A stretch of DNA of 64,000 nucleotides, taken from contig NZ_KZ119600.1 of the NCBI RefSeq assembly GCF_002153425.1, forward strand, positions 686,418-750,417, read 5' to 3'. Shown here in pieces: positions 1 to 64,000 of the stretch. The notes beneath the pieces were generated by a model. It had not been told where the DNA came from and did not search any database. It saw only the letters and a list, made by a program, of their open reading frames with translations. A program made the position numbers and the translations under genes. Numbering within the stretch: the stretch's first letter is position 1; every line of letters begins with the position of its first letter. This DNA comes from Litchfieldia alkalitelluris. Its GTDB lineage: Bacteria; Bacillota; Bacilli; Bacillales; Salisediminibacteriaceae.

Positions 1-165
1 CACGGAATGGAGACTGAAATAGAGCGGAGGAGCGATTTGAGTCTTCATTTTCACGAAATGGAGACTGAAATAGAGCGGTGGTGTGAATTGAGTCTTCATT
101 TTCACGGAATGGAGACTGAAACAGAGCTGGGACAGGATTTGAGTCTTCATTTTTTTAATTTGAGG
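1..165. repeat. Palindromic tandem array A1 (51-bp period, GGAGACT family)
   Basis: Three units repeat with an exact 51-bp step: GGAGACTGAA starts at about 9, 60 and 111. Each unit also carries TTGAGTCTTCATT, an imperfect inverted copy of AATGGAGACTGAA, so adjacent units form a stem of about 13 bp with a 7-base loop. The stretch is open in one frame only because 51 is a multiple of 3, so I do not call it a gene. The array continues past the left edge of the window. The same family opens the array at about 61300. Confidence 0.85.
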
Positions 166-229
166 GAATATAGTAGAGCTTCCAGTGCCCCGACAAAGAA
201 TGAATACCACTAGGACTCAGAACAACAAA

Positions 230-256
230 GGCCGGGCAGTTTTTGCCTGGTTTTCT
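230..256 (+). terminator. Terminator-like hairpin
   Basis: CCGGGCAG and TTGCCTGG are separated by a short T-rich loop and followed by TTTTC. It lies only about 20 bases before the start codon of the next gene, so it is either the end of an upstream transcript or a leader hairpin of the protease gene. A nearly identical hairpin ends the minus-strand GH5 gene near 43820. Confidence 0.5.
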
Positions 257-274
257 TAGAACTTTTCATATTTA

Positions 275-1207
275 ATGTTTGAGCAGTATAATGAAATTAT
301 AGTTCCTTCAATAGAAAACAGATATCATTTTGTGGATCCATGTCAGGAGGGGGACATTATTAGTTATAGAGACGATGAAAATAGTACGAATAGCCATGAC
401 GAAAAACAACATAAAGCAAAGGAAGATGAGCTTTATTTTGATGGCGAAAAGTATTATACAAGGGAAGAGTTTTTTAATCCGGAAGATGAAGAAGAGACAA
501 AGCCACCTAAAAAGAAGAGATGGTTAAGGGTTACGATTGCTTCTATTTTGACCATTGCATTATTAACAAATGTTTGGCAAATGTGGCCACGACTGTTTAA
601 TTTTGATTCCATTGAATTTATACAAATATCAAGGGAATTATCGCAGAATGATGACGTGCAATTGTATAAGGAATCAATTGTTGTCGTCAGGGCAGGTGGT
701 AGTAAAGGAACGGGTTTCTACATTTCAGAGGATGGATATATCATTACCAACCAACATGTTGTCGATGATGCGAATGTTGCCACCGTTACGTTTCAAGGTG
801 GAGATGCCTATCGTGCAGAGGTAATTGAGACAAATGAAGAGATAGATATTGCTGTTTTACATATCACTGATGATGCACCAGATCATCCCGTCTTGGAGTT
901 TCATGATACTTGGGAAAGGGACATGGACGTTTATGTTATAGGAAACCCATTATTTTTTAATTTCATCGCAAACAGAGGTCATGTGATTGGCATGACGGAA
1001 GGCCGAGAAGTGCCATTCCTCATGCTGGATGCACCAATTTATAGAGGGAATAGTGGTAGCCCAGTGATTAATCAAGATGGAAAAGTCGTGGGCGTGGTCT
1101 TCGCTACGAGTCGAATAGATGTTGATGGCGAGCGCATGCGGGTGGGCCTCTCCGTGCCAGTGGATTATTTAAAAAACTATTTAGAGTTTGAAATAGAAGT
1201 AGACTAG
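275..1207 (+). CDS. Membrane-anchored trypsin-like serine protease (HtrA/DegP-type catalytic domain, no PDZ)
   Basis: 310 residues. The acidic N-terminal cytoplasmic part (1-82) is followed by a basic stretch and one membrane segment (about 84-101), so the protease domain would be outside the membrane. The chymotrypsin-fold triad is visible as His161 in TNQHVV, Asp191 in DIAVL and Ser260 in GNSGSP. The protein stops right after the second barrel, so the PDZ domain of HtrA/DegP is missing. This points to a regulatory or quality-control surface protease rather than a full HtrA chaperone-protease; the substrate is unknown. The ATG has no good Shine-Dalgarno and a terminator-like hairpin sits just upstream. 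A strong GGAGGGGG stretch lies inside the reading frame near 345 without a standard start codon after it, so the true N-terminus is uncertain. Confidence 0.8.
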   Translation: MFEQYNEIIVPSIENRYHFVDPCQEGDIISYRDDENSTNSHDEKQHKAKEDELYFDGEKYYTREEFFNPEDEEETKPPKKKRWLRVTIASILTIALLTNVWQMWPRLFNFDSIEFIQISRELSQNDDVQLYKESIVVVRAGGSKGTGFYISEDGYIITNQHVVDDANVATVTFQGGDAYRAEVIETNEEIDIAVLHITDDAPDHPVLEFHDTWERDMDVYVIGNPLFFNFIANRGHVIGMTEGREVPFLMLDAPIYRGNSGSPVINQDGKVVGVVFATSRIDVDGERMRVGLSVPVDYLKNYLEFEIEVD

Positions 1208-1384
1208 AACTAGAGTGCCATAGAGTGTGCTCATTTCATAAGGTTGATTATTAGAAGGGTAAGTAGTTAATGAAGGAGGCGCCATTTTAACTTTGGTGGT
1301 CTCTTTCAATGTTTTGAGCATAGAAAATTGATTTTTGGGGGGGAAACTGGTAGTGAGGGTCTGGAGTGATGGCCGCAGACTTTG

Positions 1385-1584
1385 GAAATGCGGACTGAAA
1401 AATGAGTATGTATGAAGTTCAGTCCGCAATCTTAGAAAATGCGGACTGAAAACTGAGAATGTATGAAATTCAGTCCGCAATCTTAGAAAATGCGGACTGA
1501 AAACTGAGAATGTATGAAATTCAGTCCGCAATCTTAGAAAATGCGGACTGAAAAATGAGTGTGTATGAAGTTCAGTCCGCAATC
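1385..1584. repeat. Palindromic tandem array A2, left part (51-bp period, GCGGACT family)
   Basis: Four units with GCGGACTG at 1391, 1442, 1493 and 1544. Across the unit junction TTCAGTCCGCA and TGCGGACTGAA form a perfect 11-bp inverted repeat around an 11-base loop. The array is broken at 1584 by an IS3-family insertion and resumes at 3130 in register. It stays open as a minus-strand frame only because of the 51-bp period. Confidence 0.9.
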
Positions 1585-1730
1585 TGGTCCTCTGTCAAGA
1601 AAGTAGACAAAAATTAGAGAGAAATATCGGTTATATGAGTTGATTTTACAAACTTCCGTTAAAGAATTCTGATACTTAATATTCTTATAACTTGGTTAGA
1701 TGTCCATCAGCTGGGTTCTCTCGTTTCTTC

Positions 1731-1845
1731 GCAACTTGACACGGAGCCTCTGCGGGCATGTGTTCCTAGCCACGAAGCCACATAGGTTACAGAACCTGTG
1801 GCTCGCCAAGGAGGCTAACATACCCGCCACTCCGTGTAAAGTTGC
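1731..1845. repeat. Large palindromic element inside the IS
   Basis: 115 bp. The outer arms GCAACTTGACACGGAG (1731-1746) and CTCCGTGTAAAGTTGC (1830-1845) pair with one mismatch. Inner arms GCGGGCATG and CATACCCGC follow, and an inner hairpin AGCCACATAGGTT / AACCTGTGGCT caps the structure. Read on the minus strand it contains a TGGCGGGT...AGCCTCCT signature that recurs in the element at 48649-48795. It lies between the orfB stop and the left IS end. Confidence 0.6.
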
Positions 1846-1865
1846 TTTGTGTCTGCCACTTGAGA

Positions 1866-2753
1866 TTATGCGGCACTTTCTCCTTTGTCTGCTTTTTGCT
1901 TATTGCCATGGAGTTTTTCGTACTCATTTGGCGATACATAGCCTAATGTCGAATGGCTCCTTCTTGCGTTATAAAAGCTCATGATGTACTTCCATATTTC
2001 CTTAGCTGCTACTTCACGGTTCTCAAACTTCTGTCTGTACACTAGCTCTTTTTTAAGTGAGGAAAAAAATGACTCCATGCACGCATTGTCATAACAGTTT
2101 CCTTTACGACTCATACTTATTTGCATGTTACATTCCTTAAGCCGATCAATGTAATCCTGAGAGGTATACTGACTTCCTCGGTCAGAGTGGTGGATTAACC
2201 CTTCCCCTGGTTTTCTTGAACTAATAGCTCGTTCCAAAGCTCTTAATGGCAATTCTTTTGTCATCGTTTTATCTGTAGCCCACCCTATGATTTTTCGGGA
2301 GAACAAATCCATCACTGTCGCTAAGTACAACCAACCCTGCATTGTCCAAATATACGTAATATCCGTTACCCAAACACTATTTGGTTTGTCTACTTCAAAC
2401 TGTCTATTTAATAGATTAGGGTAAATTGGATTTTGATGCTTAGAATCCGTTGTTACCACAAACTTTTTCTTCGGTGTTGCTCGTAACCCCATTTCCCGCA
2501 TATATTTACCAACAGTTCTTTCAGCTATTTTAATCCCAAGTTTCCATAATTCCCTGGTAATCCTAGGGCTACCATAAACAGACCTATATTCAAAGAATAG
2601 CCTACGGATCTTTGCCATTAACCTCTTTTTTCTTTGCTTACAAGGCAAGTTGTTTTCTTTGCTGGTTTTTATCCATTTATAATATCCACTCTTTGAAACC
2701 TTTAGGACTTCGCACATCTTCACAACTCGAAATTCCTTTCGGTGCTCATACAT
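1866..2753 (-). CDS. IS3-family transposase OrfB (DDE catalytic subunit)
   Basis: 295 residues. The N-terminal HTH_21-like region is followed by an rve integrase core. The catalytic triad is visible as Asp in VWVTDITYI, Asp in IHHSDRGSQY and Glu in NACMESFFSSLKKE. The C-terminus carries the usual ARRSHSTLGYVSPNEYE motif. It is normally made as an OrfAB fusion: the orfB frame is open upstream of its ATG back to the A_AAA_AAG slippery site in orfA. No internal stop or frameshift is seen. Confidence 0.93.
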   Translation of the reverse strand: MYEHRKEFRVVKMCEVLKVSKSGYYKWIKTSKENNLPCKQRKKRLMAKIRRLFFEYRSVYGSPRITRELWKLGIKIAERTVGKYMREMGLRATPKKKFVVTTDSKHQNPIYPNLLNRQFEVDKPNSVWVTDITYIWTMQGWLYLATVMDLFSRKIIGWATDKTMTKELPLRALERAISSRKPGEGLIHHSDRGSQYTSQDYIDRLKECNMQISMSRKGNCYDNACMESFFSSLKKELVYRQKFENREVAAKEIWKYIMSFYNARRSHSTLGYVSPNEYEKLHGNKQKADKGESAA

Positions 2754-2767
2754 AAAGTTAAACTTAA

Positions 2768-3073
2768 CTATCGGCCTTTCATGAAGATGTGCGCCGCCTT
2801 TTTTATAATCTCATTCTCCTCCTTTAATTCATTAATTTGATCTAGCAGTTCTTTCTCACGTTTCTTGTACTCTCCAGGTGTAATATATTCTGTTCCTTCT
2901 TTACTTTGCTTTAACTTTTCCCGATACTTTTTTACCCAGCGATATATGTTTTTGCTTGAGATATCCATTTCACTACTAACCTCTGTAGCTTTCTTTCCTT
3001 CTTCTACTACTAACTTAGCGATATACTCTTTAAACTCCTCATCATAGGTTTTAATCATTTTGACACGCTCCAT
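2768..3073 (-). CDS. IS3-family transposase OrfA (helix-turn-helix subunit)
   Basis: 101 residues. An N-terminal helix-turn-helix (about 15-50, ending SSKNIYRWVKKY) is followed by a leucine-zipper-like helix (LLDQINELKEENEIIKKA). A likely downstream start is Met6 (MIKTYDEEF). The frame contains the heptamer A_AAA_AAG at plus-strand 2798-2804, in the zero frame of orfA, where a -1 shift would join OrfA to OrfB to give the active transposase. Confidence 0.9.
   Translation of the reverse strand: MERVKMIKTYDEEFKEYIAKLVVEEGKKATEVSSEMDISSKNIYRWVKKYREKLKQSKEGTEYITPGEYKKREKELLDQINELKEENEIIKKAAHIFMKGR
2798..2804 (-). other. -1 programmed frameshift site (A_AAA_AAG)
   Basis: On the minus strand the codons ATA-AAA-AAG of orfA contain A_AAA_AAG. 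After a -1 slip the frame runs without a stop through GGC GGC GCA into the orfB ATG at 2753. This is the standard way IS3-family elements make OrfAB. Confidence 0.75.
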
Positions 3074-3129
3074 TTCTAGATTATGGTTTTATTCTCTCCA
3101 TAACGTGTCCACTTTATAGTCTAGACCCA

Positions 3130-3290
3130 ATCTTAGGAAATGTGGACTGAAAAATGAGTATGTATGAAGTTCAGTCCGCAATCTTAGAAAATGCGGACTG
3201 AAAAATGAGGTGGTATGAAATTCAGTCCGCAATCTTAGGAAATGCGGACTAGATTTCGAGTTAGAGTAGAATCTAGTCCGCAAAACTAGA
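3130..3290. repeat. Palindromic tandem array A2, right part (GCGGACT family)
   Basis: Three units (about 3141, 3192 and 3243) continue the array interrupted by the IS. The last unit has changed arms, TGCGGACTAGATT and AATCTAGTCCGCA. They still pair perfectly over 13 bp although the inner bases differ in both arms from the usual CTGAA/TTCAG. Confidence 0.88.
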
Positions 3291-3298
3291 ATGTCCAA

Positions 3299-3914
3299 TT
3301 ACATGATTACATTACCCCCTGCCAACATGACAATAGTTCCCCCCTCTCCCACACCATCCAGCCTTTATTAGTAAAAAATGAAACTGTTTAATGATTTTTA
3401 TCGTATTTATTAGTAGGTGGATTTTTCAATAGGAGGAGATGGAGCACAGAACACAGAGCGCAGAACACAGAGCGCAGAGTGCAGAGCGCCGATTTGGTTT
3501 CACTTTACACCGACGTAAACGATGACTATTGTAGGTAGAATTTCATCCTATTGTTTCCAGTATTTAAAAGGGGGTATAATTAAATTATAGGAGATTTTAT
3601 CTAGGGGAGGTGGACTCTTCAAGGTAGTAATAAAGGAATTCATTAATTTTTCCGAGCCTCAGCAGTTGAAGTCATTCAACTACAACCGTAACTCATACAC
3701 TCCATTGCCTCAATGATTTGTGTTTACAAATTATGACACTAGCACATGAATTGGTTCGCAAGATTCGCAACTTCGCAACTTCGCAGATTAGCACATTCAT
3801 ATACTCATAGAATGAGATACAAACTTCATTTTGAAACAATACTTCGTTAAGTAAGTAGAGAAGGTTTTTTCACATTACCATTTTTCTTAAAAAATAACAT
3901 GGGGGGAATTTGGA
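3299..3914. other. Intergenic region with short tandem repeats, no gene seen
   Basis: About 615 bp without a supportable gene. It holds a 14-bp unit AGAACACAGAGCGC repeated about three times (3448-3489, last copy diverged) and a short TTCGCAACTTCGCA repeat near 3765. The promoter of the lipoprotein gene presumably lies in the AT-rich last 150 bp. No clear terminator or RNA structure was recognised. Confidence 0.5.
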
Positions 3915-4409
3915 ATGAAGAAATTATTGCTTCTTTTCATCACAGGGCTCTTTATTATAGCTGGTTGTGCGGAGCAAGCGACTAGCACATCAGCAGATGA
4001 AGGGGAATTCCTAGCACTTGGTGAAACTGGCGCCATATCCAATATGGCAGGAGATTATGAAATTACCGTTGAACGAGTTCAACGATTTGAGGAGTATGAC
4101 GGACGTACACCAGCAAAAGACTATTTTTACCTTATTGATATCGAAGTAGTGAATACAGGAGATAGTGTATTGATCGGCAACGATATTATACGTTCAACCC
4201 TTGTTGGTGATAATTGGGAAATATCGGAAAACTGGTATAGTGCTTTCTTGAAGGAGATTCCAGAGCAACTCCAACCAGGGGAAAGTGCTGAAGTGGAACT
4301 ATTTTTTGACCAAGTTGATTCAGAATCCTATCGATTAAACTTTGCAATTGGCTTAGCGAAGCCATCGAGTGAAAGCAGATGGCAGTTTTCAAAAGGAGAT
4401 ATAGAGTAA
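3915..4409 (+). CDS. Lipoprotein with DUF4352-like immunoglobulin-fold domain
   Basis: 164 residues. The N-terminus is a lipoprotein signal with lipobox IAGC (Cys at 18), so it should be lipid-anchored on the outer face of the membrane. The rest looks like a DUF4352-type beta-sandwich: YEITVERVQRF near the start, YFYLIDIEVVNTGD in the middle, and LQPGESAEVELFF near the end. The ligand and role are unknown. It has its own GGGGG Shine-Dalgarno, stands alone and is closed by a strong terminator. Confidence 0.7.
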   Translation: MKKLLLLFITGLFIIAGCAEQATSTSADEGEFLALGETGAISNMAGDYEITVERVQRFEEYDGRTPAKDYFYLIDIEVVNTGDSVLIGNDIIRSTLVGDNWEISENWYSAFLKEIPEQLQPGESAEVELFFDQVDSESYRLNFAIGLAKPSSESRWQFSKGDIE

Positions 4410-4433
4410 TAATTTAGGAAAGCAATAAAAAGA

Positions 4434-4478
4434 AGGGACAAAGCTGATGATTGTACACAGCTTTGCCCCTTTTTTTTT
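4434..4478 (+). terminator. Rho-independent terminator
   Basis: GGGACAAAGCTG pairs with CAGCTTTGCCCC and is followed by nine T. It ends the lipoprotein gene. Confidence 0.92.
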
Positions 4479-4703
4479 CACCAAAAAAATCTATTATAGT
4501 ATGTTTCGAATTACAGATTGACTAAATAATTCCAATTAAAAAAGGATATCTAATTCCCCTATCGAATAAGAATGTAAATACTACCTCGGATACGACAAAA
4601 GTGCGCAGAGTTATTGGAAATCAGAGGGTTGTTAATACTATATACCAGCAACCAGCATGTTTATTGACTAACCTATTCTATTAACCGGTTGGGGGTAATA
4701 ATA

Positions 4704-7259
4704 ATGGACGAGTATAAAGAACGGCTCCAACGAATGATTGATCAACATAACATATTGGAAAAGGAGCTAGAAAGTGCACTGAAGGAGTATGAATCCCACG
4801 ATTTTATGAAAGAAAACAAAGAGCTACGAGAAAAGTATGAGGAATTTAAGAAGCAACTTCAAGTTCTTAAAGAGAAAGAAGCAACTCTACGCATCGAAAA
4901 CGGAAAGCTGCGATCAGCGCTTCAAGAGCAAATATTGGATGAAAAACTCAGTATTCTAAAAGTCTCCCAGGAAAAACTTGATACATATTTTCAAAAAAGA
5001 TCCGGTTCCCATAAAAATGAGTTACAGTTGTTTGAAGAGGAGACCCAAAGGAAAATAGATAAATTAGTAAAGGAAGCGGAAGTAAATCTAGGCAAGGAAA
5101 AGCATCAAGTTTATATGGATCTTAAAAAAGTATCTCATGAATTAAATGAACGAATTGCCCAACATCGAGCGGAACAGGCAAAGAAAGAAAGGGAATTATT
5201 AAGGGATACTGCGAATCAATTTCTGGAGCATGGAGAGGGAGAGATCCCTGAAGAAGTGATTCAAAAACGTATAAAACAAAATCAAGTTGAAATGAAAATC
5301 GGGCTGAACTGGATTAACAGACTAGGAATCCTATTGATTATTCTAGGAGTTGGCGCAGCGTTTCGTTATTCATATGCAAACTGGTTTAATGATTATTTCA
5401 AAGGTGGGTTATTCTTTCTCCTTGGACTCATCATGATTGCTGGTGGAGAGTTCTTCAGTCAACGTCAGAAACGCACCTTCGCTTTAGGGTTACTTGGTGG
5501 AGGAATAGGAGTCCTATACGGTTCTATCTTTTTTAGCTATTTCTTACTTGAGATCATCGGATTATTTCCGGCTTTATTATTGTCCGTGTTAGTAACAGCA
5601 ACGGCAGTTGTTTTATCTGTTCGATATCAGTCCCGAACGATTTGTTCTTTTGGACTCATCGGTGGGTACTTGCCACTATATTCGTATATTCTTGCCTTCG
5701 GTCTAGAAGGGGCAGCTGTTTATATGGCTATGGGGTACTTATTGATCTTAAACTTGTCGATCTTGATCATCGCTTTCCAGAAACATTGGACAGTCGTACA
5801 CTATATAAGTTTTGCATTTAACATTCCGTCTATGTTTGTACTCATTGCCCTTTCATCAAGTGATTACATGAATTTGATCTATTCTGTATTAACCTTCCTA
5901 ATGTATCTTGGTATCACGATTGCCTATTCGTTTACAAAGAAGGTTGCACTTAAACTTCTGGATGTCATTTTGTTAGGCTTGAATACATTTATCAGTTGTG
6001 TCGTTCTTTACTGGCTATTCAACCAGCTTGCATGGGATGATTTTAGAGGTCTTCTCGCTTTAATATTTAGCGTTGTTTACGTTGGATTAGGGAAGTTTGT
6101 AATGACGTATATGCCTAAAGAGCGAATAACAATGGTCTTGTTTTATGGAACAGCACTAACATTTGCAATTCTAATGATTCCATTCCAGTTCCAATTTGAG
6201 TGGGTCGTACTTGGGTGGCTGATCGAAGGGGTTGTCCTAATCGCTTATGCACATTGGGCAAAAATAAGGTCGGTGGAACGGGCAGGTTGGCTTATTTTCG
6301 TACTCTGTCTCAGCATTTTTTACATTGAAGCATATTGGAATGTCGTATGGAGTTGGGATATTAGCACGCAATTTAACCTGAAATACTTCTCAGTAATGCT
6401 CGGTATGTTATTGATCATGGTGTACTATTTGCTCCAACAACAAAAGTTGGGAGCAACAGCAAATGTTTTCCCAAGCGTTAGGGGATTCATTGATTATTAT
6501 AAATACTTTGTATTAGGAAACTTGTGGTTCTATATGATTTATCAATCACGTTACTTTTACTATGAATGGGTACCAGTAGATTTCACACATTTTTCCTTTT
6601 ATGAATGGATGATGATGTCATTTTTAACAATCGGTTTGTCTTATGCACTTACGAAAATTCCATTATTATATGACCGCACCGTTAAGTATTATTGTTTAGT
6701 GCTTTATGGCATTGGTTCTTTCCTTGGGCTGATGGTGACGATGTTTTTGCCAACATTACAACAAGAGTTCAGTCAAAACACGACAGTTGAGTTTCTTGCC
6801 TTAGGGCTGTTAATCGTATTTAATGTTCTTGTCTTTTTTAGCGGTAGAGATCTCTTACTTACTATCATTCGTCAAAGGTATCAAAACTTGGAACTCTATC
6901 CACTAATTCTAGGGGTTTACTTATTAGGGGTAATGGCTGCCTTTTTAACCGTACAATTTCACCTAGGTGATGTGAGTCTATTATTTACTTCCGTCTTCCT
7001 AGTGATGGCCATCAGCTATATCTCTTATGGCTTTATGAAAAAATTTGTGTATATCCGCCGGCTCGGTTTAGGATTAACGATCCTTTCCACAGGAAAACTC
7101 ATACTTTATGACTTGTCTTTTTTAACCGAAGGCAGCAAAATAATAGCTTATTTCAGCTTTGGAGTTGCTTTGCTTGGTATTTCCTACATGTATCAAAAGG
7201 TCTCGAGTCAGCAAGATGGCCAATCGAAAGAGGAGTCAGGGAAAACGTTAGGGCAATAG
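4704..7259 (+). CDS. Large polytopic membrane protein, DUF2339-like
   Basis: 851 residues from the ATG at 4704, chosen because GGGGGT sits about 8 bases upstream; an in-frame TTG at 4689 would add five residues. Residues 1 to about 190 are highly charged and predicted coiled coil. The remainder is a long series of hydrophobic segments (20 or more), starting after IGLNWINRLGILLIILGVG. This layout of a coiled coil plus very many membrane helices matches DUF2339 proteins, whose function is not established. It stands alone between terminators. Nothing points to a transported substrate. Confidence 0.72.
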   Translation: MDEYKERLQRMIDQHNILEKELESALKEYESHDFMKENKELREKYEEFKKQLQVLKEKEATLRIENGKLRSALQEQILDEKLSILKVSQEKLDTYFQKRSGSHKNELQLFEEETQRKIDKLVKEAEVNLGKEKHQVYMDLKKVSHELNERIAQHRAEQAKKERELLRDTANQFLEHGEGEIPEEVIQKRIKQNQVEMKIGLNWINRLGILLIILGVGAAFRYSYANWFNDYFKGGLFFLLGLIMIAGGEFFSQRQKRTFALGLLGGGIGVLYGSIFFSYFLLEIIGLFPALLLSVLVTATAVVLSVRYQSRTICSFGLIGGYLPLYSYILAFGLEGAAVYMAMGYLLILNLSILIIAFQKHWTVVHYISFAFNIPSMFVLIALSSSDYMNLIYSVLTFLMYLGITIAYSFTKKVALKLLDVILLGLNTFISCVVLYWLFNQLAWDDFRGLLALIFSVVYVGLGKFVMTYMPKERITMVLFYGTALTFAILMIPFQFQFEWVVLGWLIEGVVLIAYAHWAKIRSVERAGWLIFVLCLSIFYIEAYWNVVWSWDISTQFNLKYFSVMLGMLLIMVYYLLQQQKLGATANVFPSVRGFIDYYKYFVLGNLWFYMIYQSRYFYYEWVPVDFTHFSFYEWMMMSFLTIGLSYALTKIPLLYDRTVKYYCLVLYGIGSFLGLMVTMFLPTLQQEFSQNTTVEFLALGLLIVFNVLVFFSGRDLLLTIIRQRYQNLELYPLILGVYLLGVMAAFLTVQFHLGDVSLLFTSVFLVMAISYISYGFMKKFVYIRRLGLGLTILSTGKLILYDLSFLTEGSKIIAYFSFGVALLGISYMYQKVSSQQDGQSKEESGKTLGQ

Positions 7260-7265
7260 AAAAAA

Positions 7266-7308
7266 GTAGTGCAGGTCAAACTCAGCACGAGTAATTCCTG
7301 CACTACAT
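7266..7308. terminator. Hairpin between convergent genes
   Basis: GTAGTGCAGG and CCTGCACTAC form a perfect 10-bp stem between two genes that face each other. The T tracts are weak on both sides, so it is a probable bidirectional terminator. Confidence 0.6.
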
Positions 7309-7338
7309 CTTCCTTCAAGTATCATGATATTCCGCGAC

Positions 7339-8373
7339 CTAAGCCCTAATCTCCTGTCTCATAAAAATGACGTACGATAAAGCAAAGCACAGGAGAGTTG
7401 CAGCAATTAACCCAGTTAGTTGTGGCCAGATGAGAAGGAGGCTCTGACCTAGGGGTAATGTGCTAGGGATAGCCCCCACCACTTGTTCCATCGTTAATGG
7501 GCCAACAGAACGAATAGACGGTGTTAATAAGATTGTTGTTATATCACTGAATAGGTAGTTAGGGTTTAAGTTTGATAAAACTTGAGTAAATCTGCCATCA
7601 GCTTCATTTCCAATACCACCAATAATGTTGACTATCATGGAATAAAAGACACCGAAAAACAACCATATGGCAATACATGAAATGGCTGAAGTGGCCGGCT
7701 GCTTAAACCTGATAGAAAACAAGATGGATAGATTCAGCCAAAAACCGATGTAAACGATGCTCATGAGCATGAATACAATAATGCGCCAGAATTCATCCCA
7801 AGTAGGCGGCAGACCAGTTGCTAAAATACCGAAAGCCATTACGAGAAAACCTAGAGTGAAAATTAATACTGCAATCATAATTAGTGTAGCTATATATTTG
7901 GCATTGATTAAATAATCACGTTGAATTGGCTGAGATACGATTCTGCTTAGCGTACCCCTATTTCGCTCAGCATTAATAGCATCAAATCCTAGGGCAATTC
8001 CTAGTAATGGACCTAGAAAACTAATAAATGTGATAAAAGGTGGCAACGTGCCGTCAGGGTCAGAGATCGTAAATAGTCTCAAGAACAAAAAGGCATTATT
8101 GGCATCAATATTAGCTGCAACGTCTCGTATGTTTGTTAAGGCAGTGTAGAGTGAGCCGAGACAAGTGAGTAAAATAATCAGGAACAGAATCACAAATCGC
8201 CAACTCCTGATTTGGTCAGCCATCTCTTTTTGCACAATCACCCAAAAAGGATGTGGAGCCCTTTCACCCTGGTTTCTTTCTTCAATATGTGCATCTGTAT
8301 TTGCCTCGTCTCCATTCTTTAATTTGACCTTTTTTCCAGTGAAACTAAGTCGTTCTAGGAATGGGAGCTTCAT
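7339..8373 (-). CDS. ABC transporter permease (ABC-2 type)
   Basis: 344 residues from the ATG at 8373, preceded by AAGGAGGTG at good spacing. A longer frame starting at 8412 has no such site. A cytoplasmic N-terminus (about 1-60) is followed by about six hydrophobic segments typical of ABC2 membrane proteins, with the conserved ERNRGTLSRIVSQPIQRD segment after the second one. The start overlaps the end of the ATPase gene by 29 bases, so the two are translationally coupled. It would form the membrane half of an exporter together with the NEW3-domain protein encoded first in the operon. The substrate is unknown. Confidence 0.88.
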   Translation of the reverse strand: MKLPFLERLSFTGKKVKLKNGDEANTDAHIEERNQGERAPHPFWVIVQKEMADQIRSWRFVILFLIILLTCLGSLYTALTNIRDVAANIDANNAFLFLRLFTISDPDGTLPPFITFISFLGPLLGIALGFDAINAERNRGTLSRIVSQPIQRDYLINAKYIATLIMIAVLIFTLGFLVMAFGILATGLPPTWDEFWRIIVFMLMSIVYIGFWLNLSILFSIRFKQPATSAISCIAIWLFFGVFYSMIVNIIGGIGNEADGRFTQVLSNLNPNYLFSDITTILLTPSIRSVGPLTMEQVVGAIPSTLPLGQSLLLIWPQLTGLIAATLLCFALSYVIFMRQEIRA

Positions 8374-9316
8374 GATTACCACCTCCTTGGAAGTACTGAT
8401 GGTAAATTTCATCTAAACCATATTCTTTTATAGAAAGTTCGAGTAGGGATTTCCCTGAATCCATAATAAGGTGGACAAGGCCTCCTGTGACGTCTGTTTC
8501 ACTTTTGACATGAAGGTTTTGCTTATCAACTTTCTCCACTTCAAAAACACTTGGATGATTTTTTATCATCGTTATGAGTTCGTCACTCACTTCTGAAACC
8601 TTCACAATTGTCGTTATTCCCTCTTTTGAAAACAATTCTTGAGACAGCTCATCTAGTGTACCTTTAGCAAGCAATTTACCATCTACAAATAGACCAACTC
8701 TGTCACATATTTGTTGGACTTGGTGTAAATGGTGGGAGGATAGGAGAACTGTAATCCCTTGTTCCTTACTAAGTTTTTCAATAAGCTGTAGTAAATCTTG
8801 TACCCCTTGAGGGTCGATCCCTAAAGTTGGTTCATCGAGAACAATCACGTCTGGTTCTTTAATGAGAACATCTGCGAGTCCGAGACGTTGCTTCATTCCT
8901 CTAGAGTATTTTCCGGTTTTTTTATTCATCGCTTCCTCTAGACCAACTTCTTTTAGAAGTCTCGTAGCCCGTTCAGTAGCTTTTCCCCGTGGAACGCCAT
9001 TGAGCATTGCAGTAAGAACGAGGTTTTCTAGTCCTGTCCGATCCTCGTAAAAGCCGACGCTGTCAGGTAAATAACCTACCCTTTCCTTTACTTTTTTAGG
9101 TTCCCTTGTTGAGTTAAAACCACAAACCTTGACTTGACCTGAGGTTGGCTCTGTTAGTCCAAGCATCATTAATATCGTTGTAGATTTCCCTGCACCGTTT
9201 GGACCAAGGAGGCCGAACACTTCACCTCGCTCAACCGTTAAGCTTAAATGGTCCACCGCGAGAACACCATCATACTTTTTTGTTAAGTTCTCAAAAGTAA
9301 TGATCGGTTCAACCAT
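8345..9316 (-). CDS. ABC transporter ATP-binding protein (NatA/CcmA type)
   Basis: 323 residues. Walker A is GPNGAGKST (38-46), the signature is YSRGMKQRLGLA (137-148), Walker B is VIVLDEPTLGIDP, and the switch His is in SSHH. The C-terminal 100 residues form the extra domain seen in exporter ATPases that pair with ABC-2 permeases. It starts two bases after the NEW3-domain gene and overlaps the permease gene, so the three form one minus-strand operon. Confidence 0.92.
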   Translation of the reverse strand: MVEPIITFENLTKKYDGVLAVDHLSLTVERGEVFGLLGPNGAGKSTTILMMLGLTEPTSGQVKVCGFNSTREPKKVKERVGYLPDSVGFYEDRTGLENLVLTAMLNGVPRGKATERATRLLKEVGLEEAMNKKTGKYSRGMKQRLGLADVLIKEPDVIVLDEPTLGIDPQGVQDLLQLIEKLSKEQGITVLLSSHHLHQVQQICDRVGLFVDGKLLAKGTLDELSQELFSKEGITTIVKVSEVSDELITMIKNHPSVFEVEKVDKQNLHVKSETDVTGGLVHLIMDSGKSLLELSIKEYGLDEIYHQYFQGGGNHEAPIPRTT

Positions 9317-9318
9317 CG

Positions 9319-10473
9319 TTATCTCCTCCCATACTTACGTATTAAAAAGAAGATACCTGTGATAACTCCAAGGATAATTAGGATACTGATCCAGCCCCAA
9401 AGCATCGATGTCTCCACTTGGATTCGGAATTCCTTCTTAGATTCTGCTTCGTCAGTACTTGCTGTCATTTCCACAACGTAATCTCCAGCAATAGCATTTT
9501 TACTTGCAGATATGGTTGCCCTAACAGTTTGTGATTCGCCTGGCTCTAATGTACTAATCGTACCTGGGGAAAACTCTACATCCCAATCCATTGGTGTATT
9601 GGAGCTGAATGAAATATCCGTCAGGTCACGAGTACCGGTGTTTGTTACTTCCATCTCAAATGTTTTATCACGCCCAGCAGTAATATTACCGCTTAATAGC
9701 CCACTAGGAGTGGAAAAATCAATATCGTATTTTCCGGTAATGACGGCTTCTAACTCTAGATCAGCACTAGTGGCGTTAGTTGATGCACTGACTGGAATGA
9801 TATATTCACCAGCTTCTACAGATGGTGGTGGGAAAACTACCACATTTATATTCTCCGTTTCATTGGAGTCAACGGAAACAGATGTTACATTATTTCCACC
9901 TACTTGGAAGGTTACATTCCAACCAGGCCCAGCTTGCGCTCTCAAAGAATAGTTTTGCTCTTCAGCTGTTCGGTTCCTAAGGGACAAGCTGTATGAAAAA
10001 GACGCATCTGCATCTCCTTCCATGTTGGCTTGTTCCGTTGTTAATTCTGTTTCAAAGGTTCCCCTTTCAGAAATAGTTAATGTAATTGGTAGATTTTCAG
10101 AAACACCTGATTCCGAAGATGCAGCAACGGTAAAACGATAGTCACCTTCTTCCACCTCTAGGGGAACATTCACGTCTACTGAAATAGATTGTTCCTCATT
10201 TGGTCGGATTGCCAATTGATGAAGTTCATTTCCTGATGCTGTAATATCGTAATCCCAGTCACCTGGAAGCCCGTTTACTTCAAAAGAGACGAGCTGAATT
10301 TCATCTGTGTGGTTGGTAATATCGAAAGAGTAGTTTACATTTTCTCCAGGTGTTACGGAGATTCCGGTGTAAGGTGTATAAAGTGTTAAACCAGTTTGTG
10401 CCAATGCACTGGACCCAATGGCCACTATGAAAGTAGTTAAAAATGACATTACTAGAATGAGTTTTTTTAACAT
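9319..10473 (-). CDS. NEW3-domain surface protein of an ABC exporter operon
   Basis: 384 residues. A signal peptide (about 1-25, ending ALAQ) is followed by three to four beta-sandwich repeats with the NEW3 pattern (ITNHTDEIQLVSFEV, LRNRTAEEQNYSL, VTNTGTRDLTDISF). A C-terminal membrane segment (about 358-377) and a basic tail follow. The domains would therefore lie outside, anchored at the C-terminus. NEW3-like domains are often linked to carbohydrate or surface polymers. Being first in an operon with an ABC-2 exporter suggests an extracytoplasmic partner of that exporter. The start follows AAGGGGGT. Confidence 0.78.
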   Translation of the reverse strand: MLKKLILVMSFLTTFIVAIGSSALAQTGLTLYTPYTGISVTPGENVNYSFDITNHTDEIQLVSFEVNGLPGDWDYDITASGNELHQLAIRPNEEQSISVDVNVPLEVEEGDYRFTVAASSESGVSENLPITLTISERGTFETELTTEQANMEGDADASFSYSLSLRNRTAEEQNYSLRAQAGPGWNVTFQVGGNNVTSVSVDSNETENINVVVFPPPSVEAGEYIIPVSASTNATSADLELEAVITGKYDIDFSTPSGLLSGNITAGRDKTFEMEVTNTGTRDLTDISFSSNTPMDWDVEFSPGTISTLEPGESQTVRATISASKNAIAGDYVVEMTASTDEAESKKEFRIQVETSMLWGWISILIILGVITGIFFLIRKYGRR

Positions 10474-10714
10474 GTGAGATTACCCCCTTAATATTTTTTC
10501 AATAATGGTACGTCAGTAAATGCTAGGTTGGATTTATAAATTTTAATTTTTATTTTGGAGGGGCTTTACATTTGAAATTATATTGGGAATGGTAATACGA
10601 TTTAATTAGTAAATTAAAAAAGTTTTCAAAAATAGAAATCCATTTGATCGGAAATTACGTAATATAATAGAGAAGGATAAAATGAATTGATATTGTCATT
10701 AGGGGTGAATTGTC

Positions 10715-11281
10715 GTGATTCATACACCTGAAAGCAGTAAACAATTGATGGAGGAAGTCAAAAACGGTTCACCTGTTGCCTTTGAACAGCTCTATGACCG
10801 TTACTCCAAACTTGTTTTTAGCATAGGGTTGAAGATGTTAAAAAACAAAACGGACGCGGAAGATCTTACACATGAAGTTTTCATAGAAATCTATCGAAAT
10901 CCATATAGTTATGATTCGACCCGTGGGACCGTTGAAGCTTGGATTGCAGTTAAGGCGCGCAGTCGAAGTCTTGATTTCCTACGCCGGAGTAAACATGATA
11001 AGACAGTTTACGGTGATGAATTAATGATGGACAGGATTACTGATCCAGGACTAGTGGAAGAAGAAGTGTTGACGAAGGCTGAAAGGGAGGAATTGTTAGT
11101 TGCTATGAAGTCCTTACCGGAGACTCAAAGGAATGTCGTATATAGTAACTACTTTCAAGGAGAATCCCATCGTGTTTTAGCTGAAAAACTTAATCGGCCT
11201 ATTGGAACCATTAAATCTCTTGTAAGATATGGCATAAATAATATGAAAAAGTATTTTGAAGCCCAGCAAAAAAGTTTATGA
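10715..11281 (+). CDS. ECF-type RNA polymerase sigma factor
   Basis: 188 residues from a GTG start preceded by AGGGGTG. Region 2 (about 20-90) contains the core-binding DAEDLTHEVFIEIYRN motif and the DNA-contact segment ending FLRRSKHD. Region 4 (about 125-180) has the helix-turn-helix LAEKLNRPIGTIKSLVRYGI. The length and the lack of region 3 fit the extracytoplasmic-function group. The gene for its probable anti-sigma factor starts 17 bases downstream. Confidence 0.92.
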   Translation: MIHTPESSKQLMEEVKNGSPVAFEQLYDRYSKLVFSIGLKMLKNKTDAEDLTHEVFIEIYRNPYSYDSTRGTVEAWIAVKARSRSLDFLRRSKHDKTVYGDELMMDRITDPGLVEEEVLTKAEREELLVAMKSLPETQRNVVYSNYFQGESHRVLAEKLNRPIGTIKSLVRYGINNMKKYFEAQQKSL

Positions 11282-11298
11282 ACAAGAGGTGAAGCAAA

Positions 11299-12132
11299 AT
11301 GAGCTGTAAACACGGATTTACTGAGGAACTAATATATGACTTTGTCGCTGGGAATCTAGACGTTGTTTTTGCAAAACGGGTAGAAAAACATTTAAAGGTG
11401 TGTGATGATTGTCAATCAATCTATCACACATGGGTAGAAATATATGAGGGAAATACTAGTGTAGTGAAGGGACAACCGCCTACTAGTGTGAAAAAGCGAG
11501 TGATGGGAACCGTCAGAAAAGAGCGTAGTCGTGTATCATTTCTGAAACAACCAGCCTTCCTTTTCTTGAGTGTAGGTGTCACGATAGTCTTTTTACTTAT
11601 TGGTGTCACATTGGGACAAACGACCTCTTATGAACTAAGTGACGGGGACGAAGGGCTTGATGGCGTGCATGGTGGCGGGATTGAGGTTACGGAAGGACTT
11701 GGGGGGCTTCCAGCAGAGAGGGAGGATGTGGAATTTTCGGCTACTGCGAGGTCGGAATTGGAATACAAGGAGCAAATGGAATCTCTGCAGCCGTTCCTAG
11801 TGAAAGAGGAAACGAATGTTTATGAGATACTCCCAGAATACAATGAAAACATTAAAGGTTACGTATGGATAAATCAAGATTCAAATGAGTTGATGCTTTT
11901 TGTAGATGGACTTCCTCCAGTTGCGCTTAAAGATTACCAAGGGTGGGTTCAAACTGCGAATGAGGTTAAGAATGCAGGTGTCATTAAGACTTCTGGAGAA
12001 ACAGGGTTAGTTTATTATCAAGACCGAAGTATTAAAACATTAGAACATATTATGTTAAGCAGGGAGCCACTAGGTGGCAGTGATGAACTGACGGACCCTA
12101 ACCCTGTGTTTATCCAGCTTAACTCAAGGTAG
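11299..12132 (+). CDS. Membrane-spanning anti-sigma factor (RskA-like, zinc-finger N-terminus)
   Basis: 277 residues. The N-terminal cytoplasmic domain has the ZAS-type pattern with His31 and HLKVCDDC (Cys35 and Cys38). A single membrane segment (about 86-106) follows, then an acidic extracellular linker. The C-terminal domain (about 170-277) resembles the RskA sensory domain (GYVWINQDSNELMLFVDGLP). It would hold the upstream ECF sigma factor at the membrane until an outside signal triggers release, probably by proteolysis. The signal is not visible from the sequence. Confidence 0.85.
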   Translation: MSCKHGFTEELIYDFVAGNLDVVFAKRVEKHLKVCDDCQSIYHTWVEIYEGNTSVVKGQPPTSVKKRVMGTVRKERSRVSFLKQPAFLFLSVGVTIVFLLIGVTLGQTTSYELSDGDEGLDGVHGGGIEVTEGLGGLPAEREDVEFSATARSELEYKEQMESLQPFLVKEETNVYEILPEYNENIKGYVWINQDSNELMLFVDGLPPVALKDYQGWVQTANEVKNAGVIKTSGETGLVYYQDRSIKTLEHIMLSREPLGGSDELTDPNPVFIQLNSR

Positions 12133-12195
12133 TTGGGGCGGGGCATTATTGAGAGTGGAGCGGATAGTTCACTTTGTGAGGTAATCCCTTTGATT

Positions 12196-12865
12196 TCGGG
12201 CACTATGACGTGGTTATAGTGCCTTTTGTATTTGTCTCATTGAGGTTTCGGGCGCTATTGATGGTGGATAGTGCCCGGAGCGAGGTGTGCTTATTTGATT
12301 CGGGCACTATTGGGAGCGGATAGTGCCCGGAGCGAAGTGTGCTTCTTGGTTTGGGGCACTAATGATGGTGGATAGTGCCCGGAGCGAAGGGTGTTTATAT
12401 GTTTGGGGCACTATTGAGGTCGGATAGTACCCGGAGCGAGGTGTGCTTGTATGTTTCGGGCACTATTGAGAGTGGATAGTGCCCGGAGCGAAGTGTGCAT
12501 ATATGTTTCGGGCACTAATGATGGTGGATAGTTCCCGGAGCGAGGTGTGCATATATGTTTCGGGCACTAATGATGGTGGATAGTACCCGGAGCGAGGTGT
12601 GCTTGTATGTTTCGGGCACTATTGAGAGTGGATTGTGCCCGAAGCGAGGTGTGCATGTTAGTTTCGGGCACTATTGAGGTCGGATAGTTCCCGGAGCGAG
12701 ATGTGCATGTTAGTTTCGGGCACTATTGAGGTCGGATAGTGCCCGAAGCGAAGTGTGCTTCTTGGTTTGGGGCACTGTTTGATGGTGGATAGTGCCCGGA
12801 GCGCGCGACCCACGCAGTTTTTGGGCACTAATGCGATGGAATAGTTTTCTTCACCTCAAACCAAA
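12196..12865. repeat. Palindromic tandem array B1 (52-bp period, CGGGCACTA family)
   Basis: About 12 units plus degenerate ends. Each has CGGGCACTA and TAGTGCCCG arms around a loop of about 12 bases (for example TTGAGAGTGGA), then a locus-specific linker GGAGCGAGGTGTGC plus a T-rich stretch. The period is 52 bp. Loop variants alternate between units (TTGAGGTCGGA, ATGATGGTGGA, TTGAGAGTGGA). It follows the anti-sigma gene and precedes the DUF1287 gene. No separate terminator was found, so the first palindrome may serve. Confidence 0.92.
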
Positions 12866-13011
12866 AGTCACCTAACAATACAAACCGTATACAACCATGA
12901 ATTACCTCAATTTTGAAACATTTTCTTTCTTCATTCCGTCTGTTTAGTAAGAAGAGCGATTAGTACGGAGTAAAGACTAGAACAAGGTACTTTACGAGGA
13001 GGGGCTAGCCT

Positions 13012-13746
13012 ATGAAGAAGGAAAAGAAACGCAGAAGGTTTAAGAAATCGTGGCTTAAAATAGCTACAATAGCTATAATTCCTATCATATTAATTCTTCC
13101 TTTCTATAAAAACGGTATAATTCTAGATTTCTTAGGATTTGAACTAGATAATCCGTTCGCTACGAGTATAGAAGTCCCTGATGATTTTTCACAAATAGAT
13201 TCAAATAATAGTGGCATTCCAGATCCAATTGAGATGGTTGTGGAAGCACGAAAAGAAGTGGAGCAGAGGACTACTTATAGAAGTGGGTATTATGCAGGTG
13301 GGTATCCGCCTGATGATGAAGGAGTTTGTACAGATGTCATTTGGCGCGCTTTAAAGGCGATTGATGTGTCACTTAAGGATTTAATGGATGCTGATATTGA
13401 GGAGAATACAGAATTATATCCTAGAGTGGACGGTAGGCCTGAGCCCAATATAGATTTTCGTCGTGTCCCAAATCAATATGTGTTTTTTGAGAGATTTACG
13501 GAGTCCTTAACCACCGAAGTTATTCCGGGCGATGTTGAAAACTTGAGAGAATGGCAGCCAGGAGATATTGTTTTGTTTCTGGAAGGCTTTCATCACGTAG
13601 GTATTATTTCAGATCGGCGAACAAAGGATGGCGTTCCTTATGTAATACACAACACATGGCCCCATGCGGCAGAAGTGAAATTAACCTCCTTTAGTACACC
13701 GATTGCTGGCCACTACCGATGGAACTATGAAGCACAAGATTTATAG
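13012..13746 (+). CDS. DUF1287 family protein, membrane-anchored
   Basis: 244 residues. A very basic N-terminus precedes one membrane segment (about 14-32), with the rest predicted outside. The domain matches DUF1287 by its order of motifs: PPDDEGVCTDVIWRA with Cys106, PNIDFRRVPNQ, WQPGDIVLF, then HHVGIISD with His194 and His195, and VIHNTWP. The Cys and His placement suggests an NlpC/P60-like cysteine hydrolase fold, so a role on cell-wall peptides is possible but is inference. It is a single gene with GAGGAGGGG upstream. Confidence 0.75.
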   Translation: MKKEKKRRRFKKSWLKIATIAIIPIILILPFYKNGIILDFLGFELDNPFATSIEVPDDFSQIDSNNSGIPDPIEMVVEARKEVEQRTTYRSGYYAGGYPPDDEGVCTDVIWRALKAIDVSLKDLMDADIEENTELYPRVDGRPEPNIDFRRVPNQYVFFERFTESLTTEVIPGDVENLREWQPGDIVLFLEGFHHVGIISDRRTKDGVPYVIHNTWPHAAEVKLTSFSTPIAGHYRWNYEAQDL

Positions 13747-13810
13747 ATTTAGAGTGTTGATAAAACTCGGGTGTTTTATATAGATTGATACAGCTTTAAT
13801 TTAAAGACCT

Positions 13811-13850
13811 TCCCGAACGTGAAAGCCCACTCCACAAGGTGGGAGTATCA
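13811..13850 (+). other. Possible remnant of an IS200/IS605-type right end
   Basis: GAAAGCCCACTCC, a short loop and GGGAGTATCA resemble the short hairpin and terminal sequence found at the 3' end of many tnpB-carrying IS elements. No transposase or tnpB frame is present here, so this is at best a scar. The stem is only about 5 bp. Confidence 0.25.
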
Positions 13851-14001
13851 GGCTCTAGGCTCTATTAAACTCTGCTGTTAAAAAAAACTAAAATTAAAAC
13901 GTAAGCATGTTTATTTACTTGATTGCATATTCTCAAGTATTATCAGAGTAGGATGTACAACCCTTGAAGTTTTGCAAAATTAATTTTTTTCAGTAAAATC
14001 G

Positions 14002-14030
14002 TTGACGTAAATCAGAATAACACTTATAAT
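14002..14030 (+). promoter_or_regulatory. Sigma-A promoter of the met operon
   Basis: TTGACG (14002-14007) and TATAAT (14025-14030) with a 17-bp spacer, about 25 bases before the SAM riboswitch. Confidence 0.85.
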
Positions 14031-14054
14031 CACATTTAACTAATTGAATAAGAT

Positions 14055-14173
14055 GGACTCTTATCAAGAGAGGTTGAGGGATCTGGCCCTTTGACGCCTC
14101 GGCAACCATTGAATTTTTATTCAACAGGTGCCAAATCCAGCAGAACACTGCAGTTCTGAAAGATGAGAGGTCC
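14055..14173 (+). promoter_or_regulatory. SAM-I (S-box) riboswitch
   Basis: The conserved S-box parts appear in order: CTCTTATCAAGAG, GGTTGAGGGATCTGGCCCT, CGGCAACC, GGTGCCAAATCCAGCAGAA and GATGAGAGG. The P1 arms are GGACTCTTATC and GATGAGAGGTCC. When S-adenosylmethionine is bound, the downstream terminator at 14207 should form. When it is scarce, the 3' arm of P1 (GAGAGGTCCGAC) can pair with GTCGACCTCTTT and prevent termination. It controls the four methionine genes that follow. Confidence 0.96.
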
Positions 14174-14206
14174 GACGAACGGATTATTCTAAATAATTCA
14201 GATGAT

Positions 14207-14240
14207 GTCGACCTCTTTTATTATAGGGGTCGATTTTTTT
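14207..14240 (+). terminator. Riboswitch-controlled terminator
   Basis: GTCGACCTC and AGGGGTCGA form a stem followed by TTTTTTT. Its 5' arm overlaps the antiterminator pairing with the 3' P1 strand of the S-box. Confidence 0.92.
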
Positions 14241-14314
14241 CGTTTACACGATGCAGTTATTAAGAGGCAGCGCTAAACGAATCAAATCCCTAAGATAGAT
14301 TTGGAGGGTATACA

Positions 14315-15457
14315 ATGAGAGATGGAAAAGAAATACCATGTTGTACCAAAGAAACAGAACTTGTTCAGATTGGAAATAATCAAGATTTGAAAACTGGGGC
14401 AGTAAATACGCCAGTTTATTTTTCCACAGCATATAGGCATACTGGGATTGGAGAATCTACAGGGTATGATTACTCTAGAACAGCTAATCCGACACGGACA
14501 GTTTTAGAAGCGGCGATTGCAAAGCTAGAGCATGGGGACAGGGGATTTGCCACAAGTTCAGGAATGGCAGCGATCCATACAGTATTCGGACTTTTTAAAC
14601 AAGGTGATGAAATCATTGTTTCGAAGGACATATACGGAGGAACTTATCGACTGTTTGAGCAGGTGTTGAATCAGTACGGGATCAGCTTCAAATATGCAGA
14701 TATTCGGAAGCCAGAAGCGTTTGAAGCACTCATAACTGAAAATACAAAGGCATTATTTATTGAATCACCTACGAATCCATTGATGCAAGAAGCGGATATT
14801 AAGGTTTTTGGGGAGTTGGCAAAAAAGAAAGAAATACTTCTGATCGTAGATAATACCTTTTATACACCGTTATTACAGCAGCCAATCAAGGACGGAGCGC
14901 ACATCGTTATTCATAGTGCTACGAAATATTTAGGAGGGCACAACGATGTTCTTGCAGGATTGATCGTTACTAAGGGAGAAGAGCTTAGTGACAAAGTATT
15001 TACACTCCATAACGGAATCGGTGCGACATTGTCTCCGATGGACAGCTGGCTGTTAATACGGGGTATGAAAACATTAGCCTTAAGGCTGCAAAAACATGAG
15101 GAAAATGCAAAATTAGTTGTGAAATACTTAGAAGACCATGAAGCAGTGCAGGAGGTTTTATATCCAGGTAGAGGTGGGATGATCTCCTTCAGAGTGAAGA
15201 AGGCGGAATGGGTTGACTCCTTTTTACGTAGCTTGCAGCTCATTACTTTCGCAGAAAGCTTAGGGGGCGTAGAAAGCTTTATTACGTATCCAGCAACTCA
15301 GACCCACGCAGATATTCCCGAAGAAGTAAGGTTTGAAAATGGCGTGTGCAATAAACTACTTCGTTTTTCTGTGGGGATTGAAGGGGCGGAAGACTTATTG
15401 AAGGATTTAGATCAGGCGCTACAAGCAGCTCGTAAGGAGGCTACTACAAATGAGTAA
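14315..15457 (+). CDS. metI: Cystathionine gamma-synthase / O-acetylhomoserine thiolyase
   Basis: 380 residues, a PLP-dependent enzyme of the Cys/Met metabolism family. It condenses an O-acylhomoserine with cysteine (or sulfide) to cystathionine (or homocysteine). The PLP Schiff-base lysine is Lys204 in SATKYLGGHND, and YSRTANPTR and SSGMAAIHTV are the phosphate-binding motifs. The ATG follows TTGGAGGG. It is first in the S-box operon and overlaps metC by 8 bases. The order metI-metC matches Bacillus subtilis, which supports the name. Confidence 0.93.
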   Translation: MRDGKEIPCCTKETELVQIGNNQDLKTGAVNTPVYFSTAYRHTGIGESTGYDYSRTANPTRTVLEAAIAKLEHGDRGFATSSGMAAIHTVFGLFKQGDEIIVSKDIYGGTYRLFEQVLNQYGISFKYADIRKPEAFEALITENTKALFIESPTNPLMQEADIKVFGELAKKKEILLIVDNTFYTPLLQQPIKDGAHIVIHSATKYLGGHNDVLAGLIVTKGEELSDKVFTLHNGIGATLSPMDSWLLIRGMKTLALRLQKHEENAKLVVKYLEDHEAVQEVLYPGRGGMISFRVKKAEWVDSFLRSLQLITFAESLGGVESFITYPATQTHADIPEEVRFENGVCNKLLRFSVGIEGAEDLLKDLDQALQAARKEATTNE

Positions 15458-16730
15458 CGACAAATTACATTTTGAGACAAAATTGATTCATAACGATCAA
15501 GCGTTGGAGAAGGAGCATGGTGGTGTTAGTGTACCAATTCATCACACCTCCACCTTCCATCAGTTTGAAATAGATTCATTTGGAAAGTACGATTATTCCC
15601 GTTCTGGTAATCCAACAAGGGAGGCTCTTGAGGAAACGATTGCCCACCTTGAAGGAGGAACGAGGGGCTTTGCTTTTTCATCAGGAATGGCAGCTATCTC
15701 TACTGCTTTTTTCCTCGTATCCAAGGGAGATCATGTGCTCATTTCTGAAGGTGTGTATGGTGGAACTTTTCGATTGGTCACGGAGGTCCTTGGTCGATTT
15801 GGGGTGGAATACACCTTTGTAGATGCATCTGATGTGGAAAAAGTAGAGGCGGCTATTCAACCAAATACAAAAATTGTGTACCTTGAAACGCCCTCCAATC
15901 CACTGTTGAAAATTACAGATTTAGAGGAAGTTTGCAAGATTGCGAAAAAACACGGCTGTTTGACTTACGTTGACAACACCTTTTTAACACCAGAGCTTCA
16001 AAAACCTCTAGAGCTTGGTGCTGATGTTGTGCTACACAGTGCCACAAAGTTTTTAGCGGGACATAGTGATGTCGTGGCTGGTCTGGCTGTAGTAAAGGAC
16101 CCTGAGCTAGGGGAGCGCCTTGGTTTTCTCCAAAATACATTTGGGGCAGTGCTTGGCGTGCAGGATTGCTGGTTAGTACTAAGGGGATTGAAGACGCTAC
16201 ATGTACGGATGAAGCATTCTCAAGAGTCCGCATACAAGATTGCTAGATATTTAGAAACGGTACCTGAGGTGAAGGAGGTTTATTATCCTGGCTTGGAAAA
16301 CCAAGAAGGATATTTGACACAAGTGAAGCAATCTAAAGGTGCTGGAGCAGTGTTATCGTTTTTGCTAGAAGATTACGATGCAGTTAAAGTTTTCTCTAAG
16401 CACGTTAAGCTTCCAGTTTTCGCAGTAAGTCTCGGGGCGGTAGAATCTATTTTGTCTTATCCTGCTAAAATGTCCCATGCTGCTATGCCAAAGGAAGAAA
16501 GGGAGAAAAGGGGCATTAAAGACGGCTTGCTCCGTTTATCAGTAGGGTTAGAAAATGTGGATGATTTGATTGAGGATTTTGAACAAAGCTTCAAGGTGCT
16601 TCGAGCGGAGTGTGCAGATGGGACTGTGAGTACGGAACAGGCAGAAAAGGCTGATCGTACAGAACGAGCAGAACGAGCGGAAAGTGGAAGGCAAGTGGAA
16701 GTGGCAAAGCAAGGAGGAGGGGCTGTTTAA
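15450..16730 (+). CDS. metC: Cystathionine beta-lyase with charged C-terminal tail
   Basis: 426 residues, a paralogue of MetI from the same PLP family that splits cystathionine to homocysteine, pyruvate and ammonia. The PLP lysine is Lys200 in SATKFLAGHSD, with YSRSGNPTR and SSGMAAIS also present. The fold ends near residue 390. The last 35-40 residues are a low-complexity tail rich in Glu, Arg and Ala (TERAERAE) not usual for the family, possibly a product of short-repeat expansion. The stop is directly followed by the yitJ ATG. Confidence 0.92.
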   Translation: MSNDKLHFETKLIHNDQALEKEHGGVSVPIHHTSTFHQFEIDSFGKYDYSRSGNPTREALEETIAHLEGGTRGFAFSSGMAAISTAFFLVSKGDHVLISEGVYGGTFRLVTEVLGRFGVEYTFVDASDVEKVEAAIQPNTKIVYLETPSNPLLKITDLEEVCKIAKKHGCLTYVDNTFLTPELQKPLELGADVVLHSATKFLAGHSDVVAGLAVVKDPELGERLGFLQNTFGAVLGVQDCWLVLRGLKTLHVRMKHSQESAYKIARYLETVPEVKEVYYPGLENQEGYLTQVKQSKGAGAVLSFLLEDYDAVKVFSKHVKLPVFAVSLGAVESILSYPAKMSHAAMPKEEREKRGIKDGLLRLSVGLENVDDLIEDFEQSFKVLRAECADGTVSTEQAEKADRTERAERAESGRQVEVAKQGGGAV

Positions 16731-18722
16731 ATGGGTTTTCTAGACGATATAAAAAAGGAAGTCATCATAGCCGACGGAGCGATGGGAACCCTTCTCTACT
16801 CTTATGGAATTGGAAATTGCTTTGAAGAGCTGAACCTGTCCCATGCTGAACAGATTAAGGGGATTCATCAAGCTTATTTACATGCAGGATCACAAATGAT
16901 ACAAACAAACACTTATGGTGCGAATTACGAGAAGCTAGCTCGATACGGATTAGAAGATGAAGTGAAACGAATAAATGCAGCTGCCGTCAAGATAGCGAAG
17001 GAAGCTGTGAAAGAGTTTAAAGATGAGGAATTGCGATTACTGAAGGGGAATGAGGCTTCCCTAGAAAATAAATATATATTCGGAACGATCGGTGGGATTC
17101 GGGCGTTACCAACAAAGCCCGTACCACTTACAGAAATAAAGCGAAACTTTCGTGAGCAACTGTACTGTTTGCTCATGGAAGGGGTCGATGGTATTTTACT
17201 AGAGACGTTTTACGATCTTGAGGAGCTTTCTACAGTGTTGGAGATTGCTAGGCGTGAAACGGAACTTCCTATCGTCGCTCAAGTATCCTTACATGACAAA
17301 GGCTTTGTTCAAGGTGGCATAGCTCTCCAAGATGCCTTAAGTAGATTAGAAGATTTTGGGGCAGATGTAGTTGGTCTGAACTGTCGAATGGGGCCGTTAC
17401 ATATGATTAGCTCCCTCGAGCAGGTTCCCATTCCACCGAAGGCATATTTATCTGCCTATCCAAATGCGAGCTTGCCGAGTTATTCGGAGGGCCGATATCA
17501 CTACTCATCAAACTTTGATTATTTTAAGGAATCAGCAGTTTCTTTAAGAAATCAGGGAGTAAGGCTGATTGGAGGTTGTTGTGGGACGACACCTGAGCAT
17601 ATTAAGGCTATTGCCAGCGCGGTGAAAGGGGCGGAGCCTGTTTTAGAAAAAGAAGTCTTTGCTGTAAAACGTGAAAGTGTATCAGTCCAAGACGTAACTT
17701 CAAAAACGGATAGTCATTTAAAAACTGAAGCTGAAGTTGAAGCGTCAGAATCATCGCCACCTTCCACCTCATTAGTAGACATTGCGAAGGAACGGGAAAC
17801 CGTAATTGTTGAATTTGATACGCCAAAAAACTTAGATACGGCGAAGTTTTTAAGAGGTGCTCAAGCACTGAAGGAATCTGGTGTTGACGCTATTACCTTA
17901 GCAGATAATTCACTGGCGACTCCTAGAATATGCAACTTAAGCATGGCTGTTCAGCTGAAGCAGGAAATTGAAGTTCCGCCCCTTGTTCATATTGCATGTC
18001 GTGACAGAAACTTAATAGGAATGCAGTCGCATTTAATGGGGCTTTCCACATTAGGTATCAATAATGTGTTAGCCGTTACTGGAGATCCAGCTAAAGTAGG
18101 GGATTTTCCTGGTGCAACGTCTGTGTATGACCTATCATCTATTGAACTCATTCAATTAATTAAGCAATGTAATAAAGGGTTATCATTCACTGGCAAGCCA
18201 CTTGGAAAAGGGACAAACTTTACGGTTGCTGCTGCGTTTAATCCGAATGTAAGACGATTAGATCAGGCTGTAGTACGAATGCAGAAGAAAATAGATGCAG
18301 GTGCAGACTACTTTATGACACAGCCCGTTTATTCTTTGGAAAAAATTGAGGAGCTTCACCAGCACACAAAGGGTATAGATGCTCCTGTTTATCTCGGAAT
18401 TATGCCACTGACTAGTTATCGAAACGCTGAATTTTTACATCATGAAGTGCCTGGTATTAAATTGACGGATGATGTAAGGGAAGCGATGGCAGCACATAAA
18501 GGAGATAAGGAACGCTCAAAGCAAGAAGGGTTGGCAATTGCGAAGCATTTAATTGATGGGGCGATGGAGTATTTTAACGGAATCTACTTAATCACTCCGT
18601 TTTTACACTATGATATTACGGTGGAATTGACGAAATATATACGCCAAAAGGCAAAGGAAAGAGCAGGCTTAAAGATAGCAGAACCTGTGGGAAGGAAGGT
18701 TTTCGATGGGAACATTATTTGA
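16731..18722 (+). CDS. yitJ: Bifunctional homocysteine S-methyltransferase / 5,10-methylenetetrahydrofolate reductase
   Basis: 663 residues in two parts. Residues 1 to about 295 are a homocysteine S-methyltransferase domain with the zinc ligands Cys218 (GLNCRMGP), Cys283 and Cys284 ([10 protein letters not shown]). Residues about 345-650 are a MetF-type methylenetetrahydrofolate reductase ([15 protein letters not shown] at the start, [15 protein letters not shown] for [13 protein letters not shown]). It would supply 5-methyl-THF and can methylate homocysteine itself. It overlaps metH by 17 bases, so the methyl donor is made next to the cobalamin-dependent enzyme that uses it. Confidence 0.93.
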
Positions 18723-21700
18723 ACAGCAGCTGAAGAATAAAATCTTAGTTTTCGACGGGGCAACAGGTACGATGTTTCAACAAGCGGATTTAACGGCTGA
18801 CCATTTTGGTGGAGAAGAATATGAAGGCTGTAATGAGTATCTGAATATTGTATCACCAGAGGTCGTGGAGGAGGTACATCGTCGCTATTTAGAAGCAGGC
18901 TCAGACATGATTGAAACAAATACATTCGGTGCCACGAGCATTGTCTTGGATGATTATGATCTCGGTAGTGAGGCGGAGGAGATCAATTATCAGTCTGCCC
19001 TCATTGCTCGAAAAGTAGCAGATGAGTTTTCCACAGCGGAGTGGCCGAGGTTTGTAGCTGGATCCATGGGTCCTACGACGAAAGCAATCTCCGTTACTGG
19101 CGGCGTAACCTTTGAAGGGTTAATTGATACGTATGAAGAACAAGTGCGTGGACTGCTCCGTGGAGGCGTGGATGTGTTGCTCTTGGAAACGTGTCAAGAT
19201 ATGCGTAATGTGAAAGCAGCTTACATCGGCATTCAACGAGCATCTGAAGCGTTTGGAAAAGAGCTTCCCCTGATTGTTTCAGGTACGATTGAACCAATGG
19301 GAACAACTCTAGCGGGACAAAACATCGAGGCTTTCTACTTGTCATTAGAGCATATGAAGCCTGCCATGGTCGGACTTAACTGTGCGACAGGTCCAGAATT
19401 TATGCGGGACCACGTTCGCTCATTATCCAATCTAGCAACGTCAGCAGTGAGCTGTTACCCGAATGCTGGCCTCCCTGATGAGGAAGGGAACTATCATGAA
19501 TCTCCAGAATCTTTGGCTAAAAAAATAGCTGCATTTGCTGAAAAAGGTTGGTTAAACATGGTAGGTGGTTGTTGCGGAACCACGCCAGAACATATTCGAG
19601 CTTTGGCGGAAGCGGTGAAACCATATTCACCAAGGGAAGTCCCTTCTGATCATCCGCACGGTGTGTCCGGGATTGAACCGTTAGTGTATGAAGATGATAT
19701 GAGACCACTAATGGTAGGGGAGAGGACCAATGTAATTGGATCGAGAAAATTTAAGGGCCTCATTGCAGATGGTAAATTCGAAGAAGCTTCTGAAATTGCA
19801 AGGGCACAAGTAAAGGGCGGCGCCCACATTATTGATATTTGCCTTGCTGACCCTGACCGTGAGGAACTTGAAGACATGGAATTGTTCCTAGAGCAGGTGA
19901 TTAATAAGGTTAAAGTACCCCTCATGATTGATACAACTGATGAGCTAGTGTTGGAAAAAGCACTTACCTACTGTCAGGGGAAAGCTATCATCAACTCCAT
20001 TAATTTAGAGGACGGGGAAGAACGTTTCGAAAAGGTTGTGCCACTCATTCATCGATATGGTGCTGCAGTCGTTGTTGGAACGATTGATGAAGTGGGAATG
20101 GCAACGACTGCTGAAAGAAAGCTCGAAGTTGCGAAGAGGAGCTATGATTTATTAGTCGAAAAATACGGTGTGAATCCACGTGATATTATATTCGATCCAC
20201 TTGTTTTTCCAGTAGGGACAGGTGATGCACAGTACATTGGCGCCGCAAAGGAAACGGTAGAGGGGATTCGACTGATTAAAGAAGCTCTCCCAAAATGTTT
20301 GACAATACTTGGAGTTAGTAATGTCTCCTTTGGGCTACCTCCTGTTGGAAGGGAAATTGTCAATGCAGTTTTCCTATACCATTGCACGAAGGTTGGTCTT
20401 GACTATGCTATTGTCAATACGGAAAAACTCGAGCGCTTTGCCTCTATTCCAGAGGGGGAAAGAGTGATGGCGGAAGAGCTGTTATTTGAGACGAGTGACG
20501 AAACGCTGGCAAAACTAGTTGAGTTTTATCGTGGAAAAAAATCCACATCTAAAAAGGTTGTCTCTAATTTATCTTTGGAAGAACGTCTTGCACATTATGT
20601 CGTTGAGGGGACAAAGGAAGGGCTCCTCCCTGACTTAGAAAAGGCACTAGCTAAGTTTTCCGATCCATTAGATATCATTAATGGCCCGTTAATGGATGGC
20701 ATGGCAAAGGTTGGGGAGTTATTCGATAAGAATCAGCTGATCGTGGCAGAGGTGCTTCAAAGTGCGGAAGTCATGAAAGCCTCTGTTGCCTACCTCGAAC
20801 AATTCATGGAGGTCAACGAAAATCGTTCGAAAGGGAAAGTGCTCCTAGCGACGGTTAAGGGCGACGTACATGATATTGGGAAAAATCTAGTCGAGATTAT
20901 TTTAAGCAATAATGGCTTTAAAGTAGTAGATTTAGGAATTAAAGTTACATCACAAACCTTAATAGAAGCGGTCCGTAAAGAAAGTCCAGATATGATTGGG
21001 TTATCGGGTCTATTAGTAAAATCGGCACAGCAAATGATGCTGACAGCGCAGGACTTACGCCAATCGGATATTTCTATTCCTATCTTAGTTGGTGGCGCAG
21101 CATTATCAAGGAAGTTTACGGAAAATAAAATTGGACCTGAATATGAGGGACCTGTTCTTTACTCTAAGGATGCAATGGATGGTCTTAGCCTTGCAAACCA
21201 ACTACAAAATCCTGAGGAAAAGAAAAAGATCGTTAAGAAGCTGGAGTTGAAAAAAAATGAAGAGGCCGCACAGAAAGGGGTTTTGGGCGATAGTGCTAAG
21301 GGTGTCGGAGCGAATGCAACTGCAACTGCTACTGCTGTAAAGGTGAGATCCAATGTATCCACGGAAGTTCCTGTGGTCGTCCCGCCAGATTTGAAGCGTC
21401 ACTTATTGCGCGATGTGCCGTTACAACACGTGTCGCCATATTTAAATTGGCAAACGTTATTAGGGAAGCACTTAGGAATCCAAGGGAAAGTGGAGCGTAG
21501 ATTGGCGGAAGGAGACGCAAAAGCTCTTGAATTGAAGGAGCTAATCGTGGACCTCCTTAAAGAAGGGGAAAAAGATAGTTTAATCTCCGTTAACGGCATG
21601 TATCAATTTTTCCCAGCCCAAGCAGACGGCGATGATATCATCATTTATGATCCAGTTGACCAAGGCAAAGTAATTGAACGATTTACTTTTCCAAGGCAGC

Positions 21701-22167
21701 CTGAAAAACCTCATTTATGTCTAGCCGACTTCTTACGTCCAGTATCCAGTGGTGAAATGGACTATGTTGGCTTCCTTGCAGTCACTGCTGGAAAAGGAAT
21801 TAGAGAGCAGGCGCAAAAATGGAAGGAACAAGGCGACTATTTGAAGAGCCATGGCATCCAGGCCCTCGCTCTAGAATTAGCAGAAGGAATGGCAGAGTAC
21901 GTCCATCACTTGATGCGTGATCAATGGGGCATTCCTGACCCAGCCGACTTTACAATGCAGGAGCGTTTTCGTGCGAAATACCACGGGGTACGTGTTTCTT
22001 ACGGCTACCCAGCATGTCCAGATTTGGAAGACCAAGCAAAGCTCTTTGATTTGATAAAACCTGACGCTATTGGGATTAATCTAACGGAAGGCTTCATGAT
22101 GGAGCCTGAAGCATCTGTTACAGCCATGGTTTTCGCTCACCCAGAAGGACGGTATTTTAGTGTTTGA
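18706..22167 (+). CDS. metH: Cobalamin-dependent methionine synthase
   Basis: 1153 residues with the full four-module layout. The homocysteine domain (1-300) has zinc ligands Cys226, Cys289 and Cys290. The pterin-binding domain covers about 330-590. The cobalamin cap and Rossmann domain (about 615-840) has the lower axial ligand His722 in DVHDIGKN. The reactivation domain (about 890-1153) has [20 protein letters not shown], which binds SAM. The linker before the reactivation domain is an Ala/Thr-rich low-complexity stretch. The start follows GGAAGGAAGG. It transfers the methyl group of 5-methyl-THF to homocysteine. Confidence 0.96.
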
Positions 22168-22268
22168 TAGGGTGGTTTGTGGCTATGGTTGTTGAATGCT
22201 GATTTGTGGTTGCTGAATGGTGATTTTGGTATTTGGTTGATTTTGTGGGGAATTTTGTGTTTGTAAGG

Positions 22269-22307
22269 AGTAGTTCAGGCTAAATGTAGTCTGAACTGCT
22301 TTTTTTT
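22269..22307 (+). terminator. Rho-independent terminator of the met operon
   Basis: AGTAGTTCAG and CTGAACTGCT pair and are followed by eight T. The 100 bases between the metH stop and this hairpin are G/T-rich and hold no gene. Confidence 0.92.
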
Positions 22308-22344
22308 GCTGGGGAGCTGGAGTTTGTGCTGGGGTGGGTGTTGC

Positions 22345-23190
22345 TCCGGGCACTAAGACAAAGAAATAGTGCCCGAAGGTCTTAACTCGCCGTTGCTCCG
22401 GGCACTAAGAGCAAGCAATAGTGCCCGAAGGTCTTAACTCGCAGTTGCTCCGGGCACTAAGAGCAAGTAATAGTGCCCGAAGCGCCTAACTCGCCGTTGC
22501 TCCGGGCACTAAGAGCAAGTAATAGTGCCCGAAGGTCTCAACTCGTAGCTGCTTCGGGCACTAAGAGCAAGGAATAATGCCCGAAGGCCTTAACTCGCAG
22601 TTGCTCCGGGCACTAAGAGCAAGTAATAGTGCCCGAAGCGCCTAACTCGCCGTTGATCCGGGCACTAAGACAAAGCAATAGTGCCCGAAGGTCTCAACTC
22701 GTAGCTGTTTCGGGCACTAAGAGCAAGTAATAGTGCCCGAAGCCGCCATCTCACAGTTGCTCCGGGCACTAAGAGCAAGTAATAGTGCCCGAAGCAGCTA
22801 ACTCGCCGTTGATCCGGGCACTAAGACAAAGCAATAGTGCCCGAAGGTCTCAACTCGTAGCTGTTTCGGGCACTAAGAGCAAGTAATAGTGCCCGAAGCC
22901 GCCATCTCACAGTTGCTCCGGGCACTAAGAGCAAGTAATAGTGCCCGAAGCCACCATCTCAGAGTAGCTCCGGGCACTAAGACAAAGAAATAGTGCCCGA
23001 AGGCCTTAACTCAGAGCTGCTCCGGGCACTAAGAGCAAGAAATAGTGCCCGAAGGTCTTAACTCGCCGTTGCTCCGGGCACTAAGACAAAGGAATAGTGC
23101 CCGAAGCCGCCATCTCACAGCTGCTCCGGGCACTAAGAGCAAGAAATAGTGCCCGAAGCCCTCAAATCGCCGTTGCTCTGGGCACTATCA
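22345..23190. repeat. Palindromic tandem array B2 (52-bp period, CGGGCACTA family)
   Basis: Seventeen units, the last degenerate. Each has CCGGGCACTAAGA and TAGTGCCCGAAG around a loop of about 10 bases (AGCAAGTA or CAAAGCA types), then a private linker such as GGTCTTAACTCGCAGTTG. A block of three units at 22655-22810 is repeated almost exactly at 22811-22966, which shows recent expansion by whole units. It lies right behind the met operon terminator. Confidence 0.93.
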
Positions 23191-23319
23191 CTAGATTCAT
23201 CTCTCGCAGCTCTACTGTCCGCGCATTCATGCATTCATTCATTAGATAGTTCGCCCCCCATTAGATACTCCGCAGCCCCCCAATTCACCATCCACAACAT
23301 CATTCCGAATCCATATCCC

Positions 23320-23349
23320 TTGAAAATTTCGTATCTCGAAATATATAAT
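23320..23349 (+). promoter_or_regulatory. Sigma-A promoter of the MFS gene
   Basis: TTGAAA (23320-23325) and TATAAT (23344-23349) with an 18-bp spacer, 30 bases before the MFS start. Confidence 0.75.
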
Positions 23350-23378
23350 AGGAGTAGATAATTAAGGAAGTGACCTTC

Positions 23379-24668
23379 ATGCATGATAAAAATTGGAAAC
23401 GGAATTTGTACATTTTAATGGTCTGTCAGTTTTTTGTGATGGCTGCCATGACAATGATCATCCCCTTTTTACCCCTTTACCTTCAAGATTTAGGTGTTAC
23501 TGACCCGCAGGCAGTGAGTCGGTGGTCAGGAATTATCTTCGGTGTTAACTTTTTAAGTGCCTTTTTATTTTCACCACTTTGGGGAAAACTAGCTGATCGC
23601 CATGGCAGAAAACTTATGCTGCTTCGATCTGGATTCGGGATGGCGATTGTAATTACATTAACAGGTTTTGCCACAGGACCTTGGTCGTTGTTTTTTCTCA
23701 GGTTCTTAAATGGAATGATTTCGGGATTTATTCCTGCTGCTATCGCACTGATGTCCATGAGTACACCGAAAAAACAAGTGGGATATTCACTAGGTATGTT
23801 ACAGGCTGGAGCCGTTGCAGGTGGTATTTGTGGTCCTTTATTCGGGGGGATCATGGCTGATTTCATGGGCTTTCGAATGATTTTTTACGTAACAGGAGGG
23901 ACCATTTTAATTGCTGCTTTCGGAGTCTTATTTTTTGTAAAAGAGAATTTCCAGAAAAAAGAAGAGAAAGTAAAAACCAATACATTACAAGACTTCAAAA
24001 AAGTTGTATCCACTTCACCAATTCTTTCTTTATTTGTGGTATTCTTCGTAGTTCAATGTGCGTTGATCGGAATTAATCCACTACTATCTTTGTTTGTGCA
24101 AGAGCTGACCCCATCACAAAATATTGCGTTTTACGCAGGGCTTGCCATGTCAGTGATGGGCTTTGCGAACATGTCAGCTAGTCCGTTTTTAGGAAAGCTT
24201 AGTGACAAAAAAGGGCATCACTTTGTATTATTGTTAGCTCTGCTGTTTGCTGCAATTGTCACACTGCCGCAAGCCTTCGTAGCCTCCTATTGGCAGTTAA
24301 TTGCTTTCCGATTTCTGTTAGGGCTTTGTTTGGGCGGCCTCCTTCCATCTATTAATTCACTGATACGTCATTTGGCACCAGTTGGGATGGAAAGTAGAAC
24401 ATTTGGTTTTTCCAATAGCTTTATGTATCTGGGCACGATGCTTGGTCCGACGGTTGGTGGATGGTTAGCCTCTGTTGCAGGGATAAGAAGTCTATTTATT
24501 GCCTCCTCCATTCTATTATTCTTAAATGTTCTCATTGTAAAATATCGTGTTGTGCCAGTGATGGTTCAGAGGAAACGTGATGAGAAGCGGGAAGATTTAC
24601 AGAAGGAGAAAAAGCAAGACAACCGACAAAATAACGCCAAAGAGAAACATCATTTAGGGCAGGCGTAG
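23379..24668 (+). CDS. MFS multidrug-type efflux transporter
   Basis: 429 residues from the ATG at 23379, which has AAGGAAGTG at good distance; an in-frame GTG at 23370 overlaps that site and is less likely. About twelve hydrophobic segments are seen, with the MFS motif WGKLADRHGRK in the loop after the second segment and the related FLGKLSDKKGHH in the second half. The DHA1 drug-proton antiporter motif GPLFGGIMAD is present. The C-terminal tail (about 395-429) is rich in Lys, Glu and Gln. The substrate cannot be told from the sequence. Confidence 0.88.
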   Translation: MHDKNWKRNLYILMVCQFFVMAAMTMIIPFLPLYLQDLGVTDPQAVSRWSGIIFGVNFLSAFLFSPLWGKLADRHGRKLMLLRSGFGMAIVITLTGFATGPWSLFFLRFLNGMISGFIPAAIALMSMSTPKKQVGYSLGMLQAGAVAGGICGPLFGGIMADFMGFRMIFYVTGGTILIAAFGVLFFVKENFQKKEEKVKTNTLQDFKKVVSTSPILSLFVVFFVVQCALIGINPLLSLFVQELTPSQNIAFYAGLAMSVMGFANMSASPFLGKLSDKKGHHFVLLLALLFAAIVTLPQAFVASYWQLIAFRFLLGLCLGGLLPSINSLIRHLAPVGMESRTFGFSNSFMYLGTMLGPTVGGWLASVAGIRSLFIASSILLFLNVLIVKYRVVPVMVQRKRDEKREDLQKEKKQDNRQNNAKEKHHLGQA

Positions 24669-24696
24669 GAAAAAAAGAAATCGGTTAAATGAAACT

Positions 24697-24724
24697 TTGA
24701 TCAAACCATCACCGTAACTATAAT
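24697..24724 (+). promoter_or_regulatory. Sigma-A-like promoter
   Basis: TTGATC (24697-24702) and TATAAT (24719-24724) with a 16-bp spacer, upstream of the DUF4003-like gene. Confidence 0.6.
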
Positions 24725-24747
24725 ATAGTTAATTTACGAAGGATGGG

Positions 24748-25740
24748 ATGAAGATGGGGCATGATCTAGAACGAACCGTTAATGATTATACAAAAACTTT
24801 TGTTCAGTTAAAGAAAAAACTGAGGTGGCATGTCTCTGATGAACGAACGTTGATGATGGTGTCAACCCTTTATTTAATGAAGGGAAAAGAATTTGATATA
24901 GAAAACTTCCTAGATGTTTCTGAATATATTAAAAAAAGTGTGGGGATGTTTTCCTCACTGAAATCTTCGCAACGATTTTCTACTGCGGCAATGCTAGATT
25001 TAAAGTATGAAGACCCTAAGGAGAAATTTCATGAGTACCTCAAAGCATACGAAGAGTTAGTTGCTGGTGGTTTTCACAGGGGGAACTTTACTTATATTGC
25101 TGCATTAGGCGTGATGACTGCCGATTTGTCTTCAGCAGGATATGAGCCCCTAGTTAAGCGAGCGATGGAAGTGTACAAAGGGATGAAGAAGGAGCACGTC
25201 TTCTTAACTGGACAAAGTGATTATCCACTAGCTGTTCTTTTAGCACAGCAAGAACAGAATGTAGAAGAGATGATGGTTGTAATAGATAATTACTATCGTG
25301 GTTTAAATAAGGAAGGATTTAGAAAAGGAAATGACCTTCAGTTTTTAAGTCATATATTATCTCTTCAAACGGAAATGGGTACAGATTTACTAATACATCG
25401 TTGTTGTGACTATATTGATAGTTTTAGAAAAGCAGGTAGAAGAATGAAGCCCATGTATTACCCTGTAATTGGATTGCTTGCGATTGTTGGGGAAGCCTCT
25501 CATAATGTTGAACGTGTAATGAGTTTGTATGAACGATTAAATAAGGAGAAGCCTTTCCGTTGGCATAAGGATATGAATTTTCTGATGGCGGTAAACTTTT
25601 TGGTTAAGGATAAAGTGGAGGACGGAAGTTTGTTAAGCGCAGGAATACAAACGACCATTGAAGCCATCATTCAAGCACAGCAGGCTGCAATGATCGCTGC
25701 CATGTCAGGTGGGGCTGCAGCTAGCAGTAGCAGCAACTAA
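24748..25740 (+). CDS. DUF4003-like cytoplasmic protein
   Basis: 330 residues, mainly helical, with no signal peptide or membrane segment. It looks like the DUF4003 family of Bacillus proteins (VSTLYLMKGKEFD near residue 36, GGFHRGNFTYIAALGVM near 110), whose function is unknown. The C-terminus ends in a low-complexity Ala/Gly/Ser tail. Two starts are possible, ATG at 24748 or ATG at 24754; the AAGGATG upstream suits the second slightly better. It is a single gene between its own promoter and a terminator. Confidence 0.65.
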   Translation: MKMGHDLERTVNDYTKTFVQLKKKLRWHVSDERTLMMVSTLYLMKGKEFDIENFLDVSEYIKKSVGMFSSLKSSQRFSTAAMLDLKYEDPKEKFHEYLKAYEELVAGGFHRGNFTYIAALGVMTADLSSAGYEPLVKRAMEVYKGMKKEHVFLTGQSDYPLAVLLAQQEQNVEEMMVVIDNYYRGLNKEGFRKGNDLQFLSHILSLQTEMGTDLLIHRCCDYIDSFRKAGRRMKPMYYPVIGLLAIVGEASHNVERVMSLYERLNKEKPFRWHKDMNFLMAVNFLVKDKVEDGSLLSAGIQTTIEAIIQAQQAAMIAAMSGGAAASSSSN

Positions 25741-25745
25741 ATTCA

Positions 25746-25796
25746 AAAGGTACCTTTTTCACATTGCCCAGTGAAAGAAGGTACCTTTTTATTTTT
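25746..25796. terminator. Bidirectional terminator
   Basis: AAGGTACCTTTTTCAC and GTGAAAGAAGGTACCTT form a long stem followed by TTTTATTTTT. The A-rich start of the 5' arm gives a T tract on the minus strand too. It separates the convergent DUF4003-like and SEC-C genes. Confidence 0.88.
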
Positions 25797-25805
25797 ATGA
25801 AGCAC

Positions 25806-26516
25806 TTAAACTAAGTCTTCCATTCGTTCTTTCACGCCTTCTAGAGCGTCTTGATCCTCAGACATAGCACGTGCTTTTTCATAAAGCTGAACGGCTTTTT
25901 CTTTATCAACATTAGCTAATTTAGGGAAGATGAGGGAGTTATACATATCGCCCCAGCGAATATATCCCCATGGATTATCGTATTCTTTTGTTATTTGCTC
26001 AAACAATCTTTCCCCTTTAGTAACTTCACCGATTAAGAATAAACCTTCTGCTGCTGCTGTTCCCATATTAAATAAAAGGTTGGAGTTAGATTCAGGGAAG
26101 TGGTGTCTAAACTGTTTTGCAAAATCAATTCTTACTTGTATGTATCTTTCATCTTTATGGCCAGCTCTCTCCAGTGCCATGTCAAAGTCCTGCACCCAAT
26201 TGAACAACAGATGGTGACCTGTCATTCTATCATCTATTAATCTATCTGCTTCCTGTATGTCTTTGATATCACTAACGGCAATCCATTCTAGGCATTTCAT
26301 CCAAGCTGCAACCCAATAATCACATGCTTGACTAGCTTCGTTTTTGTAAAAAAAAGTGTAGCCTTGTTCAATATCGCGGTCTACTTCTTCAAAAGGTGCG
26401 TCGATCGTAATTGATGGCTGGATCTCCTCCTTGTTTAAGTTTATACAGCATTTTTTATATTTTTTTCCACTGCCACAAAAACATGGATCGTTTCTGCCGA
26501 TGTCCATTCTATTCAT
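25806..26516 (-). CDS. SEC-C motif protein
   Basis: 236 residues. The N-terminus carries a SEC-C zinc motif, GRNDPCFCGSGKKYKKCC, with the Cys pattern CxCx8CC. The rest (about 35-236) is helical with a TPR-like feel (LFEQITKEYDN, LANVDKEKAVQLYEKARAM). SEC-C motifs occur in SecA and in many stand-alone proteins as a metal and protein-binding tag; the partner here is unknown. The start is uncertain: ATG at 26516 lies very close to AGAGGAG, and ATG at 26507 would give the more usual MDIGRNDPC beginning. Confidence 0.8.
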   Translation of the reverse strand: MNRMDIGRNDPCFCGSGKKYKKCCINLNKEEIQPSITIDAPFEEVDRDIEQGYTFFYKNEASQACDYWVAAWMKCLEWIAVSDIKDIQEADRLIDDRMTGHHLLFNWVQDFDMALERAGHKDERYIQVRIDFAKQFRHHFPESNSNLLFNMGTAAAEGLFLIGEVTKGERLFEQITKEYDNPWGYIRWGDMYNSLIFPKLANVDKEKAVQLYEKARAMSEDQDALEGVKERMEDLV

Positions 26517-26720
26517 CACTCCTCTTATATATTATTGTAGACTATAGTGGACGATTATGACAGAATTTTCAAATGTTAAGGAACACTATTTTTCTTATAA
26601 AACCTTTTCTAACATACTAGGAAATGGTAATGTATTAATGATAGGGTAGATTGCTTATCACATACGATTATTTTCAAGGTATGCTAAATAAAACAATGAC
26701 AGGTTGAATAGGAGATCGAG

Positions 26721-27173
26721 ATGGATTATCGCAAATATGTTTTAGCTGAATCAGTGGGTTACAGGATTACTGCAACAGCAAGATTAGTCATTAATCGGTT
26801 GAACAATAATTTTAAGGCAAGGAATCTCCCTGTGACACACGAGCAGTGGGCAATCATGATTCGGCTATGGGAAGAAGATGGTCTCACACAGTACAAACTC
26901 TCACAGCTTACGGGGAAAGATCAACCTAGTGTGTCGAGATTAATTAATAACTTAGAAAAAAATGAAATCGTCACGCGTGTATCACATCCAGTGGACAAGA
27001 GAACCAATCTAATTTTTCTCACAGCAAAAGGTAAAAAAATGCAGGTTGGTTTAATTGAGCAGGCCCAAAAGACAATTGATGATATATCAAAAAATATATC
27101 CGAGGAAGATATGAATACCTTTTTAAAGGTCTTAACTCAAATTGATGAAAACTTAACGGAAGAACAGGAGTAG
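26721..27173 (+). CDS. MarR-family transcriptional regulator
   Basis: 150 residues with a winged helix-turn-helix: LTQYKLSQLTGKDQPSVSRL as helices 3-4 and THPVDKRTNLIFLT-type wing residues (SHPVDKRTNLIFLTAKGK). It probably acts as a dimer, but its target is not clear. It lies before the iron-transport operon on the same strand, separated by a terminator and a Fur-controlled promoter, so it is likely an independent unit. Confidence 0.88.
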   Translation: MDYRKYVLAESVGYRITATARLVINRLNNNFKARNLPVTHEQWAIMIRLWEEDGLTQYKLSQLTGKDQPSVSRLINNLEKNEIVTRVSHPVDKRTNLIFLTAKGKKMQVGLIEQAQKTIDDISKNISEEDMNTFLKVLTQIDENLTEEQE

Positions 27174-27212
27174 TGCTCTACGGCGAGAATCGTAGAGTGC
27201 TTTTTTGTTTTA
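27173..27212 (+). terminator. Rho-independent terminator
   Basis: AGTGCTCTACG and CGTAGAGTGCT pair and are followed by TTTTTTGTTTT. It starts at the marR stop codon. Confidence 0.92.
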
Positions 27213-27387
27213 AGGGGAAGGCTAGAGGCGTCTGCCCCTCTAGTGAAAGTAGTTGTGGGGACAATGAAAACAATTATCATTTGTAGAAAGTAGTTTCGTT
27301 CATACTTAGAACACGCTATGTATATACATTATTCTTGGGAATCCCCTATTGAAAACTTGTTTAAACAAATTGTTTGTTAATTTATCA

Positions 27388-27417
27388 TTGACAATGATTA
27401 TCAATAGCAATTATAAT
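27388..27417 (+). promoter_or_regulatory. Promoter with overlapping Fur box for yclNOPQ
   Basis: TTGACA (27388-27393) and TATAAT (27412-27417) have an 18-bp spacer. TGACAATGATTATCA (27389-27403) matches the Fur 7-1-7 box TGATAATNATTATCA at all but one position and overlaps the -35 and spacer. Iron-bound Fur would block the promoter. Confidence 0.85.
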
Positions 27418-27510
27418 GACATCAGTGAAGTGATGAGAATAGTTCTCAATTAGAATCATTCTAAATAAGATCCAAGGATCAGAAATAGCCGTCAGTAAGG
27501 TGTTGTTTTC

Positions 27511-28461
27511 ATGAAGAAGAGGTATTTAGTTCTCGTTTTAGTAATTTTATCAATAATATCGATTTTCCTTGGAGTCATTTCCATATCTCCAAAGGATATT
27601 TTTCAGTTAACTGATAATCAAATTCAAATATTACTACAGAGCCGAATTCCGAGGCTTATCAGTATTATCATTGCAGGAATGAGCATGAGTGTTGCAGGCC
27701 TTATTATGCAACAGCTTTCAAGGAACAAATTCGTTTCTCCAACCACGGCAGGGACAATGGATTCTGCTAGATTTGGTGTCTTAGTTTCTCTAATGCTTTT
27801 TACATCTGCAAGTCCTTTTGTGAAAATGGCAGTGGCTTTTGCTTTCGCATTATTGGGAACATTTATCTTTATGAAAATTCTAGACAAAGTTAAATACAAG
27901 GATGCAATTTTTATCCCATTAGTGGGGTTAATGTTTGGTAATATCATTGGATCTATCACAACATTTTTCGCATTGCAGCATGATCTTGTTCAAAACATGT
28001 CTTCCTGGATGCAAGGGAATTTCTCACTCATCATAAGTGGAAGATATGAGCTATTATACTTGAGTATTCCACTGTTAATACTTGCTTATCTATATGCAAA
28101 TAAATTTACTGTTGCAGGGATGGGAGAAGAGTTTTCTACAAATCTAGGATTGAATCATAAGCGAGTGGTGAATACGGGATTAGTCATCGTGGCGTTAATT
28201 ACTACGGTAGTTATTTTGACAGTGGGCATGATTCCTTTCTTAGGACTTATCATTCCGAATATCGTTTCCATTTATCGCGGTGATAACTTGAGGGATAGTC
28301 TTCCACATACAGCGCTGTTAGGGGCTATATTCGTTCTATTTTGTGATATTCTCGGTCGAATTGTGATTTACCCATATGAGATCCCAATTGGTTTGACAGT
28401 AGGTGTAATAGGAAGTGGGATTTTCCTTTACCTATTATTGAGGAGAAAAGCCTATGAGTAA
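27511..28461 (+). CDS. yclN: Iron-siderophore ABC importer permease (petrobactin type)
   Basis: 316 residues, the same length as Bacillus subtilis YclN and, as I recall that protein, closely similar (SRIPRLISIIIAGMSMSVAG, NKFVSPTTAGTMD). It is a FecCD-type permease with about 9-10 hydrophobic segments and the conserved GMGEEFSTNLGL ATPase-contact loop. It would pair with YclO to move a catecholate siderophore, petrobactin in B. subtilis, across the membrane. The gene overlaps yclO by 8 bases and is first in a Fur-controlled operon. Confidence 0.93.
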   Translation: MKKRYLVLVLVILSIISIFLGVISISPKDIFQLTDNQIQILLQSRIPRLISIIIAGMSMSVAGLIMQQLSRNKFVSPTTAGTMDSARFGVLVSLMLFTSASPFVKMAVAFAFALLGTFIFMKILDKVKYKDAIFIPLVGLMFGNIIGSITTFFALQHDLVQNMSSWMQGNFSLIISGRYELLYLSIPLLILAYLYANKFTVAGMGEEFSTNLGLNHKRVVNTGLVIVALITTVVILTVGMIPFLGLIIPNIVSIYRGDNLRDSLPHTALLGAIFVLFCDILGRIVIYPYEIPIGLTVGVIGSGIFLYLLLRRKAYE

Positions 28462-29404
28462 TAAAACAAAGATTATCATACTTGCAGTAGGCGTACTCCT
28501 GTTAATAGCATTATTTATGTTTACAAACTTAGGCTCCAACTTAAGCTACATATTGCCAAGACGAGGATACAAAATTCTTGCCATTGTTTTAACAGGTAGT
28601 ACGATAGCTTTTGCAACGATTATCTTTCAAACGATAACGAATAATCGTATTTTAACACCAAGTATCATGGGGCTTGATTCTTTATATTTACTTATTCAAA
28701 CATTCATTATATTCGTCTTTGGATCAACGAGCATGAGTGCTGCGAATCCTAACCTTAATTTTTTTATCTCTGTAGGGCTTATGATCGCGTTCGCAGGATT
28801 GTTTTACAAGATTCTATTTCGGGGCGAAGATAGGAACATTTACTTCCTATTATTAATAGGAATTATCTTTGGAACATTCTTTAGTAGTTTGTCCACGTTT
28901 ATGGAAGTGTTGATTGATCCGAATGAATTTTTGGTGGTCCAGGACAGAATGTTTGCTAGTTTTAATAATGTGAACACAGATATTTTAACAGTTTCCCTTG
29001 TACTGATTGTGGCAGTTGTCATCTATTTTGCTAGATTCTTTAAGTATTTAGATGTGCTGGCTTTAGGGAAAGAGCATGCAGTCAATCTTGGTGTGGACTA
29101 TGATTATGTTGTAAAACGGCTGTTAATTATCGTAGCAATCCTGATCTCTATTGCTACAGCTTTAGTAGGACCTATCACATTTTTAGGACTACTCGTGGCA
29201 AATGTCACCTACGAGTTTTTGAAAACACATGAGCACAAGGTTTTAATTCCAGGTGCAGTGTTAGTTAGTATTGTTGCCCTTGTTGGGGGCCAATTAATTG
29301 TGGAACGAGTATTCAGTTTTTCCACGACATTAAGTGTCATTATTAACTTTATCGGTGGCGTGTACTTTATCTATCTCTTATTAAGGGGGAGTAAAAATTG
29401 GTAG
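28454..29404 (+). CDS. yclO: Iron-siderophore ABC importer permease (petrobactin type)
   Basis: 316 residues, the second FecCD-type permease. It has about nine membrane segments, the motif ITNNRILTPSIMGLDSLY after the second one, and LALGKEHAVNLGVDY as the coupling loop. The ATG follows GAGGAG, within the yclN end. It overlaps yclP by 7 bases. Position and length match B. subtilis YclO. Confidence 0.93.
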   Translation: MSNKTKIIILAVGVLLLIALFMFTNLGSNLSYILPRRGYKILAIVLTGSTIAFATIIFQTITNNRILTPSIMGLDSLYLLIQTFIIFVFGSTSMSAANPNLNFFISVGLMIAFAGLFYKILFRGEDRNIYFLLLIGIIFGTFFSSLSTFMEVLIDPNEFLVVQDRMFASFNNVNTDILTVSLVLIVAVVIYFARFFKYLDVLALGKEHAVNLGVDYDYVVKRLLIIVAILISIATALVGPITFLGLLVANVTYEFLKTHEHKVLIPGAVLVSIVALVGGQLIVERVFSFSTTLSVIINFIGGVYFIYLLLRGSKNW

Positions 29405-30156
29405 TAGTTGAAGGTGTTTCTAAGCTATATGGGAATAAAGCTGTTATTGATGATGTTTCTGTAAAAATTCAGAAGGGGAAAATAACTTCGTTTATTGGCC
29501 CAAACGGTGCTGGAAAAAGTACTTTGCTTTCCATGATAAGCCGTTTAATCGCAAAAGACAGTGGTGAGATTAGTATCGACGGGCAAGATCTTGGAAAGTC
29601 CAAGAGCAATGATCTAGCCAAAAAGATTTCCATCTTAAAGCAATCAAACCATATAACGATGCGCTTAACCGTACGTGATCTGGTAGCCTTCGGACGCTTT
29701 CCATACTCTCAAGGTCGCCTGACGAAAGAGGATAAGAGATTCATCGATGAAGCGATCTCATATATGGAGCTTGAGGATATACAAAATAAGTACTTAGATC
29801 AACTGAGTGGTGGACAAAAGCAGCGTGCTTTCATCGCAATGACAATTGCTCAAAATACAGAGTATATTTTGCTAGATGAACCATTGAATAATCTAGATAT
29901 GAAACACTCTGTACAGATTATGAAAGTGCTACGTCGTCTAGTTGATGAACTTGGAAAAACAGTAGTCATTGTCATTCACGACATCAACTTTGCATCTTGC
30001 TATTCTGATTATATCGTAGCCTTAAAGGACGGACGAATCGTAAAGGAAGGTCCAACCTGGGACATTATCCAAAGCGATGTTTTAAAAGAAATATACGGTT
30101 TGGACATGGAAGTTCAATGTATTAATGATAACAAGATTTGTGTGTATTTCTCTTAG
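29398..30156 (+). CDS. yclP: Iron-siderophore ABC importer ATPase (petrobactin type)
   Basis: 252 residues starting at TTG with AAGGGGGAG upstream. Walker A is GPNGAGKST, the signature is LSGGQKQRAFIAM, Walker B is YILLDEPLNNLDM, and the switch is VIHD. It energises YclN/YclO. The length equals that of B. subtilis YclP. A 340-bp gap full of short repeats separates it from the binding-protein gene. Confidence 0.93.
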   Translation: MVVVEGVSKLYGNKAVIDDVSVKIQKGKITSFIGPNGAGKSTLLSMISRLIAKDSGEISIDGQDLGKSKSNDLAKKISILKQSNHITMRLTVRDLVAFGRFPYSQGRLTKEDKRFIDEAISYMELEDIQNKYLDQLSGGQKQRAFIAMTIAQNTEYILLDEPLNNLDMKHSVQIMKVLRRLVDELGKTVVIVIHDINFASCYSDYIVALKDGRIVKEGPTWDIIQSDVLKEIYGLDMEVQCINDNKICVYFS

Positions 30157-30167
30157 TGACGCTTCAA

Positions 30168-30275
30168 GGAAGGCTGCTTCTGTAGGTAGTGTTTAAAGAA
30201 GGTAGCTTCTGGAGTTTGTGTTTAAAGAAGACAGCTTCATGGGTTTGTGTATAAGACAGCTTCAGGACCTTAGTG
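30168..30275. repeat. 29-bp tandem repeat between yclP and yclQ
   Basis: About three and a half copies of a 29-bp unit of the form AAAGAAGGTAGCTTCTGGAG, each with a small GAAG...GCTTC dyad, followed by GTTTGTGTTT. Confidence 0.7.
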
Positions 30276-30354
30276 AGGGAGTTTGGAGTTATTTAGGGGA
30301 GTTTGGTGACTGGTTTTGTTGCTTTTTTGTGGCTGTTGCACGCTAGTTGTTAAA

Positions 30355-30457
30355 TTTGCCAGAAGTGGGGGCTTGCTTTGGCTACATTAAGTGGCTCGCT
30401 ACGGGTACATTTGGTGGTTTGCTATGGTTACATATGATGGCTCGCTTCTGGCAGAAA
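30355..30457. repeat. Inverted repeat enclosing three 23-bp tandem units upstream of yclQ
   Basis: TGCCAGAAG (30357-30365) and CTTCTGGCA (30445-30453) form outer arms. Between them are three exact-length 23-bp units starting at 30375, 30398 and 30421, each with the pattern GCTNNGGNTACAT...GGYTY. The element ends about 40 bases before the yclQ start, where it could influence expression of the binding protein. Confidence 0.7.
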
Positions 30458-30496
30458 AATATATATAAATTTTAATTAAATAGGGGTGGATATACG

Positions 30497-31501
30497 ATGA
30501 GAAGTAAGTGGTTGGTAGTTTTATTAGCTTTATTTTTAGCTATCGCATTGGTAGCTTGTGGCACAGATGAAGAAGGAAGTGCAGATGCTGGATCTGAGAC
30601 GGGAGCGGCTGATTCTGAAACTGGTGAGGATGCTGAATCAAGTGAGGGTGCTGAATCTGACGCAGCTGGAGAAGTTGTTGTTGAGCACGAATTAGGAGAA
30701 ACAGTGATTACGAAAAACCCAGAAACTGTTGTAGTATTTGATTTCGGTATTTTAGACTCCCTTGATCATATGGGTGTGGACGTTGCTGGAATTCCACAAG
30801 CTAACGTACCTTCATACTTAGATAAATTCGCAAGTGATGATTATTTTAACGCAGGTGGACTGTTCGAGCCAGACTTTGAAGGAATCAGCGAATTGCACCC
30901 TGATTTAATCATTATTTCAGGAAGACAACTTGATTTATACGATGAGTTTTCTAAGATTGGACCAACGTTATTTGTTTCCCTAGATAATTCGAATTACCTT
31001 GAATCATTTTCAAACAATATGAGATTGCTAGGTGAAATTTTTGAGAAAGAAGACTTTATCGAAGATGAACTAGCAAGAATTGATGACGAAATTGCTACGA
31101 TTAATGAGAAAACTTCAGCGGTTGAAAATGCATTAGTTATTCTTGCAAATGACGGAAATATCAGTGCATATGGACCAGGATCACGCTTCGGTATGATTCA
31201 TAGCGAATTTGGTTTAGATCCAGTGGACGAAAATATTGAAGTTTCAAACCACGGAATGAACGTATCATTTGAATACCTTGCAGAGATGGATCCAGAGTAT
31301 TTATTCGTAGTAGACCGTGGGGCAGTTGTTGGTGGCGAGTCATCTGCACAACAAATTCTTGAAAACGACTTAACTGCTGGAACACGTGCTTTTGAAAATG
31401 ATAATGTTGTTTATTTGAACCCTGAATACTGGTACATTGCTGGCGGCGGCTTACAGTCAGTTAGCGAAATGGTAAAGGCAATAGAAGAAGGGATTCAATA
31501 A
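30497..31501 (+). CDS. yclQ: Siderophore-binding lipoprotein (petrobactin type)
   Basis: 334 residues. A lipoprotein signal with lipobox LVAC (Cys21) is followed by an acidic Ser/Glu/Ala linker (about 25-55), then a type III periplasmic-binding-protein fold (VVVFDFGILDSLDHMGVDVAG, HPDLIIISGRQ, YLFVVDRGA). The acidic linker and low pI fit an alkaliphile or halophile (inference). It delivers the ferric siderophore to YclNO. The start has AGGGGTGG upstream. It may have its own control, since a 340-bp repeat-filled gap precedes it. Confidence 0.92.
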   Translation: MRSKWLVVLLALFLAIALVACGTDEEGSADAGSETGAADSETGEDAESSEGAESDAAGEVVVEHELGETVITKNPETVVVFDFGILDSLDHMGVDVAGIPQANVPSYLDKFASDDYFNAGGLFEPDFEGISELHPDLIIISGRQLDLYDEFSKIGPTLFVSLDNSNYLESFSNNMRLLGEIFEKEDFIEDELARIDDEIATINEKTSAVENALVILANDGNISAYGPGSRFGMIHSEFGLDPVDENIEVSNHGMNVSFEYLAEMDPEYLFVVDRGAVVGGESSAQQILENDLTAGTRAFENDNVVYLNPEYWYIAGGGLQSVSEMVKAIEEGIQ

Positions 31502-31523
31502 TTTTTTTGTGACTTTTTAGGGT

Positions 31524-31542
31524 GATAATGATTATCATTATC
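31524..31542. promoter_or_regulatory. Perfect 19-bp Fur box downstream of yclQ
   Basis: GATAATGATTATCATTATC is the exact consensus Fur box, placed 23 bases after the yclQ stop codon. No gene follows for more than 1.3 kb on the plus strand, so it does not look like an ordinary promoter operator. Confidence 0.85.
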
Positions 31543-31760
31543 GATGGTGGTGTTTGAATCGGTTGATGTCGGGGGCGCTGTGGATGTCGATGAAGTTTTT
31601 CGGTATCGGTATCTGTGGGTATCGATCTCGATGTCTGTATCGGTCGGTGTTCGATGTCGTTGCAATTGTAGTTGCATTTTTCGTTGGAGGTTCTAGGTGT
31701 CGGTTCGGTTTATTAGATAGTGGATTAGGTTAGGTAAGGCTTTAGTAGATAAGGTTTGGT

Positions 31761-31815
31761 GGGAAGTACAGGAGGGGTTATCATACTCATTCTGTACTTC
31801 CTTTATTTGTTTGTT
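31761..31815 (+). terminator. Rho-independent terminator of the ycl operon
   Basis: GGAAGTACAG and CTGTACTTCC pair around a 20-base loop and are followed by TTTATTTG. It lies just before the repeat array C1. The 31543-31700 stretch before it is a degenerate ATCGATG-rich sequence with no gene. Confidence 0.75.
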
Positions 31816-31839
31816 TTGATGTGAGGGTGGGGGCAGGGG

Positions 31840-32702
31840 GTAAAGGTAAAATAAATTGAGTTTAATTGCCCGAAGCAGCTGGTTGGCGCGTGCAAAGGTA
31901 AAATAAATCGGGTTTAATTGCCCGAAGCAGCTGGAGGAAGCATGCAAAGGTAAAATAAACCGAGTTTAATTGCCCGAAGCATGTGGAGAGAGCGTGCAAA
32001 GGTAAAATAAACCGAGTTTAATTACCCGAAGCAGCTGGTTGGCGCGTGAAAAGGTAAAATAAATCGAGTTTAATTGCCCGAAGCATGTGTCGAGCGCGTG
32101 CAAAGGTAAAATAAATTGAGTTTAATTGCCCGAAGCAGCTGGTTGGCGCGTGTAAAGGTAAAATAAACGGGGGTTAATTGCCCGAAGCCTGTGAAGAGAG
32201 CGTGTAAAGGTAAAATAAACCGTGTTTAATTGCCCGAAGCAGCTGGAGGAAGCATGTAAAGGTAAAATAAACCGTGTTTAATTGTCCGAAGCATGTGGAG
32301 AGTGTGTGTAAAGGTAAAATAAACCGTGTTTAATTGCCCGAAGCCTGTGGAGAGCGCGTGCAAAGGTAAAATAAATTGAGTTTAATTGCCCGAAGCAGCT
32401 GGTTGGCGCGTGCAAAGGTAAAATAAACGGGGGTTAATTGCCCGAAGCCTGTGAAGAGAGCGTGTAAAGGTAAAATAAACCGTGTTTAATTGTCCGAAGC
32501 ATGTGGAGAGTGTGTGTAAAGGTAAAATAAACCGTGTTTAATTACCCGAAGCAGCTGGTTGGCGCGTGCAAAGGTAAAATAAATTGAGTTTAATTGCCCG
32601 AAGCCTGTGGAGAGAGCGTGTAAAGGTAAAATAAACCGTGTTTAATTGCCCGAAGCCTGTGTAGAGCACGTGCAAAGGTAAAATAAACCTAGTTTAGCTG
32701 CC
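31840..32702. repeat. Palindromic tandem array C1 (52-bp period, GGTAAAATAAAC family)
   Basis: Seventeen units with the pattern AAAGGTAAAATAAACCG and AGTTTAATTGCCCGAAGC, then a variable linker (AGCTGGTTGGCGCGTGC, CTGTGGAGAGAGCGTGT and others). AAATAAAC and GTTTAATT form a short-loop dyad with one mismatch. The second half, TTGCCCGAAGC, resembles the right arm of family B. The period is 52 bp. The same linker types recur in blocks, showing unit-block duplication. Confidence 0.92.
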
Positions 32703-32761
32703 AAAAACAGCAGCAGTGAATGCTATAAAAAAACTAACTTAAGTTTACTTTCCGTACTGGT

Positions 32762-32800
32762 AATAAATAAAAACTCATACAATGTAAACATTGTATGAGC
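32762..32800 (-). terminator. Rho-independent terminator of the NERD gene
   Basis: CTCATACAATGT and ACATTGTATGAG form a perfect 12-bp inverted repeat with a 2-base centre. On the minus strand it is followed by TTTTTATTTATT. Confidence 0.85.
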
Positions 32801-32873
32801 CCGAACTAATACATATAGTATTTACCTCAACTGAAAGTAAAGTATTACCTCAATTGAAAGTCCTAGTATCTCC

Positions 32874-33785
32874 TTATTTGAGAGTGTAATATCTATTTTT
32901 ATAGCTTAGGTGGGCAATCAAATTCCTATTCAACACTCTCCTAATTGCTTTAATTGGTATCTCCTTTCCACACCATTTGAAAATCTCAATCGTGGTAATT
33001 GGTTCTTCTGGAAAAAGCAAAACAAATTCTTTTACATTCCTTAAGATAGCATCGTCGAATAATTCTACTCCATGACATTGAGGGCATTTTAGGTGACGAT
33101 TGATAGACTTCATGAACACGTCTTCGCATTTCGAACAACGGACGCCTTTCGCTAACATTTCAAGACTATACCCTGGAATTCGGCTCCTACTCGATTTTTC
33201 CACAGATAATGAAACGAGGCGTTCTGCTGCTTGTATATGTTGTTTCGATATTTCAGAGTTTCCTTTATTTAATTGTTTAATAAATTGATCAAGTTGTGTT
33301 GGGAATATGATCGGTTGGTCCTTTGGAGCATTATACAAGGTGAACTGAGGATTGGGAAAAATCACATTGGCACGAATTGGAATCGAAATGCGATAATACT
33401 GAAGAAGTTTTTGCAGTAAAGTCTTTGTTCGGTCTAATTGTTTCAATGGGTTTGCGGTAATATTTCCGTTTGGAGAAAACCACTCGCCGTTGTCGATATA
33501 GTAATCACCTTCTTGACTTTTCACTTCCATTAAGAACAGCTGCCCGTGTAAAAATGATAGTTTATCAATTTGAAAAGTGTTGTTGTTCCAATCAAAAAGG
33601 ATTCCATTGATGTGTAGCGATGGGCATTCTAGTTTTTCAAAAAGCTTGTCCACAACCACTTCTCCTTCATAGCCTTTCTTCAGTGAGTTGAAGATGTATT
33701 TATCATTATTAGATAATTCCATCCTCCCATTCAAAATAGTGAACATCATCAATTCATAAGATTTCCTGCGTTCCAAAAGTATCAT
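32874..33785 (-). CDS. NERD-domain nuclease-related protein with C-terminal zinc ribbon
   Basis: 303 residues. A NERD domain (about 36-160) has the nuclease-like motif Asp74...Glu87-x-Lys89 (FQIDKLSFLHGQLFLMEVKS), similar to the D...ExK core of restriction-like nucleases. The C-terminal part (about 212-240) has a zinc ribbon with CSKC and CPQC, then a helical region that could be a winged helix. NERD proteins are suspected to act in DNA processing, but the role here is unknown. It is a single gene with AAAGGAAG upstream of the ATG. Confidence 0.8.
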   Translation of the reverse strand: MILLERRKSYELMMFTILNGRMELSNNDKYIFNSLKKGYEGEVVVDKLFEKLECPSLHINGILFDWNNNTFQIDKLSFLHGQLFLMEVKSQEGDYYIDNGEWFSPNGNITANPLKQLDRTKTLLQKLLQYYRISIPIRANVIFPNPQFTLYNAPKDQPIIFPTQLDQFIKQLNKGNSEISKQHIQAAERLVSLSVEKSSRSRIPGYSLEMLAKGVRCSKCEDVFMKSINRHLKCPQCHGVELFDDAILRNVKEFVLLFPEEPITTIEIFKWCGKEIPIKAIRRVLNRNLIAHLSYKNRYYTLK

Positions 33786-34333
33786 GGGAACATCGCTTCC
33801 TTTCTTGAATATATTAAATTATTTTAGGGGGTGCCTAAAATAGAAAAACCTAAATTTAAATGGCGCTATTAGTAATGGAAGAAACTAGCTTAGAACGGTT
33901 GAAAATATTTTTAGAAGAAACTGGGTTTGGGCGGTTGAAGATAATATAGAAGAAACTAACTTAGATAGTTCGGTGATAATCCCACTAGACCTTTTGAGGA
34001 CACTCGAATGGAAAAAACTAAACTTGGTCAAGATTTTTTAGGGAGACAGTAAAAAGCGGCATTATGAAAGTTGTTATAGGTGATATATATAATAGAAGAA
34101 ACTAGTAGTGGATTAACAAGGATAGTAGAATTGCAAAGAGGTTGATGGGGAGACCTGTATGATTTGATGAAGGGAATCCTGATCGAACTACGAGGGTACT
34201 ATTTTTATCCCATTTGATATATCATACCACATAATTGATAGTGTTAGTTGAAATTCTTCCAGTACGTAGCCTTCCATTTAATTATACAAATGTACATTAC
34301 ATTTGTTAAGTGGATAAAAACTCAGCCACCCCC
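33786..34333. other. Intergenic region with degenerate repeats, no gene seen
   Basis: About 550 bp. It holds four diverged copies of TAGAAGAAACTAGCTTAGA about 40 bp apart between 33875 and 34110, ending in AT-rich DNA. No reading frame with a ribosome binding site was found. Confidence 0.5.
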
Positions 34334-34510
34334 CTAGGCAACGAAAGTGTAATAAATCACTAGTGCGATGATGAAAAGGATTGATACGAAGAGGAGAGCA
34401 CCTTTAAATTTTTTGAGGGTAAACTTTTCTCCTGAATCCATGAATAACTCCAAACTGACATATAGAATAACTAAGAAGCCAAGTCCAACTAATAATAGCT
34501 GCGATAACAT
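34334..34510 (-). CDS. Small membrane protein, 58 residues
   Basis: A longer minus-strand frame begins at 34657, but the ATG at 34510 is preceded by TAGGAGTG at 6-base spacing and is the likely start. The 58-residue product has two hydrophobic segments (LLVGLGFLVILYVSLELF and GALLFVSILFIIALVIYYTF) joined by a basic loop (KFTLKKFKGA). I do not recognise the family. It is divergent from the response regulator gene. Confidence 0.6.
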   Translation of the reverse strand: MLSQLLLVGLGFLVILYVSLELFMDSGEKFTLKKFKGALLFVSILFIIALVIYYTFVA

Positions 34511-34834
34511 CCTATCACTCCTAAATTTCCTTAAAGAATATAAAACTAAAACATTAACATCAAAAGTTCTCGAAAGAAAGCAACCTCCTATTATTACGAA
34601 TGCCTGAGATAAAAGTTTCAAAATCTCAGCTTGTAAACTTGAAAAGGTTTCTCTCATTTAGATAATTGAGAAAAACAACTTTCTTGTATCTTTTGTATAA
34701 AAATTCAATATATTACCAATTTGGTGTGGTTTTGTTTAAAATGAAAGTACAGAGTGTTCACTGCTTCTATGTTAATAATTGTAATTTAATTGCGGATATT
34801 GCTTATGCTCTTATACATTTAGGAGGAAGATGCG

Positions 34835-35587
34835 ATGTGGAGGCGTAATTCTATCAATGTACTTATCGTAGATGACGAACCAGATATGATCAAATTAATA
34901 AGCCTTATACTAACAAAGTACAGGAAGGACCGTATTACATCTGCTGTCAACGGATTAGAAGCAGTGGATTTAGTTAGGTATCAAGAATTCGATGTCGTTA
35001 TTTTGGATATTATGTTACCGGGAATTGATGGATTTGAAGTATGTAGAAGAATGCGCCATTTTACGAATATTCCTATCCTCATGTTATCTGCTAGATGTAG
35101 TGAAGAAGATAAGGTTAAGGGTCTAGAAGTTGGGGCAGATGATTATTTAGTAAAGCCTTTCAGCGCAAAGGAGCTCCTGGCTAGAATTGATGCCATCTAT
35201 AGAAGAGTTCATCAATATGATCAGAAAGAAAATGGTGTTGTATTTAAGACCGGTGCGATTGAATTAGATCTTATTGGAAGAAAAGTTAGACATTTCGGTC
35301 ATGAGGTCAAGCTGACTAAGAAGGAATTTGATTTACTTCAACTTTTTATTCAGCATAAAGGACATGTTTTTTCCCGCCAACAGCTCTTGGATCACATTTG
35401 GGGAGTGGACTTCTTAAATGCCACTACAAGAACTGTTGACACGCATGTAAAAACGTTGAGGCTGAAGTTAAAACAAAGTGGTAGCTGTATTCAAACGGTT
35501 TGGGGAATCGGATATAAATTTGAATGCGTTTCAGCTAGGGGTGAGGATAAATATTTGGGTCCGGAACCGGAAAAATTAGACCTGTGA
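34835..35587 (+). CDS. OmpR/PhoB-family response regulator, no adjacent kinase
   Basis: 250 residues. The receiver domain (about 8-122) has the acidic pair DDE, the phospho-acceptor Asp in VVILDIMLPG, the conserved Ser in LMLSAR and Lys in LVKPF. The C-terminal winged helix (about 140-235) has the recognition helix in TRTVDTHVKTLRLKL and the closing IQTVWGIGYKFE. A strong TTAGGAGGAAG precedes the ATG. No histidine kinase gene lies next to it, which is unusual for the family. The last 15 residues are an extra tail. Confidence 0.92.
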   Translation: MWRRNSINVLIVDDEPDMIKLISLILTKYRKDRITSAVNGLEAVDLVRYQEFDVVILDIMLPGIDGFEVCRRMRHFTNIPILMLSARCSEEDKVKGLEVGADDYLVKPFSAKELLARIDAIYRRVHQYDQKENGVVFKTGAIELDLIGRKVRHFGHEVKLTKKEFDLLQLFIQHKGHVFSRQQLLDHIWGVDFLNATTRTVDTHVKTLRLKLKQSGSCIQTVWGIGYKFECVSARGEDKYLGPEPEKLDL

Positions 35588-35758
35588 TATGGGGCGAGGC
35601 TATGTTGGTTTACTCGTAGCATGGTGTTTGTGGGATTCAGTTAGTTGATGATTCTCTATCTAAATTGGTGTAAATTGGTAGGTTTAGGTTTTGTATGCAA
35701 TCAGTTTGTGCTTAAATGCTATGTGCTAACAAAATCAATTTCAGAAGGATTCATATTA

Positions 35759-35801
35759 GGCAGTAGAACGAGTAGTTTCGTTCTACTGTTCTTTTTTGTG
35801 T
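35759..35801 (+). terminator. Rho-independent terminator
   Basis: CAGTAGAACGA and TCGTTCTACTG form a perfect stem followed by TTCTTTTTTG. It ends the response regulator gene about 170 bases after the stop. Confidence 0.9.
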
Positions 35802-35829
35802 GATAAAAAGCGAGTTGTTACAGCTGCCT

Positions 35830-36264
35830 GCTGAGTTTAATTGCCCGAAGGAGTTGGAGGGGGGCGCAAAGGTAAAATAAATCGAGTTTAATTGCCCGGA
35901 GCAACTGGAGGAAGAGCGTAAAGGTAAAATAAACTGAGTTTAATTGCCCGAAGCCGTTGGAGGAAGAGTGTAAAGGTAAAATAAATCGGGTTTAATTGCC
36001 CGAAGCAGGTGGAGAAATCGTGTAAAGGTAAAATAAACCGGGTTTAATTCCCCGAAGCAGTTGGAGGAAGAGCGTAAAGGTAAAATAAACTGAGTTTAAT
36101 TGCCCGAAGCCGTTGGAGGGGGCGGGCAAAGGTAAAATAAATCGAGTTTAATTACCCGGAGCAGTTGGAGGAAGCGCCCAAAGGTAAAATAAATCGAGTT
36201 TAATTGCCCGAAGCAGTTGGAGGAATCGTGTAAAGGTAAAATAAACTGAGTTTAATTGCCCGAC
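35830..36264. repeat. Palindromic tandem array C2 (52-bp period, GGTAAAATAAAC family)
   Basis: Eight full units plus a partial one, with the same core as array C1 (GGTAAAATAAA...GAGTTTAATTGCCCG) but private linkers (AGTTGGAGGAAGAGCGT types). It lies between the response regulator terminator and the cyd promoter region. Confidence 0.92.
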
Positions 36265-36381
36265 CAGATGAGTGCATTACAAATAGGTAAAACATCGCCC
36301 CTCCCTCCTCTTAAAATGTCATAAACACTCCAAACATATCTCACAGAAATTTCACAATTCCCTCCTAAACTAAAATATAGA

Positions 36382-36396
36382 TGATAATCATTATAA
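36382..36396. promoter_or_regulatory. Fur-like box upstream of cydABCD
   Basis: TGATAATCATTATAA matches the Fur 7-1-7 consensus TGATAATNATTATCA at all positions but one. It lies 169 bases before the cydA start. A weak right half of a Rex-type site (TTTCACAA) is seen just upstream near 36346. Confidence 0.55.
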
Positions 36397-36399
36397 AGA

Positions 36400-36550
36400 A
36401 AAAACTAGTATAAACACAGCGAACATACGAAAGACTCAAAAACTAGTCTAAGCACACAAACACACTAAGAACTCTAAGCACTTAAAGCACACAAAGGACT
36501 CAAAGCACTCAAACCACACAAACCACACAAACCACACAAAACACACTTAT
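36400..36550 (+). repeat. A/C-rich low-complexity leader of the cyd operon
   Basis: About 150 bases almost without G on the coding strand, with short repeats such as ACACAAACC (three in a row) and AAGCACACAAA. Such RNA would have very little secondary structure. It runs up to the cydA ribosome binding site GGGAGGGGAAG. Confidence 0.7.
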
Positions 36551-36564
36551 GGGAGGGGAAGCAG

Positions 36565-37929
36565 ATGTTAGATGTATTGTTGTTGTCGAGGATTCAATTT
36601 ACTTTTACAGCTGTCATTCATTATTTATTTGTTCCATTGACGATAGGACTTGCAGTATTTATAGCCTATATGGAATTTAAGTACTGGCGAACAAGTAACC
36701 CATTGTACGATAAGATGTCGCGTTTTTGGACGAAATTATTCTTAATTAATTTTGCTATTGGACTTGCAACAGGGATTACGATGGAATTCCAATTTGGTAC
36801 GAACTGGGCAGCTTACTCTAGGTATGTTGGGGATATATTTGGAGCGCCACTAGCTGCTGAAGGAGTATTTGCATTTTTTCTAGAATCGACATTCATTGGT
36901 TTACTCGTATTCGGAAGAAACAAAATATCAAAGGGAATGCGGTTTTTCGCGGCACTCATGATCGCCGTGGGGACGAATCTATCTGCGTTTTGGATTATTG
37001 CCGCGAACTCTTGGCAGCAAACACCAGCAGGGTATGCGATAAATAACGCGATGAATAGGGCGGAATTAGCGAGTTTTAGGGAAGCTGTATTTAATCCTTC
37101 GACAATGGTGAGGTATTCCCACGTTGTTATTGGTGCATTAATTACTGCAGCTATATTTGTGATTGCTATCAGCGCTTACTTTTTAATAAAAAACAAAAAT
37201 GTCATGCTTGCCAAAAAATCGATGCAAGTTGCTATCGTTATAGGGCTAGTATTTACTGTGCTTCAAGGCTTCTCAGGACATACGCATGGGGCACTTGTAG
37301 GAGAGACACAGCCTGAAAAGCTCGCTGCATATGAAGCGCATTGGGAAACGCAAGAACGGGCGCCACTCTTATTGTTTGCTATTCCAGATACTGCAAACGA
37401 GACGAATAGATTTGAAATAGGTATTCCAGGACTCCTTAGTTACCTTACTTTTAGTGATTTCAATGCATCAGTGACGGGGCTACAGGAATTCGCAGCAGAG
37501 GATAGGCCGCCTGTAACGGGGAACTTTTATGCCTTTCGAATCATGGTTGGGTTAGGAATATTTATGATTGCTTGGATGATTTATCTTTCGTTTCAATTGA
37601 GAAAAGGTAGGTTGTGGGATAATCATCTAGCTTTAAAGGTGTCATTATTTATTTTACCAATGCCTTTCCTAGCAAATATATTTGGTTGGATTGTTGCCGA
37701 GTGGGGAAGACAGCCTTGGATCGTATATGGTCTCCTTCGAACAGAAGACGCAGTATCTCATCTGAGTGTAGCCGAGGTAGCAATTTCATTAACTTTATTT
37801 GTAACGATCTATCTCTTCCTGCTGTATCTGATGATCTATTTGATGCAAAAAGAAGTTCGGAAATTTGATATGGATAAGGATATAAAAACAGTTATAGAGG
37901 ATGACAAGAAAGAGGGGGTATTAGGATGA
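36565..37929 (+). CDS. cydA: Cytochrome bd ubiquinol/menaquinol oxidase subunit I
   Basis: 454 residues, the catalytic subunit of the high-affinity terminal oxidase in the cytoplasmic membrane. Heme ligands are visible as His19 (AVIHYLFVPLTIG), His186 (RYSHVVIGA) and Met327 (FRIMVGLG). GRQPW is at 381-385. The quinol-binding loop is of the short type found in Bacillus. Nine hydrophobic segments are seen. It overlaps cydB by 4 bases. Confidence 0.96.
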   Translation: MLDVLLLSRIQFTFTAVIHYLFVPLTIGLAVFIAYMEFKYWRTSNPLYDKMSRFWTKLFLINFAIGLATGITMEFQFGTNWAAYSRYVGDIFGAPLAAEGVFAFFLESTFIGLLVFGRNKISKGMRFFAALMIAVGTNLSAFWIIAANSWQQTPAGYAINNAMNRAELASFREAVFNPSTMVRYSHVVIGALITAAIFVIAISAYFLIKNKNVMLAKKSMQVAIVIGLVFTVLQGFSGHTHGALVGETQPEKLAAYEAHWETQERAPLLLFAIPDTANETNRFEIGIPGLLSYLTFSDFNASVTGLQEFAAEDRPPVTGNFYAFRIMVGLGIFMIAWMIYLSFQLRKGRLWDNHLALKVSLFILPMPFLANIFGWIVAEWGRQPWIVYGLLRTEDAVSHLSVAEVAISLTLFVTIYLFLLYLMIYLMQKEVRKFDMDKDIKTVIEDDKKEGVLG

Positions 37930-38948
37930 TCGACTTAAATATGATTTGGTTTTTCCTTGTAGGAGTATTGATCATTGGATACGCCGTCCTAGACGGATTT
38001 GACCTAGGGATTGGCAGCCTCTTTTACGTGCTTGGGAAAAACGATGAGGAAAAAAAGACCCTAGTGAATTCTATCGGTCCAGTATGGGATGGGAATGAAG
38101 TGTGGCTCTTAACTGGGGCAGGGGCACTTTTTGCTGCGTTTCCTTTCGTCTACGCCACTGTTTTCAGCGGTTTTTATCTTGCAATGATGCTCGTACTATT
38201 TGCATTAATCTTTCGGGCTATTGCCATTGAATATTACTTTAAGACAGATGATGATAAAAAGATGCAAAGGTTGATGGGGAAACTATTTTTTATTGGAAGT
38301 CTAGTTCCCTCCCTTCTTTTTGGGGTCGCCATAGGAAATGTGGTTGTAGGAATTGAGCTTGATGCCATGTCTAACTATGTAGGCACATTCTTTCAACTAT
38401 TAAATCCATATGCACTCATTATAGGTGTAGTAGGTTTAGCAGGATTTTTACTTCAAGGGACGACATATACTATTTTGAAAACTGAAGGGGCGCTGCAAGA
38501 ACGGGCAATCTCTTTAACTACCTTGTTCATGCCTATTCTCCTAATTACGTGGATTGGAGGGACTGCTGCTACCCAAATTTATGCACCGCACATGTTTGAT
38601 AACTTTTTCAATAATTGGGTGTTATTGATTTTCCCATTCATTACGCTCATTAGTTTAGTTACGATCCCGTTCCTGTTAAATAGAAAGCGATATGGTTGGG
38701 TATTTATATCAAGCTCATTCATTATTCTCACTAAAATTTTAACGATTGCGATTGGGCTGTTTCCAAATCTCGTCATTGCAACGAACCCAATGAAAAATCT
38801 AACCATCTATAATGCATCATCAACAGATTTAACCCTTACTGTTATGCTCATAATCGCTTTGATTGGTATGCCCCTTGTTATTGCTTATACAGCTTACGTT
38901 TACTATGTTTTTAGAGGGAAAACTCCAGCGGAGCGGGAAGGATATTAA
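37926..38948 (+). CDS. cydB: Cytochrome bd oxidase subunit II
   Basis: 340 residues with about eight to nine membrane segments. The conserved N-terminus (GYAVLDGFDLGIG) and GPVWDGNEVWLLTGAGALFAAFP mark the family. It partners CydA; the two genes overlap, indicating coupled translation. Confidence 0.95.
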   Translation: MIDLNMIWFFLVGVLIIGYAVLDGFDLGIGSLFYVLGKNDEEKKTLVNSIGPVWDGNEVWLLTGAGALFAAFPFVYATVFSGFYLAMMLVLFALIFRAIAIEYYFKTDDDKKMQRLMGKLFFIGSLVPSLLFGVAIGNVVVGIELDAMSNYVGTFFQLLNPYALIIGVVGLAGFLLQGTTYTILKTEGALQERAISLTTLFMPILLITWIGGTAATQIYAPHMFDNFFNNWVLLIFPFITLISLVTIPFLLNRKRYGWVFISSSFIILTKILTIAIGLFPNLVIATNPMKNLTIYNASSTDLTLTVMLIIALIGMPLVIAYTAYVYYVFRGKTPAEREGY

Positions 38949-38957
38949 TGGTAACCG

Positions 38958-40742
38958 ATGATTGATAGAAGGTTAAATGACTGGGCGATAAAAAATAAGC
39001 GGTTAATGAGCGGCAATATTTTATTAAGCATTCTTAGTGGTGCAATCATTATCGGACAGGCATATGTCATTGCCACGATTGTACAGCTTGCTTTTTTACA
39101 AAAAGAGGGGTTGAGTTCTTTACTCCCCCTCTTTGCCCTCTTATTCACTCTCTTTCTACTAAGAAGCATCTTGGATTATGCAGTAGCCAAGGGGAATCTA
39201 AGATTTGCTAGCAAGATGAAGGGGATATTTAGGAAGAGTTTGATGGAAAAATATATTGGCTCCAGTGTGTTGCATGCGAACCGTTATAAAACAGGGGAGC
39301 AAGTGTCATTATACACAAGTGGTGTCGAGCAACTGGACGATTACTATCGAAGTTATCTTCCTCAGCTGATACAATCTTCCATCATTCCAGTGATGATACT
39401 AGTCGTAGTGTTTTTGAATAATGTCTATTCTGGATTAATCATGCTCATTACAGCTCCCCTCATACCCGTTTTTATGATGCTAATCGGGAGTATGGCGGAG
39501 AAGAAAACGCAAGAACAATTAGAGAGCATGCTGAGGTTTTCTGGACATTTCCTAGAAACTTTAAAGGGGATTGTTACTTTAAAGTTATTTGGCAGGAGTA
39601 AAACTCACGGGGAGCAGGTGAAACTGCGAAGTGATCAATTCACGGAAGCCACCATGTCAGTGCTCAAAATAGCTTTTTTATCTGCGTTGATGCTCGAGGT
39701 GTTGGCAACCATCAGTACCGCTATGATTGCGGTGGAAGTGGGGCTGCGTTTAGTATACGGCCAGCTAACGTTCCATACGGCATTCTTTGTGTTACTGTTG
39801 GCACCTGAACTCTATCAACCTTTAAAAAACCTAGGTGCTAGTTTTCATACAGGTAGAAATAGTATTGCTGCTGCAAAAAAAGTATGGGAAGTACTTGATG
39901 AGGAGGACAGGCCTGTTCAGTGGGGGGAAAAAGAACTTAATAGCCTTTCCAGAGTTAAAGAGTTAACGCTGAAAAATGTATCTTATCAATTGGAGCAACA
40001 GGGAAGAGTTGATGAGGGTAATGGTAACGGTTTGTCCGAAACTGCGGAGATTTTATCTGACATTTCGTTACAAATGACTAGAGGGCAGCGTGTGGCAATA
40101 ATTGGTCCTAGTGGTGCTGGGAAAACGACGTTGTTGAAGGTGGTACTCGGACTCCTTTCCCCATCTGAGGGAGAGATATTGGTGAACGGAACTCCATTAC
40201 CATTTTTTTCAGAAGAAGAGTGGTTATCACAAGTGGCTTATGTCGACCAGTTTCCCTATATATTTAGTGGCTCCATCTTTGATAATGTTGCATTAAGTAA
40301 GCCTGAGGCAAGTGAGAAGGAAGTTCAGAGGGCGTGTGAATTTGCAGGGGTGGACCTTTTCGTAAGTGAATTTTCTAACGGCTATGAAACTATCGTTGGT
40401 GAAGGGGGAAGGGGTCTGTCTGGTGGGGAAAAACAACGGATCGCATTAGCACGGGCATTTCTGAAACGTGCTCCCATTGTTGTTTTAGATGAACCAACGG
40501 CAGGATTGGATCTAGAAACAGAGGCTATCTTAACGAAGTCCATTGAAACCTTTAGTGAAGACGGAATGGTTCTAATGGTAGCCCATAGATTGCAGACGAT
40601 CTTAAAAGCGGATGTTGTCTATCTTCTTGAAAATGGAAGGATTAAGGGAGCTGGGAGTCATGAAGAATTGATGACTGCATCGCCTGCGTATCAAAAAATG
40701 ATGTCTGCTTATCAAGGGGGAGTGAGTCATGAAGTTTTATAG
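38958..40742 (+). CDS. cydD: Thiol-reductant ABC exporter subunit CydD (cydC in B. subtilis naming)
   Basis: 594 residues, a half-transporter. Six membrane helices (about 20-310) are followed by an ATPase domain with Walker A GPSGAGKTT, signature LSGGEKQR and Walker B IVVLDEPTAGLD. With the next gene product it forms the heterodimeric exporter needed for assembly of cytochrome bd, known to export cysteine or glutathione in Escherichia coli. It overlaps the following gene by 14 bases. Confidence 0.92.
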   Translation: MIDRRLNDWAIKNKRLMSGNILLSILSGAIIIGQAYVIATIVQLAFLQKEGLSSLLPLFALLFTLFLLRSILDYAVAKGNLRFASKMKGIFRKSLMEKYIGSSVLHANRYKTGEQVSLYTSGVEQLDDYYRSYLPQLIQSSIIPVMILVVVFLNNVYSGLIMLITAPLIPVFMMLIGSMAEKKTQEQLESMLRFSGHFLETLKGIVTLKLFGRSKTHGEQVKLRSDQFTEATMSVLKIAFLSALMLEVLATISTAMIAVEVGLRLVYGQLTFHTAFFVLLLAPELYQPLKNLGASFHTGRNSIAAAKKVWEVLDEEDRPVQWGEKELNSLSRVKELTLKNVSYQLEQQGRVDEGNGNGLSETAEILSDISLQMTRGQRVAIIGPSGAGKTTLLKVVLGLLSPSEGEILVNGTPLPFFSEEEWLSQVAYVDQFPYIFSGSIFDNVALSKPEASEKEVQRACEFAGVDLFVSEFSNGYETIVGEGGRGLSGGEKQRIALARAFLKRAPIVVLDEPTAGLDLETEAILTKSIETFSEDGMVLMVAHRLQTILKADVVYLLENGRIKGAGSHEELMTASPAYQKMMSAYQGGVSHEVL

Positions 40743-42441
40743 ATTACTAAGGCTCATGACCAAAGAGAAAAAATATATCTGTTTGGCAATACTCTTTGGG
40801 TTTCTTGCAGCAATTAGTTCCATTGGACTTTTAGGTGCAGGGGGATATCTTATTTCCCAAGCTGCACTAGAGCCCCCTTTATATACATTGACCCTAACTA
40901 TTATTGCAGTACGATTTTTTGGACTTCTTCGAGCAGGAAGCAGGTATGGGGAACGATATATGTCGCATAAGGCTACTTTCCGAATTCTTGGCAGGCTGCG
41001 AGCGTATGTATACGACCTACTCGAACCAGTTACTCCACAAATATTTTCTAAATATCGAAGTGGTGATTTACTGGCACGGATGGTTTCTGATGTAGACCGA
41101 CTACAATTTTTTTTCCTAAAAGTTGTCTATCCGCCAGTAGTGATGGTCATTGTCTTTTTGCTCACAGGAATATTTTTGATCCGATTTTCCTTGTTGTTAA
41201 CGGTTGTTCTATGGCTTGGTTTCTTTTTCGTGGCCATAGCAGTTCCAATGATTCTTTCTATGGTGCAAAAACGAATGAAGCCTGTCCTTAGGGAGAAAAA
41301 TGGTGCATTATCAAATGAAGTAAGTGAACTCTTCTACGGATTCACTGATTTAAAAACGAATTTACAGCTATCGAAAAAAAATGAAGCAACGGAATATGAA
41401 TCCGCGGAGCTAATTAACGCGCAAGAACGGGAACACATTGTTCAATTGAAGGGAGAGACTATTGCGAAGGGGATCTCCTTTATGGTTGCTTTGGGTGTGT
41501 TATTTCTTGGTGTTATGTTAGTGAATGCAGGCGAAGTAAATGGTGTCATGCTGGCGCTCTTAGTGTTAGTGAGCTTAACGGTGTTCGAAACGGCTACTCC
41601 GATGGTAGAATTGCCGGGGCATATCGAAGAAAGTCATGAAGCAGAGAGGAGAGTCTTTTCTGTTTCTGATCAAGATTTGAAGCCTATTGTGGAAAAGGGA
41701 GAGATTGGGGTTGCAAGTAGTAGATTCCCCCAATCCATCACTTTCCAGAATGTTTCATTTGCGTATCCAGGGAATGAAAGGTCGTCTTTGAAGGGTATAT
41801 CATTCCGAGTAAATCCAGGTGAGAAGGTTGCCATCGTAGGCCCTAGCGGTTCTGGTAAAACAACGGTCCTCCAGTTATTACTTCAGTTTTACTATGGGTA
41901 TTCTGGAGAAATTAATATTGGAAATCACGATATTAAGCTTATGAACGAAGAATCGACTAGGGAATTATTTAGCGTTGTGATGCAAGAAAATTATTTTTTT
42001 CAAGACACAGTTAAAAAAAATTTACTCTTAGCAAAACCTAATGGGACAGAGGCGGAGTTGAAGCGGGTACTAGAAGCAGTATCCCTTCAGAAACTCCCGC
42101 TGGAAACGATGGTAAATGGAATGGAGATATCAGGTGGAGAAAGGCAGCGACTTGCCATTGCTCGAATGCTGTTAAAGGATGCCCCAATTGTCCTGCTAGA
42201 TGAGCTGACAACGGGAATTGATTCTATTACTGAACAGGAAATTTTCTCTGTACTTTGGCCACATGTTAGGGGGAAGTCTGTCATCTACATCACCCATCGC
42301 CTTCGTGACCTACATCTGATGGACAAAATCATTGTGATTGATAAGGGGCGTATTTTGGAGCAAGGGACTTATAAAGAGTTAATGAAAAAACAACATGGTT
42401 ATTTTCGACGCTTGAAGCAACTGGAGCAAGAGCTTGTATAG
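40729..42441 (+). CDS. cydC: Thiol-reductant ABC exporter subunit CydC (cydD in B. subtilis naming)
   Basis: 570 residues, with the membrane domain first (LLGAGGYLISQAALEPPLYTL and GERYMSHKATFRILGRLR are typical). The ATPase domain follows, with Walker A GPSGSGKTT, signature ISGGERQR and Walker B IVLLDELTTGID, where Leu replaces the usual Pro. The start lies in the end of cydD behind AAGGGGGAG. It is the last gene of the cyd operon. Confidence 0.92.
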   Translation: MKFYRLLRLMTKEKKYICLAILFGFLAAISSIGLLGAGGYLISQAALEPPLYTLTLTIIAVRFFGLLRAGSRYGERYMSHKATFRILGRLRAYVYDLLEPVTPQIFSKYRSGDLLARMVSDVDRLQFFFLKVVYPPVVMVIVFLLTGIFLIRFSLLLTVVLWLGFFFVAIAVPMILSMVQKRMKPVLREKNGALSNEVSELFYGFTDLKTNLQLSKKNEATEYESAELINAQEREHIVQLKGETIAKGISFMVALGVLFLGVMLVNAGEVNGVMLALLVLVSLTVFETATPMVELPGHIEESHEAERRVFSVSDQDLKPIVEKGEIGVASSRFPQSITFQNVSFAYPGNERSSLKGISFRVNPGEKVAIVGPSGSGKTTVLQLLLQFYYGYSGEINIGNHDIKLMNEESTRELFSVVMQENYFFQDTVKKNLLLAKPNGTEAELKRVLEAVSLQKLPLETMVNGMEISGGERQRLAIARMLLKDAPIVLLDELTTGIDSITEQEIFSVLWPHVRGKSVIYITHRLRDLHLMDKIIVIDKGRILEQGTYKELMKKQHGYFRRLKQLEQELV

Positions 42442-42798
42442 ACCAGTGCTTTAGTGTTTTGTAAAACAATTGTGTGTTTAAGTTGGCAACGGGATTTGGG
42501 TTCTGGGCATGTGGAATTGAGGAATTGTGGGTCTCTGGATCTGTGGAGTTATGGAGTTGAGAATTTTGGAAATGTGGAGTTGTGGACCTCTGGTTCCGGC
42601 AGTTTACACCTCTGGCCCTGTGGAATAGTGGAAGTGTTAAATTTTGGAATTTGGAGTTGTGGGCCTCTAGAGCTAAGCAACTGCAGTTTACGTGTCTGGG
42701 CCAGTGCACCTTGCAATTCGCACTTATGGACCTCGAGGCTCTGGTGCTCTGCACTTTGTAGCTTGGAATTCAACCTCAAAATTCGCCTGAAATATAAA
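42442..42798. other. G/T-rich degenerate repeats after cydC
   Basis: About 350 bp of low-complexity sequence with many variants of TGTGGAGTTGTGGACCTCTGG. A reading frame is open across it, but its product is repetitive and has no ribosome binding site, so I do not call a gene. It is the 3' untranslated region of the cyd operon up to the terminator. Confidence 0.6.
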
Positions 42799-42843
42799 AC
42801 AAAGTGCTCCCTGTCATAAAAGTGATGGGGAGCACTTTTATTT
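42799..42843 (+). terminator. Rho-independent terminator of the cyd operon
   Basis: AAAGTGCTCCC and GGGGAGCACTTTT pair around a loop of about 15 bases and are followed by ATTTATT. Confidence 0.9.
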
Positions 42844-42865
42844 ATTGTATGGGGAACTTTCAGGG

Positions 42866-43800
42866 AGGGATAGTGCCCGAAGCCCGTGGCTCTCAGCAGT
42901 TCCCGGCACTATGAAGCCGAGATAGTGCCCGAAGCCCGTGACTCGAAGAAGCTCCGGGCAGTATGAAGCCGAGATAGTGCCCGAAGCCCGTGGCTCGTAG
43001 AAGCTCCGGGCACTATGAAGCCGTGAAAGTGCCCGAAGCAAGTGGCGCGGATATGCTCCGGGCAGTATGAAGCCGAGATAGTGCCCGAAGCCCGAGGCTC
43101 GCAGAATCTCCGGGCACTATGAAGCCGTGAAAGTGCCCGAAGCAAGTGGCTCGTAGAAGCTCCGGGCACTAAGAAGCCGAGATAGTACCCGAAGTGCGTG
43201 GCGCGGATATGCTCCGGGCACTAAGAAGCCGAGATAGTGCCCGAAGCGCGTGGCGCGGATCTGCTCCGGGCCCTAAGAAGCCGAGATAGTGCCCGAAGCC
43301 CGTGGCTCGTAGAAGCTCCGGGCACTATGAAGCCGTGAAAGTGCCCGAAGCAAGTGGCTCGTAGAAGCTCCGGGCACTAAGAAGCCGAGATAGTACCCGA
43401 AGTGCGTGGCGCGGATATGCTCCGGGCACTAAGAAGCCGAGATAGTGCCCGAAGCGCGTGGCGCGGATATGCTCCGGGCACTAAGAAGCCGAGATAGTGC
43501 CCGAAGCCCGAGGCTCGCAGAATCTCCGGGCAGTATGAAGCCGAGATAGTGCCCGAAGCCCGTGACTCGTAGAAGCTCCGGGCACTAAGAAGCCGAGATA
43601 GTGCCCGAAGCCCGTGACTCGTAAATGCTCCGGGCACTATGAAGCTGTGAAAGTGCCCGAAGCCCGTGACTCGCAAATGCTCCGGGCACTATGAAGCTGT
43701 GATAGTTCCCGAAGCCTGCGCCCTGAAGCACCTCCGGGCACTAACAAGCAGGAATAGTGCCCGAAGTCCGCGCACCGCAGCACCTTCGAGCACTAACATC
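42866..43800. repeat. Palindromic tandem array B3 (52-bp period, CGGGCACTA family)
   Basis: About eighteen units. CTCCGGGCACTATGAAG and GATAGTGCCCGAAG pair around a loop of about 9 bases (GAAGCCGAG), followed by a private linker such as CCCGTGGCTCGTAGAAG. Linker types (CGTGGCGCGGATATG, CGAGGCTCGCAGAAT and others) recur in order at distances that are multiples of 52. It lies directly behind the cyd terminator and before the terminator of the minus-strand GH5 gene. Confidence 0.93.
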
Positions 43801-43834
43801 AAAAAAAATACCGGGCGGTTTTTGCCCGGTATAC
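43801..43834 (-). terminator. Rho-independent terminator of the cytoplasmic GH5 gene
   Basis: On the minus strand ACCGGGC and GCCCGGT pair around AAAAACC and are followed by ATTTTTTTT. Confidence 0.88.
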
Positions 43835-43922
43835 TCATAAATTAGTATTGTGTTCAAATCTATCTAATCGAACTAAATTTTCCAAATAATTATATGATTT
43901 CACTTAGGCTGACAAATAAAAT

Positions 43923-45383
43923 CTAATTAGAGTGTTTTTCGATTATTTTAGCCAGGCCATCGTTTACTTTACAATGCTTCAAAGAAAATGATTGCAATAC
44001 ATCATCAAGTTTTTCCTCAGACATCCCTTTAAACAGTTTTACAAACTGAGGTTGCAACACTGCGGCAACATAATTCGTTAAAGTCGCCCGTGAAAGGCAA
44101 TTTAAATTAGCACCTGCGTGGAACTCCTTATCGTCAATCACGTTTGCCATCAACTGACTCATTTCCTTCAGTTGCTTTTTGATAGGGGGCTCTGGTAACC
44201 ACGACATCCAATCGTCCGTTCCTAATTGCTGCTTCTTATGGATAAATCCTTCGATTAACTGCATATAGTCTGACCTTTCATCTAGGGTGACTAACCCCAT
44301 CACCCCCACATCTTTATAAGTCCAGGTAGACCAATGGGCGCCATGCTCCTCAAACACTGCAATTTGGTCATCCATTGCTCGCAGTCTGTCTTGTACTTCC
44401 GAGGCGAGGCCATTATAAACGGAACCAAACTCTCCAACCCAGAGGGGAACTTGATGCTGTTTCGTATATACGGTCCCTTCATGTTGTGTAAAAACTTCAG
44501 TTTGCTTTTCTTTATTCCAGAAGGAAGTAGTATTTTCATTAAATTTCGTAGCAGTGATTTCTCCAGGGTATGCCCCTGGACCAAAGCCTGCAGCGGTATA
44601 ATTATGACTGCTATATACAAGATCTTCTGCAAAAGGTGCTTCAAGCCCACTAAAAAGGACGGAGTATTTATCCCCTTCCAAAAAGATAATGTGGTCTGGA
44701 TCAATCTTTCGGATAGCTTCCACTGTTTGTCGATAAACACTATTCATTTTTTCCCAATCAGGTTGATAGTTTTGAAAAAAGCTGTGTGGCAAATCACCAT
44801 GTGGCGTGTTAACGCAAGGCTCATTCATGATATTATAGCCAGCAATCACGCCTCTGCCCTTGTATCGTCTTGCGAATTCTTCCCATAATGCAATAAAACG
44901 ATTTTGATAGTCCGCGTTATCCCAAAAGAGGCTGTGATTCACATCATTATCAGAGTGCCAATGGGCATTTTGAAACCCTTGAGCGGCATGCATATCTAAG
45001 ATGACGTATAGTCCATGTTTTTCGCATAGATTAATAATAGTATCAAGTCTTTGAAATCCCTCTTCAATATAATTGTAAGGGTTTTCATCATTTTCGAAAT
45101 GACGATAGTTCAGCGGGATTCGGATAGAGTTCATGCCAGTATTTTTGATAAAAATAATGTCGTCTTCGTTGAAAAAATGGTTGAGAAAACGATCGAAGAA
45201 AAATGTCGCTTTGTTTTTCCCGAGTGTTTCATTAAATAATTCCCTTAATGTATGTTCACTTCCACAATGGCCAGTAATGAAGTCCTCCATATTCATCCAG
45301 CCGCCAATACCAGTTCCCCTTAGTTGAATGTTTTGTTGAGATTGATTAATGATTTTGCCACCTTTAACTTGTAGTAACTCCAT
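43923..45383 (-). CDS. Cytoplasmic glycoside hydrolase family 5 enzyme
   Basis: 486 residues from the ATG at 45383, preceded by AAAGGAGG; a frame starting at 45425 lacks such a site. There is no signal peptide. The GH5 barrel (about 20-390) has the acid/base Glu188 in YNIMNEP and the nucleophile Glu318 in LWVGEFGS, with RIPLNYRHF and DMHAAQG as further family motifs. The last 90 residues are an additional helical part I do not recognise. It may cut imported beta-glucan oligosaccharides, given its neighbours. It is divergent from the first GH1 gene, with two CGAAAGCG-type operators between them. Confidence 0.85.
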
Positions 45384-45539
45384 AAACACAGCCTCCTTTG
45401 ATGTGAAAAACTGACTTACTACCATTCTATCATACAGTAGGAGCAGCGGAATGACGGTGTTTGTAATTCATGTTACAAAGAAGTTTAAATTTTGTAAAAT
45501 TAGTATTGCAATTTAAAATACCTGGGATTATAATGATTA

Positions 45540-45553
45540 CGAAAGCGGTTTCT
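45540..45553. promoter_or_regulatory. LacI-type operator 1
   Basis: CGAAAGCGGTTTCT, a near-palindrome of the CGAAAGCGCTTTCG type, in the divergent region between the GH5 and GH1 genes. CcpA sites look similar and cannot be excluded. Confidence 0.6.
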
Positions 45554-45682
45554 TAGTTAAAAATGGAAAACTGTTTTATGACTTATTTTGAAGTAGTGTT
45601 GTTATTTATAGTGAACTCAGTTTTTTTATAGGTAAGATATTATAATATAAATTAAATATATTATATTTTTATATCATTTTTC

Positions 45683-45696
45683 CGAAAGCGCTTTTG
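45683..45696. promoter_or_regulatory. LacI-type operator 2
   Basis: CGAAAGCGCTTTTG lies 82 bases before the GH1 start, downstream of AT-rich promoter-like sequence. It has one mismatch to a perfect palindrome. Confidence 0.7.
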
Positions 45697-45777
45697 TAAA
45701 AACTCACATAGCACGCTTTTAGGAGGTGATTAGAAACTTTAGTATCAAAATATGATTTTATGAAAGGGGTTTCATAA

Positions 45778-47130
45778 ATGGCGATTATACAATTTCCGAA
45801 AGATATGAAATGGGGTACAGCAACAGCCTCCTATCAGATAGAAGGGGCTGCAAATGAAGGAGGGCGAGGGCCGTCCATCTGGGATACCTTCTCTAAGACT
45901 CCAGGTAAGGTAATGAATGGTGATAATGGGGATATAGCATGTGACAGTTATCACCGTTATGAAGAAGATATTTCGTTAATGAAAGAACTAGGAATTACAA
46001 CGTATCGCTTCTCTGTAGCCTGGCCGAGAGTTTTGCCAAACGGAACAGGGGAAGTGAACCAAGAGGGATTGGATTTTTACCATCGGTTTATTGATAAATT
46101 GTTAGAAAATAATATTGAGCCAATGTGCACCTTATATCATTGGGACTTACCGCAAGCATTGCAGGACATAGGTGGGTGGAATAATCGAGAAACAATTGAT
46201 GCCTTTGTTGAATATGCAGAGCTTATGTTTAATGAGTTTAATGAAAAAATAAAGTGTTGGATTACAATAAATGAACCGTGGTGTGCGTCATTCTTATCCA
46301 ATTACATAGGGAATCATGCACCGGGATTGCAGGATTTACAATTAGCTACAAATGTAGCCCACCATCTATTAGTAGCACATGGGAAAGCTGTTAAAAAGTA
46401 TCGTGAAATAGGTGTTGAGGATGGCCAGATTGGTTACGCCCCAAACGTTGAGTGGAACGAGCCATACAGTGACAAGCAAGAGGATATAGAGGCATGCTAC
46501 CGTGCAAACGGATGGTTTATAGAATGGTTCATGGATCCAGTTTTCAAAAGTGCTTATCCAGAAAAGTTAGTGAAGTGGTTTGAGGAGACTGAGGGAGTTA
46601 CTGTCCCTATTTTAGAGGGAGATATGGAGACGATCTCTGAAAAAATTGACTTTTTAGGAATCAATTATTATACAGGAAGTGTTTCTCGGTTCAATAAAGA
46701 CGGTGGACTTTTTCAGCATGAACGAGTAGATCAAGGGTATCAAAAAACAGATATTGGTTGGAACATCTATCCTGAAGGTTTCTACCATGTTCTTAAATAC
46801 ATTAAGGATAGCTACGGTAATATTCCGATTTATATAACAGAGAATGGTTCTTGTTATAACGAAGAACCTGAATCTAATGGTCGAGTGAAGGACGCTGGGC
46901 GCGTCAATTACTTGAAACAACACCTTACAGCATTAAACCGTGCCATGAGTGCGGGGGTCAATATTAAAGGCTATCTTACTTGGTCCTTGTTGGATAACTT
47001 TGAGTGGGCCGAAGGATATACAATGCGATTTGGAATTGTCTATGTTAATTATCGAACCTTAGAGCGTGTGAGAAAAGATAGCTTCTATTGGTACAAACAA
47101 ATAATTGATAACAATTTTTTTGAAGTATAA
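45778..47130 (+). CDS. GH1 beta-glucosidase (or 6-phospho-beta-glucosidase), copy 1
   Basis: 450 residues, a full-length GH1 barrel. The acid/base is Glu166 in TINEPW and the nucleophile is Glu355 in YITENG. KWGTATASYQIEGA at the start and HWDLPQALQD are also typical. Because the nearby sugar importer is an ABC type, not a PTS, hydrolysis of unphosphorylated cellobiose and cello-oligosaccharides is the likelier role. AAAGGGG precedes the ATG. It is first in the run leading into the importer genes. Confidence 0.92.
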   Translation: MAIIQFPKDMKWGTATASYQIEGAANEGGRGPSIWDTFSKTPGKVMNGDNGDIACDSYHRYEEDISLMKELGITTYRFSVAWPRVLPNGTGEVNQEGLDFYHRFIDKLLENNIEPMCTLYHWDLPQALQDIGGWNNRETIDAFVEYAELMFNEFNEKIKCWITINEPWCASFLSNYIGNHAPGLQDLQLATNVAHHLLVAHGKAVKKYREIGVEDGQIGYAPNVEWNEPYSDKQEDIEACYRANGWFIEWFMDPVFKSAYPEKLVKWFEETEGVTVPILEGDMETISEKIDFLGINYYTGSVSRFNKDGGLFQHERVDQGYQKTDIGWNIYPEGFYHVLKYIKDSYGNIPIYITENGSCYNEEPESNGRVKDAGRVNYLKQHLTALNRAMSAGVNIKGYLTWSLLDNFEWAEGYTMRFGIVYVNYRTLERVRKDSFYWYKQIIDNNFFEV

Positions 47131-47171
47131 AGTCACCCATTCATTTTAATTTAATATATTTATGTAGTTTT

Positions 47172-47185
47172 CGAAAGCGCTTTAT
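47172..47185. promoter_or_regulatory. LacI-type operator 3
   Basis: CGAAAGCGCTTTAT in the gap between the GH1 gene and the sugar-binding lipoprotein gene, 136 bases before the latter. Confidence 0.65.
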
Positions 47186-47320
47186 GTTGTTGGATGATTT
47201 GTGTAATTTTTCGATGGTTCATTTTCAATTCTAAGCTTGATAAGGGGGTGAATTCACTAGCCTGACGGTATCTGTTGCACTGTTTTTGTAAAATTAAAAA
47301 ATTGCAAGGGGGAAAAAGTA

Positions 47321-48646
47321 ATGTCAAAGTTTTTAAAGCTTTTTGCTGTAATGATTTTAGGGATTCTATTAGTTGTTGCCTGTAATGGAGATGATGATGC
47401 AGAAACAACTGGCGGAGGAGATCAGGACGGAGACGCAGACGACGGAGAAGAAGTGAGTACTGAAAGCTTCGGTGATGGTGAAATTGAACTTGTTTTCTGG
47501 GAATTCGGAAACACTGGTTATGATGTTCTGATTGAAGAATATATCGCTGATAACCCACATATATCTATCAATCTTCAAAACAGCGATATGGACGATAATC
47601 ACGATAATTTATTCACGTCTATCTCCGCTGGATCAGGGGCACCTGACATTGCGATGGTAGAAGTAGGGGCAATAGAAAGATTCCGAGCTGCTGGTGACTC
47701 TTTTCATAACTTATTAGATTTCGGTGCTGGAGATGTGGAAGGGAACTTTTTAGATTGGGTATGGAGAACTGCACAAAGTGCTGACCAATCTACTGTGCTA
47801 GGCTTACCGACTGATATTGGACCTACAGTAATGTTTTATCGCACAGATGTTATTGAAGAGGCAGGATATGACTCTTCTCCTGAGGCGGTTAGTGAATTAA
47901 TGTCTACTTGGGATGATTTTGCTGCATTTGCTCAAGAATTGCATGACAAAACTGGTAAGCAAATTGCAGATAACTTTGATCTTATCTATAACGCGAAGCG
48001 TGACCAATTAACTGAGCAGTATTTTAATACAGATGGTGAGTTGGTTCTTGAAGGTAATAGCGGACTGAAAGAAGCTTACGATTATACTGTAGATCTATTA
48101 GAAGCGGGTCTAATTGGTGATTATGGACTCTGGTCTGGTGAATGGTTTGCTGGTATGGGTGATGGCTCATACGCAACAATGTTAGCTCCAGCTTGGATGC
48201 AAGGGGTAATAAAGGATAATGAGCCAGAAGAAGGTGTTTGGTCCATTACCACAATGCCTGAAGGTGCTGGTAACTGGGGTGGTTCATTCTTAACAATCCC
48301 ATCTGAAACAGAGCATGCAGAAGAGGCTTATGCATTCATTGAATGGTTAACAGCTCCTGAACAGCAATTGAAAGCGTTCTTAGGATACGGTTTATTCCCA
48401 TCAGCTCCAGCTGTATATGACATGCCAGAATTTATTGAATATGAAGATGACTACTTCGGTGGTATTCCAACAGCAGTCATTTTCTCAGAAGCAGCGGAAG
48501 CGGTTGTCCCTGTTTATAAAGGAAGATACTTCCAGCCTGTAGATGATGAAATCAAAGAAGCGTTTGAAGATGTAGCAGCCGGTACAGATCCAGAGGAAGC
48601 ATGGGAAGGTGCTTTTGATAGGATCCAGAGAATCGTTGATAGATAA
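47321..48646 (+). CDS. Sugar ABC importer, substrate-binding lipoprotein
   Basis: 441 residues. Lipobox VVAC (Cys21) is followed by an acidic linker (about 22-45) and a type I solute-binding fold of the maltose/oligosaccharide family (VFWEFGNTGYDVLIEEY, DIAMVEVGAIERFRAAGD, LPTDIGPTVMFYRTD, GNWGGSFLTIPSETEHAEEAYAF in overlapping parts). From the neighbouring genes it probably binds cello-oligosaccharides. AAGGGGGAAAAAG precedes the ATG. A 147-bp palindromic element directly follows its stop. Confidence 0.9.
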   Translation: MSKFLKLFAVMILGILLVVACNGDDDAETTGGGDQDGDADDGEEVSTESFGDGEIELVFWEFGNTGYDVLIEEYIADNPHISINLQNSDMDDNHDNLFTSISAGSGAPDIAMVEVGAIERFRAAGDSFHNLLDFGAGDVEGNFLDWVWRTAQSADQSTVLGLPTDIGPTVMFYRTDVIEEAGYDSSPEAVSELMSTWDDFAAFAQELHDKTGKQIADNFDLIYNAKRDQLTEQYFNTDGELVLEGNSGLKEAYDYTVDLLEAGLIGDYGLWSGEWFAGMGDGSYATMLAPAWMQGVIKDNEPEEGVWSITTMPEGAGNWGGSFLTIPSETEHAEEAYAFIEWLTAPEQQLKAFLGYGLFPSAPAVYDMPEFIEYEDDYFGGIPTAVIFSEAAEAVVPVYKGRYFQPVDDEIKEAFEDVAAGTDPEEAWEGAFDRIQRIVDR

Positions 48647-48648
48647 TC

Positions 48649-48795
48649 CTTCGTTTTCCGTGGGTGGCTGGTGAGCCTCCTCCAAATTACGCCTAAAAAC
48701 TTGCCCACGTCCTGTGGGCAACGGCGTAATGTCGGCGTCATGCCGCATTCATCTGCGAGGTCTCACCCCTGCCATTCTTTCCACAAAAACGAAGA
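48649..48795. repeat. Palindromic element between binding-protein and permease genes
   Basis: Outer arms CTTCGTTTTC and AAAACGAAG enclose GGTGAGCCTCCTC and GAGGTCTCACC, then ATTACGCC and GGCGTAAT, and at the centre TTGCCCAC and GTGGGCAA. The nested design and the TGGC.GGT...AGCCTCCT signature match the element in the IS at 1731-1845. In RNA it would form a long stable stem 2 bases after the lipoprotein stop codon. Elements of this style are widespread in Bacillaceae genomes as far as I recall. Confidence 0.75.
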
Positions 48796-48939
48796 GAGCA
48801 TCACGAATGTGCTTAGAATTATCTTGGCTGATTCGTTATAACAACTAATATTAAAAAATATAAGTTGAAGGGATTCTCACTTATAATATTTAATACCTTT
48901 TTGCTAGATTAAAGATAGTTCTTTGAAGGGGGGAAAACA

Positions 48940-49884
48940 ATGGAACCCGTGGTAAAAGGGGATACAAAAACACCAACGGTTAAAGGTGGACGGTGGACAG
49001 AGAAGAAAAAGACAGCTTTAGCTTCCTATACCTTTATTTCACCGTTCTTTATTTTATTCACAATATTTGGCTTGTTCCCTATGGTCTTTAGTTTTTACTT
49101 ATCTTTCTTTCGGTGGGATGGCTTAACCCCAATGGAGTATGTAGGCTGGAGGAACTTTGAATTTATTTTCTCCGATCCTCTGTTTTTCTCATCAATAAAA
49201 AATACCTTTCTTATCGGGATCATGGGTACACTTCCTCAAATTTTCATAGGTATTTTATTAGCGTTTGCTTTAAACTCTGCGTTGGTCCGATTTAGGAATA
49301 CATTCAGAACACTTATTTTTTTGCCATATATTACATCAATTGTAGCTGTAGCGATTATTTTTGGTGTTGTATTTAATAATCAGGATTTTGGTTTTGGAAA
49401 CTATATTTTATCTCTTTTTAACATTGATTCTGTAAGATGGAATACGGAATATTGGCCTGTTAAGATCGCCATTTCAACAATGGTATTCTGGCGATGGGTA
49501 GGGTATAACACAATCATTTTCCTAGCTGGCATGCAGAGTATTCCTAGGGAATTGTATGAGGCTGCTAAAATTGATGGTGCTTCTGTATCACAGCAAATCA
49601 GGTTAATTACAGTCCCTATGTTGAAGCCGTTTATATTATTTGTTGTTTTTACTGCAACAATTGGAAGTTTTCAGTTATTCACTGAGCCATTAATTTTCTT
49701 AGGAAGAGGGTTACGTGAAGAAGGTATTACAATGGTAGCCTATTTATGGAGAGATGCCTTTGTTCTCAACTCATTTGGTACAGCATCAGCAGCTGCTATT
49801 GTATTATTTTTGATCATTATTTTCATAACGGCGTTAAATTTACTGATTACCAATCGTATTGGCCGTACTAAGAAATTAAGTTAG
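48940..49884 (+). CDS. Sugar ABC importer permease (MalF/UgpA type)
   Basis: 314 residues with six hydrophobic segments and the EAA loop that contacts the ATPase (LYEAAKIDGASVSQQIRLIT). The basic N-terminus and FISPFFILFTIFGLFPM are typical for sugar permeases of this class. GAAGGGGGG precedes the ATG. The next permease gene begins 13 bases downstream. Confidence 0.92.
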   Translation: MEPVVKGDTKTPTVKGGRWTEKKKTALASYTFISPFFILFTIFGLFPMVFSFYLSFFRWDGLTPMEYVGWRNFEFIFSDPLFFSSIKNTFLIGIMGTLPQIFIGILLAFALNSALVRFRNTFRTLIFLPYITSIVAVAIIFGVVFNNQDFGFGNYILSLFNIDSVRWNTEYWPVKIAISTMVFWRWVGYNTIIFLAGMQSIPRELYEAAKIDGASVSQQIRLITVPMLKPFILFVVFTATIGSFQLFTEPLIFLGRGLREEGITMVAYLWRDAFVLNSFGTASAAAIVLFLIIIFITALNLLITNRIGRTKKLS

Positions 49885-49897
49885 GAGGAGGTTCAGG

Positions 49898-50746
49898 ATG
49901 GCTGCGCAAAAAGAAGTCGGGTCCAAATTTTCACTTCGTAAACTATTTGTATATGTCTTTTTAGTTCTTGGATCATTGTTATCTCTCTTTCCTTTTTATT
50001 ATATGTTTGTCTTTGCAACACGAATAAACAGAGAAATCAATCAAGTGCCACCACCATTTACACCTGGGACTGATCTTGTTGCTAACTTTCAAAAAGTACT
50101 AGATTCGATTGATTTCTTTGGTGCCATGTGGAATTCCTTGGTTGTGTCATCAGCCGTAACATTCGGAACCTTGTTCTTGTGTTCCTTGGCAGGCTATACA
50201 TTCGCGAAATTAAATTTTAAAGGGAAGAACATTTTTTTCATAGCGATTTTAGTTACAATGATGGTTCCACCTCAGCTTGGATTAATACCACAGTATTACA
50301 TTATCACAACGTTAGGGTGGTTAAATGACTACCGAGCCATTATCGTTCCTGGTTTAATCAATGCCTTTGGGATCTTTTGGATGAGACAATATATTAAAGA
50401 AGGTGTACCTTTTGAATTGATAGAGTCTGCCAGAATTGATGGCTGTTCCCATTTTAGGACGTACTGGAATATAGTTGTTCCAATGATATTACCTGCCTTT
50501 GCCACTTTAGGTATCATTGTATTTATGCAAGTGTGGAACGACTTTTTATGGCCGTTAGTAGTGTTAAGAGACCCAGCGATGCACACTTTACAAGTCGCAT
50601 TGCGTTCACTAAATGATGCCCGGCAAATTGATTATGGGATGATTATGTCAGGTACATTTTGGGCGACAGTCCCATTAATAATCGTTTTCCTAATGTTTAA
50701 TCGCCTATTCATTGATAGTTTATCAGCGGGTGCTGTAAAAAGTTAA
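49898..50746 (+). CDS. Sugar ABC importer permease (MalG/UgpE type)
   Basis: 282 residues with six hydrophobic segments and the EAA-type loop LIESARIDGCSHFRTYWNIV. FWMRQYI before this loop is usual for the MalG branch. TAGGAGGAGG precedes the ATG. It pairs with the preceding permease. No ATPase gene follows, so the pair probably uses a shared MsmX-type ATPase encoded elsewhere. Confidence 0.92.
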   Translation: MAAQKEVGSKFSLRKLFVYVFLVLGSLLSLFPFYYMFVFATRINREINQVPPPFTPGTDLVANFQKVLDSIDFFGAMWNSLVVSSAVTFGTLFLCSLAGYTFAKLNFKGKNIFFIAILVTMMVPPQLGLIPQYYIITTLGWLNDYRAIIVPGLINAFGIFWMRQYIKEGVPFELIESARIDGCSHFRTYWNIVVPMILPAFATLGIIVFMQVWNDFLWPLVVLRDPAMHTLQVALRSLNDARQIDYGMIMSGTFWATVPLIIVFLMFNRLFIDSLSAGAVKS

Positions 50747-50865
50747 TGTTGGTTGCTTTGAGATCAAGGACCTCTACTTATTATGAAACAATAGTCTTTT
50801 TATCAAATTAATTTATTTTGTTGTTCTAATACGGTAAAATGAAATTACATTTTGAGGTGGCTGAA

Positions 50866-51465
50866 ATGGGCAAAATAATGGAGATCGCAGAAGTTATCTA
50901 TAAGTTTGTTGCTCTTAATTTTTTGTGGTTATTATTCTTTATACTGGGGCTTGGTATATTTGGTTTTATGCCAGCAACTGTGGCCCTTTTCTCTATTATT
51001 AGGGATTGGCTAAAAGGGGAAAAGGATATACCGCTTTTTTCTAGCTACCTAAAATACTTCAAATTAGAATTCATTCGTTCAAATATAGTCGGTCTCCCTT
51101 TTTTAGTTATATTTTATGTCATCTATGTTAACTTTTCTTTTGTTTCTTACTATTATAGTGATGGAGTTCAATTGTACATTTATATTGTGTTGAGCGCTGT
51201 TGCAATCGTGGTTTTAATGACCTTTGTTAATTTATTTTCTGTGATGGCGCATTACGAGTTTAAAGGGTTACAATATATTAAAGTAGCAGTAGGATTGGTG
51301 TTTTATAATCCTTTTAAAACATTGATGCAAGTGATTTGGATTATGGCTTATTTATTAATAGCTATTTTCCTTCCGAAATTATTTATTGTGATTGGAGTCA
51401 GTGTTTTTGCTTATATACTGATGGGAATGAATTACACTTTTTTTCAAAGGTTTAATGCTGCATAA
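50866..51465 (+). CDS. YesL family (DUF624) membrane protein
   Basis: 199 residues from the ATG at 50866, preceded by GAGGTGG; an upstream in-frame ATG at 50839 lacks a site. Five to six hydrophobic segments are seen, with the family pattern NFLWLLFFILGLGIFGFMPA near the start and YNPFKTLMQV later. DUF624 proteins are often encoded beside oligosaccharide ABC importers in Bacillaceae, as here, but their role is unclear. Confidence 0.82.
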   Translation: MGKIMEIAEVIYKFVALNFLWLLFFILGLGIFGFMPATVALFSIIRDWLKGEKDIPLFSSYLKYFKLEFIRSNIVGLPFLVIFYVIYVNFSFVSYYYSDGVQLYIYIVLSAVAIVVLMTFVNLFSVMAHYEFKGLQYIKVAVGLVFYNPFKTLMQVIWIMAYLLIAIFLPKLFIVIGVSVFAYILMGMNYTFFQRFNAA

Positions 51466-51554
51466 TTACGATGTTTGAGTTGAGTTTATAGGGGGATTAT
51501 TTAGGTTCAGTTTTTGAAATCTATGCGACGTTTCATTAATAAGGGGAATGACGA

Positions 51555-52577
51555 ATGACAACAATATATGATATTGCTAAAAAGACTGGGTTTTCCATAT
51601 CCACTGTATCAAAGGTACTAAATAATTACACTGATGTAGGGGATAAAACTAGAAAAATTATAAATGATGCTGTTAAAGAAATGGGATATTACCCTAGCTC
51701 AAGTGCAAGAACTTTATCTACAAAGAAGTCTTGGACAATTGGGGTAGTGAATGTGGAGAAGCTAGGATTAGAACACCCGTTTTTCAGTGGTGTTATTGAA
51801 TCGTTTATGAAAAAAGTAGAGGCTGCCGGCTATGATCTTCTGTTTGTTTCTGACAAAATCGGTAATAAATCACAAACCTATTTAGATCATTTCCGTTATC
51901 GTGGTGTAGATGGCGTCATTATCGTTTGTATTTCAAAAGACGATCCCTATATGGATATGTTAATAGAGTCTGAAATACCAACGGTTTTAATTGATATTGA
52001 AAGCAGAAAAGCTAGCGTTGTCAGCAGTGATAACCATTATGGGAGTGAGCTCGCAGTCAATTATTTAGCATCATTAGGTCATAAGAAAATCGCGCATATC
52101 AGTGCTGAAGAAAGATTGTTAGCAGGAGCTCACCGGCTGGAAGGCTTCATGCAGGCGATGAAAAAAAATGATCTACACATTCAAGATGGATATATTGTTA
52201 GTGGTGGCGTCTTCACTATTGAAGGTGGCAAAGAAGCGATGGAAAGGCTTCTGGACTTATCAGAGCCCCCAACTGCAGTTTTTGCTGCTGGTGACTTAAT
52301 GGCTCTTGGTGCCCTAATGGCCATTAGGGAGCGCGGATTAGATGTTCCAAATGATATTTCCCTAATCGGCTTTGACGATCTCCAGATGATTCAATATACG
52401 ACACCAGCTTTGACGTCTATAAAACAGGATACGGCTTTAATTGGCAGAACTGCTGCAACCATTTTACTAGAACAAATGAACAATGAGGATGAGCCACAGC
52501 AGCATGTATCCGTTAAGGTCCCAGTATCCCTTGTGGAACGGGATTCATGTAAAAAATTAACTCCTGTAAAGAACTAA
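51555..52577 (+). CDS. LacI-family transcriptional regulator
   Basis: 340 residues. The N-terminal helix-turn-helix (TIYDIAKKTGFSISTVSKVLN) and hinge helix (SSSARTLSTKKS) are followed by a sugar-binding periplasmic-type domain (WTIGVVNVEKLGLEHPFFSGV, VDGVIIVC, DNHYGSELAVNYLASLGHKKIAHIS in parts, GFDDLQMIQYTTPALTSIKQD in parts). It probably represses the surrounding cellulose and cellobiose genes by binding the CGAAAGCGCTTTCG-like sites, with an oligosaccharide as inducer (inference from context). Confidence 0.93.
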   Translation: MTTIYDIAKKTGFSISTVSKVLNNYTDVGDKTRKIINDAVKEMGYYPSSSARTLSTKKSWTIGVVNVEKLGLEHPFFSGVIESFMKKVEAAGYDLLFVSDKIGNKSQTYLDHFRYRGVDGVIIVCISKDDPYMDMLIESEIPTVLIDIESRKASVVSSDNHYGSELAVNYLASLGHKKIAHISAEERLLAGAHRLEGFMQAMKKNDLHIQDGYIVSGGVFTIEGGKEAMERLLDLSEPPTAVFAAGDLMALGALMAIRERGLDVPNDISLIGFDDLQMIQYTTPALTSIKQDTALIGRTAATILLEQMNNEDEPQQHVSVKVPVSLVERDSCKKLTPVKN

Positions 52578-52628
52578 TTTAGATTGTGGTTCGATTCGAT
52601 GTAAATAGTGTTTCTATACTGGACTGAT

Positions 52629-52672
52629 AAAACATCTCGCTTGTTTGATATAGCGAGGTGTTTATTTGTTTT
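52629..52672 (+). terminator. Rho-independent terminator of the lacI-type gene
   Basis: AAACATCTCGC and GCGAGGTGTTT pair around a 12-base loop and are followed by ATTTGTTTT. Confidence 0.9.
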
Positions 52673-52826
52673 GGTGTTGTTTTTTGGTGTTGAGCAAACT
52701 TCTTGGTCTGAGTTTAAGTTGATAAGCGCACGCACGCGAAAAATTTATGTGTTTAAGTGTTGCATACTAAGGAACAGTTTTTGAATTTTGGCACGGGAAT
52801 AGGGCGATAAGGTATAAAGCAAGGTC

Positions 52827-53238
52827 ATACCGACAGATTTGAAGATTTGAAAATGAAAACAGTCGATAAGAGGGGTTCATACCGACAGATTTGAAGATTA
52901 GAAAAGGAAAACAGTCGATAAGAGGAGCTCATACCGACAGATTTGATGTTTGAAAACGGAAAACTGTCGATAAGAGGGGTTCATACCGACAGATTTGAAG
53001 ATTAGAAAAGGAAAACAGTCGATAAGAAGGGCTCATACCGACAGATTTGTAGTTTTGAGAATGAAATCTGTCGATAAGAGGGATTCATACCGACAGATTT
53101 GAAGATTTGAAAATGAAAACAGTCGATAAGAAGGGCTCATACCGACAGATTTGAAGATTTGAAAATGAAAACAGTCGATAAGAGGAGCTCATACCGACAG
53201 ATTTGAGATATTTCCACATCAAACAGTCGATAAGCCAA
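52827..53238. repeat. Palindromic tandem array D (52-bp period, CCGACAG family)
   Basis: Eight units. Each has ACCGACAGATTTG and AAACAGTCGATAAG around about 15 bases, then GAGGGGTTCAT. In the fifth unit CGACAGATTT and AAATCTGTCG pair perfectly; in the others two arm positions differ. The array lies between the lacI-type gene terminator and the cellulase promoter region. Confidence 0.92.
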
Positions 53239-53378
53239 GGCTAATCAAGAGAATTTGCCAAAAAAAGATATGATAAGCTGCTCAATTAAATGAACGAGTA
53301 TAAACTACTAAAATAGATTGAGCTTGATATTTATATAGGAAACTATTGTTAATTTTTTTGTGTTCATTTATAATTGTA

Positions 53379-53392
53379 CGTAAGCGCTTTCG
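53379..53392. promoter_or_regulatory. LacI-type operator 4
   Basis: CGTAAGCGCTTTCG, 270 bases upstream of the cellulase start, after an AT-rich stretch that could hold a promoter. Confidence 0.65.
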
Positions 53393-53557
53393 TAGTTTTA
53401 TATACTTAAGTTTAATGAATTGGGAATTTAATGAGTTAGCGTTGTGGTCGTTTGAAAACCATATTGCGCTAATGTTTAGGAGGAGATAACCGCTTTAACC
53501 AGGAAAGAAGAAATAGGCACATAGTATTGCTAGAAATATGTTTTTTTCGAAAGTTTA

Positions 53558-53571
53558 CGAAAGCGTTTTCG
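53558..53571. promoter_or_regulatory. LacI-type operator 5
   Basis: CGAAAGCGTTTTCG, 90 bases upstream of the cellulase start, a near-perfect palindrome. Confidence 0.7.
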
Positions 53572-53660
53572 CGAACGTAAGCCGAACAAACCAAAAATTA
53601 ATCAACTGTGAACCACACCTAGAAGATCAAATAATAAATTTGTTTTAGGAGGGAATCACG

Positions 53661-56531
53661 TTGTTCAAAATTAAAAAAAAGTATGTCCGGTATTTTTCAA
53701 TATTTATGACTGTATTATTAATAGGGGCTCTGTTTGTGCCAGCTATTGGGGCTGAAGAATCTTCAGATGAAGAAGAGGATCCAATCGTTGCGCCACTTCC
53801 TATAGAAGAACGGCCACACGAGTCAAACTATGATGCTTACCCAAGTTTACTAGATAGTGGTGTGAGTGACAGAAGACCGTCTACTGCTGGTGCACTTGAA
53901 GTGAAGGAAGTTGATGGCGTAAAAACTTTAGTTGATGAGTCTGGAACGCCAATTCAACTGAGGGGAATGAGCACTCACGGCCTACAGTGGTTTGGTGAGA
54001 TTGTAAATGATAACGCTTTCTCCGCACTAGCAAATGATTGGGATTCCAATATGATTAGACTCGCTATGTACGTTGGGGAAACTGGGTATGCAACGAATCC
54101 AGAGATGAAGGATTTAGTAGTCGAAGGAATTGAATTAGCCTTTAAGCACGATATGTATGTCATCGTGGATTGGCACGTTCATGCCCCTGGCGACCCGCGT
54201 GCTGATGTTTATTCTGGGGCTTATGAATTCTTTGAGGAACTTGCAGACGACTATAAGGATCATCCGAAGTCCCATTATATCATTTGGGAGCTTGCGAATG
54301 AGCCGAGCTCAAATAGTAATGGAGGTCCCGGTATACCAAACGATGAAGAAGGTTGGGAAGCTGTGAAGGAATACGCAGATCCAATTGTGGAGATGCTCCG
54401 TGAAAAAGGAGATAACATCATTTTAGTAGGGAGTCCGAACTGGAGTCAACGCCCAGATTTAGCGGCGGATAATCCGATTGAGGCAGAAAATATCATGTAT
54501 TCTGTCCATTTCTATACAGGAACACATCACGGTACAGATGACAGTTATCCAGATGGAACTCCGAGTGAAGATCGTTCAAATGTCATGGCTAACGCGAGAT
54601 ATGCTTTAGAAAATGGCGTTGCTGTTTTTGCAACAGAGTGGGGAGTAAGTGAGGCCTCTGGTGATAATGGACCATTCTTAAATGAAGCGGATATTTGGCT
54701 CAACTTCCTAAACGAAAACAATATTAGTTGGGCGAACTGGTCATTAACGAATAAAAATGAAACTTCAGGTTCCTTTATACCGTTTGTCTTAAATGAAACT
54801 AATGCGACTGATTTGGATCCTGGTGATGATCAAGTTTGGGAGATCGAAGAATTAAGTGTATCAGGGGAATATGTAAGGGCGCGAATTAAAGGGATTGAGT
54901 ATGAGCCAATTGATCGGACTCCTAGGGAGGACTTTACGGAAGTCATTTGGGATTTTAATGATGGCACCACGCAAGGGTTTGGTGTGAATAGTGACAGTCC
55001 TGTTGAGGCGACGCTAGAGAATGCCAATAATACACTAAAAATTACTGGTCTTGATGCAAGTAATGATTTAGGTGCCGAAGGGGAGGCATATTGGGGTAAT
55101 CTTCGGATTTCTGCTGATTCTTGGGGAAGTTCAGTCGATTTGATAGGAGCTGAGCAGTTAAAAATTGACGTACTTGTAGAGAACCCAACGACTGTCGCAA
55201 TGGCCGCTATTCCACAGAGTAGCCAATACGGTTGGGCAAATCCAGCTAATAATTCTATCGTTGAAGAGAGTGATTTCGAGGAATCCGAGGATGGATTATA
55301 TAAAGCAACTATAACTATTACAAGAGATGACTCTCCTAATCTTGATAACTTAGCAACTGACCCAGAAGGAAGTGTAATGAATAATATTATCTTATTTATT
55401 GGAACAGACAATGCTGATGTGATCTACCTTGATAATATTGCAGTTTCTGGTAACCGTGAATTTATTCCAGACCCTGTGGAACATGATCCAATTGGGGAGG
55501 CGACTTTGCCTTCTGACTTTGAAGACGGTACACGACAAGGTTGGCAGTGGAGTTCGGATTCAGGTGTAAGGACGGAGCTCACAATAAAAGAAGCCAATGG
55601 TTCCAATGCACTTTCTTGGGAATACGCTTATCCCGAAGTGAAGCCAGGTGATGGTTGGGCATCTGCCCCGCGTCTAGATTTTTGGTACGAAAACTTAGTT
55701 CGAGGAGATAATGAGTTTGTTGCCTTTGATTTCTACCTAGATCCAGTAGAAGGGCGAGCAACAGAAGGGGAAATTGAAATCAATCTTACATTCCAACCAC
55801 CGAGCTCAGGCTACTGGGCCCAATCTGATGATGTATTTATCATTGATTTAGAAAACTTGAGTGAAGCAACAATCACAGAGGACGGCTTGTATCATTTTGA
55901 AGTAGAAATCGATATGACTAATATCGAAAATCTGCAAGATGATACGGAATTACGTAACATGCTACTTATTTTTGCAGATGTAGAAAGTGATTTTGCTGGA
56001 CGCGTTTTCGTGGATAACATCGGATTTGATATGTCTTTAGAGAAAAAAGTAGAAGTATTAGAAAAGCAGGTGCTAGATTTAGTACTTGAGCTAGAAGCAA
56101 TTGAAGCCTCTGGTAAAGAAGCAATCCAAGAGTTAGAAGCCAAAATAGCCGATCTTGAAGCACAGTTATCTGCACTCCAAGATGAAGCGGTAAGCAAGGA
56201 ACTAGAGGAACTGCAGCAACTTGTTCAAGAGCTATTAGACCAAATCGCTTCATTAGAATCACGACTTAAAGAGCTTGAAGACCTTGATGAAGACCCGCCG
56301 AATGGGGATCACTCAGATGGTGATGATGAATCTGGTGGAGAGCCTGGAACTGGAGAAGGAACTTCAGGAAGTTCGCCAGGCGGAACATCAAATGATGGTA
56401 AGACAGCTGATGGTGAAAAGCTACCTGATACGGCAACAAACATGTTCAACTATTTGTTACTAGGATTATTGTTATTGGTTGCTGGTATTGTTGTTTACGT
56501 GAAAGCTAGGAAAACATCAATAGATTCCTAA
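53661..56531 (+). CDS. Secreted, sortase-anchored GH5 cellulase with two carbohydrate-binding modules
   Basis: 956 residues from a TTG start with TAGGAGGG upstream. A signal peptide (about 1-31, ending AIGA) and an acidic spacer lead into a GH5 barrel (about 80-385). The acid/base is Glu214 in WELANEP and the nucleophile is Glu326 in FATEWG. Two beta-sandwich modules of the CBM17/28 type follow (about 425-590 and 605-795; WDFNDGTTQGFG and FEDGTRQGWQW). Next come a Leu/Glu-rich coiled coil (about 795-875), a Gly/Ser/Asp linker and a sorting signal, LPDTA (921-925), with a hydrophobic segment and basic tail. The enzyme and modules resemble Bacillus alkaline cellulases, but the coiled coil plus wall anchor is unusual. 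Two LacI-type operators precede it. Confidence 0.93.
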   Translation: MFKIKKKYVRYFSIFMTVLLIGALFVPAIGAEESSDEEEDPIVAPLPIEERPHESNYDAYPSLLDSGVSDRRPSTAGALEVKEVDGVKTLVDESGTPIQLRGMSTHGLQWFGEIVNDNAFSALANDWDSNMIRLAMYVGETGYATNPEMKDLVVEGIELAFKHDMYVIVDWHVHAPGDPRADVYSGAYEFFEELADDYKDHPKSHYIIWELANEPSSNSNGGPGIPNDEEGWEAVKEYADPIVEMLREKGDNIILVGSPNWSQRPDLAADNPIEAENIMYSVHFYTGTHHGTDDSYPDGTPSEDRSNVMANARYALENGVAVFATEWGVSEASGDNGPFLNEADIWLNFLNENNISWANWSLTNKNETSGSFIPFVLNETNATDLDPGDDQVWEIEELSVSGEYVRARIKGIEYEPIDRTPREDFTEVIWDFNDGTTQGFGVNSDSPVEATLENANNTLKITGLDASNDLGAEGEAYWGNLRISADSWGSSVDLIGAEQLKIDVLVENPTTVAMAAIPQSSQYGWANPANNSIVEESDFEESEDGLYKATITITRDDSPNLDNLATDPEGSVMNNIILFIGTDNADVIYLDNIAVSGNREFIPDPVEHDPIGEATLPSDFEDGTRQGWQWSSDSGVRTELTIKEANGSNALSWEYAYPEVKPGDGWASAPRLDFWYENLVRGDNEFVAFDFYLDPVEGRATEGEIEINLTFQPPSSGYWAQSDDVFIIDLENLSEATITEDGLYHFEVEIDMTNIENLQDDTELRNMLLIFADVESDFAGRVFVDNIGFDMSLEKKVEVLEKQVLDLVLELEAIEASGKEAIQELEAKIADLEAQLSALQDEAVSKELEELQQLVQELLDQIASLESRLKELEDLDEDPPNGDHSDGDDESGGEPGTGEGTSGSSPGGTSNDGKTADGEKLPDTATNMFNYLLLGLLLLVAGIVVYVKARKTSIDS

Positions 56532-56564
56532 TTAAAAAAACTGGAAGCAACCAACTTTAAATGG

Positions 56565-56606
56565 ACGGACCCTCTCCGATTTAGGAGGGGGTCACCCGTC
56601 TGAAAC
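56565..56606 (+). other. Imperfect hairpin after the cellulase gene
   Basis: GACGGACCCTCTCC and GGAGGGGGTCACCCGTC pair with small bulges. There is no T tract after it, so it may be a processing or stability hairpin between the cellulase gene and the kinase gene rather than a terminator. Confidence 0.5.
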
Positions 56607-56635
56607 ACGAATCGATAGTGAAAAAGGTGAGGTAG

Positions 56636-58180
56636 ATGAGAGAAAAGGAAGTTGTCATTGGACTCGACATTGGGACGACAAGTACGAAAGCCGTAATTTA
56701 TGAACTTCCAAATCTAAAATTACTCGGTGTGAAATCTGTACCATATCCTACACTACACCCCAAATTAGGCTGGGCAGAGCAGGAGCCAAATGTCATTTTA
56801 GGTGCTGTTATTGAGTGTATAAACCATGTTCTTCAGTCCCACGCAGCTCGTTCAACAACACCAACTCACTTAATCGCAGTTGGATTAAGTGCCCATATGC
56901 ATTCTCTTATTGCAGTAGATTATGATGGTAGTCCCCTTACCAACTGTTTGTTGTGGGCAGATACTAGAAGTGAAAATGAGGCGAATTTTATAAAAAATCA
57001 TTTAGATGGTGAGCAACTTTATCAGCGGACTGGCACACCTATCCATCCCATGACCCCATTTTCGAAGCTACTTTGGTTGAAAAAAAATAATCATGAAGTT
57101 TTTCAGAGAGCAGCTAAGTTTATTTCCATAAAAGAATATATATTGCACCAATTATTTAATCAATACGTCATTGATTACGGCACTGCCTCAGCAACTGGAA
57201 TGTTTAATATCAATAAAAAAGAATGGGATAAGGACATTCTGCAATCTATTGGCATTCGGGAAGAGCAACTATCCACGATTGTTCCACCGACTTATGTTTT
57301 GAAAAAAATGAAACTGTCCTATGCAGTGGAAATGGGAATTCAGCCTGGAACGCCGTTCGTCATCGGACTTTCAGATGGAGCGGCGGCAAACATTGGTGTT
57401 GGGGCTCTGGGTAAAGGGAGTGCCGTAGTAACAATTGGAACAAGTGGTGCCATAAGAACCCTTTCAGATTCGCCAAAGGTTGATAAGGCAGGAAGGACCT
57501 TTTGTTATGCCGTGACAGACGAAACGTGGCTAATTGGTGGGGCGACCAATAATGGAGGAAACGTTTTGCAATGGATAAACCATCATTATGGTGATTCATC
57601 AGGCAATGTTGACGCGCTTATTGAAGCAGCAGAAACAGTTCCACCTGGATCCCGCGGATTAGTATTTCTACCTTTCCTTTATGGGGAACGAGCTCCTTAC
57701 TGGAATGCAAATGCTAAGGGATCATTTATCGGAATCACTCATCAGCATAAGCGGGAGCATTTTATTCGTGCTGCATTGGAAGGGATCATTTACAGCATCT
57801 ACTCGATAGGGAAATTATTAGAAGAGAACACACAGCCCATCAAGGATATCATCGTTTCTGGCGGCTTTGCGAGATCGGCCCTTTGGAGGCAGATACTTTC
57901 TGATGTTTTCGGGAAAAAAGTCCATGTTCCCGTTAGCCATGAAGCTTCCTCCTTAGGTGCTGCAGCAATCGCTTTATATAGCCAAGGCTTCATACGTGAT
58001 TTGACTGATGTGAAAAAATGGGTGGACATTCGTCACACACATCAACCTAAAACTGTGAATCATGAAGTGTATGGGGAGATTTTCGCTGTTTATGCTAATC
58101 TCTATGAAAAATTGAAAGGTGAGTTTGATGTGATTTCGGAGTTGCAACGGAAGTTAAGCAATGGAAAGGGAGGAAACTAA
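56636..58180 (+). CDS. FGGY-family carbohydrate kinase (gluconokinase-like)
   Basis: 514 residues. The N-terminal actin-like domain has the phosphate motif GLDIGTTSTKAVIY, and the C-terminal domain has the FGGY-type signature IIVSGGFARSALWRQILSDV. GLSAHMHSLIAVD and LLWADTRSENEA resemble gluconate and xylulose kinases; the match to GntK seems best, but the substrate is not certain. The gene ends 2 bases before the second GH1 gene, suggesting an operon and a role in feeding a released sugar or sugar acid into central metabolism. Confidence 0.85.
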   Translation: MREKEVVIGLDIGTTSTKAVIYELPNLKLLGVKSVPYPTLHPKLGWAEQEPNVILGAVIECINHVLQSHAARSTTPTHLIAVGLSAHMHSLIAVDYDGSPLTNCLLWADTRSENEANFIKNHLDGEQLYQRTGTPIHPMTPFSKLLWLKKNNHEVFQRAAKFISIKEYILHQLFNQYVIDYGTASATGMFNINKKEWDKDILQSIGIREEQLSTIVPPTYVLKKMKLSYAVEMGIQPGTPFVIGLSDGAAANIGVGALGKGSAVVTIGTSGAIRTLSDSPKVDKAGRTFCYAVTDETWLIGGATNNGGNVLQWINHHYGDSSGNVDALIEAAETVPPGSRGLVFLPFLYGERAPYWNANAKGSFIGITHQHKREHFIRAALEGIIYSIYSIGKLLEENTQPIKDIIVSGGFARSALWRQILSDVFGKKVHVPVSHEASSLGAAAIALYSQGFIRDLTDVKKWVDIRHTHQPKTVNHEVYGEIFAVYANLYEKLKGEFDVISELQRKLSNGKGGN

Positions 58181-58182
58181 GA

Positions 58183-59526
58183 ATGATTCAATTTCCGAAA
58201 GATTTTGTATGGGGAACGGCCACTTCATCATATCAGGTTGAAGGTGCAGTAAGGGAGGATGGTCGCGGTGAAACGATTTGGGATCGCTTTTGTAGAGTTC
58301 CAGGCAAGGTGAGAAATAAAGAGAATGGTGACGTGGCATGCAATCATTATCATTTATTTGAAGATGACATTGACTTAATGAAATCGCTGAATATTCAATC
58401 CTACCGTTTTTCAGTGGCGTGGTCTCGCATTTTTCCAGAGGGTACTGGGAGTGTGAATGAAAAAGGACTCGATTTTTACAAACGAATGGTCAATAAGCTG
58501 TTGGAAAACGATATTGAGCCTCTACTTACGCTGTATCATTGGGACTTACCACAAGCCCTGCAGGACAAAGGTGGCTGGACCAATAGGGATATGACAGACT
58601 ACTTTACAGAGTACGCCAGCTGTTTGTATCAAGAGCTAGGGGACGTGGTAAAAAAATGGGGGACGCATAATGAACCGTGGGTTGTTTCTTATAAAGGTTA
58701 CTCATTAGGGAATAGTGCACCAGGCTATTTGGACTTCCGATCCCACTTAATGGCTGCTCATCACTTGATGTTATCCCATGGCAAGGCAGTAAAGGCATTT
58801 AGAGAGTTAGGCCCTAATAATGGGGAAATTGGTATTACACTTAATATTGAGCCAACCTACCCGTTGGAAGATACAGAGGAATGTTTTCAAGCGGCAAAAA
58901 TAAAGGATGGCTTCCAAAATCGGTGGTTTATGGATCCGGTGATGAAGGGGAAGTATCCTGCAGATATGGTGGATTTGTATTCGAAGTTTGAGTCATTTCA
59001 ATTTATTAAGGACGGCGACTTGAGTACTATATCGCAGGCAATGGATTTCCTAGGAGTAAACTATTATTCTATTGCTACAAACAAGAAGGGCACCGATGGC
59101 GAACTTGGCTTTCTCGGAGTAGAATCTGTAAAAACTGGCAAGGATCAAACGTTTATGGGGTGGGAAGTGGAGCCTCAGGGACTGGTGGATACATTGTTGC
59201 GAATAAAAAAGGATTACGGTGATATTCCATTATATATTACTGAGAATGGTGCCGCTTATGATGATCAAGTGGAGGAGGATGGCTCCATCCAGGATGATGA
59301 TCGATTGGAATTTGTTCAAATGCATTTGAGTGCCTGTAAAGAAGCAATTGTAAGAGGTGTGAATTTAAAAGGCTATTATCTATGGTCGTTCATGGACAAT
59401 TTTGAGTGGAGATATGGTTATTCTAAGCGTTTTGGTATCGTTAGAGTAGACTATGAAACACTAAAGCGAACTCCTAAGAAGAGTGCCTATTGGTATAAGC
59501 GAGTGATAGAGGAAAATGGATTTTAA
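58183..59526 (+). CDS. GH1 beta-glucosidase, copy 2
   Basis: 447 residues, a paralogue of the copy at 45778. The acid/base is Glu164 in THNEPW and the nucleophile is Glu354 in YITENG. FVWGTATSSYQVEGA at the N-terminus and NLKGYYLWSFMDNFEWRYGY (in the C-terminal part) are typical. AAGGGAGG precedes the ATG. It is coupled to the kinase gene. The two GH1 enzymes may differ in chain-length preference. Confidence 0.92.
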   Translation: MIQFPKDFVWGTATSSYQVEGAVREDGRGETIWDRFCRVPGKVRNKENGDVACNHYHLFEDDIDLMKSLNIQSYRFSVAWSRIFPEGTGSVNEKGLDFYKRMVNKLLENDIEPLLTLYHWDLPQALQDKGGWTNRDMTDYFTEYASCLYQELGDVVKKWGTHNEPWVVSYKGYSLGNSAPGYLDFRSHLMAAHHLMLSHGKAVKAFRELGPNNGEIGITLNIEPTYPLEDTEECFQAAKIKDGFQNRWFMDPVMKGKYPADMVDLYSKFESFQFIKDGDLSTISQAMDFLGVNYYSIATNKKGTDGELGFLGVESVKTGKDQTFMGWEVEPQGLVDTLLRIKKDYGDIPLYITENGAAYDDQVEEDGSIQDDDRLEFVQMHLSACKEAIVRGVNLKGYYLWSFMDNFEWRYGYSKRFGIVRVDYETLKRTPKKSAYWYKRVIEENGF

Positions 59527-59768
59527 TAGACGGCTCTGTGAAAAAATTGAAGTTGCTTTTTGAACAGTTTGATTGAAACGAAGGTGCTTGACGTACGTGG
59601 AAAAAGCAATGATATGAAGCCCCAGCAGATAAAGGAGGGTGAAGCATTGCACGCGGCAAGGGAGTATCCTGAAGTGGGAATCAACTTTGAACAAATAATG
59701 AACTTAAAGGGTTTCCTATGCAATTGTCGAATACACCTCATAATGAATTAATATATGAGGTGAATGGC

Positions 59769-60614
59769 ATGGGAACAATAAAAATAACTAGTGACAGTAC
59801 ATGTGATTTATCAGAAGAGTTAATTGGAAAATACGAGATTGATACCGTTCCACTCTATATAAACTTAGGTGAAGAGTCATATAAAGACATGGTGGAGATC
59901 AAGCCATCGGATATTTTTTCGTACGCAGATAAAACAGGAACTCTCCCTAAAACATCTGCCGTTACAATTGGTGATTATATAGAATTGTTTTCTAAATACA
60001 CCAATTCACATGATGCCATCATTCATATTAACTTAGGGCAAGGGTTCTCGAGTTGTTATCAAAATGCAACGATAGCAGCAAAGGATTTTGAAAATGTTTA
60101 TGTTGTAAATTCAGCTAATTTAAGCTCTGGAACTGGCCATCTTGTGATTGAAGCAGCCATCATGGCCCAAGAGGGAATTCCTGCAAAAGAGATTGTTGAA
60201 AGATTAGAAGAGTTAGCTAATAGGGTAGAAGCTAGCTTTGTCATTGATACGTTGGATTATTTACGTATGGGGGGAAGATGTTCCTCTGTAGCGGCGTTAA
60301 GTGCCAATTTGTTAAATATAAAACCGAGTATTGAAGTAATGAATGGTGCAATGGAGGTTGGGAAAAAATATCGTGGTCGCTTTGAGAAGGCGATTCCAAA
60401 ATATATTGCAGACAGGTTAAATGAACGCAATGATATTATTCCAGACCGTATTTTTATCACCCATACAGGTTGCTCCGAGGAGCTTGTAGATAAAACCAAG
60501 GAGTTAGTAAAGGAGCATTATGCCTTCTCTGAAATTCATGAAACTACTGCCTCCTGTACTATTTCGAGCCATTGTGGTCCTGGCACGTTAGGGATACTGT
60601 TTATTAGGAAATAA
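59769..60614 (+). CDS. DegV family fatty-acid-binding protein
   Basis: 281 residues from the ATG at 59769, preceded by GAGGTG; a longer frame from 59718 has no site. The DegV fold is marked by IKITSDSTCDLS at the start, LPKTSAVTIGDYIELF near 60, and DTLDYLRMGGRCSS in the second domain. Characterised DegV proteins (FakB) present fatty acids to a kinase at the membrane. Its place among sugar genes gives no clear hint of function. No DhaK-like kinase gene is near. Confidence 0.87.
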   Translation: MGTIKITSDSTCDLSEELIGKYEIDTVPLYINLGEESYKDMVEIKPSDIFSYADKTGTLPKTSAVTIGDYIELFSKYTNSHDAIIHINLGQGFSSCYQNATIAAKDFENVYVVNSANLSSGTGHLVIEAAIMAQEGIPAKEIVERLEELANRVEASFVIDTLDYLRMGGRCSSVAALSANLLNIKPSIEVMNGAMEVGKKYRGRFEKAIPKYIADRLNERNDIIPDRIFITHTGCSEELVDKTKELVKEHYAFSEIHETTASCTISSHCGPGTLGILFIRK

Positions 60615-60619
60615 GGTAG

Positions 60620-61189
<570 letters not shown>

Positions 61190-61218
61190 AACTAGATGGC
61201 AGTAACGAGGTTAGGTTG

Positions 61219-61267
61219 AAGGTGTCCATGAAGTCAGCCCCTATTGACTTTATGGGCACTTTTTTTT
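61219..61267 (+). terminator. Rho-independent terminator
   Basis: GGTGTCCATGAAGTCA and TGACTTTATGGGCACT pair with few mismatches and are followed by TTTTTTT. It ends the D-lyxose isomerase gene and is followed at once by array A3. Confidence 0.92.
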
Positions 61268-61299
61268 AAAAGGGAAGTATGAATGGCAATGGCACTGGC

Positions 61300-63077
61300 T
61301 CCGAATTCGAATGGAGACTGAACTGGGGTAGGGAGGCTATTTGAGTCTTCATTTTCAAGGAATGGAGACTGAACAGGAGTTGCAAAGCGATTTGAGTCTT
61401 CATTTTCCCAGAATGGAGACTGAACTGACTCTGGGTCCTGTTCAAATTTATTCGCATTCAGTGGTTTTAAGGACTAGATTTAGGCTTGTTATTTATTCTA
61501 GTCCGCATTCTATGAAAATGCGGCCAAGGATTTGTATTTCCATCAAAGTTAGTCCGCATTCTATGAAAATGCGGCCAAGGATTTGTATTTCCATCAAATC
61601 TAGTCCGCAATCTGTGAAAATGCGGCCTAAGATTTGCATTTCCATCAAAGTTAGTCCGCAATCTGAGAAAATGCGGACTGAGATTTGTATTTCCATCAAA
61701 GTTAGTCCGCAATCTGAGCAAATGCGGCCTGAGATTTGGATTTCCATCAAAGTTAGTCCGCAATCTGAGCAAATGCGGCCTAAGATTTGCATTTCCATCA
61801 AAGTTAGTCCGCAATCTGAGAAAATGCGGCCTAAGATTTGCATTTCCATCAAAGTTAGTCCGCAATCTGAGAAAATGCGGCCTGAGATTTGTATTTCCAT
61901 CAAAGTTAGTCCGCATTCTATGAAAATGCGGCCAAGGATTTGTATTTCCATCAAAGTTAGTCCGCATTCTATGAAAATGCGGCCAAGGATTTGTATTTCC
62001 ATCAAATCTAGTCCGCAATCTGTGAAAATGCGGCCTAAGATTTGCATTTCCATCAAAGTTAGTCCGCAATCTGAGAAAATGCGGACTGAGATTTGTATTT
62101 CCATCAAAGTTAGTCCGCAATCTGAGCAAATGCGGCCTGAGATTTGGATTTCCATCAAAGTTAGTCCGCAATCTGAGCAAATGCGGCCTAAGATTTGGAT
62201 TTCCATCAAAGTTAGTCCGCAATCTGAGCAAATGCGGCCTAAGATTTGGATTTCCATCAAAGTTAGTCCGCAATCTGAGCAAATGCGGCCTAAGATTTGG
62301 ATTTCCATCAAAGTTAGTCCGCAATCTGAGCAAATGCGGCCTAAGATTTGGATTTCCATCAAAGTTAGTCCGCAATCTGAGCAAATGCGGCCTGAGATTT
62401 GTATTTCCATCAAAGTTAGTCCGCAATCTAAGAAAATGCGGCCTGAGATTTACATTTCCATCAAAGTTAGTCCGCATTCTATGAAAATGCGGCCAAGGAT
62501 TTGTATTTCCATCAAATCTAGTCCGCAATCTGAGCAAATGCGGCCTAAGATTTGGATTTCCATCAAAGTTAGTCCGCAATCTGAGAAAATGCGGACTGAG
62601 ATTTGGATTTCCATCAAAGTTAGTCCGCAATCTGAGAAAATGCGGCCTGAGATTTGTATTTCCATCAAGGTTAGTCCGCAATCTGAGCAAATGCGGCCTA
62701 AGATTTGCATTTCCATCAAAGTTAGTCCGCAATCTGAGAAAATGCGGCCTAAGATTTGCATTTCCATCAAAGTTAGTCCGCAATCTGAGAAAATGCGGCC
62801 TGAGATTTGTATTTCCATCAAATCTAGTCCGCATTCTATGAAAATGCGGCCAAGGATTTACATATCCATCAAATCTAGTCCGCATTCCGGGAAAATGCGG
62901 CCAAGGATTTGCACTTTCATCAAACCTAGTCCGCATTCTATGAAAATGCGGACTAAGAATTGCATTTCCATCAAATCTAGTCCGCAATCTGAGAAAATGC
63001 GGCCTGAGATTTACATTTCCATCAAACCTAGTCCGCATTCCGATCAAATTCGGCATAGGATTGCACTTCCCTCAAAT
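61300..63077. repeat. Palindromic tandem array A3 (51-bp period; GGAGACT units then 31 GCGGACT units)
   Basis: Three units of the GGAGACT/GAGTCTTC family (about 61311-61435) are followed from 61497 by 31 units of 51 bp with AGTCCGCA...TGCGG(A/C)CT and the spacer GAGATTTGTATTTCCATCAA. A block of eight units (408 bp) is repeated: units 1-5 equal units 9-13. Units 14-17 are four identical copies and units 6-8 recur as 24-26. Because the unit is 17 codons long, frames stay open for up to 1.7 kb on both strands. The predicted peptides are pure repeats without ribosome binding sites and are not called genes. Confidence 0.95.
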
Positions 63078-63142
63078 CTGCGCTCCTAACCAAGACAACT
63101 ATGATTAACAGAATCCACTCGGATCGGAACTTTTACACTTAA

Positions 63143-64000
63143 CTATAGCAACTCATCAGCCAAAAGCTTGTAGGAATGGAGGCGGTCGTCAGGTGAATGA
63201 GTGATTGTTATGATCATCATTTCATCGGCGTTATATTCTTTTTGTAGTTTTTTGAGGTTCGTAGCAACTTCTTGTGGGTTGCCAATGATCATATTAGCTT
63301 TTCTATTTTTCACAGAAAGCTTCTCCTTATCAGTTAGACTCTTACTTTTTACTTCCTCTAAAGACGGGACCCCTTGACTCCCTTGTCCACCTTCTGTCTG
63401 CATTCCCCATATTAACCAACTTAATGCGATTTCCTCCGCTTTCTCTGTTGTTTCTGCGCAGACAACGGATACTGCTACAATAACTTCTGGTTTCGTATTT
63501 ACTTTACCAGGCTGAAAGGCATCAATGTATTTTTCCACAATGTCTATTCCATTTTTTTCACTCATAAACTGACCGAATGCATACGGCAATCCGTATTTAG
63601 CAGCTAAGAGGGCACTTTTCATACTCGTACCTAGAATCCAAGGAACTGGTGCTTCGTTTGGAAACGGATTAGCTGTTAAGTTATGGTAGGTGTGACCTTC
63701 TGGAAAGTCGTTATGAATAAAGTGAAGAAGTTCTTCCACTAAGTTAGGCATATCATACACTTTTTGCAGAAAGTTGTCTGACAAGGCATTTGTCGCTTCG
63801 GCTGATCCCCCTGGTGCTCGTCCTAGTCCAATATCCATGCGTCCAGGAAAAAGGGTTGCTAATGTATGGAACGATTCAGCAATCTTGTATGGTTTATAGT
63901 GAGGCAGGAGGGTAGCACCTGATCCAAGTCGGATAGATTTTGTATGTGCGCCTATGTAGCTGAGTAATACTTCAGGTGAAGTGCATGCTAAACCTGGCAG
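63143..64000 (-). CDS. LLM-class (luciferase-like) flavin-dependent oxidoreductase, partial
   Basis: The 5' end lies beyond the right edge; the frame is open without a stop to position 64000, so 285 C-terminal residues are present. The ATG at 63838 is internal. Upstream codons give IRLGSGATLLPHYKPYKIAE and FPGRMDIGLGRAPGG, both standard motifs of bacterial luciferase-like monooxygenases that use reduced flavin. AVSVVCAETTEKAEEIA and MIIGNPQEVATNL follow as in this family. The substrate is unknown. Confidence 0.88.
   Translation of the reverse strand: MPGLACTSPEVLLSYIGAHTKSIRLGSGATLLPHYKPYKIAESFHTLATLFPGRMDIGLGRAPGGSAEATNALSDNFLQKVYDMPNLVEELLHFIHNDFPEGHTYHNLTANPFPNEAPVPWILGTSMKSALLAAKYGLPYAFGQFMSEKNGIDIVEKYIDAFQPGKVNTKPEVIVAVSVVCAETTEKAEEIALSWLIWGMQTEGGQGSQGVPSLEEVKSKSLTDKEKLSVKNRKANMIIGNPQEVATNLKKLQKEYNADEMMIITITHSPDDRLHSYKLLADELL

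Follow-up and report, generated by a model that had tools for sequence, protein, structure and literature searches.

Introduction

Subirana and Messeguer reportedly described 52-nt tandem repeats of Bacillus and Firmicutes in JB in 2020. According to the main text of their 2021 IJMS paper (PMC8161180), these repeats combine a constant size with a variable sequence and have no known function. Repeats of 51-53 nt are described there as non-coding, with several families per genome and species-specific sequences, and short signals "and their reverse" were often noted in the 52-nt units. Among B. coagulans strains the arrays are conserved in part only (PMC8161180), and transcription of B. coagulans arrays is among the findings reported in PMC8625621. 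Dyad geometry, arm covariation, replication polarity, origin bias and IS targeting are absent from the main text of PMC8161180, supplements aside, and the searched literature, which did not cover the 2020 paper, gave no analysis of 52-nt repeats in terms of dyads, covariation, polarity or origin. Neither a function of the 52-nt repeats nor a reason why their size is constant has so far been described.

REPs are intergenic palindromes that serve as targets of insertion sequences, and IS3-family elements with PF01527 that target REPs, such as IS1397, ISKpn1 and ISPsy8, are already known (PMC1525189). Y1 transposases, as outlined in PMC6006769, work on the lagging-strand template. Like REP, BIME and REPIN elements, the arrays analysed here are many-copy intergenic palindromes in tandem; unlike those elements with their RAYT (TnpA_REP), they have a 51/52-nt unit with two dyad axes, and the RAYT-like genes of the genome are unflanked by them.

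KOPS, SRS and Chi are polar chromosome motifs, oriented along replication and flipping at origin and terminus. The orientation of the 51-nt arrays likewise tracks replication and switches at origin and terminus; they differ from these single short motifs in forming arrays and in being rich near the origin. The sites of Noc, RacA and ParB are a model for protein-bound sites that organise the chromosome.

Results

Array A2 and other arrays of the window

The window is a stretch of 64,000 nt, positions 686,418-750,417 of the 4.87-Mb main contig of the Litchfieldia alkalitelluris genome (G000). It contains about ten arrays with period 51 or 52:

1..153, + strand: 51-nt array of the GAGTCTTCATT / AATGGAGACT subfamily, homologous to A2; its start may precede the window
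1387..1584, + strand: left part of array A2, about four units of 51 nt with TGCGGACTGAA / TTCAGTCCGCA dyads
1585..3129, - strand: IS3-family insertion sequence in an A2 spacer, 1545 bp, with TGG...CCA ends
1866-2753 (orfB) and 2768-3073 (orfA), - strand: reading frames of this element, Pfam rve, HTH_21 and HTH_Tnp_1
3130..3283, + strand: right part of A2, three units, the last with a 13-bp dyad, 3243-3255 / 3270-3282
12193..12830, + strand: 52-nt array of the CGGGCACTA family, first unit degenerate
22340..23187, + strand: 52-nt array of the CGGGCACTA family
31842..32696, + strand: 52-nt array of the TTTAATTGCCCGAAG family, dyad non-significant (P=0.23)
35833..36263, + strand: 52-nt array of the TTTAATTGCCCGAAG family, dyad non-significant (P=0.61), directly preceded by a terminator-like hairpin, 35759-35790
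42869..43804, + strand: 52-nt array of the CGGGCACTA family, flanked by terminator-like hairpins at 42801-42838 (+) and 43808-43832 (-)
52825..53234, + strand: 52-nt array of the ACCGACAG / CTGTCGAT family, dyad P=0.03
61309..61425, + strand: 51-nt array of the GAGTCT subfamily
61499..63076, + strand: 51-nt array of 31 units, AGTCCGCA / TGCGGCCT subfamily

A2 is a single 51-nt array, 1387-1584 plus 3130-3283, interrupted by the IS3-family element at 1585-3129. Its seven units of 51 nt have the layout TGCGGACTGAA-18-TTCAGTCCGCA-11. An earlier note on this DNA had viewed A2 at 3130-3290, to which the array is not confined. Its statement that A2 units pair TTCAGTCCGCA with TGCGGACTGAA held at 3131-3283, though one arm of the first unit is TGTGGACTGAA, and the 13-bp pairing it gave for the last unit was found as an exact dyad. 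The arms of this odd last unit are similar to those of an array at 992 kb of the genome (GAATCTAGTCCGCA..TGCGGACTAGA), so its paired changes may reflect a subfamily difference and not mutations in place. A CRISPR reading of A2-type arrays was rejected, as both parts of the unit repeat within the array and there are no unique spacers.

A2 and its kin are members of the known 51-53-nt class of Bacillus tandem repeats. A2 has the period of the class, at least four units and high regularity; some other arrays have two or three units only. The stronger tandem repeats in the sampled stretches of the genome had mostly period 51/52 and multiples. The array entries comprised 23 of 51 nt, 27 of 52 nt and one of 53 nt; higher-order periods of 156, 153 and 104 were also seen. 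(In all counts out of 41 or 51 entries A2 is entered twice.) Arrays were non-coding, 37 of 41 entries lying in gaps between called ORFs when ORFs mostly within arrays were omitted, and a period of 52 is no multiple of 3. Several species-specific families were present: seven groups and one singleton at 64% identity, some with common sequence pieces. The GCGGACT dyad occurred at 67 places in this genome and in none of eight same-genus genomes. Two of the B. cellulosilyticus families shown in PMC8161180 match, by eye, arrays of the same-genus relative G007. The share of divergent gene pairs was 3/37 for arrays against 107/548, which was non-significant (P=0.085), and one of the three was made by the IS3-family element.

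The array at 61499-63076 is crossed by long ORFs on both strands, 61341-63089 (+) and 61467-63056 (-). Because the period 51 equals 3 x 17 these were taken as by-products of the repeat, as were their Pfam matches, some under and some over the cut-off. At 12198-12224 the degenerate first unit of the array at 12193-12830 is also a terminator-like hairpin; its core is that of the array (GGGCACTAT/ATAGTGCC), and it is a possible seed of the array. In scans for terminator-like hairpins, sites were overall no commoner than in shuffles. The window also contains a SAM riboswitch (RF00162, 14058-14169) and a Bacillaceae-1 RNA (RF01690, 48677-48746).

An insertion sequence within arrays of different cores

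The junctions of the IS in A2 show a duplicated 3-bp ATC, at 1582-1584 and 3130-3132. In 1.46 Mb of DNA from the same genome the element occurs four times, in three complete copies that are identical and one with an internal deletion:

1585-3129 of the window
6715-8257 of sampled stretch L068
5224-6766 of sampled stretch L182
8394-8869 of sampled stretch L084

All four copies in the sampled DNA lay within arrays, which make up 30,575 of the 1,244,000 bases (2.5%) of the survey stretches. Two of the four copies, those in L068 and L084, are free of selection bias, since the window was fixed beforehand and L182 had been picked partly for its arrays. The host arrays belong to the 51-nt family (two), the TGTCCGC family and the CGGGCACTA family and thus have three dyad cores, and the insertion point within the unit differs between copies. 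Like IS1397, ISKpn1 and ISPsy8, the element belongs to the IS3 family, has a PF01527 OrfA and is confined, in the sampled DNA, to palindromic repeats. Unlike them it occupies arrays of three different cores; with four copies in the sampled DNA, a preference for arrays as targets is putative.

Interrupted palindromes with conserved arms

Dyads were assessed by comparing the best stem of the consensus unit with shuffles; this replaced a statistic over all unit pairs that was too blunt. Of the 51 sampled array entries of the L. alkalitelluris genome, where some stretches had been picked for their arrays, 42 had an interrupted palindrome as their unit (P<=0.05). In Heyndrickxia coagulans the dyad was significant in 19 of 22 entries, nearly all of one family, and in G007 in only 3 of 15. 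Two entries of 101-nt repeats from G003 were excluded from this test. The 35 L. alkalitelluris entries with P<=0.01 had arms of 7-17, a short loop of 3-15 and a long loop of 11-30, the total of 51/52 nt amounting to about five helical turns.

When two A2 units were folded as single DNA strands, -24.9 kcal/mol was obtained for the + strand (z -7.7) and -23.9 for the - strand (z -8.5), and none of 200 shuffles did equally well. The array pieces 42869-42972 (z -2.7 and -2.2) and 1-102 (z -3.5 on +, -0.9 on -) folded less strikingly than A2.

In 27 of 29 L. alkalitelluris arrays diversity was lower in the arms than in the loops (0.067 vs 0.184, P=7e-8); in G007 one of three arrays had stems that varied less than the loops. 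The H. coagulans family carries standing mismatches: pairs 14/34 and 17/31 were unpaired in 32 and 39 of 55 units, respectively. A sequence constraint on the arms is shown, and pairing as such only partly shown. Units in or beside H. coagulans arrays at L214:3255-3301 and L204:2843-2889 have TGCCGGGTATCTT / AAGATACCCGGCA arms, and the dyad of the L214 unit is longer than those within arrays.

Covariation between the arms

The observation that compensatory changes keep the palindromes paired was partly confirmed: dyads exceeded chance, whereas covariation did so in the 51-nt family only. An alignment of 61 distinct units from 16 arrays of this family had a covariation score of 0.179. The shuffles gave 0.104 +/- 0.008, none of the 500 reaching the observed score, and sliding the partners gave no more than 0.120; such scores are inflated when units are related. 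The alignment comprised 60 units, from the 82 listed of 102 distinct units, and window:3212-3262, which was added by hand; A2 was counted as one array, and one of the 61 rows is the A2 unit that had prompted the finding. Cells changed on both sides numbered 48 vs 19 in shuffles. There was no rise in the number of pairs with two-sided changes (6 vs 6.5) or in pair types (15 vs 16.0), which argues for few events, between subfamilies. Most of the two-sided changes were at pairs 11/41, 17/35 and 18/34; a few more were at 9/43, 10/42 and 12/40. With one consensus per array, and one row excluded, the variable pairs of the 51-nt family totalled 147 vs 135.6 expected (P=0.012).

When more units were aligned, as the earlier note had proposed, and compared with shuffles, the arms thus covaried in the 51-nt family and varied independently in two others. 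The CGGGCACTA family (nine arrays) had no covariation excess (54 vs 60.1, P=0.99). Nor did the H. coagulans family (0.082 vs 0.085; 349 of 500 shuffles as high), whose alignment held 55 of 182 distinct units, taken from the 90 listed and found by likeness to a reference; one of them, L203:5723-5769, looks like a chance match. A test of the family F52b was disregarded, as one row had been placed on the other axis.

Distinct stem variants within arrays numbered 184: 174 were one-sided, four two-sided and unpaired, and six two-sided and paired. In the array at 4.3 kb another core, CCTCA/TGAGG, is compensated in two units, and the two remaining units of the four aligned read CCACA/TGAGG, unpaired. 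The claim that the GGAGACT and GCGGACT families differ at three core positions in both arms (pairs 17/35, 18/34 and 12/40) was overstated. One pair went from C-G to T-A and is compensated; another is two-sided but leads to T.G, which is not a Watson-Crick pair, and a further one is G.G in 8 of 17 arrays. Selection on the hairpin or dyad, which the earlier note had offered, along with arm-to-arm copying, as a reading of paired change, gains some support from the covariation in the 51-nt family and from arm conservation, but the events are few and one-sided variants dominate. Compensatory change is therefore partly supported, and rests on a few subfamily-level swaps.

Orientation along replication

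The sign of the GC skew changes near 2.47 Mb and noc is located at 4.7585 Mb; about 74% of called genes are on the leading strand. The asymmetric GAGTCT-type dyad GAGTCTTCATTN{5,9}AATGGAGAC had 42 matches in the genome, and all 42 pointed along the direction of replication: + at 4.6 kb-2.35 Mb and at 4.78 Mb, - at 2.86-3.94 Mb. These matches form 17 loci, 17/17 polar (P=1.5e-5 under random orientation; P=0.006 if orientation merely tracked the 74% of leading genes). The ten loci outside the arrays that had given rise to the polarity idea gave P=0.001. With the GTCCGC/GCGGCC pattern, 97 of 100 were polar among the matches listed, the exceptions there being one A2 edge unit and two units at 992 kb. 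The 19 of 119 matches outside those listed were all reverse, and the forward matches were all (66/66) on the right replichore. By homology, 18 of 18 entries of the 51-nt family agreed. The 51-nt arrays at 184 and 219 kb have neighbour genes that are both on the opposite strand, yet their orientation is that of replication.

Other families of the genome were not strictly polar (7:2, 5:3, 3:2), and those found in one orientation (5:0, 3:0, 2:0) were each confined to one replichore. The H. coagulans loci were not strictly polar either, 19 of 28 pointing one way (P=0.09).

Single stem changes, read on the fork-direction strand, gave T.G 52 times vs A.C 33 times (P=0.0007 under random array orientation). 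The T.G share expected from loops was 0.47, with a bootstrap interval of the difference of 0.06 to 0.24. No excess was seen on the plus strand regardless of replichore (41:44). The 51-nt (28:18) and 52-nt (24:15) arrays showed the same tilt, each non-significant, and H. coagulans showed none (44:42). In 46 of 51 entries the unpaired linkers, read on the fork strand, were more than 0.5 purine, against a background of 59-61% of intergenic 51-nt windows that are purine-rich; whole units were purine-rich in 14/15 cases in G007 and 14/22 in H. coagulans. The T.G excess or the purine bias could partly be a strand mutation bias, although the loops serve as a control. Polarity and T.G excess suggest that in this species a single-stranded form is linked to replication, and the H. 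coagulans data argue against generalising this.

A Chi-like reading of AGCGG, the Chi sequence of B. subtilis, was rejected: in arrays it was found 70 times vs once by strand, but 59 of the 70 came from five TGTCCGC-type arrays, and 43 other 5-mers were ahead of it by number of arrays.

Arrays in the chromosome

With the origin position set from noc, and with six stretches picked for arrays excluded, arrays were present in 12 of 21 stretches of the origin-near half of the L. alkalitelluris chromosome vs 6 of 33 of the far half (P=0.0067). Stretches added after the idea of an origin bias had arisen gave 4/4 vs 3/16 (P=0.007). The corresponding numbers were 8/19 vs 1/13 in G007 (P=0.05) and 3/4 vs 1/3 in G002, which had too few stretches and where L064, at first omitted without good reason, is included. 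Non-divergent gaps numbered 38.3 vs 32.2 per 100 kb and were not scarcer in the far half, so the excess near the origin is not explained by fewer intergenic gaps. The GAGTCT subfamily, which extends to the terminus, is an exception to the excess. For one H. coagulans family, 9, 5, 2, 11 and 1 loci were counted by fifth of the distance from noc. There is no gradient; the poor fifths are the terminal one (1 of 28 loci, P=0.015) and the middle one.

Discussion

The reading that fits best, held tentatively and short of probable, is a satellite that works through a single-stranded hairpin, coupled to replication. A2 is an intergenic satellite array of the 51-53-nt Bacillus class with an interrupted palindrome as its unit. 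The 51-nt unit would be handled as a single-stranded hairpin on the fork-direction strand, the lagging-strand template, and a replication-coupled process, either single-strand mobilisation or hairpin-dependent copying and expansion at the fork, would spread and homogenise the arrays. If the hairpin is the recognised feature, the arms would be conserved and the purine-rich linkers would remain unpaired, and paired changes would stem from leaps to a subfamily that has a different core and not from continuous compensation. The polarity of the 51-nt family, the T.G excess on the fork strand, the purine linkers and arm conservation speak for this reading. Against it, H. coagulans has dyads without strict polarity or T.G excess and with only 14/22 purine-rich units, other families of the same genome have mixed orientation, G007 has dyads in 3/15, the origin-proximal excess is not predicted, and the RAYT-like genes are unflanked. 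A wider version is doubtful: that 51/52-nt satellites are replication-coupled single-strand elements, whose lagging-template hairpins spread, expand and orient arrays or mark the direction of replication near the origin, and which an IS parasitises by recognising the dyad and not its sequence.

The dyads might instead be recognised as duplex, by one or more dimeric DNA-binding proteins on two half-sites; phased arrays of five turns would then organise the origin-proximal chromosome, and paired change would mark a new half-site specificity. Half-sites conserved in both arms, even with the standing mismatches of H. coagulans (14/34, 17/31), the constant 51/52 period, the denser arrays near the origin in L. 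alkalitelluris (P=0.0067) and G007 (P=0.05) and the poor terminal fifth of H. coagulans (1/28 loci, P=0.015) agree with such binding. It is nevertheless unlikely on balance: at least six distinct cores exist in one genome at the 64% identity threshold, the 51-nt family has a polarity that a symmetric site does not need, the GAGTCT subfamily is not depleted at the terminus, H. coagulans lacks a graded fall (9, 5, 2, 11, 1 loci), and a search, which covered noc only, found no candidate protein. Rather unlikely, too, is a neutral satellite, expanded by slippage and unequal exchange, in which hairpins promote slippage, and arm-to-arm copying and strand-dependent stability yield palindromes and polarity without function. 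One-sided changes do predominate within arrays, the periods 156, 153 and 104 suggest exchange, and arrays are partly conserved only among B. coagulans strains, as described in the main text of PMC8161180. Neutrality does not account for the roughly threefold lower diversity of arms than of loops (0.067 vs 0.184) or for unlike sequences with the same period in two genera, and copying would predict an arm covariation that H. coagulans does not show. Least probable, and in our view improbable, are strings of hairpins that act in RNA (stability, sponge or termination) after co-transcription with neighbour genes. The strand with the T.G excess is indeed also the sense strand of most genes, the array at 12193 opens with a terminator-like unit, and array transcription in B. 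coagulans is reported in PMC8625621. But terminator-like hairpins separate gene from array at 35759 and 42801 and one starts the 12193 array, the two 51-nt arrays at 184 and 219 kb oppose both neighbours, no Rfam family reached its gathering score over the arrays of the window, and the T.G excess is absent from H. coagulans, where transcription was reported.

The near-exceptionless replication direction of one family is a new clue to a known, unexplained repeat class. Together the dyad, the polarity of one family, the enrichment near the origin in two species and an IS found in arrays only (in the sampled DNA) lead to testable predictions on the strand and the process involved.

Noc sites were dropped as a yardstick for the arrays because they are too few: TTTCCCGGGAAA, the core of the Noc binding site, had one exact site in the L. 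alkalitelluris genome and two in G007, and was absent from the array cores. Mobilisation of the arrays by the genome's own RAYT-like genes was weakened as an idea. None of the four such genes has flanking arrays of its own, 6-7 kb on either side of three of them being array-free and the closest array to the fourth being about 7 kb off, and in H. coagulans a Y1 transposase was found only as a fragment. A single unit of the 51-nt family lies about 4 kb from one RAYT-like gene. A recurring GGTTACCTGGTAACT-like sequence is present on both sides of one RAYT-like gene (L183:6906, L183:7767-7770) and AGAACCGTCCCCAT precedes another (L182:14376); these are perhaps the true REPs of the two genes.
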